From: Planctomycetaceae bacterium
Lineage (GTDB): Bacteria > Planctomycetota > Planctomycetia > Planctomycetales > Planctomycetaceae
NCBI GenBank assembly: GCA_009691905.1
Contig: SIAF01000004.1
Coordinates: 1-40,828, forward strand
Length of the DNA stretch: 40,828 nt
Reading direction: 5' to 3'
The position numbers and the translations under genes were made by a program. Numbering within the stretch: the stretch's first letter is position 1; each line of letters begins with the position of its first letter. This document shows positions 1 to 40,828 of this stretch, in pieces. Under the pieces are notes generated by a model that made no database searches, was not told where the DNA came from, and was given only the letters and a program-made list of their open reading frames with translations.

Positions 1-101
1 ATCTGGCGCGGTTCAAACAACGCCCTGAAGCGCGATATCCTCGATTCCGTTTGTTTGAACCGTACTTTGAACGACGTAAGTCTCGTCACAACAAAGAGAA
101 A

Positions 102-136
102 GCCGTTCGACATTCTCGTCGAACGGCCTCTTTTTT
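102..136 (+). terminator. Rho-independent terminator
   Basis: Perfect 10-bp stem GCCGTTCGAC (102-111) / GTCGAACGGC (118-127), loop ATTCTC, followed by CTCTTTTTT. Confidence 0.8.
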
Positions 137-143
137 CGGAGAG

Positions 144-165
144 TCGGGGTGCCGGGATTTGAACC
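144..165 (-). other. 3-prime tRNA(Pro)-like fragment (partial, no complete tRNA)
   Basis: Minus-strand GGTTCAAATCCCGGCACCCCGA matches a T-loop plus 3-prime acceptor strand ending CACCCCGA. No matching 5-prime CGGGGTG arm is found about 75 nt upstream. Confidence 0.5.
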
Positions 166-306
166 GCTGGTGACGATGGCGGATCCAGCCAAGTCCTATT
201 GGTCGGCGAATGCCGCGCGATGCGAAAGCACAAGCCAACGGCTCCCACGGTGGAGTCGGTTGACGAAACTTTCGCTTCGTCGCGCCAAGAGCCGTGGCTG
301 CCGCGC

Positions 307-1581
307 TCACCCGCCTCCGGATGTCGGTTCTTCGGCGGGGGGGCTCTCGTGCCCGTAAAACGAAACGACGGCTCCCATTTCGGGTTTGAGATAGACCCCT
401 TCTTCGGCGGGCGGAATTCGAACTTTCACGCGGACGGGAATCGCCCCTTTGGCGCGGTCGGCGATCGGCATCAGTCGCGAAACGCGGCCGTCGTAAGCGC
501 GATCGGGAAAGGCCTCGGCCCGGACCACGCACCGCTGGCCGACAAACACCTTCGACACATCGCGCTCCTGGATGCTCAAATCGACTTCGAGATCGCCCAG
601 GTCGGCCATTTCGCAGACGCTGAACGAGCCGTTGAACGCGGCGGGGTTGACGATATTTCCCTCTTCGACCGTCTTTTTGAGAATCGTGCCCGAAACGGGG
701 GCGACGATCAGGCAGTTGCCCAGACGCCACTCCGACTTGGTGACTTCAGCGCGGGCCTGGCTGACGTCGGCTTCGGCAACTTTGATGCGCTCGGCACGTG
801 GCCCTTTGATCAGCTCCAGCGCGCTCTGGAGGCGCTGGACCCGGTGGACCGCCGAATCGAACTCGCTCTGGGCCTTCTCAACTTCGGTGGGGCTGACGGC
901 AACCGTTTTGGCCAGCTTTTCGTTCCGGCCGACCACGGTTTTCAAATAGTTCTGATTCGTCACCGCTTCGCTGAGCTCGGACTGCGCCCGCTCGATCTCG
1001 TTGGGCAGATTTTTGCGCTCCATTTCGAGTTTGAACTCGGACGAGGCGAGCATCGCGAGCGAGCGAGCGACATCAGCCTCGTAGTCGGTCGACTCGAGGA
1101 CGGCCAGAATATCCCCCTTCTTGACGCGCATTCCCTCTTCGAGGGCGATGCCCTCTTCGGGAGGTTTGTCGGGATCCTGGATCCGCAGGTATTTGACCAT
1201 CCCGTTGACTTTCGGGCTGAGCAGAATTTTGTGCGTGGGGACGATGTACCCCTTCGATTCGAGAACCACCCCGCCGCTGCCCGCGACGGCCACGGGCTGC
1301 GCCCCCGGCGAACTGTCGGCGAGTTTAGGTACCAATGATCCCAGGGCCGTTTCGCCCGACTCGCGGTTGGGCTCGGACGACAAATACGCGAAATAGCCGG
1401 TGCTGACGGCCAGCGCCAGGCAGAGCAACCAGGGGATCATCGACCCCGAGCCTTTGCGCGCCGGGGTTTGAGAGATACGCAGCGAGCGAACCTTTTCGCT
1501 CAGAGGCGATGCGGCCCCCGGACGCTGTCCCGCAGCCGCGCCGCTGGGAGCCGGCGACTTTTCTTCGACCTGTGCGCTCAC
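307..1581 (-). CDS. HlyD-family / RND-type periplasmic adaptor (membrane fusion) protein
   Basis: N-terminal TM segment, lipoyl-like halves (ILLSPKVNGMVKYL..; VAPVSGTILKKTVEEGNIV), long central coiled coil. GTG start at 1581. Confidence 0.85.
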   Translation of the reverse strand: MSAQVEEKSPAPSGAAAGQRPGAASPLSEKVRSLRISQTPARKGSGSMIPWLLCLALAVSTGYFAYLSSEPNRESGETALGSLVPKLADSSPGAQPVAVAGSGGVVLESKGYIVPTHKILLSPKVNGMVKYLRIQDPDKPPEEGIALEEGMRVKKGDILAVLESTDYEADVARSLAMLASSEFKLEMERKNLPNEIERAQSELSEAVTNQNYLKTVVGRNEKLAKTVAVSPTEVEKAQSEFDSAVHRVQRLQSALELIKGPRAERIKVAEADVSQARAEVTKSEWRLGNCLIVAPVSGTILKKTVEEGNIVNPAAFNGSFSVCEMADLGDLEVDLSIQERDVSKVFVGQRCVVRAEAFPDRAYDGRVSRLMPIADRAKGAIPVRVKVRIPPAEEGVYLKPEMGAVVSFYGHESPPAEEPTSGGG

Positions 1582-1615
1582 GAATCAAACCCCCTGTGCG
1601 CTCACGAATCAAACC
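1571..1615. repeat. Tandem direct repeat TGTGCGCTCACGAATCAAACC x2 (period 24 bp)
   Basis: Identical 21-mers at 1571-1591 and 1595-1615, overlapping the GTG start of the HlyD-like gene. Confidence 0.95.
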
Positions 1616-1726
1616 AATGAAACAGGCCGGCCAACGGGAATCGTACAGGAGATGACTTCGTCACGACGCCGCGTCGAGTCGGGAGGCGCCCCGCCTCGTC
1701 CCGAAATTATAGCCGCGCATCCAGGC

Positions 1727-1757
1727 ATTATAGCCGCCGAACTCGTCGAAATGTCAA
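1727..1757 (-). promoter_or_regulatory. Candidate sigma70 promoter for the HlyD-like gene
   Basis: Minus strand TTGACA (1757-1752), 19-bp spacer, TATAAT (1732-1727). A second TATAAT lies at 1711-1706. Confidence 0.5.
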
Positions 1758-2031
1758 TTGTTTCGAGGGATTTGGCCGACGGGCCGTCGCCCGCGTCGGC
1801 GGTGCCACCTGACGGCGCGATCGCGTTCGGGGTTTCGGCCGATCCTGCGGGAAATCGGCGGTGCGGCTTTTACGGTCCAACTTTGTCGATCAGCCGAAAA
1901 CGAGTGTTGCCGACGCGAGTCCGGATTGACGTAAACCGACGTTCTTGTGACACTTCCGCCCGATTCACAAGGCGAACGGAGCGTAAAAACCGACGTTTCA
2001 ACTCCAGTAAGGCTCAACCGGAAATTCGGGC

Positions 2032-2991
2032 ATGAACTGGCAATCATTCCGTCACGCAGCCGAGTATCTGGTGTTTCGCACTCTCGTGTGCGTCGTTCAG
2101 GCGCTCTCGCCGAGACTGTGTCTGCGGATCGCCAACGGACTGGGGGCGTTCGTGCATTACGTCGTCCCGCACACGCTGACCCGCTACGACGTGGCTCGAA
2201 CGAACATCAAAGAGGCCTTTGGCGAGCGTTACACCGACGGCGAGATCGACCAGATCATTCGGCGCATGTGGATCCATCTGTTTCGGATGGTCATTGAAAT
2301 GATTCAGTTGCCCCGTCGACTGCGACTCGACAATGTGGTCAGCCAGGTCGAGTTCCAGAACAAGCCGGAAGTGGTCGGTGCTCTCTGCTCGGGGCGGCCG
2401 GTGATTCTGCTCAGCGGCCACTTCGGCAATTGGGAAATGGCCATTTCGATTTTCGGATTGTTCGGGTTTCGGATGGGGCTGGTCGCGCGGCCCCTCGACA
2501 ACCCGTTTCTCGATCGATGGTTTCTACGATTCCGCAAGTACACGGGACATCGCCCAATTCCCAAAAACGGCGGCAGCGGCGCGATGGTGACGCTGCTCGA
2601 GCGCGGCGGGAGCCTGGCCCTGGCGGGCGACCAGGACGCCGGTTCGTCGGGACTGTTCGTCAATTACTTCGGCCGGCCCGCCTCGACGCACAAGTCGATC
2701 GGTCTGTTGGCGATCGAGTACCAGGCGCTGATCTGCGTCGGCTACGCCTACCGACTTGAGCATCAAACGCTGGACAACGGCTGGCCGAAATTCGAACTGG
2801 GCTGCGAAGAAGTCATCGACCCGCGCGAGTTTCAGACCCAAGACGCCTTGCAGCAAATCACGCAGCGCTACACCGCGGCCCTCGAGCGAGTCGTTCGCCG
2901 CGCTCCCGAACAGTATTTCTGGGTTCATCGCCGCTGGAAAAGCGTCCCCCGCTCGCGAGCCGAGCGCGCCCGGCGACGCAAGGCGGCCTGA
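2032..2991 (+). CDS. LpxL/HtrB-like lysophospholipid (lauroyl) acyltransferase
   Basis: GRPVILLSGHFGNWEMA (HxxxxE/N-type motif), LAGDQDAGSSGLFVNYFGRPAST and EQYFWVHRRWK are family hallmarks. Confidence 0.85.
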   Translation: MNWQSFRHAAEYLVFRTLVCVVQALSPRLCLRIANGLGAFVHYVVPHTLTRYDVARTNIKEAFGERYTDGEIDQIIRRMWIHLFRMVIEMIQLPRRLRLDNVVSQVEFQNKPEVVGALCSGRPVILLSGHFGNWEMAISIFGLFGFRMGLVARPLDNPFLDRWFLRFRKYTGHRPIPKNGGSGAMVTLLERGGSLALAGDQDAGSSGLFVNYFGRPASTHKSIGLLAIEYQALICVGYAYRLEHQTLDNGWPKFELGCEEVIDPREFQTQDALQQITQRYTAALERVVRRAPEQYFWVHRRWKSVPRSRAERARRRKAA

Positions 2992-3098
2992 ACGGCAACA
3001 GCCGTCGTTTGTCGCCGCCGGCGCGCTCGGTTACAACAGAGTTCGCGAGTCGGCATCGCGATGAGCCAATTCGTTTCCAACAGGGTTGAACGTGCAGC

Positions 3099-3404
3099 AT
3101 GCCTACCTACCGCGTTGCGGCCGTTGCCGATTGTCCTCCCGGCACATCGAAAGAAGTCATGGCCGGCGACCAGATCGTGGCGCTGTTCAACGTCGAGGGG
3201 ACGTTTCATGCGCTGGATGGCATTTGCCCGCATGCCGGTGGCCCGCTGGGCGAAGGGACGCTGCGCGGTTCAATCGTCACCTGCCCCTGGCACGGCTGGC
3301 AGTTCGACGTGACCAGCGGCAAGAACTGCATCAACGCCAATATCTGCCACCCGAGCTTTGCGGTGCGGGTGGAAGGGCCGGATGTGGTGGTCGAACTGCC
3401 ATAG
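3099..3404 (+). CDS. Rieske [2Fe-2S] ferredoxin-like protein
   Basis: CPHAGGPLGEG and CPWHGWQFD, i.e. the CxH...CxxH cluster ligands; about 101 aa. Confidence 0.9.
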   Translation: MPTYRVAAVADCPPGTSKEVMAGDQIVALFNVEGTFHALDGICPHAGGPLGEGTLRGSIVTCPWHGWQFDVTSGKNCINANICHPSFAVRVEGPDVVVELP

Positions 3405-3423
3405 TGTGGAGTAAAGTCCACAC
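3402..3423. repeat. Short hairpin repeat overlapping a stop codon (copy 1 of 2 seen)
   Basis: TAGTGTGGAGTAAAGTCCACAC; 7-bp stem GTGTGGA/TCCACAC. Related copy at 29846-29870. Confidence 0.75.
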
Positions 3424-3462
3424 GTCGGTTTCGGGCCACGCCGTCCGTCGCCGCTTCGGCCG

Positions 3463-4602
3463 TCAGCGATTGCGTGCGAGGACTTGAAATTGTTCGTACC
3501 TGTCCCGCATCTCGGTCAGGCTGTCACCCCCGAATTTCTCAATCAACGCCTGGGCCACCGAAAAGGCCACGACGTTTTCGACGATCGCGCTGCACGCGGC
3601 CAGGGCGCACACGTCGCTGCGTTCGTAGGCCGCGGTTTCGGCCTGCTTGGTCGCCAGATTGATCGATGCCAGCGGGCGACGGAGCGTGCTGATCGGCTTC
3701 ATCGCGGCTCGCACGACGATCGGCTGGCCATTGGTCATGCCCGCTTCCAATCCACCGGCGTTGTTCGTACGACGAGTGTATCCCAGACCGGGTTGATTGG
3801 CCTGGGCCGGGTCGTAGGCGATCTCGTCGTGGACCTGCGAGCCGGGCCGACGCGCGGCCTCGAAGCCCAGGCCGATCTCGACTCCCTTGATTGCCTGAAT
3901 GCTCATCACGGCCTGGGCCAGCAGCCCATCGAGCTTGCGGTCCCACTGCGCGTGGCTGCCCAACCCGAACGGAGGGTTATGAACCTCGACTTCGACGATG
4001 CCTCCCAACGTGTCTCCCTGTTCGGTCGCCTGATCGACGCGCGCAACGATCGCCGCATCGGCGGCCGGGTCGAGCGTGTACATCGGGCTGGCGTCGCGCA
4101 CAGCACGCCGTTCGTCGAGCGTGCCGGGCTGCGGCTGCGTCGCGATTTGTTCCAGTTGCACGACGTACCCAAAGACGTTCATGCCGAACTGGGCCAGTAG
4201 TTGCTGAGCGAGAGCGCCTGCGGCCACGCGGACGGCGGTTTCGCGGGCGCTGGCGCGCTCGAGCACCCCTCGGATCGAGCCCAGGTACTTGATGGCTCCC
4301 GTGAGATCGCCATGTCCCGGTCGGGGGCGTTCGACCTCTTTGAGTCGCTCGAGTTTGTAGTCGCGATTGGCGACGGCCAGCGTCACCGGGCTGCCCAGCG
4401 TGACACCCTGCCAGATCCCCGTCAGAATTTCGACCGTGTCGGTTTCGAGCTTCTGCCGGCCCCCGCGCCCGTAGCCCCCCTGCCGCCGCTCGAGCTCGCG
4501 GTCGATCCGTGGGGTGTCGATGGTCAGTCCGGCCGGAAAGCCGTCCAGGACGGCAAGCAGCGTTCGGCCGTGCGATTCGCCGGCCGTCAACAAACGAAGC
4601 AT
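3463..4602 (-). CDS. aroC: Chorismate synthase
   Basis: MLRLLTAGESHGRTLLAVLDGFPAGL, RQGGYGRGGRQKLETDTVEILTG, SIRGVLERASARETAVRVAAGA, RTNNAGGLEAGMTNGQPIVVRAAMKPISTL. The start is the internal Met at 4602, not the ORF-track start at 4869. Confidence 0.95.
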   Translation of the reverse strand: MLRLLTAGESHGRTLLAVLDGFPAGLTIDTPRIDRELERRQGGYGRGGRQKLETDTVEILTGIWQGVTLGSPVTLAVANRDYKLERLKEVERPRPGHGDLTGAIKYLGSIRGVLERASARETAVRVAAGALAQQLLAQFGMNVFGYVVQLEQIATQPQPGTLDERRAVRDASPMYTLDPAADAAIVARVDQATEQGDTLGGIVEVEVHNPPFGLGSHAQWDRKLDGLLAQAVMSIQAIKGVEIGLGFEAARRPGSQVHDEIAYDPAQANQPGLGYTRRTNNAGGLEAGMTNGQPIVVRAAMKPISTLRRPLASINLATKQAETAAYERSDVCALAACSAIVENVVAFSVAQALIEKFGGDSLTEMRDRYEQFQVLARNR

Positions 4603-4704
4603 GGTCGCGTTCGCTCTTTCGTACCCTTTGAGATTGCAAACAGTTTTCTGATGCATCTCACCGTAGCAGATGCAATGGGCGCGGACCAGCACTGCCTGGA
4701 GGGA

Positions 4705-4746
4705 CGAGGGGCGAGGGGCGAGGGGCGAGGGGCGAGGGACGAGGCG
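4705..4746. repeat. 7-bp microsatellite CGAGGGG (4 perfect plus 2 degenerate units)
   Basis: cgagggg cgagggg cgagggg cgagggg cgaggga cgaggcg, about 100 bp upstream of the aroC start. Confidence 0.95.
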
Positions 4747-5116
4747 CGCGGGATCTTCGGCGTTGATCGAACGGGCCTTGACCCGCTTCCTGACGACCGT
4801 TCGGAACCGCCGGCGACTTTGCGGGTTCTGCCGATTGTGCCCGGCAAGCCGGCGAGATTTCCTCGTCAAACTTAGTGCATCCTGACTCTACCGCCTGAAA
4901 CGTCACGTTCCGGCAATGGATACATCACATTCGCGATGACCATAGTGCCAGAGGACTCGATAAATGAAGCAGGAGAGTAGCGTTTGTCGAACGCAAGGAG
5001 CCGCGGACAAATCTATTCACCCGCAGGAGGCGACGGGACGATTTCAACCTGTCGGCTCATGCTGCCCGGTTGCGTCACAGTCACCCTTGTGAGTCGCCTG
5101 CGTTGAGGATCTGGAA

Positions 5117-6196
5117 ATGCGTACCACACACGTCGCGCACAGCCTGTGCCTGATTGTCGCCGTTGGTTGGAACGCCTCTTTGTGTTCGGCCGAGCACGCT
5201 GTCGGGGGAGTCTGGCTGCACGACTTTGCCAAAGCCGAAGCCGAAGCGAAGCGACTGAATCGCCCGCTCGTCGTTCACTTTCACACGCGGAAGTGCCCCC
5301 CCTGCAAACGAATGGAGCGCGAAGTCCTGGAGACGACGCAGGTTCTCAAGCTGCTTGGCGACGGCTTCGTGGCCGTTAAGGTCGATCTCGATCCGGCGGC
5401 AGGCAACACATGGCTGCAACAGAAGTATCGAGTCGAGAGCATGCCCACCGATCTCGTGCTGAGCCACGACGGCAAGCTGCTCAATCGCAGCGAAGGCTAT
5501 AACGGGCTGAAGTCGGGCGATGGCCAGAAGTACATTTCGGCCCTGACGCGGATCGACACAACCTATGCGAAAGAAGGCCTTCGGCAATCGCCCCTCGTGG
5601 CCGGCGAAGTGAAATCGACCCCGACCGCGACGTCGACCAAAACGGCACCCAAGGAAACAGAAAAAGGAGTCGCAAATTCGTCGATCGGTGGAAAACTGGT
5701 TCCCGAACCGCACGAGCCAGTGTTGATGACCGACAACGCGGCTGCCGCTGAAACATCCAAATCGACAACCGACACTCCCCGGTCGGTTGCCGCAAACAAT
5801 ACCGAACCGATCATCGGGCTGGATGGCTATTGCCCGGTGACCCTGCGTGCGACGCGAACCTGGAAGACGGGCGAAACGCGATTCGCCTGCGAATACGACG
5901 GCCAGACCTTTTTCTTTCTCGCGTCCGACAAGCTGGAAGAGTTCAAGGCCAACCCCGATCGCTACGTGCCGCGACTGCTAGGCTGCGACGCGGTCGTGCT
6001 GGCCGAAAGCAACCTGGTGGCTCGCGGCAGCACGAAGTTCGGGGCCTTCTACGAAGGGGAGCTGTTCCTGTTCGAAACGTCCGACTCGCGGGCCAGGTTC
6101 CGCAAAGATCCGCCGCGCTACATCCACTTGAAGCACGCCCTCAAGCCCGAAGATCTTCGCGACACCCATAAACTGGCCAGTACGGCCGCGCAGTGA
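5117..6196 (+). CDS. Thioredoxin-fold protein with C-terminal YHS-like modules
   Basis: Signal peptide, HTRKCPPCKRMEREVL (CxxC), then GYCPVTL..FACEYDGQTFFFLASDKLEEFKANPDRYVP and a second similar segment. Confidence 0.75.
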   Translation: MRTTHVAHSLCLIVAVGWNASLCSAEHAVGGVWLHDFAKAEAEAKRLNRPLVVHFHTRKCPPCKRMEREVLETTQVLKLLGDGFVAVKVDLDPAAGNTWLQQKYRVESMPTDLVLSHDGKLLNRSEGYNGLKSGDGQKYISALTRIDTTYAKEGLRQSPLVAGEVKSTPTATSTKTAPKETEKGVANSSIGGKLVPEPHEPVLMTDNAAAAETSKSTTDTPRSVAANNTEPIIGLDGYCPVTLRATRTWKTGETRFACEYDGQTFFFLASDKLEEFKANPDRYVPRLLGCDAVVLAESNLVARGSTKFGAFYEGELFLFETSDSRARFRKDPPRYIHLKHALKPEDLRDTHKLASTAAQ

Positions 6197-6213
6197 AGGG
6201 CGTGAGTCGCCGT

Positions 6214-6467
6214 GGTCGTAGCACAAGCGTCCCCGCTTGTGGCAAGGTCGACGATTGGCCGGGATGTTGTTGCTGATGATCGCTTGCACGAACGATCAAG
6301 CGAGGACGCTTGATCTACGGAGTCGTAGCACAAGCGTCCTCGCTTGTGGCAAGGTCGACGATTGGCCGGGATGTTGTTGCTGATGACGATCGCTCGCACG
6401 AACGATCAAGCGAGGACGCTTGATCTACGGGGTCGTAGCAACAAGCGTCCCCGCTTGTGGCAAGGTC
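6214..6467. repeat. Tandem 107/110-bp repeat (2 full copies plus a partial third) containing palindromic AAGCG-N4-CGCTT cores
   Basis: Units begin at 6214, 6321 and 6431 (rGTCGTAGCA(a)CAAGCGTCCyCGCTTGTGGCAAGGTC...); lies between convergent CDSs. Confidence 0.9.
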
Positions 6468-7160
6468 TCAGCGACCGCCCCGGGTTGATTTCGTGTTTGG
6501 AAAAATAATTCCTGATGACCCCGATGTGCCGCTGCCGCCGGCTGACGCTCCTCCGCCGATATCGCCCCATCCCAGACCTTCGGCATCGCTGAACAGGTCG
6601 TTCAGTCGCCGATCGATGATTTGTTTTTTGGCTTCCGTACGCTTTTCGAGAGCCTCGCGAAGGCGCTTGACACGAGCTTCGATCTCGCCAATTTCCCGTT
6701 CGCGGCGCTCCTGCCGCACTGTGAACTGCCGCTCGAGCAAATCGGCCACCATTTTGCGCATAGCAGCCTGGGTCTCGTCGTCGGCAGAATTGTCAAATTG
6801 CTCGAGAACCTGCTGAATCTGACTCTCCAATTCAAAATCTTCGGCAAGCAGCGGATCGATTGGTGCGGCCGGACCGGCCATTCCGCCCATCATACTGTTC
6901 ATTCCCATTCCCCTTCCGGCCGCCGGGGCGGCCCCCATCGTCGTTCCCGCTCCCGCTCCCGCTCGCGGTGCGGCGGTGCCGGTCGACCCGCCTCGACCGC
7001 CGCGCGCTTTAACTCCACTTGATGTATTTGATGTACCTGATCCAGTGTCTGCCGACGAACTCCCGCCGGCAGGCTCCTGGCCGGCACCTGTGGCACCGAT
7101 TGCAACGACGATTGCCAGCGGAGCGGCGATCGCGAGACCGAGTAGTAAGCGTAGTTTCAT
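6468..7160 (-). CDS. Exported hypothetical protein (Gly/Ala-rich region plus charged coiled coil)
   Basis: Signal-peptide-like MKLRLLLGLAIAAPLAIVVAIGATGAG; low-complexity RAGAGAGTTMG...; coiled coil VADLLERQFTVRQERREREIGEIEARVKRLREALEKR. Confidence 0.6.
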   Translation of the reverse strand: MKLRLLLGLAIAAPLAIVVAIGATGAGQEPAGGSSSADTGSGTSNTSSGVKARGGRGGSTGTAAPRAGAGAGTTMGAAPAAGRGMGMNSMMGGMAGPAAPIDPLLAEDFELESQIQQVLEQFDNSADDETQAAMRKMVADLLERQFTVRQERREREIGEIEARVKRLREALEKRTEAKKQIIDRRLNDLFSDAEGLGWGDIGGGASAGGSGTSGSSGIIFPNTKSTRGGR

Positions 7161-7211
7161 GGCAACTTCTCCAGTCGAGGCGTAAAGAAAACGTAACTTC
7201 GAAATTCTGTT

Positions 7212-8795
7212 CTATGGCCCTGTCGACGGACTCTCGTTCAACTCCAGCTCCAGTCGGCTCAGTTCGGCTTGCAATTCGCGAACTGTCGCCGGCCAGGAGT
7301 CGGGTGCTGATTGGCCGGCGGCAGAAAGTGCCTGCTCCAATCGTTCGGTGAACCGGCGCGCGGCATCGAGTTCTGTTGTTTGCTCGACCCATCGGGGTAG
7401 CGGTGTGGCAACCCTTTCACGCGCCGAAACGACCCGGCTGTCTCGCTCGTGCGACGAGGCACCCTGGCGGTCGATCGGTGCATTGCGGTGCCCTTTAGGC
7501 TCAGCCGTGGGCCACAGGGACTGCGCGGCAACAACGGTCAGTGCCATCGCTGCCAGAAGCGCGGCACCCTTAATCTTCCATGACCATTGCGAAAGCCAAT
7601 CGCGGCCCTCATCCCCCCAGCGCTGCCACCACGGATCGCGAAGGACAGCCCCCGGTCGTTGCACGCGCGCCAATTGCGCGGCGAGCAGTTCGGCCACCTC
7701 GCCGGCCGATTGATAACGGCGGGCCGGGTTCTGAGCATGGAGTTTGCGGATGACTCGCTCGAACCACTCCGGGATTTCAGGATTGATCTGCCGTAGCGGG
7801 CGCGGACGATCGCTGCAGATCCGGTGCAGCACCCCCATCGTCGTTTCGGCCCGAAAGGGAGAATGCCCGGCACACATTGCGTACAGCACGCTTCCCAGGC
7901 TGAACAGATCGGTCCGATGATCGATGCTCTCGCCGCGCGCCTGTTCGGGAGCCATGTACTGCGGCGTGCCGGCGACCATTCCGCTGCACGTCAGGCTGGC
8001 GTCGTCGACGGCGCGAGCCAGACCGAAATCGGTCAGCAGCACGCGTTCGACTCCCTGTTCGAGCAGGATGTTCGCCGGCTTGATGTCGCGATGCACCAAT
8101 CCCTGCGCGTGGGCGGCAGCCAGCCCCGACGCGGTTTGCAGCCCGATTCGCAAGACTTCGCACAGTCGCAGCACCCCCTGCTTCTCCAGCCGCTGCTGCA
8201 GCGAGCGGCCGGGGACGTACCGCATCACCATGTACGGCAGCCCCTGATGCTCGTCGACGGCATAGATCGGCACAATGTGCTCGTGAACGACCGCCGCCGC
8301 CGCCTGGGCTTCGCGGGCGAAGCGTTTACGCGCTGCGGCACTCGTCGCCAGATAGGGGGCCAGAACTTTGACGGCGACGAACCGGTTGAGCGAGCGCTCG
8401 AACGCTTTGAGGACAATGCCTGTCCCGCCGCGGCCGACGACGCCGGCAATCTCGTACGGTCCCAATCGGCCCAGCATCTGCGGATCGTCGGTCGGTGCCA
8501 GAAATTCAAGCGAAAGATTCCCCTGGGGATCGGCCGCTTCGTCATCGAGTCGATCGGCAGCTTCGGACGCGTCGGCTCGCAGATCGCGCGGCGAGTCTGG
8601 GTTCTGATTCAGGCCCAGAAAGCGGCGAGCGTCTTTCCACCAATCGGCGGCACCGGCGGTTGTTTCCAGTTCGCCGCGACAGAAGCGGCACGTATCGAGA
8701 TGCTGCGTCAGCGTGGCTTCGTCCGGCTCTGACAGTCGGCCCTCGAGAAACTGCGCGAACTGATCGACAGCCAGATGTGATCCGTCGTGCGACAT
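7212..8795 (-). CDS. Serine/threonine protein kinase with N-terminal zinc-finger-like region and C-terminal TM
   Basis: HLDTCRFCRGEL zinc-finger-like motif; GRGGTGIVLKA, VAVKVL, VHRDIKPANILL, LTDFGLAR, GTPQYMAPEQ kinase motifs; TM near AALLAAMALTVVAAQ. Confidence 0.92.
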   Translation of the reverse strand: MSHDGSHLAVDQFAQFLEGRLSEPDEATLTQHLDTCRFCRGELETTAGAADWWKDARRFLGLNQNPDSPRDLRADASEAADRLDDEAADPQGNLSLEFLAPTDDPQMLGRLGPYEIAGVVGRGGTGIVLKAFERSLNRFVAVKVLAPYLATSAAARKRFAREAQAAAAVVHEHIVPIYAVDEHQGLPYMVMRYVPGRSLQQRLEKQGVLRLCEVLRIGLQTASGLAAAHAQGLVHRDIKPANILLEQGVERVLLTDFGLARAVDDASLTCSGMVAGTPQYMAPEQARGESIDHRTDLFSLGSVLYAMCAGHSPFRAETTMGVLHRICSDRPRPLRQINPEIPEWFERVIRKLHAQNPARRYQSAGEVAELLAAQLARVQRPGAVLRDPWWQRWGDEGRDWLSQWSWKIKGAALLAAMALTVVAAQSLWPTAEPKGHRNAPIDRQGASSHERDSRVVSARERVATPLPRWVEQTTELDAARRFTERLEQALSAAGQSAPDSWPATVRELQAELSRLELELNESPSTGP

Positions 8796-8798
8796 GAT

Positions 8799-9392
8799 TC
8801 AACGTCCCTCGAACTGTTCGACCTGCTTCCGCAAACGGGCCAGCACCCGACTGCGGGCCGCGTAGACCGACCCCAGGCTGATCCCCAACTGCCGCGCGGC
8901 GTCTTCGATGCCGACCCCCTCCACCGCCGTCAGCCAGAAAGCCTGCCAGGTCGTGGCCTGAAATTCATCACGGACCCGATCGGCAGCACGCAAAAACGCC
9001 TCGCGACGAAATTCGAGATCGTAGCACGTGGCCTCGTCGGCCGAGGCTGCCGGGATTTCCTGCAGCAACTCATTGATCTCGCTGTCGCCCGATCCTCGCA
9101 GGCGTCCGCCGCGCGTGAGGATGTTGACCGTCAAATTTCGGGAAATTCGGAACAGCCAGTTTCGAAAGCGGCCGCGGGCCGGGTCGGGGGTCCAGCGGTC
9201 GATGGCCCCCGCGACGGCGGCGAGCACGTTTTGGACCAGATCGAGGGCGTCGGCGTGTTGCAGCCCGCGGCTGCGGGCCAGACGGTACACGACCGGCTCG
9301 TAAATCTCGGCGAATTGTGCCCAGGCCAGGTGGTCGGAATGATCGCCCAGTCGGACCAGCAGGCTATGTCGGGTATCGGGCAAGTCGTACAT
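8799..9392 (-). CDS. ECF-type RNA polymerase sigma factor
   Basis: DALDLVQNVLAAVAGAIDRW (region 2) and TAVEGVGIEDAARQLGISLGSVYAARSRVLARLRKQV (region 4). Likely start Met at 9392 (ORF track 9428). Confidence 0.9.
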   Translation of the reverse strand: MYDLPDTRHSLLVRLGDHSDHLAWAQFAEIYEPVVYRLARSRGLQHADALDLVQNVLAAVAGAIDRWTPDPARGRFRNWLFRISRNLTVNILTRGGRLRGSGDSEINELLQEIPAASADEATCYDLEFRREAFLRAADRVRDEFQATTWQAFWLTAVEGVGIEDAARQLGISLGSVYAARSRVLARLRKQVEQFEGR

Positions 9393-9521
9393 CGACGCAT
9401 CTCCAGGTGATATCACACGCTCAACCACTCCATTTGACAGACGTTTTGACTTTTTTGCGACATTTTTGCAAAAGCCGGGTCGAGCAAAGTTGCCCGGGCG
9501 CTCGACACCGGCCCCCGAGAA

Positions 9522-9553
9522 TGGCAGCGTCGCCCACGTGGCCGACGCTGCCA
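9522..9553. repeat. Perfect inverted repeat TGGCAGCGTCG...CGACGCTGCCA
   Basis: 11-bp arms with a 10-nt loop, in the intergenic region between divergent genes. Confidence 0.8.
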
Positions 9554-9658
9554 GCGTCGGTGTTCGTAATCAGCCCCCCGCTTAACGGATGCACCGGGCT
9601 GGGCGCGCTTCGGCAATCCCAGTTTCCCGCCTCCCGCGCGGCGCGGTACAATCGGGGC

Positions 9659-10066
9659 ATGAGCCCCAAGTGGGACCGACATGGTCCAATCGCATTCTTC
9701 CTGCGGAACCTGCCCGGATGTCTTGCGGTCATGGGGGCGGGTGTTGCTGCCGCGCCGTGGCTGCTGTTCGTTGGGCTCGCCGAAAACCACGAACGCCTGG
9801 GCCATGTCCCGCGCGGGACGTTGACGCCCTGGAAATTCGGTTTAGAGACATACGTCGGACCGAATCTGTTGTTCGGCGAATGCGGCTATTTCTGCGGAGC
9901 TGTCGGGGCCGCATTCCTTCTGACCGCCGCGTGGCTTGCCATCAGGAAAATCATGCTGCAGCCAGCCGCCCCATTCCTGCAAAGGCAGCCCGGATTCCGA
10001 CTGATCCCTGACATCCGCCAATTCCGCGCCCCACCCCGAAAGTGCGATCGGGACTCGATGCCGTAA
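9659..10066 (+). CDS. Small membrane protein of unknown function
   Basis: MSPKWDRHGPIAFFLRNLPGCLAVMGAGVAAAPWLLFVGL... with two hydrophobic segments; ORF continues to TAA at 10066. Confidence 0.5.
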   Translation: MSPKWDRHGPIAFFLRNLPGCLAVMGAGVAAAPWLLFVGLAENHERLGHVPRGTLTPWKFGLETYVGPNLLFGECGYFCGAVGAAFLLTAAWLAIRKIMLQPAAPFLQRQPGFRLIPDIRQFRAPPRKCDRDSMP

Positions 10067-10108
10067 CTCGCGTTTCCTGACTCCGGCCTGACGGGGTACA
10101 ATCGGGGG

Positions 10109-10201
10109 ATGAGCGAGCCAGAATGGAATCCGCGGGGACCGATTCGGCAGCCGCTGAAAAGTCGTCCGACGCAAACACAATTCTCGGAGCCAACCACATG
10201 A
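10109..10201 (+). pseudogene. 30-codon ORF resembling the 5-prime end of 9659..10066 (truncated copy or leader ORF)
   Basis: MSEPEWNPRGPIRQPLKSRPTQTQFSEPTT* versus MSPKWDRHGPI...; both preceded by GGTACAATCGGGG. Its TGA overlaps the next ATG (ATGA). Confidence 0.45.
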
Positions 10202-11064
10202 ACTCAAAACTACTTCTAACAAACTCATTGGTTACTACCTTGTGGCTGCTGATTGCAATCGAATGCCGCGCCGACGATCCCAGCCCGGCCGCGAACCCCA
10301 CTGCCGATTCGATGCTGGGCAAAGAAGTGGGCGACGTGCGCGACGACAACGGATTGAAGATGAAGTTGATTTGGTGTCCACGAGGTCCGTTCACAATGAT
10401 GGACAAGACCGACGCCAATCCCGCCATTAACGTCCTCCTCAGCGACGGATACTGGCTCGGCAAGTACGAGGTTATCCAGGAGGAGTGGGTGCGCCTGATG
10501 TCAACGGAGCCGTGGAAGGGTAAGAACCGCACGAATGCGGGTGATGCCCTTCCAGCCAGCTGGGTGGATTGGGGTGAAGCGATGGAGTTCTGCCGCAGGT
10601 TAACGAAACAGGAACGAACAGCCGGCCGCCTACCTCGTGATTGGGTGTATACATTACCGACCGATGCGCAATGGTATCGCGCATGCAGCGCAGGCACCGA
10701 CACGCGATATAGTTTCGGTGACGACGAATCGAAGCTCGGCGAATATGCCTGGTTTACGGACAATACAGGAGAGGTCGGCGAATCGAGCGCGCAGCCTGTC
10801 GGTCGGAAGAAACCAAACCTATGGGGATTTCACGATTTGCACGGCAACGTATGGGAATGGTGCCGCGACTCTTACACCGATGCGCTTCCGGGCGGGCGTG
10901 ATCCGGATTTCACGACGGGCACCGAGCGCGTCCTGCGCGGAGGCGGTTGGCGCTATTTGGCTTCAGGTTGCCGTTCGACGGCACGCCGCGGAAGCGAGCC
11001 GTCAAACCGGTTCATGGATATCGGCTTCCGCATTGCCCTCAATCCCGCCCAGCCGTCGCCGTAA
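10198..11064 (+). CDS. Formylglycine-generating-enzyme (SUMF1) domain protein, exported
   Basis: Signal peptide MNSKLLLTNSLVTTLWLLIAIECRA; YEVIQEEWVRLM, LPTDAQWYRACSAGTDTRYSFGDD, NLWGFHDLHGNVWEWCRDSY, RVLRGGGWRY, IGFRIAL. Confidence 0.88.
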   Translation: MNSKLLLTNSLVTTLWLLIAIECRADDPSPAANPTADSMLGKEVGDVRDDNGLKMKLIWCPRGPFTMMDKTDANPAINVLLSDGYWLGKYEVIQEEWVRLMSTEPWKGKNRTNAGDALPASWVDWGEAMEFCRRLTKQERTAGRLPRDWVYTLPTDAQWYRACSAGTDTRYSFGDDESKLGEYAWFTDNTGEVGESSAQPVGRKKPNLWGFHDLHGNVWEWCRDSYTDALPGGRDPDFTTGTERVLRGGGWRYLASGCRSTARRGSEPSNRFMDIGFRIALNPAQPSP

Positions 11065-11131
11065 ATGCGGTTCGTTCGGCCAGCGGAGTCGCCCGCGACG
11101 AGTAGTGGCCCCCATTACGAAAACCGCCTCC

Positions 11132-11434
11132 ATGCCCACCCCCCGCAAGCCCACCGCCGGATTCTGGATCGTTGTGGCGGCAGTCGTTTTGCCGGTGCTG
11201 TATGTACTGAGTTTCGGGCCGGCATGCTGGATCAGCAGCCGAGCGCAGCCTTCCGGGGAAATCGTGTCGGTGATCTATAGGCCGCTGATTGAGGCGATGA
11301 CCGACGATTCTGATTGGATTCGAACGCCCGATTGGATCAGACCGGCTCTCTGGAAGTACGCATCCCTCAAAACAAAGTATTCAGTCGCGGTCACGACTTC
11401 AGAGCCTCGACGACTTCGCTTTGATCTGTGGTAA
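11132..11434 (+). CDS. Small membrane-anchored hypothetical protein
   Basis: MPTPRKPTAGFWIVVAAVVLPVLYVLSFGPACWISSR..., one TM helix; planctomycete-like short protein, 100 aa. Confidence 0.55.
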   Translation: MPTPRKPTAGFWIVVAAVVLPVLYVLSFGPACWISSRAQPSGEIVSVIYRPLIEAMTDDSDWIRTPDWIRPALWKYASLKTKYSVAVTTSEPRRLRFDLW

Positions 11435-11652
11435 GCGATCCCGCACTGACGTCGCCGTCTTAGACATTACGCCGCCCGCATGCACGCCTCCGCTAGGGGA
11501 ATGGGGCGCTAGGGGATTTGGGGGCTGCTTGCCCGGCCCCCCCCGGCACCCTTCCCCCCTTTTGACCGACTTTTTTTTTGATTGTCTTTTCCAGATTTGC
11601 GCACAGCGTGTCTCGCAGCCGCGCCGATTCTGGTAAAATGGTGATTGCAGCG

Positions 11653-12540
11653 CGGCCTGTGGCCGCAACCAAAAGAGGGGAACCAAGAATAGCACGAATG
11701 AGACGAATAGGCCATTTTCCGCCTGTTTACGATTCGTGTTATTCGACGTATTCGTGGTTGAAATCCTTCTCCGGGTCTCTGGTGAAACAGGCAAAACTGA
11801 CATGCGGTCAGCGTCTGGAAATCTTCTCGCCATGAAAAGAATGGTTTGCACCGCAGAGGGCGCAGAGGCTCCCCGGAGACTTTTCTCTGCTAACTCTTGT
11901 GAATCCCTTTTTTTGGTTGCGGCCGCAGGTCACGCTGGGTCCTCTGCGGGCCGTCTTTCGTCGTCGCCGCGGAGGATGTCCTTGAGGTCGATTCTGCCCG
12001 CTGATTCCGCTTCCAGATTCTCCGGGGCAGGAGAATTCGAAAATTCACACAAACGTGAAACTTATGAAATTTTGAAATCACGAATCCTGCAAAACGCCGG
12101 GAAATGCCCGCACAATTGGGATTTTCGCACGGCGGCCGCCGTAAGGAATCGGCTCGACTTTCTCAGCCGACGTGTTAATTCCGCTCCATCCTCTGCGCAG
12201 CAAACGTTCAGAATTTTGTCACGGCGCGCAAATTCGCGCCGTCCGGTAGACGATTGGTTAGCCGCGAATGGACGCGGATGAACGCAAATGGATTCAGATT
12301 GAACGAACTCTCAACGCCCGCTTCCTCATATTTGCGTGAATTCGCGTCCATTCGCGGCTTCACTGGCTTCGATCGGGTGAAGAAGTCGACCACGAATTGC
12401 ACGAATAACACGAATAAAGGACTGAAGAGAAATCAAAGACCGATGAGAATCCCCGACGCCCGCCCGGCTCGCGAGCCTGTTCGTATTCGCGTCATTCGTT
12501 GGATTCGTAGTTCCCTTTTTGGTTGCGGCCGAAGGCTGCG
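11653..12540. repeat. Non-coding island of long imperfect inverted repeats
   Basis: Inverted-repeat elements at 11661-11765, 11837-11950, 12261-12358 and 12389-12530, plus hairpins at 12129-12142 and 12221-12242. Shared module CCC-T(5-7)-GGTTGCGGCC at 11905-11924 and 12513-12530, inverted at 11661-11680. Confidence 0.85.
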
Positions 12541-12557
12541 CCGGGAGATCCGCTGAA

Positions 12558-13094
12558 ATGAGCACGACCAGCGCTGCACCGGCATCGAATTTCGACGCGC
12601 GAAACATTTCCCGACCGAACAAGGTGCTGTTGACTTATTACATCATCGTGTCGCTGCTGTCGAATGTGGCGTTACCGTTCGTGTTTCTGCCGTTGTTCTT
12701 CAAGTACGAGACGTTGCGCTACAAATTCGACGATGAAGGGGTCTCGATGAGCTGGGGAATCCTTTTTCGCCGCGAAATCTATCTGACGTACCGCCGCATT
12801 CAGGACATTCACCTGACGCGCAACATCCTGCAGCGCTGGATGGGTCTGGCGACGGTCTCGGTGCAGACCGCCTCGGGCAGCGCCAGTCCTGAAATGCATG
12901 TCGAAGGGATCCTCGAGGCCGATGCGCTCCGCGACTTCCTGTACACAAAGATGCGCGGAGCGCGGGGCGAACACGAACCCTACGATCAGGCGGCAAGTGC
13001 CGCCATGCAGCCGGCCGACGAGGCGCTGGGTCTTTTGCACGAGATTCGCGACTCACTTCGGCAGCTCGTGGCGCGAGGCGAGGTGAAGGTATGA
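12558..13094 (+). CDS. PH domain-containing (bPH2/DUF304-like) membrane protein
   Basis: TM region then YKFDDEGVSMSWGILFRREIYLTYRRIQDIHLTRNILQRWMGLATVSVQTASG. Confidence 0.8.
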   Translation: MSTTSAAPASNFDARNISRPNKVLLTYYIIVSLLSNVALPFVFLPLFFKYETLRYKFDDEGVSMSWGILFRREIYLTYRRIQDIHLTRNILQRWMGLATVSVQTASGSASPEMHVEGILEADALRDFLYTKMRGARGEHEPYDQAASAAMQPADEALGLLHEIRDSLRQLVARGEVKV

Positions 13095-13852
13095 CCGGCC
13101 CCTTGAGCCAACACGTCGAGCAGACCAGCCGCTGGATATACAGCGGAGTCTGGGGTGTGCTGGTGAAATGGTTCAAAGTCCCCGCAAAGCCCCCCGAGCT
13201 TCCGATGCTGCCCGGCGAAATCCCCGACGTGTTTCAGCCGGCCGAGGGATTTTTGCGGTATCTCAAATTCCAGTTCTGGATCGGCCTGACGGCGTTCGAC
13301 GGGGCGATTCTCATCGGCTGGATCGCGATCGTCCTGGCTTCGCCGAAGTGGGGGGCAGTGCTGGCCCTGCCCGCGCTGGCCATCGCCATCCTGCCCGATA
13401 TCGTGGCCTACATCGCGATTCACCTGCAATACGACACGACCTGGTACGTGATGACACAGCGCAGCCTTCGCATCCGCCGCGGGATCTGGACGATCCGCGA
13501 AACGACGATCACGTTCGAGAACGTGCAGAACGTCACGGTCAATCAGGGACCTGTGCAGCGTTTCTTCGGGATCGCCGACGTCCAGGTGGATACGGCCGGC
13601 GGCGGGGGCCACGCTGCCGGAAAAGAGCAGGCCGGCGCCGGCGCCAGCCATCGGGGAATCATCGCAGGGGTCGCCGACCCGCAGCGCATCCGCGATTTGA
13701 TACTCTCGCGGCTCAGGCACTCACAAACGGCCGGCCTGGGCGACGAGCTCCCCGAGCCTCGTGTGGCTGCGCGCTGGTCGCCCGCCCACATCGCCGCCCT
13801 GAGCGAGATTCGAGACCTGCTGCAGTTCAAAGAAACGCATCCCGCGGCGTGA
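13091..13852 (+). CDS. PH domain-containing (bPH2/DUF304-like) membrane protein
   Basis: Two TM helices then WYVMTQRSLRIRRGIWTIRETTITFENVQNVTVNQGPVQRFFGIADVQVDTAGG; ATGA overlap with the upstream gene. Confidence 0.85.
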   Translation: MTGPLSQHVEQTSRWIYSGVWGVLVKWFKVPAKPPELPMLPGEIPDVFQPAEGFLRYLKFQFWIGLTAFDGAILIGWIAIVLASPKWGAVLALPALAIAILPDIVAYIAIHLQYDTTWYVMTQRSLRIRRGIWTIRETTITFENVQNVTVNQGPVQRFFGIADVQVDTAGGGGHAAGKEQAGAGASHRGIIAGVADPQRIRDLILSRLRHSQTAGLGDELPEPRVAARWSPAHIAALSEIRDLLQFKETHPAA

Positions 13853-13980
13853 CGATCGCTCGACGCATCAGAAGCGCAACCGGGGTTGAACGTGCTTCGC
13901 GCAGAGAGTACGCTCTTATTGAATCGCTTGAGCCGCGCGATCCCCGCCTGATTCGACTCCTTCCTGATTTGGCCCGCCGC

Positions 13981-16605
13981 ATGCGAAACAGTCTGAGAGG
14001 ACTTCTGCCGGCATTGATCGTCGCGGCTTTCGCCGGTTTCACTCGGGGCGACGAGCCGGGGGTTGGGTCGCGGTTCGAGACAGATGTCCGCCCGTTGCTC
14101 AAAGCCCATTGCTTTCAATGCCACGGCGAAGAGGAAGAACTCAAAGGGGGGTTCGATGCGCGGCTGGCTCGATCGTTGGTCAAGGGGGGTGACTCGGGAC
14201 CGGCGGTCGTCGTCGGCGACCATGCCCAAAGCCTGGTTTACGAGCGCGTGGCGGCAGGAGAAATGCCACCGGGCAAAAAGAAGCTTTCGCCACGCGAACT
14301 CGACCTGCTTGCAAAATGGATCGATGGGGGCGCACTGACAGTTCGGCCCGAACCCGAGACACTGGCGGCCGGCGATACGTTCACCGAAGAAGAACGCAGT
14401 CACTGGTCGTTTCAGCCGATTCAACGCTTGCCGTTGCCGGCGGTTCAACAAGCTGAGACGATCCGGTCGCCGATCGACGCCTGGCTGTTGTCGCGGCTTG
14501 AGTCGCGCGGTTTGAGCTTCGGTCCGCCGGCCGATCGCCGCACGCTGATCCGGCGGTTGTCGTTCGATCTGGTCGGGCTGCCTCCCACGCCGGTCGCGGT
14601 TGACCGGTTCGTCGCGGATCCTGCCCCCGACGCCTACGAGCGAGTGGTCGATGAGCTGCTGGCCTCTCCGGCCTATGGCGAACGCTGGGCGCGGCATTGG
14701 CTCGACATCGCGGGCTACGCCGACAGCGACGGCTACACCGAGCACGATGCCGAACGCAAATCGGCTTACCGCTACCGCGACTATGTGATTCGCGCGTTCA
14801 ACAACGACAAGCCGTGGGACCAGTTTCTCGTCGAGCAACTCGCCGGCGACGAATTGCTGACGCCGCCGTATGCCAATCTGAATCCCGACGAGGCCGATCG
14901 GCTGATCGCCACCGGGTTTTTGCGAATGGGTCCCGACGGGACGGCCGCACCGGGCGTCGATCAAAACGCGGCCCGCAACGACGTGATTGCCGAGACGGTG
15001 AAAATCGTCTCGACGTCGGTCCTGGGGTTGACGGTGGGCTGCGCTCAATGCCATCAGCATCGCTACGACCCGATCGCCCATGCCGACTATTACCGAATGC
15101 GAGCCTTGTTCGAGCCGGCTTACGACTGGAAGAACTGGAGGGCGCCCAACCAGCGGCTGGTCTCGCTCTGGAGCGACGAGACCCGCCGGCAGGCGGACGC
15201 GGTTGAAAAGGAGTTGACGGAAGTCACACAACGACGCCATGCCGAACTCGACGGCATCGTCGCCGCCGCCTTCGAGCGCGAACTGGCCAAGCTGCCGGTT
15301 GAAATTCAACCGCAGGCGAAAGCGGTGCGCGAGACGCCAGCCGACAAACGCACCCCCGAGCAGCAGCAGCTCATCAAGGATTATCCCTTTCTCAACGTCG
15401 ATCGCGGGTCGGTCTATCTGTACCTTCCCGATCGACTGGAACCCTTCAACAAGACGTGGGATGAGCTGACCGAGACGATACGCAAGACGCGTCCGGCCGA
15501 CGAGAATGTCATGTGCCTGACCGAGATTCCGGGACAGGTGCCGGCCACGCAACTGTTTTCGCGGGGCGACTTCAATCAACCGCGACAGGAAATCGGTCCG
15601 GGCGAACTGGCGGTGCTGAACAGTTCCGGGCTGACGATCGTCGGCGACGATCCGCAGGTTCCCACAACCGGCCGGCGGCTGGCGTACGCGCGGCACCTGA
15701 CGAGCGGGCGGCATCCTTTGACGGCGCGGGTGCTCGTCAACCGGTTCTGGCTGCATCATTTCGGACGGGGGCTGGTTGCGACACCGGCCGACTTCGGGGC
15801 CTTGGGCGAACGACCTTCGCATCCCGAATTGCTCGACTGGCTGGCCGACGACTTCACCCGGGGGGGGTGGCAGCTCAAGCGTTGGCAGCGAATGATCGTC
15901 ACCTCGGCCGCCTACCGGCAGAGCGCCAGGCGGCGCGACGAACTTGAAGCGGTCGATCCCGACAACCGGCTGCTGGGGCGGATGCCGGTTCGGCGGCTCG
16001 AAGCCGAAACAATTCGCGACTCGCTGCTGGCGCTGGGCGGACGATTGACGCCGACGTGGTATGGTCCTCCGGTGCCGGTCGCTCCCGACGACGTGGGGCA
16101 GATTGTAGTGGCGATCGACACGCGTGATTCGGCCGGGCGGCCGACGGGCAAGGTCGTGCCGCTGGGGGCCGACGAGTTCCGCCGCAGTCTGTACGTTCAG
16201 GTTCGCCGCTCGCAGCCCCTGGGCGTTCTCGAACCGTTTGACGCGCCGCTGATGACGCCCAACTGCGAACTGCGAACGTCATCGACGGTCGCGCCGCAGT
16301 CGCTGCTGCTGATGAACGGCCCGTTCATGGCGCAGCAGGCCGACGCGCTCGCCACGCGGATTTTGCGCGAAGCGGGAAGTGAACCGGCGGCGCAGGTCGA
16401 GCGTGCGTGGCGGCTGGTGTTTTGTCGCCTGCCCACCGACGCCGAGCTGACCGGCGGGGTCGCATTTCTGAATGACCAGTCGGCGGGCGTCAGGGGGGCG
16501 ATCGCCAAAGATCCCACAGCCGTCGCGGTCGATCCGTCGCGTGCCGCTCTGGCGAATCTATGTCAGGCACTCGTCAGTTCCAATGGTTTTTTGTACGTCG
16601 ATTAG
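13981..16605 (+). CDS. PSCyt1 / DUF1549 / DUF1553 domain protein
   Basis: Signal peptide; DVRPLLKAHCFQCHGEE (c-type-like CxxCH); LPPTPVAVDRFVADPAPDAYERVVDELLASPAYGERWARHWLDIAGYADSDG; VLVNRFWLHHFGRGLV. Start trimmed to 13981 from the ORF track. Confidence 0.93.
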   Translation: MRNSLRGLLPALIVAAFAGFTRGDEPGVGSRFETDVRPLLKAHCFQCHGEEEELKGGFDARLARSLVKGGDSGPAVVVGDHAQSLVYERVAAGEMPPGKKKLSPRELDLLAKWIDGGALTVRPEPETLAAGDTFTEEERSHWSFQPIQRLPLPAVQQAETIRSPIDAWLLSRLESRGLSFGPPADRRTLIRRLSFDLVGLPPTPVAVDRFVADPAPDAYERVVDELLASPAYGERWARHWLDIAGYADSDGYTEHDAERKSAYRYRDYVIRAFNNDKPWDQFLVEQLAGDELLTPPYANLNPDEADRLIATGFLRMGPDGTAAPGVDQNAARNDVIAETVKIVSTSVLGLTVGCAQCHQHRYDPIAHADYYRMRALFEPAYDWKNWRAPNQRLVSLWSDETRRQADAVEKELTEVTQRRHAELDGIVAAAFERELAKLPVEIQPQAKAVRETPADKRTPEQQQLIKDYPFLNVDRGSVYLYLPDRLEPFNKTWDELTETIRKTRPADENVMCLTEIPGQVPATQLFSRGDFNQPRQEIGPGELAVLNSSGLTIVGDDPQVPTTGRRLAYARHLTSGRHPLTARVLVNRFWLHHFGRGLVATPADFGALGERPSHPELLDWLADDFTRGGWQLKRWQRMIVTSAAYRQSARRRDELEAVDPDNRLLGRMPVRRLEAETIRDSLLALGGRLTPTWYGPPVPVAPDDVGQIVVAIDTRDSAGRPTGKVVPLGADEFRRSLYVQVRRSQPLGVLEPFDAPLMTPNCELRTSSTVAPQSLLLMNGPFMAQQADALATRILREAGSEPAAQVERAWRLVFCRLPTDAELTGGVAFLNDQSAGVRGAIAKDPTAVAVDPSRAALANLCQALVSSNGFLYVD

Positions 16606-16622
16606 CCGTGAGACGAACGACC

Positions 16623-18071
16623 ATGTCGCACTTTACGCGCCGTCATTTTCTGACTCAGCAGGCATTCGGCCTGGGGGGCCTGGCGGTCGCCTGGCTGATG
16701 CGAAACGACGCCGTGACGGCCTCTCCGCCCAAGCCCGAACTCGAGCGACAGACGTTCGATCTCAAGCCGCGGTCGCCCCGGCACGCCCCGCAGGCGACCG
16801 CCATGATCTCGATGTTCATGCAGGGGGGGCCGAGCCATATCGATCTGTGCGATCCCAAACCCGAACTGACAAAGCGGCACCTGCAAAGCTATTCCGGCGA
16901 CATTAAATACGACAATGCCGCTGAAGCCAGCGCCAAATTGTTCGGCAGCCCGTGGAAGTTCACCCGCTACGGGCAGTGCGGGATGGATCTCAGCGAGCTT
17001 CTGCCGCATTTGGGGCAGGTCGCCGACGAGATTTGCCTTATTCGTTCGATGCATACGGGCGTCAACAATCACGGGCAATCGATCAACGCCTTGAATACGG
17101 GCCGCAGCACCGCCGGCCGGCCGGCGCTGGGGTCGTGGCTCACGTACGGCCTGGGGACCGAAAGTCAAAACCTGCCGGCGTTCGTCGTCCTCAGCGACCC
17201 GGGCGGGCTGCCGGTGCTGGGGGTCGAGAACTGGCAGAACGGCTGGCTGCCGTCGCTCTATCAGGGAACGGTCGTCCGCCCGCACGAGCCGCGAATTCTC
17301 AATCTCGATCCTCCCGAGCAACTTCGCGGCGCGGCGCAGGGGCGGTTTCTGTCGTATCTCGATCAGATCAATCGCGAGCACCTGGCGCGGCACCCGCGCG
17401 AGCATGACCTGGCCGCACGCATCCAAAGCTACGAACTTGCAGCGCGCATGCAGTCGGCCGCCAAAGAGGCGCTCGACGTGACTCGTGAGAGCGAAGCCGT
17501 TCACAAGCTGTACGGCCTCGATGACCCGGTGACGCGCGACTACGGCACGCGCTGCCTGATTGCCCGCCGACTGGTCGAACGGGGCGTGCGGTTCGTCCAG
17601 ATTTTTACGGGTAACCAAACCTGGGATCACCACGGCGGCATCGAAACGGCGCTTCCCGACGTCTGCCGAAAAACCGACAAACCGGCAGCGGCCCTGGTGC
17701 AGGATCTGAAACAGACGGGTCTCCTGGAGACGACTCTTGTGCACTGGGGGGGCGAGATGGGGCGATTGCCGGTGGTCCAGAACGAAAAGAACATCGGCCG
17801 CGATCACAACACCTACGGCTTCAGCACGTGGCTCGCCGGCGGGGGGGTTAAACGCGGCTGCGTGTGGGGTGAAACCGACGAACTGGGTCACAAGGCGGTC
17901 AAAGACGTGGTCAATCACTATGACTATCACGCGACGTTGCTCTACCTGTTCGGTCTCGACCCTCAGACGCTGGCATTCCAGCGACCCACCGGCCGGGCGA
18001 CGTTGCTCGACGGGCAACCCGGCCAAATCGTCTCGGGAATTCTCGAACGGCCGCCGCCGGCAGCAACGTGA
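16623..18071 (+). CDS. DUF1501 domain-containing protein
   Basis: TRRHFLTQQAFGLGGLAVAWL leader; MISMFMQGGPSHIDLCDPKPEL; HWGGEMGRLP; GRDHNTYGFSTWLAGGGVKRG. Confidence 0.93.
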   Translation: MSHFTRRHFLTQQAFGLGGLAVAWLMRNDAVTASPPKPELERQTFDLKPRSPRHAPQATAMISMFMQGGPSHIDLCDPKPELTKRHLQSYSGDIKYDNAAEASAKLFGSPWKFTRYGQCGMDLSELLPHLGQVADEICLIRSMHTGVNNHGQSINALNTGRSTAGRPALGSWLTYGLGTESQNLPAFVVLSDPGGLPVLGVENWQNGWLPSLYQGTVVRPHEPRILNLDPPEQLRGAAQGRFLSYLDQINREHLARHPREHDLAARIQSYELAARMQSAAKEALDVTRESEAVHKLYGLDDPVTRDYGTRCLIARRLVERGVRFVQIFTGNQTWDHHGGIETALPDVCRKTDKPAAALVQDLKQTGLLETTLVHWGGEMGRLPVVQNEKNIGRDHNTYGFSTWLAGGGVKRGCVWGETDELGHKAVKDVVNHYDYHATLLYLFGLDPQTLAFQRPTGRATLLDGQPGQIVSGILERPPPAAT

Positions 18072-18122
18072 CTTCGAAAGGCCGGGACAAGCCCTCGCGC
18101 GGTGCGTCGCACGCGTAGGCCT

Positions 18123-19475
18123 TCACGACACCAGGTAACCCAGTTCTTCCAGCGGCAGGTTGAATTCGGCGGCCAGTCGCTGGTTGCCGGGAACGACCGA
18201 CTGGCGGATCATCTCCCTTTGATCGTCGGTGAACTCGACCGACAGCCGCGGGGCCTTCGAGACCAGATTTGCCAGGCTCTCCTTTTCGAGTAGTTCTTTG
18301 GCGGCAGCGGCCCACTGGGCAGCTCCCCCCGTCACCAGATCGGCCAGTCGGCTTTCGACAACGGTCATGCGCTCATTCCGCGGAATATTGAAATCGTCGA
18401 CGTCGCACACGCGCAATTCGAGTTTCATGAACCGGCACAGCTTCTCGAGATACGGGCGTGCGCCGTGCTTCCTGAGTTCTTCCAGCGTCAGAATCAGCAA
18501 ATTCTCGCGGCCGAACAGCTTGCCGTAGTGGTCGATCAGTCGGTAGTAGTCGAGATTCTGCAAGTACTGATTCTGCAACTGCGTGTGCATGCCGGCCCAC
18601 CACTCGTCGAACGACGGCATCGACATTCCGGCCAGGAAGGCGTAGTTCCGCTTCAGGTTGTAATACATCGACGAGACGTACTCAGCCTGGTTGCGGATCG
18701 TGAACAGTATTTTCGCCGTGGGGAAGCAGCACTTCAGCCGCGCGGCAACGACATCGCTCGGGACGTGCCTGGGGCAGTAATAGATTTCGCTCGAGTCGCA
18801 AATCGTCTCGTCAGAAATCACGATCGGCCGGCCCTGCCGTTCGGGACTGCCATACGCCACATCGCGACAGCATCGGATGATTTTCGGTTCGTCGAGTCGA
18901 TAATCGTCCAGGTATTTCAGATTAGAAAGCAACCCCCCCGCCTTGCCGTAGGGGGTCCCCAGGTAGTGCAAATCGGGCCGGCGCGAAAAAAAATTCAGTT
19001 GCAGCGACGTTGTGCCCGAGTGCCCGAAACCGACGTGCAAAAACACCGGTTCATCGCCGGCCACCGACATGCCATGGCCTCGCAACCGTTCGATCAATCG
19101 GGACTGCACATCGAACGGCTCAGCCTGCCCCTTTGCAGAGGCGGTCAGAGGGTCCAGAAACAGCTCGCCGGCGAGCGGCCCCGCGCGCAGCCGAATCAGT
19201 TGCCCAAACTGATTCTGATGATTGCGGTGTAGGTCGCCGATTTCTTCCGTCAAGCGGCTTCGCTCGCCGATCAGAGTTTGCTCGATGCCCCGCAGCCATT
19301 CGACTTCTTCGGTCAGGCGGTTTCGCTCGCCGGTCAGCGTCTGCTCGATGCCCCGCAGCCGCTCGACTTCCGCTACGAGTCGATCGCGCTGCGCAATCGC
19401 CGCGTCGAACAGGCCCAACCGGTGTACATCGTACCCCAGGCTCGCAAAGATCCGGCGAAGATAAGGCTTGATCAT
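18123..19475 (-). CDS. Sulfotransferase-like protein with N-terminal coiled coil
   Basis: VFLHVGFGHSGTTSLQLNFF (PAPS 5-prime-phosphosulfate loop-like), FTIRNQAEYVSSMYYNL, FGRENLLILTLEELR. Confidence 0.75.
   Translation of the reverse strand: MIKPYLRRIFASLGYDVHRLGLFDAAIAQRDRLVAEVERLRGIEQTLTGERNRLTEEVEWLRGIEQTLIGERSRLTEEIGDLHRNHQNQFGQLIRLRAGPLAGELFLDPLTASAKGQAEPFDVQSRLIERLRGHGMSVAGDEPVFLHVGFGHSGTTSLQLNFFSRRPDLHYLGTPYGKAGGLLSNLKYLDDYRLDEPKIIRCCRDVAYGSPERQGRPIVISDETICDSSEIYYCPRHVPSDVVAARLKCCFPTAKILFTIRNQAEYVSSMYYNLKRNYAFLAGMSMPSFDEWWAGMHTQLQNQYLQNLDYYRLIDHYGKLFGRENLLILTLEELRKHGARPYLEKLCRFMKLELRVCDVDDFNIPRNERMTVVESRLADLVTGGAAQWAAAAKELLEKESLANLVSKAPRLSVEFTDDQREMIRQSVVPGNQRLAAEFNLPLEELGYLVS
19242..19367. 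repeat. In-frame 63-bp tandem repeat inside the sulfotransferase-like gene
   Basis: Encodes VERLRGIEQTLTGERNRLTEE / VEWLRGIEQTLIGERSRLTEE, in units 19242-19304 and 19305-19367. Confidence 0.9.
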
Positions 19476-19639
19476 AGGCTGATATGCCGAGAAAACCGGT
19501 CAGCGGCGGCGCCGGTTTCCCTCCTGAACTCGGCCGGCCCCAATCCTGGGCAGGCATCCGAACTGGACCTGCATCAAAACAGGGAAAGGCTGCAATCCCG
19601 GTGGAATCGGTCGCCATGTTAGTTCGCCAACAGGTTTCG

Positions 19640-20659
19640 TCAACCCGAACGACCCGATTCACCAGCGGCCAATCGCCGCACGTCAGGCTCCAGCCGCAAG
19701 AGTCCCTCGTCGACCGACACGACCGGTCGGTAATCGAAATCCTGCTGCGCTTTGGCGATGCTGTAATAATGCGAACCCCCGAGGTGCTGCGCCAGAAACC
19801 GCGTCATGGGGGGTTCGCTGTTCAGGCCTCGTGCGGCATAAAGCGTCTCCAGCAGGGCGCCGGCGGCGTACGCCACGCTCGTCGGCACTGACTTCGTGAC
19901 AGGCGACAGCCCGCCGCGCGACAAAATGTCGTTGATCCAAACCCACATCCGCACCGGTTGCGGGTCGTTGATGAAATACGCCTGCCCCGCCACCTTCGAC
20001 CCCAGGCCGAGTCGGTCGGCCACTTGCACGTGTGCCGCGGCTGCATTTTCAACGTAGGCCATCGAGATCAGATTATCGCCGCGCCCCACCCGCCGCAGGC
20101 GGCCGGCTCGTGCCCGCTCGATCAGACGCGGAATCAAATGATTGTCGCGCGGGCCCCAGATCAGGTGCGGCCGCAACGCGACAGTCGCGAGACCATCCTG
20201 CCCGTTGGCCGCCAGCACCGCTTGCTCGGCGAGCGCCTTGCTGTGCGGGTAATGGCACAGGTATCGCGACGGGTAGGGCAGCGACTCGTCGGCCCCGCAG
20301 TGATCGCGGCCGTCGTAGATCACACTGGGAGAACTGGTATACACCAGCCGGGGCACCCGCTGCGCTCGACAACCGGCCAGCACGTTCAGCGTGCCCTGCG
20401 TATTGATACCGTGATAATGCTCCCATGGCCCCCAGATGCCCGACACGGCCGCGACGTGGAATACCGCATCGACAGCGGTGCAGGCGGCCGAGACCGCCGC
20501 CTCGTCGCGGATGTCGGCGGGAACGCACTCGACTCGCAAGTCGGTCAGTCGCTGGTAGTTGCCCCGGCACAAAACGCGCACCGTGTCGCCGCGCGCCACG
20601 AGTTGCTCGACGATGTACAGTCCCAGAAACCCGCCTCCCCCGGTGACGAGTGCATGCAT
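19640..20659 (-). CDS. oleD: NAD(P)-dependent 3beta-HSD-like reductase, OleD family
   Basis: MHALVTGGGGFLGLYIVEQLVARGD, VFHVAAVSGIWGPWEHYHGINTQGT, YPHSKALAEQAVL; adjacent to oleC. Confidence 0.8.
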   Translation of the reverse strand: MHALVTGGGGFLGLYIVEQLVARGDTVRVLCRGNYQRLTDLRVECVPADIRDEAAVSAACTAVDAVFHVAAVSGIWGPWEHYHGINTQGTLNVLAGCRAQRVPRLVYTSSPSVIYDGRDHCGADESLPYPSRYLCHYPHSKALAEQAVLAANGQDGLATVALRPHLIWGPRDNHLIPRLIERARAGRLRRVGRGDNLISMAYVENAAAAHVQVADRLGLGSKVAGQAYFINDPQPVRMWVWINDILSRGGLSPVTKSVPTSVAYAAGALLETLYAARGLNSEPPMTRFLAQHLGGSHYYSIAKAQQDFDYRPVVSVDEGLLRLEPDVRRLAAGESGRSG

Positions 20660-20662
20660 AGG

Positions 20663-22327
20663 CTAGTACTCTCTGGCCGCCCAGACCGCAAGTTTCTCGC
20701 GGTTGATTTTGATGTTGTGCCGCACGTCGACGGGTAGCGATTTGTAGTAAACCAGAAACTGCTGACTCCCGATTCTGTGTGTGGTCGGGTGCGCTGAGGC
20801 CAGCCGGCGCAAATCGTCTGGAGAAATGTAAGCATTTCGCGGTTCGAGCTCCAACACGATGACCGGCGTCTGATGCGGCTTCTGACCCACGCCGACCAGA
20901 GCGCAGCGGCCGATCGCAGGGTGCGTGTTGAAAATCGGCTCGACGCATTCGGTGAACATCGGGCCGTCGGCGGTCTCGACCACATGCGACTTGCGGCCGC
21001 AGAACCACAGCGCTCCCTCGGCATCGAGGTAACCGACGTCTCCCATCCGATGCCAGAACCGGTCACCGTCGGGAATCTTGGCGGCAGCCGTCGCTTCGGG
21101 CCGTCGGTAATACTCGCGTGTGACAATCGGTCCCGACACGATGATTTCGCCAATCTGGCCGGCAGGCAACTCGCGTGCAGCGCCCAGCAACGCGATCGGT
21201 CCGTCGGTGATGGCGATGATCTTCACCCGAACCTGCGGAAAGGGTTTACCGACGCAGGTTCCTGCACCGCGAGCCGTCTGCTGGGCAGTGCGCGCCAGAA
21301 CTTCGGTCGCTGAGATCGAACAGACGGGCAGAGCCTCGGTCGCGCCGTAGGGGGTGTACATCTCTCCGTCGGAAGGCAGCGTCGCTCGCATGCGGCGCAG
21401 CACGTCGACCGGCACCGGGGCGCCGGCTGAGAATACCCGCCGCAATTTGGGAAACCGGATTCGATGTTGTTCACAGTAGCGGCCGACACGATTCCAGATT
21501 GCCGGCGATCCGAATCCCTGAGTGACCTGGCGATTCTCAATCGCTTCGACGATTCGGGCCGGATTCACTTGCGCGGGGCGCGTCGGGTCCATCTCGGGAA
21601 TGACCGTCGTCACCCCCATCGCCGCATTGAACAGGGCGAACAGCGGGAACCCGGGCAGATCAACACCTCCGGGTTCGATGTTGTAGCCGTCACGCAGCGC
21701 CTCGACCTGCGCGGCAAACATGCCATGTTCGTACACGACCCCCTTGGCCGGGCCGGTGCTGCCGCTGGTGAAAATGATTGCCGCCGCATCGGTCGCGACG
21801 GTCGGTGCCATGGACGCGAGCTTGTCGGGCGAATCTTCCCCCGGACCTTCACCTTCGAAAATCTCGTGGTATGTCTTGCCCCCCCAGAACCACCTGCGAC
21901 CGACCGTGACGTTGAAGCGGGCGTTGGGAAAACGCCCGAAGCTCATCGCTCGAACGGCGTGCACCGCCGGGATCGCGACAAACCCCTGAGGATCAACCTG
22001 ATCGAGACAGCGAAACACGCGGCTTGTTCCCATCCCGGGGTCGATCAGCACGACCACCGCGCCGCATTTGAACAGCGCGTAAGTCAGCGCCATGAATTCG
22101 ATCCCGGGCCGCACCATCAGGACGATGCGCGCGAGCGGCGAGATACCCATCCGCTTCAGCCCCGCCGCCAGCCGATCGCTCAATACGTCGAGTTGCCGAA
22201 ATGACAGGTCGGCATACGTGACGCATCCCGACCGATCACGGCTCTGGGGGACGACGACGGCCGTTTGATCGGGAAATCGAGCGGCCGTCGCGGTCAACGT
22301 CGCAGCGATGTTCAGCACATCGGCCAT
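20663..22327 (-). CDS. oleC: AMP-dependent synthetase, OleC-type (olefin beta-lactone synthetase)
   Basis: [102 protein letters not shown] agree with recalled OleC sequences. Confidence 0.85.
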
Positions 22328-22339
22328 GAAGTGATCAGA

Positions 22340-23164
22340 TTACCCCGCCTGGCGGACCAGGATCTCACCTTTGCCCAGCTCCAGAAAATCGCCATTGTAA
22401 CGCCGATAGGCGGCGTTCAGGCAATCGTCGGGAACGGCGAAACCGTTGCGCTTCAAATGCAGCAGGTAGACCCGCAAATAGTCGGGGCGATACGTGCAGG
22501 CGTATTTGAAGGTCGGCAGCATCGGGGGCGCTTCGCCGCCGAAAAACACGATCGTCCCCCGCCGCATCCCGGCGCCCGGACGAATCCCCGCCGCGCCGAA
22601 AATAAAAATCGACCCGGCCAGCAGGTTGAAGCCGATGGCATCGCCCGCCTGCCCGCCGACGGCGATCAACCCGCGCCGCAGGGTGTGCCCGATTTCGTTT
22701 CCCGCGTTGCCCGAAATCAAGATCTCGCCCCCGGTCATCCCCCGACGGCCGCCGCGGTAGACGGCCCCCACGCAATGGCCGGCGTTGCCGCGAACGCGAA
22801 TGCGGCCCCCCTTCATTTCGGCCCCGACCCAGTCGGCGGCATTGCCTTCGCAGACAACCTCGCCCCCGGTCATCTCGGCCCCCAGGTGCATGCCCGCGTG
22901 CCCCTCGACCGTGATCGTTCCCTGGGTCAAATTCGTCCCGATCAGTTTGACCTTCGAGCAATCGCCGACCCATACGAGATGGTTGTCGTCGGCCGCCGAG
23001 CCACTCGCATCGAAGAATTCGCCCAGCGTCGGCTGCTTGTTGCCGTATTGGACCCGAGTCGCGCGAATCTGATCGAGCGACTGCTCCCGCACTGTTTCCA
23101 GCCGAATGCCGTCGACTTCAATGGGAATCGCCGTGAGCTGTTTGAGAGTGAGGGTCAGAGGCAT
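22340..23164 (-). CDS. fhcC: Formylmethanofuran dehydrogenase / formyltransferase-hydrolase subunit C-like (FwdC/FhcC; GXGXG beta-helix)
   Basis: Repeating VEGHAGMHLGAEMTGGEVVCEGNAADWVGAEMKGGRIRVRGNAGHCVGAVYRGGRRGMTGGEILISGNAG pattern; N-terminus MPLTLTLKQLTAIPIEVDGI. Confidence 0.75.
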   Translation of the reverse strand: MPLTLTLKQLTAIPIEVDGIRLETVREQSLDQIRATRVQYGNKQPTLGEFFDASGSAADDNHLVWVGDCSKVKLIGTNLTQGTITVEGHAGMHLGAEMTGGEVVCEGNAADWVGAEMKGGRIRVRGNAGHCVGAVYRGGRRGMTGGEILISGNAGNEIGHTLRRGLIAVGGQAGDAIGFNLLAGSIFIFGAAGIRPGAGMRRGTIVFFGGEAPPMLPTFKYACTYRPDYLRVYLLHLKRNGFAVPDDCLNAAYRRYNGDFLELGKGEILVRQAG

Positions 23165-23169
23165 GAAAT

Positions 23170-24588
23170 TCAGTGCTTTGCCGCCAGATACAAGGCCTTG
23201 ATATACGGAATCGGCTCAGTCCCCAGGGCTTTGAGAATTGTTCCCCCAGCGGTGAAGCAATGGGTGACCCAACTCTCGTCACCATACTTATGCAGGGCCG
23301 CACCCCCCTCGCCTCCCCCCACATAAACCAAGAGGCCCGCAGCAGTCATTTTCCTAAGCTGGTCGATGAACTTGCGGGTCGCGATGGCGAACAGTTCTTC
23401 TTCGAATTTGCCGAACACGCCGTTGTGGAAGACGACCGCCGGGCCTTTGCCCGCGGCGACCTTCTGCTGGTGATAGCGAATGAACTCGTCGACTTTCGCT
23501 GCATGCAGGGCGATCGTTTTCGGGCCGACGTCGAACTGAGCGCCCCCGGCGGGAATCGTGTCGCCCGGCTGACCGTCGCCTAGAATGAAATCAATCGGCA
23601 GCACGAACTCGACGCCGTGCTTGCGACCGTTCGTAAGCATCGCCCGCGATTGCTCGATCCGTTCGGGCGGAATGTAGATTTTGCTGTCGGGCTGCCCGGC
23701 GACCCCCATCTCGAATGATTGCCCCGCCAGATCGGCGTCGGCCTTTTTCAGCGCCAGCGCCAGAAGGCCTGCCGCGATGACCATCTTCACCTGGCCGCGG
23801 TTGAGAATCGCCTGCAGGTCGTCGATTTTCTCGAGCTTCATCCCGCTGAAAATCACCAGTTCGGCCTGCTGCGTCTTCTGCAGGTGCGTCCGCACCTCGC
23901 CGTCGATGTATTTGCCCAGCGCCACACGATCCATCGTCAGCGGCACCACGGTCGACGACAGATCACGGTTCGACGCCGCGAAGCCCTCGTTGACGTGAAC
24001 CTTCGCCAGCTTATCGCGCATGCCATTGGCGTACGCGCCAAGCTTCGGTGCCAGGCCGGGAAGATCGGCGGGATTCGCCTTCCACAGCGCCTGCTCGAGT
24101 TTGTACTTGCGGGTGTTTTCGAGCAGGATGATCGAGCCGTTGGGAAGTTTCGCAACAGCAGCTTTGGCGACATCGAGAATTTCGCCGGTCTCGTCGCTCA
24201 TCCAGTCGCCGACGACCTGGATCTCACCACAGTTCACGCCGGCATCGGCGAGCAGTTTCTTGAGGTAGGCGGCGACCGGTGCCAGCGACAACTCAGGTTT
24301 TCGACCGCGGTGTCCGTAAAGAATCTGGACCCAGCCCTTCGCGACGCCGAATTTCAACGTTTCGATCAGCGCCCGCAGCCGGGAATCGTCTTCGATCGAT
24401 CCGTCGTCGTCGAAGACCACGTCGGTGTCGCCGCGGACCAGCACGCGCGTCCCGGCCGGCAAGTCGGCCAGTGCGTCGAGTTGCGGGATTTTCGTCACGC
24501 ATTCGGCCAGCGGCGGGAAGTCGGGCGACTTCTCGATCAGCCGGGCACACCAATCCTGAATCTGTTGAACAGTGACAGACACGACCAT
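23170..24588 (-). CDS. pgk: Phosphoglycerate kinase family protein (divergent)
   Basis: VLVRGDTDVVFD, YGHRGRKPELSLAPVAAYLKKLL, LLENTRKYKLE, VHVNEGFAASNRDLSS, FSGMKLEKIDDLQAI, VYVGGGEGGAAL, CFTAGGTILKALGTEPIPYIKAL correspond in order to PGK motifs. Confidence 0.75.
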   Translation of the reverse strand: MVVSVTVQQIQDWCARLIEKSPDFPPLAECVTKIPQLDALADLPAGTRVLVRGDTDVVFDDDGSIEDDSRLRALIETLKFGVAKGWVQILYGHRGRKPELSLAPVAAYLKKLLADAGVNCGEIQVVGDWMSDETGEILDVAKAAVAKLPNGSIILLENTRKYKLEQALWKANPADLPGLAPKLGAYANGMRDKLAKVHVNEGFAASNRDLSSTVVPLTMDRVALGKYIDGEVRTHLQKTQQAELVIFSGMKLEKIDDLQAILNRGQVKMVIAAGLLALALKKADADLAGQSFEMGVAGQPDSKIYIPPERIEQSRAMLTNGRKHGVEFVLPIDFILGDGQPGDTIPAGGAQFDVGPKTIALHAAKVDEFIRYHQQKVAAGKGPAVVFHNGVFGKFEEELFAIATRKFIDQLRKMTAAGLLVYVGGGEGGAALHKYGDESWVTHCFTAGGTILKALGTEPIPYIKALYLAAKH

Positions 24589-24697
24589 TCCTCGCTATTT
24601 TCAGCTTGAGATTGCGCCTCGTGAGTCTGAAACTGAGTGCGCTGTTTGTCAAGCCGCCGTTCGTCGCTGCGGATTCGGGGTTGTATTGAACGAAAGA

Positions 24698-24779
24698 GCC
24701 ACGGACAAACACGGATGAAACACGGACACGGGGGGTGGCTTGTTCCGTATCCGTGTTTCATCCGTGTCCATCCGTGGCT
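24698..24779. repeat. Long inverted repeat (CCGTGTTTCATCCGTGTCCATCCGTGGCT family)
   Basis: Left arm AGCCACGGACAAACACGGATGAAACACGGA, right arm near-complement; located between two codirectional genes. Confidence 0.9.
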
Positions 24780-24825
24780 GGACTTGAATTCCTCGGGGGT
24801 CGTCCGGGAAAGACGAACCGCGGCA

Positions 24826-27021
24826 TTATTCCTCACCGGCCGTCGGCACCAGATGAATGACTTTCAGCACCACATAGAAAAAGTCCTTGCGCTCGAAGCT
24901 CGGCAGACATCCAATCAACAGCGACTGGCCGTCTTCAATTTCCGACGCGACGGCAATGTGGCACTTCCTCACGCGTGGCGCCTGGATCGAGCGAATCCCG
25001 TCCGCAGTCGACGCGGAAATGACCCTGACATCTTCGATGCTTGTCAATTCAATCGCGCCTGTGAGCTGGATATGCCTTCGATCTTCTTTGAGCACGGTCC
25101 GCAGTTTGATTTTCGTTCCTTCTTCGATCACCTCGATGCGCGGCATCATTCCTTCGCCGGGCCTTTCCTCTATCCCCACCACAAAGGGGCGCGACACGCA
25201 GTCGGCTACCAGCGCTTCCTGCCCGTTAAACAGCGTGATCTTCGGTGCGAACATCTCGCTTGTTCGCGCGTCGTTTTGTGCCGTTTGAGTGATCGCCTTC
25301 ACCTGCCCGTTATTCAGGGGGACGACGAAAACGGGCAAATGGTCTTCGACCCGGGATGAGGCCCGCACGACCGTGCCGGTCTGGCTGCTCGCCGCGGAAA
25401 TCGGCTCGTCGTGAACCGTCGACTCCGCACCGAACGACTGCCACTCGATGCCTGTCGCTGTCGCCAGTTCGCGGGGAGACGTCAGCATTCGGCATTCGAT
25501 CGCGATCTGGGCGGGGCCGGTCGTTTCCCAGACGCTGAGCATCGTCGCGAGCTCGTCGTGCAGTGCCGCCGGCGCTCGGACGATCAGGCGCTCCCCGTTC
25601 CACTGATAACTTCCCCCCGGCGAGTTCTCGTCTCCTGCCGCCGCCTTCGATGCGACGCGGCGTTCCGCGGCCGTTCGCGTTCGTTCGAGCAGCATCGCGA
25701 CCAGCGATTCGATCTCGCGGCGGACTTCATCGCGTTTGAGCTCCACGGGCGGCATCTGGCCGATCACGTCGTCGATGGCGTAGACGCGGACTTCCAGCGG
25801 ACCCCTGGCGGCATCTCCCTCGGTGGGTGCCCCCCACGAATTCCAATCCGAATCCGGCAGCAGCCAGCGGGTGGTCGGCGAGGAATTGTCAACCTGCGTT
25901 GCGGGCGTTTCGGCATCGGTCAAACCGCAAAGTGCGGCGAGCACGACAACCAAACCGAAAGCCGCCTTGTGCCGGCGGGTGCGGCGGATTCCGGCAGTCC
26001 GCAGCGCCTTCAGCCGTAGCCGGATTTCCCGCTTGCGGAAGTACGACTCGAACAGGCCCAGGAGCGACGCGGGGACCATGACTCGCCAGCGCGATCCGCC
26101 GGGGGCCTGCTGCGCCAGCTTCAACAACAATTCGCTGTAGTCGCGCGAGGTCTGGCTTTGTGCCGTGCGAACCACGAACGCATCGCACGCCTGTTCCCGC
26201 AGACTGCGGAAGCGGGCCGCCGCGATCCAGTAGATCGGGTTCCACCAGTGTACCGCCCGCAGCACGACCAGGCCCCAGTTGATGGCGAGGTCCCAGCGGC
26301 GGACGTGCGCCAGTTCGTGCAGCATGATCATCCGCAACTCGTCATCCGAGAGATCGAGCGCATTGGAGGGAAGCAGCAATTCCGGATGAAAGAGCCCCAT
26401 CACGGCCGGTTGATGCACGCCGTCGAAGACGACGACCGGCAGCCGGCTGCGGATCCCCGCCATCGCGCAACAGGCGTCCCACAGGCCGAGCAGTCGCTCA
26501 TCGCGGCAGATCGCAGTCCGCCGGACGCGCCGACAGAAGCGCCAGTGGACAAACAGCGTCCACGCGAGAATGCCGACCGCCGCCGCCAGCCACAACAGCT
26601 CGCTCATTCCTGTCACGAAATCGGCCCAGTTGCCGGTGGGGATCGGCATTGTGGTCGGATGCGAAAGGATCGGTCCCGACGCGGGCTGTGACTCGGACGC
26701 TTCATAGGGAGCGGTGACGACGGCGACGTTCCGGATGTCGGCCGGGGTTCCCGAGTGGACTGCGTGAAGGAGAAGATTCTGCAAACTGAGTGGACTGGCA
26801 GGAGCGGCCGGGAGCAAGAGGCGGACGAACACCAGGCACCAGAGCAAACCCATCTGCGCCGCCGACAACCAGCGACGACAGAGCAGATTGACGAGCAACA
26901 CGGCGACAGCGAAAGGCAAGGCAGCCAGACCGGCCTGCGTCACCCACATCAGTCCCGCTTCCCCCAGCCCGCGAATCTCGCCTCCGTGCAAAGCGTCCCA
27001 AACTGACAACATTCCGTTCAT
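24826..27021 (-). CDS. BlaR1-like M56 family metallopeptidase with secretin-like C-terminal region
   Basis: Multiple TM helices, MIMLHELAHVRRWDLAINW (HExxH); C-terminal APKITLFNGQEALVADCVSRPFVVGI... EEGTKIKLRTVL... DGQSLLIGCLP. Confidence 0.8.
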   Translation of the reverse strand: MNGMLSVWDALHGGEIRGLGEAGLMWVTQAGLAALPFAVAVLLVNLLCRRWLSAAQMGLLWCLVFVRLLLPAAPASPLSLQNLLLHAVHSGTPADIRNVAVVTAPYEASESQPASGPILSHPTTMPIPTGNWADFVTGMSELLWLAAAVGILAWTLFVHWRFCRRVRRTAICRDERLLGLWDACCAMAGIRSRLPVVVFDGVHQPAVMGLFHPELLLPSNALDLSDDELRMIMLHELAHVRRWDLAINWGLVVLRAVHWWNPIYWIAAARFRSLREQACDAFVVRTAQSQTSRDYSELLLKLAQQAPGGSRWRVMVPASLLGLFESYFRKREIRLRLKALRTAGIRRTRRHKAAFGLVVVLAALCGLTDAETPATQVDNSSPTTRWLLPDSDWNSWGAPTEGDAARGPLEVRVYAIDDVIGQMPPVELKRDEVRREIESLVAMLLERTRTAAERRVASKAAAGDENSPGGSYQWNGERLIVRAPAALHDELATMLSVWETTGPAQIAIECRMLTSPRELATATGIEWQSFGAESTVHDEPISAASSQTGTVVRASSRVEDHLPVFVVPLNNGQVKAITQTAQNDARTSEMFAPKITLFNGQEALVADCVSRPFVVGIEERPGEGMMPRIEVIEEGTKIKLRTVLKEDRRHIQLTGAIELTSIEDVRVISASTADGIRSIQAPRVRKCHIAVASEIEDGQSLLIGCLPSFERKDFFYVVLKVIHLVPTAGEE

Positions 27022-27395
27022 GATTGAGCCTCCTGCTCATCGAGAATTTTTCTAAGCTCGGCGATTTCTACCGCCGAGAGTTTCGAACTGCGAAGAAAGT
27101 GCGCCACGAGCGGCGCCGGTTCTCCCTCGAACACCCGCTGGAGAAACGAGCGGCTGGCCTGCCGAATGCATTCGCTACGGCGGACGAACGACCGGTAAAC
27201 GTACCGATTGCCCTGCGATTCGTACGTCAGGACCTGTTTCTTGACCAGCCGGTGCAGCATGGTCTTGATCGTGGACGGCGCCCAATCAGCCTCTAGCGAC
27301 AGCTTTGCGACAATCTCCTGGGCCGCGAGAGGCTGCCCCTCCCACACGACGTTCATGACCTGCCATTCCGCGTCCGAAATCGACACCTGCGGCAT
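27018..27395 (-). CDS. BlaI/MecI/CopY-family transcriptional repressor
   Basis: ISDAEWQVMNVVWEGQPLAAQEIVAKLSLEADWAPSTIKTMLHRLVKKQVLTYESQGNRYVYRSFV winged-helix; ATGA overlap with the M56 gene. Confidence 0.93.
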   Translation of the reverse strand: MPQVSISDAEWQVMNVVWEGQPLAAQEIVAKLSLEADWAPSTIKTMLHRLVKKQVLTYESQGNRYVYRSFVRRSECIRQASRSFLQRVFEGEPAPLVAHFLRSSKLSAVEIAELRKILDEQEAQS

Positions 27396-27403
27396 ATCGA
27401 AAG

Positions 27404-27456
27404 TCCTCCGTGATTCGATGACATCTGTAAATAGTTACATTTGTAAACGATGTCAA
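27404..27456 (-). promoter_or_regulatory. sigma70-like promoter with embedded BlaI-type operators and Shine-Dalgarno
   Basis: Minus strand TTGACA (27456-27451), 17-bp spacer, TATTTA (27433-27428). TACAAATGTA (27445-27436) and TACAGATGTC (27429-27420) dyads. GGAGGA (27409-27404) before ATG at 27395. Confidence 0.8.
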
Positions 27457-27469
27457 GAGGATTTGCGGA

Positions 27470-27841
27470 CTACGAGCAGTACTTCGCCAGCCGCTCCCGC
27501 GTTTGCGGCGATCGCAGAGAGTCTTTGCCGAAACCCTGCACGGCTCCCGCTTCGATCGCCGCCTGCTCGTGCTCGGGGTAGTTCGTGACGAGCATCACCG
27601 GGGTTTCAGCCAGTTGCGGGTCGGCCTTAATCGCCTCCAGAATCTCGAGCCCCTCGCTGTAATCGAGATCGAGCTTGCGGTTGATCAACACCAGGTCGAA
27701 TTTCGCCTGACGTAAGCGGGCGAGCGTGTCGGCGATCTCGTGCGTCTGCTCGACGGCCGCATCGAATTGCCCCTCAATCAGCCGGCGAATTGCGGCATGA
27801 TCGGGAATGCACTGGCCGACGTCGAGAATGTGCCTGGGCAT
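27470..27841 (-). CDS. CheY-like receiver domain protein (atypical)
   Basis: ILDVGQCIPDHAAIRRLI, FDLVLINRKLDLDYSEGLEILEAIKADPQLAETPVMLVTNYPEHEQAAIEAGAVQGFGKDSL, in receiver-domain order. Confidence 0.75.
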   Translation of the reverse strand: MPRHILDVGQCIPDHAAIRRLIEGQFDAAVEQTHEIADTLARLRQAKFDLVLINRKLDLDYSEGLEILEAIKADPQLAETPVMLVTNYPEHEQAAIEAGAVQGFGKDSLRSPQTRERLAKYCS

Positions 27842-27851
27842 GGATTCCAGC

Positions 27852-28601
27852 TTAGTCTGCCCGGCCCTCGATCACCAGCCGCCATCGCTCGGGGACGGTG
27901 GCGTAGGCCTCCCGATACGTTCGCTCAAGGGGCGCGTTGACATAGAGACCTTCCTCGATGAACAGCGGCATGTCGGGAAGGGTGGTTCCAACGGCGATGG
28001 GTTCAACGTACGCCTTGGGGAGCTGCGCAGCGGCGTAAGCGGCTAAGGTCAGCGGTTTGCCTCGTGGCGCTTTGTAGGGGACACTCTGCAGCCGATCCCA
28101 GATCGCCCCATGAATCCCCTGTGGGTCGTGTTGTCCGGGGGGAATGACGTCGGCGATCAGCAGATGGATTCCCTGAAACAGGGCGCCGATTGCCTTTTCG
28201 ACGAATCGGTCGAGATTCCAAAGTGTCTGTTTGTTTCCGCGGGAGACGATCTCTATCAGCGCGATCACCTCGTCGCCGCTGGAATGGCGGATGACGAGAG
28301 TTTGCTGTTTACGTGCGTATTCGTCGATTTCATCCGCTTCAGCAATCACCGCCACTCTGGGTGGTGCGTCTGCCACAGCCAATACGCCATGGTGGTGATA
28401 CCCGGGGATCGGGGGCACAGCCGGGTTCGATTGCAGGGTAATCACGTCAGGTAAAACCTGCCGCGCCAACTGCTCGGCTTGGGCGTAATAGCCTCTGGGG
28501 AGCAAGCCGTCGTTCAAGGCACCTTTCAGGGTCACGATCCACGAACAGTGAAAATCGTGAAACGTGCCAGCGCTTACTCTCGTCCAGTCATGCACGGGCA
28601 T
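27852..28601 (-). CDS. DUF4058 family protein
   Basis: MPVHDWTRVSAGTFHDFHCSWIVTLKGALNDGLLPRGYYAQAEQLARQVLPDVITLQ is characteristic of DUF4058 proteins. Confidence 0.85.
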   Translation of the reverse strand: MPVHDWTRVSAGTFHDFHCSWIVTLKGALNDGLLPRGYYAQAEQLARQVLPDVITLQSNPAVPPIPGYHHHGVLAVADAPPRVAVIAEADEIDEYARKQQTLVIRHSSGDEVIALIEIVSRGNKQTLWNLDRFVEKAIGALFQGIHLLIADVIPPGQHDPQGIHGAIWDRLQSVPYKAPRGKPLTLAAYAAAQLPKAYVEPIAVGTTLPDMPLFIEEGLYVNAPLERTYREAYATVPERWRLVIEGRAD

Positions 28602-28738
28602 TGAGTCTCCTCTTCGAACCGAAAGCCGACATGGATTATAACACGCCCCCTGAGTGCTTTGTCAGGGAACTTGGCGTCCTCAGTCGGTGTCTCTACACTG
28701 GAATCGTGGATGTAACCGGTTTTCCTCGAAAGCGTCCC

Positions 28739-29845
<1,107 letters not shown>

Positions 29846-29848
<3 letters not shown>

Positions 29849-29870
29849 TGTGGACTAAAGTCGACACTAC
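29846..29870. repeat. Short hairpin repeat overlapping the mnmA stop codon (copy 2 of 2 seen)
   Basis: TAGTGTGGACTAAAGTCGACACTAC, same family as 3402-3423. Confidence 0.75.
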
Positions 29871-29885
29871 GGATTCGACCGACCA

Positions 29886-32801
29886 CTACTCTTCGGCGAA
29901 GCTGCGCGACGGAGCGAGCGTCCAGGGCGTCGGCGTGCGGTTGCCGGTGAGCGGTGAATGTGGTGCCGCGGGGAAAGATGTTTCGCGAACACGTTCGGGC
30001 CGAATCGATTCTGCGGTCATTGTCTCGATGGTCGGCACTGTCGACACGACCGACTGATGACGCCAGCGCGAGATGACCGTGAGCATGGCCGGCAGAAGAA
30101 TTACGGCGACGACGAGGCACGTCCCCACGCCGATCGTCACGACCAGCCCCAGGCTGTACAGACCGCGATGCGCGGCGATCATCATGCTGCCGAAACCGAC
30201 CATCGTCGTGGTGGCGTTGACAATGATGGCGTTGATGACGCTTGCCGAGGGTGCGTACAACCCCTGCTGCGAGCGGTAATCGTGAACCACATGCACGCCC
30301 CCATCGACCCCCAGCCCGATCACGAGGGGCAGCACGATCAGGTTGGCGGGATTGAGATCGACGTGCAGCAGCGCGAGCAGCCCGAACATCAGCGCGGCCC
30401 CGGCCAGCGGCGGTACGAGGGCCAGCAGGCTGTCGAGCAGGTTGCGAAAATCGATCCACAGCAGGATGCACACGGTGAACAGCGCATACAGCCCGATTGT
30501 TTCGTAGCTCCGCTTGATGGCCTTCGAGGCCTCGAAGGTTTGCAGCGGCGTCCCGGTCGCTTCCGGATCGACGGCGCGAACGTCAGAGATGAATTTTTCC
30601 AGCGGCTCGATATCCCAGATTTCGCTCGCGGGATAAACCTGCAGCAGCCATTTACCGTTGGGGCTGACGAGCCGGCTGACCAGCGTCGGAGACAGGTCAC
30701 CTGCGGCGACCGGTTCGGTCGTCGAGATCGACTCCAGCCCGCGCAGCTTGGCCAGCAGATCGGCAGTCAGCCGGGTCTGGTAGTCGCGGAGCAATTGCAC
30801 CTGGGTCTTGACGCTGGCTCGCCCCTGGGGGTCGACTCCGAGGCGGTCGAGGCGGTCGAGAAAGCGATCGATCTGACCGCGAACCGAGGCGGCACTCGGC
30901 GAGTCGAGTCGCGCCAGCGCCGCTTCGAGTTGTTCCAGCTCTTGTGCGATCGGCAAAGGGGCCACGTCCTGCGGAATCGGCGGCCGGACCGGCAGGTTCG
31001 ACAGCTCGGCATGCACCGCCTGCACCAGTAACTGGGTATCGGTCGAGGGGAACCGCGGCAAGATCGCGGCCAGCTCTTCGACGTGGTGCACCGAGGGCAG
31101 GGCCTCGAATTTACGCTTGAGGTCGAGCACTTGCTGCGGGTTATCGGCCAACGAGACGGCGAACAGCAGCGAACTGTCGGACTGTTCGAAGATCCGCGAC
31201 TGGATCTCGACCGATTCGAGACCTTTCGATTGCAGATGCAACAAGTTGTAATCGTACTTCAATTCCAGCCCGAACGTCGAAATCCAGGCGATCGTCCCCC
31301 CGCAGACCACGATCAGGGCCACGGGAGCGTGCGCAATCAACCACCGCAGCCGGCGGCTTTCGAGCGGTCGGGGCAGCTTTTGCGTTTCGTGTCTGCGATC
31401 GACGAGCATCAAGATCGCCGGCAGAACCACGAAGGCGGCCACGGTGCAGATCAAAATTCCGGCGCCGGCAATCACACCCAGTTCAGACACGCCGGCGAAA
31501 TCGGTGAAAATCGCGCAGAAAAACGCCAGGGCCGACGAAATCGCCGCCGTGCAGATCCCGGCCCCCGAACTGCAAGCCGTTTCGTGCAGCGCCTCGGCGG
31601 TCGCGAGTCCCGTATGTCGCAGCTCGAGGTAGCGCAGCAGATAAACCGTGGTGTAGTCGATGCCGATGCCGATCAGCATGGCGGCAAACGACACCGACAG
31701 TATATTGAGGTGCCCGATGGCCAGCGTCGTGAACCCGAACGACCAGGCCATGCCCACCAGCAGCACCGCGCTGCCGATCAACGGGTAACGCAGCCCTTGA
31801 AAGCCCAGAATCATCAAGAGGGCCACCCCCACGAACGAGATCACCGAGGCGTAGAACATGGCCGTCTGCGAGTCGCGCATTTCGTCGCTTTCGAGCACGG
31901 GAATTCCCGTCAACCCCAGGCGAGTGCCCGCATGCCGACGCTGCGTCTCCGACAGCAGCCCCCGCAGCCGGTCAATGGACGGCGTAGCGCCGCTGAAGTC
32001 GCTGGCGGCGGTCGTCGATTGGACTTTGAGAAAGCCCATCGTTCCCTTGTCGTTCATCAGGTACCGGTCGCGAAACATCGTCTCCAGTTGCGACAGGTCG
32101 CCGGGCACCACCGACTGCCAGGGCGAATCGTAATGACTCGGGTCTTGTGCGAACCGTTCGAGGCTCGCCAGAATCAGCGACAGGTGCTGCAACAACGACT
32201 CGATCAGTTGCGGTGCGACTTTCTCGGCTTGCTCGGGCTGGGGGGGAATTGCCAGCCGTAACTCGCGCAACAGACCGCGCAGCGTCAACTGGTCGAATCT
32301 CCGCAGCAGCGGACTGAACTCGTCGAGCTGGCTTAAAATCAGTTGCAACTGTTCGGGCGACGAGTATTGCAGCGCTTTTTGGCGTAAACCGCTCAGGTCG
32401 ACCTTGTACAACACATTTTTGAATAACCGCGTCTCGTGTTCGATGCGCGGGCCCAATTCGTCGATGGCTCGCCCGATGTCGGCGGCGTCGGAGCCTTCGA
32501 CCACGACCACCATGTCTTCCGTCACATCGCCGAATTCGCGGGTGTAGTTCAGCCAGCGCTGATGGTAGGCGGTGCGAGGATCAATCAGGTCGGCACGGCT
32601 GGTTTTGAATTCCAACCGTTGCTGGGTGTGCCACACCGCCGCGACCGCCGTCACAAAACAGACGGCCAGCGTCACCACCGGAAACCGAACGGCGCACGTC
32701 GTCACCGCGCTCAGCAGACGCTGCAGAGCGGTTCGCCGCGATGAATCGGTCGATGGGCCTGACATAGGGAATCCCGGCTGCAATTCGTTCAATGCGCGCA
32801 A
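29886..32801 (-). CDS. MMPL/RND-superfamily exporter (HpnN-like)
   Basis: Two sets of TM segments: GIGIDYTTVYLLRYLELRHTGL and LGVDGGVHVVHDYRSQ; large loops between TM1-2 and TM7-8. Confidence 0.85.
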   Translation of the reverse strand: MRALNELQPGFPMSGPSTDSSRRTALQRLLSAVTTCAVRFPVVTLAVCFVTAVAAVWHTQQRLEFKTSRADLIDPRTAYHQRWLNYTREFGDVTEDMVVVVEGSDAADIGRAIDELGPRIEHETRLFKNVLYKVDLSGLRQKALQYSSPEQLQLILSQLDEFSPLLRRFDQLTLRGLLRELRLAIPPQPEQAEKVAPQLIESLLQHLSLILASLERFAQDPSHYDSPWQSVVPGDLSQLETMFRDRYLMNDKGTMGFLKVQSTTAASDFSGATPSIDRLRGLLSETQRRHAGTRLGLTGIPVLESDEMRDSQTAMFYASVISFVGVALLMILGFQGLRYPLIGSAVLLVGMAWSFGFTTLAIGHLNILSVSFAAMLIGIGIDYTTVYLLRYLELRHTGLATAEALHETACSSGAGICTAAISSALAFFCAIFTDFAGVSELGVIAGAGILICTVAAFVVLPAILMLVDRRHETQKLPRPLESRRLRWLIAHAPVALIVVCGGTIAWISTFGLELKYDYNLLHLQSKGLESVEIQSRIFEQSDSSLLFAVSLADNPQQVLDLKRKFEALPSVHHVEELAAILPRFPSTDTQLLVQAVHAELSNLPVRPPIPQDVAPLPIAQELEQLEAALARLDSPSAASVRGQIDRFLDRLDRLGVDPQGRASVKTQVQLLRDYQTRLTADLLAKLRGLESISTTEPVAAGDLSPTLVSRLVSPNGKWLLQVYPASEIWDIEPLEKFISDVRAVDPEATGTPLQTFEASKAIKRSYETIGLYALFTVCILLWIDFRNLLDSLLALVPPLAGAALMFGLLALLHVDLNPANLIVLPLVIGLGVDGGVHVVHDYRSQQGLYAPSASVINAIIVNATTTMVGFGSMMIAAHRGLYSLGLVVTIGVGTCLVVAVILLPAMLTVISRWRHQSVVSTVPTIETMTAESIRPERVRETSFPAAPHSPLTGNRTPTPWTLAPSRSFAEE

Positions 32802-33140
32802 GTCGCTGTAGGGTAATGCCTTGAGTCGGGCTGATTCCGATTAGGGAAAAGGCGCGGCATTCTAGCGGCACATCCCGAATCGAAGCAAGACGAGTGTTCA
32901 GGCAGCGCGATCGCGATGAGCGACCTGCGGAGGACCGACATCTTACCGAAATGCACCTACACACACGGGGCCATCGCTTGAGGGCGTTGCCCGTCGTGCC
33001 AAGCAACGCGCCCGGATTGCAACCGCGAGTCGTGCCGCGGTCTCACGGCATCGCTCTGACCCCGGCACCCGCCGGTCGGCAATCACCGCAACGGCATTCG
33101 TCTTCCCAAAGGGGGCGAGGGTGAACAATCCTTACGATTC

Positions 33141-33308
33141 TCAGCCGCCGCTTGTCGGCAGCTTCCAGTCGTAGACGTTCAATTCGAGCCCCAGCAGCGT
33201 ACAACCGACGCAGAGTGCGGCCACCGCGACAAACAGCAGTGCCACATAGACGTCGGGGGCCGGGGGGGGGCCTTTGGGTTTCCGTGGGCTAGAGCCTCGT
33301 CGAGACAT
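33141..33308 (-). CDS. 55-aa small membrane protein (not in ORF track)
   Basis: MSRRGSSPRKPKGPPPAPDVYVALLFVAVAALCVGCTLLGLELNVYDWKLPTSGG*; single TM; overlaps the 3-prime end of the upstream coiled-coil gene. Confidence 0.55.
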   Translation of the reverse strand: MSRRGSSPRKPKGPPPAPDVYVALLFVAVAALCVGCTLLGLELNVYDWKLPTSGG

Positions 33309-34164
33309 TGTCGCCTTTCTTTATCACGCCGTTCCGCGTGCTTTCAATCACCTGTCCGACTGATTTGTCGGGAGTCGTATCAACGATTCGAATCCTGGCC
33401 AGATAGCGGGCTCTTTGATTGCCGCCGTTAAGCCCCGAGCTGTAGACGGTCATTTCATGCCCTTTTTTCAGACCGTCATCACTCCCCAGCGACACCTCGA
33501 CCAGTTCGGTGCCCCCCTGCCGCTTGGCATTCAGGACATTTTCGATGATGCCGTCAACTTTCGGGGGCGGGCTGCTCTTGGCGGCCAGTTCGGTCACATC
33601 GGACGACAGCCCGGCCGCTTCGAGGGCCTGCTGCAACACGGCGAGCCGACCCAGCAGGTCTTTGTTTTTGACTTTGTCCGAGTCGATCTCGATTTGCAAG
33701 TTGCGAATGGTGTCTTCGAGCGTGATCCGCACGGCAAATTCGGCCTCACGCTGGGCCGCCAAAGCGTAGTTGATCTCGCGCTGATTGTCGGCCTCGACCT
33801 TGCGCGATTCGGCATCTTCACCGGAGATCAGGGCCTGTTCGCCGGCAGTCTTGCGTGCGACCTGAAGGTCGGCGGCTTCTTTCTTGAGCCGATCGCGCTC
33901 CTGTTCGGCGGTCTTCCGCAGGGCGTCGATTGCGCCGGCGTTGTCGTTGAGTGCCGCGACGTTCGCATCGTACTGGCGTTTCGCATTTCCGAACTCGGCC
34001 TCTTTGTCGGTGAGCTTGGCCTGTAACTCCTGGACGTTTTTCTTTTGCGTATTCGCCTCTTTCATCCAGTTCATTTCGGCGGTATACACCGCACCGGCGA
34101 AGGCCATGAACACGACGCTCATGATCAGAATGAGCACGACCAGTATTTTGCCGACGAAATTCAT
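33289..34164 (-). CDS. Membrane-anchored coiled-coil protein of unknown function
   Basis: N-terminal TM (ILVVLILIMSVVFMAFAGAVYTAEMNW), long coiled coil, C-terminal beta-rich EVSLGSDDGLKKGHEMTVY...YLARIRIVDTTPDKSVGQVI...KGDNVSTRL. Confidence 0.75.
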   Translation of the reverse strand: MNFVGKILVVLILIMSVVFMAFAGAVYTAEMNWMKEANTQKKNVQELQAKLTDKEAEFGNAKRQYDANVAALNDNAGAIDALRKTAEQERDRLKKEAADLQVARKTAGEQALISGEDAESRKVEADNQREINYALAAQREAEFAVRITLEDTIRNLQIEIDSDKVKNKDLLGRLAVLQQALEAAGLSSDVTELAAKSSPPPKVDGIIENVLNAKRQGGTELVEVSLGSDDGLKKGHEMTVYSSGLNGGNQRARYLARIRIVDTTPDKSVGQVIESTRNGVIKKGDNVSTRL

Positions 34165-34294
34165 CGCCTGAGTTCCTTAAAGCAGCCAAACGGCGTCGCG
34201 TAAATTGAAAAGCGGGCAGGCAGCAGAACTGACGGCCGCAGTCACGAACTCTTGATCCTTAGATTTTTTCCCCGTCGGACGCGGGCGGTTTGGG

Positions 34295-34846
34295 TTAGTA
34301 ACCGCCGAACTCGGCCTGGAGCGCTTTGCGGCGGCGGATGGCGCGCTCGAGAACCCCCTGCGCCTGGAACAACAGATCTCGCAGCCGCTTGACCTCGCTC
34401 TGAGCGGCCACCTTCTGCGAAACCAATTCGTCGAACTGATTCTGCAGCCGAACCGTGTCTTCCCGGCGCAACTTCAGTTCGTCGAGCCGGGCATCGGCCG
34501 TGCGGGCTTCGGTTTCGGTTTTCACGGCCAGGTCGTGGGCTTGCGCGATCAGCGCTTCGAGCTCGCGTTCGAGAACAACTTCGCGCCCCGTCATCGGGTC
34601 GGTCAGAGCCTTGACGTCGACCGCGATCGCTTCAGCCGAGCCGGCCATCACGTCGCTGGTGATCTTGATTTGCTTCTCCAGTTCGGCAATCGTCTCTTGC
34701 TGCGTCGCAATCGCGGCCTTGGGGAAATCTTTCGTCGCAATTTTCTGCCAATCGGTGCGACCGGCGGTCGTCACCGCGGCCACCCCCAGGAAGGCGACGG
34801 CGAGGACGGTCACCAGAATCGTCAGGCACCGGCTGAGCTTCGTCAT
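34295..34846 (-). CDS. Membrane-anchored coiled-coil protein of unknown function
   Basis: MTKLSRCLTILVTVLAVAFLGVAAVTTAGRTDWQKIA then coiled coil. Start 34846 favoured by signal anchor; ORF track 34897. Confidence 0.65.
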   Translation of the reverse strand: MTKLSRCLTILVTVLAVAFLGVAAVTTAGRTDWQKIATKDFPKAAIATQQETIAELEKQIKITSDVMAGSAEAIAVDVKALTDPMTGREVVLERELEALIAQAHDLAVKTETEARTADARLDELKLRREDTVRLQNQFDELVSQKVAAQSEVKRLRDLLFQAQGVLERAIRRRKALQAEFGGY

Positions 34847-35127
34847 TTGCTGTTTCCCGGAATCGGGGGTTTCGACCGGCTGGGTAAACCATGACACCAG
34901 CCCCTAACACGGGCAGGTGCTGTCGCTGAGAATTTTACCCGATCCATCACGCCGCAGATACCGACTTCGACATTCGCTACCAATACTATACGGTTGCCGA
35001 AAAAGCAGTGTCAATCAGTAATCGTTGTCTTATCGACCGGCGAGGGCCCGATTCGACGGCGTTCGTGCCGAATCTCGACCGACTGCCCCCAAGGGGGGAT
35101 GGATTCTGCCGCACATTCGGCCTCGTC

Positions 35128-35173
35128 GGGCAAAGGGGCGGGGCAAAGGGGCCGGGCAACGCAGCCCGGCCCC
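35128..35173. repeat. G-rich tandem motif plus perfect GC hairpin
   Basis: GGGCAAAGGGGCGGGGCAAAGGGGCCGGG, then GGGGCCGGGC-AACGCA-GCCCGGCCCC (35148-35173). Confidence 0.8.
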
Positions 35174-35272
35174 CCGAGCGGTTTGAAAAGAATTTGTGAT
35201 GAAGGCCGTCGACTTTCTACCCAGACCGCCGCTAACTCAGTAGAATCCGTCGAATCGACACGATCGGAATGA

Positions 35273-36112
35273 TTGGGACGTCGGCCGCTGGTGGCGATGG
35301 GGATTCATCCCCGGAAGCTTTGCTGGTTTCGGATTGGGGCTTCTCGTTCGGCGCCGTCCCGTCTGATGCGGGACCGGCCGTTCTCGTTCACGACGGTTTG
35401 GCTCATTCACGACGGTCTCGTTCGGGACAGGCAGGGCACAACGCGGCTTGGCACTTCTCAGGAGAACCTGGACTTGGATGCAAGCCAATCCTTTTCACTC
35501 GAACGCCATTCGGAATTCGCGAGACTCGCGATCAGTCCCGAACTCAATGCCTTTCACTGGGCCGATGTCGAACGCAGCGCTGCGGCGATCTTGACGGCGC
35601 TCGAGGCGGCGAAGGTGCCGGCGGTCATCGTCGATTTGAGTTCGCTGGAATATCTCGGCAGTGCCCAGGTCACGCTGCTGGTCCGGGTCTGGAAGGCCAT
35701 CAAGACCTGGGAGGGCCGCATGGTGGTGCTGGTGACCGCTCCTGTCGTGCGGGAAGTTTTGAAAACCGCCGGCCTCACGACCCTGTGGGAGTTCGCCGAT
35801 TCGAATGCGGCCGCCTACGACGCGCTCGGTTTACAATCCGACGGTCGCCCGCGCATGTCGATGACCCTGCCGATCGTCGGGTTGGTCGCCCTGGCCGGGG
35901 GGCTGGCCGGCGTGTGCGCATCGCTTCTGAAGACCGAAGGGCTCGATTCGCGCGTTTCGCTGATCGTGCAGTTGTGTTGTTCGGCCGTGGCGCTGGCGGC
36001 CGGGCTGTGGACCATAATTCGCGGCACCGGCTTCAAGCGCGGGTTGGGTGTGGGCATGGTCGTCGCCAGTGCCCTGCTGGCCGTGGTCGAGGCCATTCAA
36101 GCGCCCCGCTGA
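35273..36112 (+). CDS. STAS-domain protein with C-terminal membrane segments
   Basis: ALEAAKVPAVIVDLSSLEYLGSAQVTLLVRVWKAIKTWEGRMVVLVTAPVVREVLKTAGLTTLWEF, then three hydrophobic helices. Start uncertain; a TTG near 35474 after AGGAG is an alternative. Confidence 0.65.
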   Translation: MGRRPLVAMGIHPRKLCWFRIGASRSAPSRLMRDRPFSFTTVWLIHDGLVRDRQGTTRLGTSQENLDLDASQSFSLERHSEFARLAISPELNAFHWADVERSAAAILTALEAAKVPAVIVDLSSLEYLGSAQVTLLVRVWKAIKTWEGRMVVLVTAPVVREVLKTAGLTTLWEFADSNAAAYDALGLQSDGRPRMSMTLPIVGLVALAGGLAGVCASLLKTEGLDSRVSLIVQLCCSAVALAAGLWTIIRGTGFKRGLGVGMVVASALLAVVEAIQAPR

Positions 36113-36222
36113 CCTCGACATCGGCGAGTTCATCGAGCCGAACTGTGGCGATGATCGAATGATGCAGCTCGTCGGGCGACAAAGTCGTTCCCTGGTTTTC
36201 CGCTCTGCTTACCGGACAGGAA

Positions 36223-37503
36223 TTGAATGCCATGGCCGAACAGACGGCTGCAAGCCCGCGTCACATCGAAGTCCGCCAGAAAGCCCTGCAGCAGGAGCTG
36301 CTCCAGTTACTCGATGTCGTCGGGCCGGGCCAGATCGTCGATCTGCTGCTCGAACGATCGTTTCAATTGCGGGCCACCGACATTCATTTCGACCCCAGTG
36401 AACAGGGGTTGCGCGTGCGGTTGCGGGTCGACGGCATGCTGCATGATGTCTTGCAGGTCGATCACGAGCAGGCGTTGCCCATGATCTCGCGGCTGAAGCT
36501 GATGGCCGAAATGGATATCACCGAGCGGCGGCTCGCTCAGGATGGGCACATCACGCGGCAGTTTCTCGATCAGCAGCGCGACGTGCGCGTCGGCAGCGTG
36601 CCGACGGCGCTGGGCGAGCGGCTGGTTCTGCGATTGATGCCCGACTCGGGCGCGCTGTGTCACCTCGATCAACTGGGCCTCGACTCCCAGCAGGTGTCGC
36701 AGCTCAAACGCTACATCAGCAGCCCGTATGGGATGATTCTCTCGGCCGGTCCCGTGGGGTGCGGCAAGACCACCACGATGTACAACTGCCTCGACTTGCT
36801 GAACGAATCGACCCGCAGCCTGGTGACGATTGAAGACCCGATCGAACGCCGCGTTCCCGGCGTCAATCAAATCCAGATCGAACCCAGGTTTGGGTTCGGG
36901 TTCGTCGAGGCGCTTCGCGGGGTGCTGCGGCAGGATCCCAATGTCGTGATGATCGGTGAAATTCGCGACCCCGAGACCGCGCACATCGGGGTCCGTGCGG
37001 CACGCACCGGGGTGCTGGTGCTCAGCACGATTCACGCCAACGATGCCGCCTCGTCGTTCGACATGTTTCGCGATTTCGGGATCCCGTCGATGTTTATCGC
37101 CGACAGCCTGCACGCGGTAGTGGCCCAGCGGCTGTTGCGCAAAGTCTGTACGCACTGTAAACAAACCTTCGTTGCCGACGAGCCGACCCGGCATGTGCTG
37201 CACGCCGCCGGGGCGCCCGAGGGCGATCTGCAACTGTCCCGCGGCGCAGGCTGCGACGCCTGTTTTCAGACCGGGTACCTGGGTCGGACCGGGGTGTTTG
37301 AGATCATCGGCGTCGAAGACGATTTAAAGCACGCCTTGATTGCCGGTGCCTCGCGCGGCGAACTCGTAAGAATTGCCCGTGCCCGCGGGATGCAGTCGCT
37401 GCAGGCCGCTGCCGCCCGGCGAGTCGTCGACGGCACCACGAGCATCGAAGAAATGCATCGCGTGCTGCTCAGCGACCCGGTATCAGGCGAGCGGGGGGCA
37501 TAA
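36223..37503 (+). CDS. GspE/PilB-family type II/IV secretion ATPase
   Basis: ATDIHFDPSEQGLRVRLRVDG, ILSAGPVGCGKTTTMYNCL (Walker A), TIEDPIERRVPGVNQIQI, LRQDPNVVMIGEIRDPETA, STIHANDAASS, Zn motif CTHCKQ..CDAC. Confidence 0.93.
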   Translation: MNAMAEQTAASPRHIEVRQKALQQELLQLLDVVGPGQIVDLLLERSFQLRATDIHFDPSEQGLRVRLRVDGMLHDVLQVDHEQALPMISRLKLMAEMDITERRLAQDGHITRQFLDQQRDVRVGSVPTALGERLVLRLMPDSGALCHLDQLGLDSQQVSQLKRYISSPYGMILSAGPVGCGKTTTMYNCLDLLNESTRSLVTIEDPIERRVPGVNQIQIEPRFGFGFVEALRGVLRQDPNVVMIGEIRDPETAHIGVRAARTGVLVLSTIHANDAASSFDMFRDFGIPSMFIADSLHAVVAQRLLRKVCTHCKQTFVADEPTRHVLHAAGAPEGDLQLSRGAGCDACFQTGYLGRTGVFEIIGVEDDLKHALIAGASRGELVRIARARGMQSLQAAAARRVVDGTTSIEEMHRVLLSDPVSGERGA

Positions 37504-37511
37504 GCCCCCTG
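37484..37511. repeat. 28-bp hairpin repeat, copy 1
   Basis: CAGGCGAGCGGGGGGCATAAGCCCCCTG; includes the stop codon (TAA) of the GspE/PilB gene. Confidence 0.85.
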
Positions 37512-37549
37512 TTTCTGTTTTGCGACCACCAGGAACCGGAGATTGTCTG

Positions 37550-38428
37550 ATGCGCGCCAGACTTCGCGACACCGAGATTTACTTTGACGTCGACGGCGCC
37601 GGGCTGACTCCCGACGGGAGCCGCATGGTCGAGAGGCCGACGCTGTTTCTACTTCACGGCGGACCGGGGGGCGATCATGCCTCGTTTAAGTCATCGTCCG
37701 GCAAGTCGGCATCTGGGGCGCTGACCGACGTGGCACAACTCGTCTACGTCGATCATCGCGGTTGCGGCCGCAGCGCCCAGGGCGATCCGGCAACGTACAC
37801 GCTCGACAACAACATCGACGACCTCGACGCACTCCGCGATCACCTGGGGCTTGAGCGCATTTCGGTCCTGGGTTCCTCCTACGGCGGGATGGTCGCCCTG
37901 GGGTATGTGTTGCGGTACCCGCGGCGCGTCGCCAACCTGATTCTCGTTTGCACCGCCTCCAGCTATCGGTTCATCGACGATGCGCGGCGGTTCATCGACG
38001 AGCACGGCACCCCCGACCAGCAACGCGTATGCCAAAGGCTGTGGGACGGTCGTTTCGAATCGCTCGATCAACTGCGGGAATACTACGAGGTCATGGCCCC
38101 CTTGTATTCGACGACGTTCGAGCCCGAACAGTTCGCTCCCGGCTGGGACCGCGGTCGACGATCGTTCGAGGCGCTCAATCTCGGCTTCGGCGATTTCCTG
38201 CGGACGTTCGATTTCACCGACCGGTTGCATGAGATTGAGTGTCCGACCCTCGTGATCGGCGCAGCCCGCGACTGGATTTGTGCCCCGCACCACTCGCAAG
38301 TCATCGCCGAGCGCATCGGCCGCTCGCACCTGAAAATATTCGCCAACAGCGGCCACTCGGTCGCCAGCGACGAGAGTGCCGCCTATTTGCAGGCGATTCG
38401 GGGATTTTTGACGTATGCATCGTTATGA
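37550..38428 (+). CDS. Alpha/beta hydrolase (prolyl aminopeptidase-like)
   Basis: FLLHGGPGGDHASFK, VYVDHRGCGRSAQGDP, ISVLGSSYGGMVALGY (nucleophile elbow GSSYGG), PTLVIGAARDWICAP, FANSGHSVASDE. Confidence 0.88.
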   Translation: MRARLRDTEIYFDVDGAGLTPDGSRMVERPTLFLLHGGPGGDHASFKSSSGKSASGALTDVAQLVYVDHRGCGRSAQGDPATYTLDNNIDDLDALRDHLGLERISVLGSSYGGMVALGYVLRYPRRVANLILVCTASSYRFIDDARRFIDEHGTPDQQRVCQRLWDGRFESLDQLREYYEVMAPLYSTTFEPEQFAPGWDRGRRSFEALNLGFGDFLRTFDFTDRLHEIECPTLVIGAARDWICAPHHSQVIAERIGRSHLKIFANSGHSVASDESAAYLQAIRGFLTYASL

Positions 38429-38488
38429 ACGGCGGTGCGCGCAGCGTCATCGTTTGATCAACTAAGTTGACACGCAGAAATAGTTGAG

Positions 38489-38516
38489 CAGGCGAGCGGG
38501 GGGCGTGAGCCCCCTG
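38489..38516. repeat. 28-bp hairpin repeat, copy 2
   Basis: CAGGCGAGCGGGGGGCGTGAGCCCCCTG; same orientation as copy 1, 1005 bp downstream. Confidence 0.85.
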
Positions 38517-38602
38517 AAGGGTCACTTTGCATGCGGTGCCGCATAGTTTCGTTTGCGGGTTCACTTAGCGGGTACCGTTCGTCAAACCGGTCCGTTCCGG
38601 CC

Positions 38603-38959
38603 ATGTCGCCTGATACACCACAATCGTATTTCCGATTGGCCGTCTGGTCGTTAATCGGCGGTTGCGTACTTTTGCTCAACTGGATCGCATTCGCCGTCTT
38701 TGATTACGAGACGCGCACCTCGCTGCAAACGTTTTCCGTTGCGACTGGTTTTTCAGCGGACTTTTTGGGCGATGCGATCATGCTTCCATCAATCCTTGGT
38801 GGGCCTGCCGTCTTGATCGCGGGCGCCGTCGCGTTGCACCGGATCCGAATGGAACCCAGACGGCGAGGACAAACGCTGGCTTGCCTCGCGATTATCCTGG
38901 GTGATATTGAGTCCATTTGGTCGGTTAGCTATGCAATGGCTGTCGTATTTCTCGATTGA
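38603..38959 (+). CDS. Small multi-TM membrane protein of unknown function
   Basis: MSPDTPQSYFRLAVWSLIGGCVLLLNWIAFAVFDYE...LPSILGGPAVLIAGAVALHRIRMEPRRRGQTLACLAIILGDIESIWSVSYAMAVVF. Confidence 0.55.
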   Translation: MSPDTPQSYFRLAVWSLIGGCVLLLNWIAFAVFDYETRTSLQTFSVATGFSADFLGDAIMLPSILGGPAVLIAGAVALHRIRMEPRRRGQTLACLAIILGDIESIWSVSYAMAVVFLD

Positions 38960-39235
38960 ATCGCCAAGGCGAGTGGGGCAACACCGAATTGGTTCTCGCG
39001 TCAACCAATCCTTCCCCTGGTGGATGATTGGTCCGGGCCAGCCCGATTTCCGATCCTCGCGCAAATGTGGCGTTTCAAATCGGCGTAGCATAGACTGGCC
39101 TGCTGGAGTTATCGCTTGCAGCTTGCCGCCGCAGACGTGGTTCTGCGGCACTGTGCGTCCTTGACGGCTTGGCGGCATGCGTCTGCTTTCGCAATGGCCG
39201 CCTGACGGCTCGACTCCAACAATCAGGAGCTTTTC

Positions 39236-40567
39236 ATGCATCAAATCGCAACGATTGAACGGCTTGTCGATCTCGTCGAGCCGGCCGGCAACGTCATCCT
39301 CAACATGTCGATCGACGAGGCGCGCCAGCGGGTGCAATCGGGCGACCCGGCACAGGTCCGCGAGATCGACGGGCAGTTCGCCTTTGTCTGCAAACAGGGA
39401 AAAATCGTGCGGCTCGCTCGGTCGATCGGCCGGCCGCTGCGGTATTTCATCGCCAAGCGGGCCGAGGGTCCCTGCCTGATCGTCGCCGAGCGGATCGACC
39501 AGATTGCCGATTTTCTACGTGCCGAAGGTCTCGACAATCAGTTCCATCCGTCGTATACGCGAATGGTGCCGGCGCATTACCTGACCGAAATCGCCCTCGT
39601 CGGCTGCCCTGACCCGAACCCCACCTATACCCGGTTTTTCACCCCCGAGCGTAATAAGCTGCCGGCCGACCTGGATGCCATCGGTAAGGCATACATCGGG
39701 TCCCTGGCCGAAGAGTGCCGCAAGTGGCTGGACACCATCGACCCCAAAGAGCCGATCGGCGTCATGTTTTCGGGCGGCATCGACAGCGGGGCGTTGTTCC
39801 TCGTGGTGTATCATCTGCTCCTGTCGCGTGCCGAATCGCCGGCCCGACTCAAAGCGTTCACGCTGGCGATTGACGGCGGCGGGGCCGATGCCGAGCAAGC
39901 GCGGAAACTGCTGGAATCGCTCGACCTGGGTCTGTTTCTCGAAACGATCGATGTGCCGGCCGACGAACTCGACATCAAAGATGCGATTCGCGTCATCGAA
40001 GATTACAAGCCGCTCGACGTGCAGTCGGCCACGATGGGCCTGGCGCTGTGCCGGGGGATCCGTGCCCGGTACCCCGATTGGAAATACCTGGCCGACGGCG
40101 ACGGCGGCGACGAGAACCTCAAAGACTACCCGATCGAAGACAACCCCGAACTGACGATTCGCAGCGTTCTCAACAACCTGATGCTGTATCACGAAGGCTG
40201 GGGAGTCGGCGCGATCAAGCATTCGCTGACGTACACCGGCGGCCAGAGCCGCGGCCACGTCCGGACGTTCGCCCCCGGAAAAATCCTGGGCTTCGAGGGC
40301 TTCAGCCCCTACGCATTGCCCAACGTGATCGAAGTTGCCGAGGGGATCCCCTTCATCGACCTGACCGACTGGCAGCATGAAAAACTGTACGCCCTCAAGG
40401 GAGAAATCGTCCGTCGCGGCGTGCTGGCGGTGACGGGGCTGGCGCTGAGCGTGTTCGAAAAGCGGCGGTTTCAGCACGGCGCGATCGCCGGCAGCCGCTT
40501 CGCCGAGAAATTCCCGAGCGACCCGGCAGTGTACCGCGACGCGTTCAACGCGCTGTATGCGAAGTGA
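39236..40567 (+). CDS. Asparagine-synthase-like adenylating protein lacking an N-terminal Cys glutaminase nucleophile
   Basis: REIDGQFAFVCKQGKIVRLARSIGRPLRYFI (degenerate GATase-like), PIGVMFSGGIDSGALFLVVYHLL (PP-loop), LADGDGGDENLKDYP. Confidence 0.78.
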   Translation: MHQIATIERLVDLVEPAGNVILNMSIDEARQRVQSGDPAQVREIDGQFAFVCKQGKIVRLARSIGRPLRYFIAKRAEGPCLIVAERIDQIADFLRAEGLDNQFHPSYTRMVPAHYLTEIALVGCPDPNPTYTRFFTPERNKLPADLDAIGKAYIGSLAEECRKWLDTIDPKEPIGVMFSGGIDSGALFLVVYHLLLSRAESPARLKAFTLAIDGGGADAEQARKLLESLDLGLFLETIDVPADELDIKDAIRVIEDYKPLDVQSATMGLALCRGIRARYPDWKYLADGDGGDENLKDYPIEDNPELTIRSVLNNLMLYHEGWGVGAIKHSLTYTGGQSRGHVRTFAPGKILGFEGFSPYALPNVIEVAEGIPFIDLTDWQHEKLYALKGEIVRRGVLAVTGLALSVFEKRRFQHGAIAGSRFAEKFPSDPAVYRDAFNALYAK

Positions 40568-40620
40568 GCGGTGCCTGCTCGCGGTTTCGTTAACGACGCG
40601 GCGACGCCGCGCGTTTTTCT

Positions 40621-40645
40621 CCCTTCCCCCCTCGCGGGGGAAGGG
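40621..40645. repeat. Perfect GC-rich hairpin CCCTTCCCCC-CTCGC-GGGGGAAGGG
   Basis: 10-bp perfect arms, 5-nt loop, downstream of the asparagine-synthase-like gene. Confidence 0.85.
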
Positions 40646-40760
40646 CCGGGGATGGGGGGGGGCGAACGTCATTTGACTTCGAAAAACACCCCCACCCCCG
40701 ACCTGGCCGGACGAAACTGCGGAGATTGGGGGAAACTGGGGTTGCCAGGAAATTAAAAAC

Positions 40761-40820
40761 CTGTTGCGCACCTTCGTGTGTGTTTTTGGAATGGGAATCC
40801 AAAGCGAAGGAGCGCAACAG
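40761..40820. repeat. Long inverted repeat CTGTTGCGCACCTTCG ... CGAAGGAGCGCAACAG
   Basis: 16-nt arms with one mismatch and a 28-nt loop, at the extreme right end of the window. Confidence 0.85.
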
Positions 40821-40828
40821 TGAGAGTA

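Follow-up and report, generated by a model that had tools for sequence, protein, structure and literature searches.

Probable gene-less derivatives of GxxExxY elements in an intergenic island of a planctomycete genome

The 23S rRNA of Coxiella contains an intervening sequence (IVS) of ~430 bp with terminal repeats of ~28 bp and an S23p ORF, the origin of which is described as unclear (PMC4990558). In Geobacter metallireducens, paired tandem units of classes 1-3 were described in 2009 as predicted binding sites of a global regulator (PMC2700814). Two further systems bear comparison, the MITEs of classical insertion sequences and the REPIN/RAYT pairs, in which intergenic palindromes go with a single gene family acting in trans. 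GxxExxY proteins are widely annotated without a known role and the name is rare in the open-access literature, an earlier mention being an annotation adjoining a reverse transcriptase. No link between GxxExxY and repeats of the kind described below was found in the main texts of that open-access literature.

Judged from their sequences, GxxExxY elements are a widespread and little-noticed form of mobile DNA, comprising one small putative nuclease gene between inverted repeats of iterated 7-mers. They resemble the 23S rRNA IVS in size, terminal repeats, possession of one small ORF, sense orientation within a transcribed unit and patchy occurrence (PMC4990558). However, the IVS ORF encodes a four-helix bundle (S23p/IVP) rather than a PD-(D/E)XK nuclease and the IVS unit code is different, whilst GxxExxY elements lie between protein genes and have abundant gene-less derivatives. 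The Geobacter sites are also inverted pairs at variable distance, each of three tandem TCTCCGTS[Y] units (the reverse complement of a CACGGAGA unit), but are interpreted as regulator sites, and the passages of PMC2700814 that describe them connect the pairs neither with GxxExxY nor with mobility. With MITEs, the elements share terminal inverted repeats, gene-less derivatives and graded internal deletions; in contrast to these, there is no DDE or other transposase, the repeats are of iterated units and no consistent target duplication is seen. RAYTs are Y1 tyrosine nucleases, whereas GxxExxY elements encode a predicted PD-(D/E)XK protein, have longer, iterated arms and carry their gene framed by those arms.

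The DNA analysed here (the window, 40,828 nt) is the whole of contig C275 from a 6.36-Mb genome in 490 contigs, whose PSCyt/PSD1 and planctomycete cytochrome domains mark it as being of the planctomycete type. An island at 11.65-12.55 kb, flanked by an FGE-sulfatase gene region and a bPH2 pair, contains two strong and two decayed palindromes and has the TTTTTGGTTGCGGCC module three times; all belong to families with copies across the genome. Unlike a 23S rRNA IVS, it is intergenic between protein genes and has no IVP ORF. Coverage by repeats from the same genome begins sharply at ~11645 and ends at ~12545, with one older dispersed repeat beginning before the island, already at 11491. The original prediction of long inverted repeats with a common module is borne out at the positions claimed, and the elements at 11.65 and 12.39 kb are indeed copies of each other in opposite orientation. 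Allowing up to two mismatches, the window has exactly three occurrences of the TTTTTGGTTGCGGCC module (11661-11675 on the minus strand, 11910-11924 and 12516-12530 on the plus strand; 0.13 expected).

Elements 1 (11650-11785) and 2 (12374-12541) each comprise an A-end, CACGAAT arms of 9-bp periodicity on either side of a loop, and a B-end, the A-end being laid out as GGCGCGGCC-TTC-GGCCGC-AACCAAA-GRGGGA and the B-end as GTGACCGAAGAAG..TCA. The A-end of element 1 (11650-11680, plus strand) is a small hairpin, GCGGCCTGTGGCCGC, followed by AACCAAAAGAGGGG, and is a recurrent outer end with dozens of copies in the same genome. Its left arm, AACCAAGAATAGCACGAATGAGACGAAT (11681-11709, plus), consists of iterated 7-mer units with the 9-bp period that follow the code CRCRRAK; the right arm (11731-11759, minus; fold z -4.9) is the inverse of the left, and is followed by the B-end (11760-11785, plus) and by a linker to ~11849 that is common to other copies. 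Next comes a CGCAGAG palindrome (11850-11950, plus), which contains the module as predicted, since a second A-end copy (11905-11937) interrupts its right arm; a copy of this region on contig C42 is 83% identical across 11743-12077. A palindrome of CGCGAAT/CGCGGAT/CGCAAAT units follows, with its left arm at 12260-12289 (plus), of the type found beside the intact GxxExxY gene of contig C28, and its right arm at 12330-12359 (minus; fold z -6.8). Element 2, the inverted copy of element 1, has its B-end at 12374-12388 (minus), a left arm of the CRCRRAK code, ACCACGAATTGCACGAATAACACGAAT, at 12389-12416 (plus), a partly decayed right arm at 12482-12513 (minus) and an A-end matching the module, CCCTTTTTGGTTGCGGCCGAAGGCTGCGCC, at 12514-12541 (minus).

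The older dispersed repeat, 'X', has embedded palindromic elements. Its left part (11491-11640, plus) matches contigs C366 and C59 of the same genome at 82-85% and its right part (11912-12232, plus) has matches, mostly of 83-88%, on C366, C213, C59, C111 and C42. Other copies of repeat X in this genome house different palindromes at the same internal place, which explains the mix-and-match look of the island. Elsewhere in the window, a further near-perfect palindrome of the CRCRRAK code, with CACGGA units, occupies another intergenic gap (24697-24780, plus; DNA fold z -9.0). The stretch at 11121-11241, just before the island, is repeated on contigs C156, C326 and C442 of the same genome (71-81%) and in the relatives G156 and G149.

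The arms are tandem units of the form C-R-C-R-R-A-K (CACGAAT, CGCAGAG, CGCGAAT, CGCAAAT) separated by linkers of 1-3 nt. This code was read from GxxExxY genes elsewhere, also fitted the island by eye, and was then scanned over the whole window, giving seven runs within the 0.9 kb of the island, where 0.02 were expected, and only two elsewhere. Inverted arms with at least two CRCRRAK units and linkers of 1-3 nt, the features by which we recognise an element, are therefore present in the island. An average periodicity at lag 9 was uninformative as a test for arms because the linkers vary. Genome-wide, the CGAAT arm has 133 matches at up to one mismatch against none for the reversed control, and the TTTTTGGTTGCGGCC module has 86 against 23 in its control, so the copies in the island are far from being the only ones.

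A series of deletions within the same genome connects the palindromes to GxxExxY genes. Three PF13366 genes are present, two of them within ~100 bp of island-type repeats, and in the third, on C28, an arm of the 12260 type directly follows the gene. Only two GxxExxY genes are full length (C28 and C230), against more than 100 arm matches. On C108 the start of a GxxExxY gene stands behind a left arm identical in type to that of the gene-less copies and the gene is cut short; the palindromes on C17 and C233 retain a decayed GxxExxY remnant of 21-30 residues (scores of 64 and 80 against shuffled maxima of 42 and 46), and on C253 only the region around the GxxExxY start is retained. The arms of the island match those framing GxxExxY on C28, C108, C17 and C233. 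Copies in the window lack the GxxExxY ORF and are hence derivatives rather than full members; like MITEs, they are gene-less, have terminal inverted repeats, are present in many copies and are related by internal deletion to a gene-bearing element. ORFs within the island matched no Pfam family. The suggestion that no coding gene explains these sequences is consequently true of the island but does not extend to the family, whose full-length members carry the gene for the putative GxxExxY nuclease. The truncated gene on C108 (L089, near 1690) and the repeat on C42 (L274, near its right end) both adjoin GAGACTGTAGCAAAGATACCGGGTTTGATCGTGACTCA, which is probably the end of an insertion sequence.

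A full element measures ~430-490 bp and consists of an outer end, a terminal inverted repeat, one ORF and the inverse arm. The terminal inverted repeat (~25-35 bp) starts with TTCACC or AACC and usually continues as three CRCRRAK units spaced by linkers of 1-3 nt, and the ORF, of ~120-150 codons, encodes GxxExxY, apparently a minimal PD-(D/E)XK nuclease of the Cas4/RecB-like family TIGR04256/PF13366 (PDDEXK_3). Among 76 GxxExxY loci, drawn from archaea and many phyla of bacteria, oriented CRCRRAK runs were found upstream in 58, downstream in 60 and on both sides in 50, falling to near zero at 1 kb from the genes; about a quarter of the genes have no recognisable run on a given side. The complementarity of the two flanks averaged 19.8 against 11.6 for cross-locus pairs (permutation p 0/20000), and scores of at least 20 were reached by 37/76 loci against 6% of those pairs and 0/66 for flanks 1 kb away. 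This sample was seeded with the GLLES subgroup and so is biased to one subfamily; in a less biased sample, 29 further loci from the phylum, the flanks were likewise complementary, far above both the cross-locus and the far-flank controls. Similarity of GxxExxY proteins is correlated with that of their arms (Mantel test, r 0.29, p 0.001), a result that carries no weight because common descent or taxonomy is not separated from co-evolution. A search of phages with GxxExxY gave no match. Plasmids gave eight matching records, each below 60% identity and therefore offering no natural empty sites.

In 19 diverse GxxExxY proteins, D64, K76, Q88 and Y92 are invariant and E74 is present in at least 90%. 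Together these form the D...ExK and QxxxY motifs of RecB/Cas4-like PD-(D/E)XK proteins, from which nuclease activity is predicted. A confident structure model (pLDDT 96.5) shows weak resemblance to Cas4 (the best match), MGME1 and lambda exonuclease, with a best E of 0.006; a sequence search of the PDB returned no match.

Across 149 genomes of the phylum, triple CRCRRAK runs number 1571 against 18 for a reversed-pattern control. Genomes with at least four runs contain GxxExxY in 35/42 cases against 35/107 for the remainder (p 1.8e-8), an association to which the arms belonging to GxxExxY genes contribute and which is drawn from related genomes. At 20 runs or more, 18 genomes have GxxExxY and two do not. 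Runs far exceed genes in many genomes, for instance 82 runs to three genes in G110 and 411 to two in G044. One genome, G051 (assembly 84% complete), has 490 CGAAT matches and 102 triple runs with no GxxExxY or IVP match; either a different gene is involved or the gene-bearing form has been lost.

The joined flanks of eight GxxExxY elements from G120 and G086 were searched for in 16 genomes of their family, the operon names being a reading of the flanking sequence. The livG-livF gap holds a GxxExxY element in G120 and G179 and gene-less palindromes in G177 and G086; in G022, G178, G136, G104 and G181 it is empty. At oleB-oleC, G120 and G178 have the element and G179 has a palindrome without the gene, built of other units, while the gap is empty in G176 and G104. 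Presence and absence alternate in the same way at the sufD-sufS, sucA-sucB, fabD-fabG and serA sites, some with gene-less copies. On sequence comparison, such full, gene-less and empty states of the same gaps in different species show the elements to be mobile, in a family of the phylum other than that of the window, for whose own site relatives are too distant. No consistent target-site duplication was found (44 pairs; overlap 3.48 against 3.22, p 0.04). At the suf site of G180 (L358), scored as empty, TAGGGACCACGGGTGAATCACG looks like one arm left behind by the element that occupies this site in G120 and G179. Operon gaps of this kind attract repeats of several families, since those at livG-livF and suf (L361, L378) contain, in G177 and G047, palindromes without a gene whose code (CAATGAACAATG units) is unrelated.

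The island is thus probably an intergenic landing zone for gene-less, MITE-like derivatives of GxxExxY elements, which the nuclease would move according to the following scheme. Elements would be expressed from the host transcript. The nuclease would recognise the iterated units, which the two arms present as inverted copies, perhaps folded into a hairpin or cruciform, and would cut DNA at the element ends, at the target or at both. Repair would then copy the element, with or without its gene, into a new gap, where no target duplication would be evident. The mix-and-match arrangement in the window would have arisen as elements inserted into the older repeat X and like arms and A-ends subsequently recombined. 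Movement is judged from occupancy across species; the assignment of the GxxExxY nuclease as the mover is our inference. As to the modular non-coding mobile element originally proposed, the dispersed copies, the nested and recombined modules and the sites found empty or occupied elsewhere in the phylum all agree with it.

The main rival to nuclease-driven mobility is a benefit of resident GxxExxY copies to the host. Here the units would be useful operon genes, the arms would be RNA-processing hairpins for RNase III (as in the 23S rRNA IVS) or autoregulatory sites, and mobility would be rare and due to other enzymes. Such an account fits the sense orientation within operons, since GxxExxY is co-directional with the upstream gene at 42/47 scorable loci (42:5) and with the downstream gene at 37/45, that is, almost always transcribed in the sense of the host operon. 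It also fits the 428-nt Coxiella IVS, which has a 28-bp terminal repeat around the S23p ORF and is cut by RNase III (PMC4990558). Furthermore, two orthologous resident pairs have dN/dS of 0.05 and 0.11 (synonymous sites being saturated in a third), and their arms, at fixed sites, differ at few positions, several being A/G changes at R positions. Resident genes are under purifying selection; selection of this strength on long-resident copies is unusual for a purely selfish element and leaves room for host benefit. However, gene-less copies are numerous, the same operon gaps vary in occupancy, and covariation between linkers is weak (match between arms 0.48 against 0.37 shuffled, p 0.04, 15 elements, with no clear signal of compensatory change). 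We consider this alternative unlikely.

Considerably less probable still is that the paired tandem units are sites for a global, IHF/HU-like DNA-binding regulator. PMC2700814 proposes this for the G. metallireducens pairs, three tandem units on opposite strands, and the units here are conserved as sequence with variable linkers, but in many phyla the pairs enclose a putative nuclease gene, their presence at operon gaps changes between species, and gene-less copies retain GxxExxY remnants.

The original prediction also raised a structured-RNA family. Folding well beyond shuffled sequences was confirmed at 12257-12361 (z -6.8) and 11650-11772 (z -4.9), but 11845-11955 (z -0.7) and 12386-12530 (z +1.0) fold no better than shuffles and are decayed or interrupted hairpins. 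The island palindromes have no match in Rfam, and the linkers hardly covary while the iterated units are conserved as sequence; given the presence and absence at operon gaps as well, a regulatory RNA family without mobility is highly improbable. Repeats of REP/BIME or REPIN type moved by a RAYT, also palindromic, intergenic and of many copies, are just as hard to credit, and the RAYT/IS200-like partner was rejected, as none of the 12 Y1_Tnp loci in the genome has unit runs in its flanks (up to 1.5 kb) and the partner gene is GxxExxY.

If mobile as proposed, the GxxExxY unit would give these proteins a context and a testable function, and would explain families of intergenic palindromes in many genomes. 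A mobile element with a nuclease alone would, if true, be a new source of sequence-recognising nucleases. The parallel with the IVS extends to chromosomal IVP genes of the phylum (L090, L287-L315), 16/30 of which are framed by inverted repeats of iterated units against 0.2% of cross-locus pairs; their arm codes differ from locus to locus and match between both arms (e.g. GAGGGGC, AGTGGTT, GTTCGGT). It is nearly as likely as not that GxxExxY elements are a class of bacterial and archaeal mobile DNA that spreads without a transposase, by means of a single minimal Cas4/RecB-like nuclease recognising iterated-unit inverted repeats, and that chromosomal IVP elements form a second class alongside it, from which the origin of the 23S rRNA IVS would also be explained. 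The parallel opens a way to the long-standing question of the origin and movement of such intervening sequences. At two further loci (L094 on C271 and L095 on C210), a reverse transcriptase accompanies a weak IVP/Avd-like match and an FGE-sulfatase-like gene in which template and variable repeats are similar; on reading their sequences, these loci look like diversity-generating retroelements.
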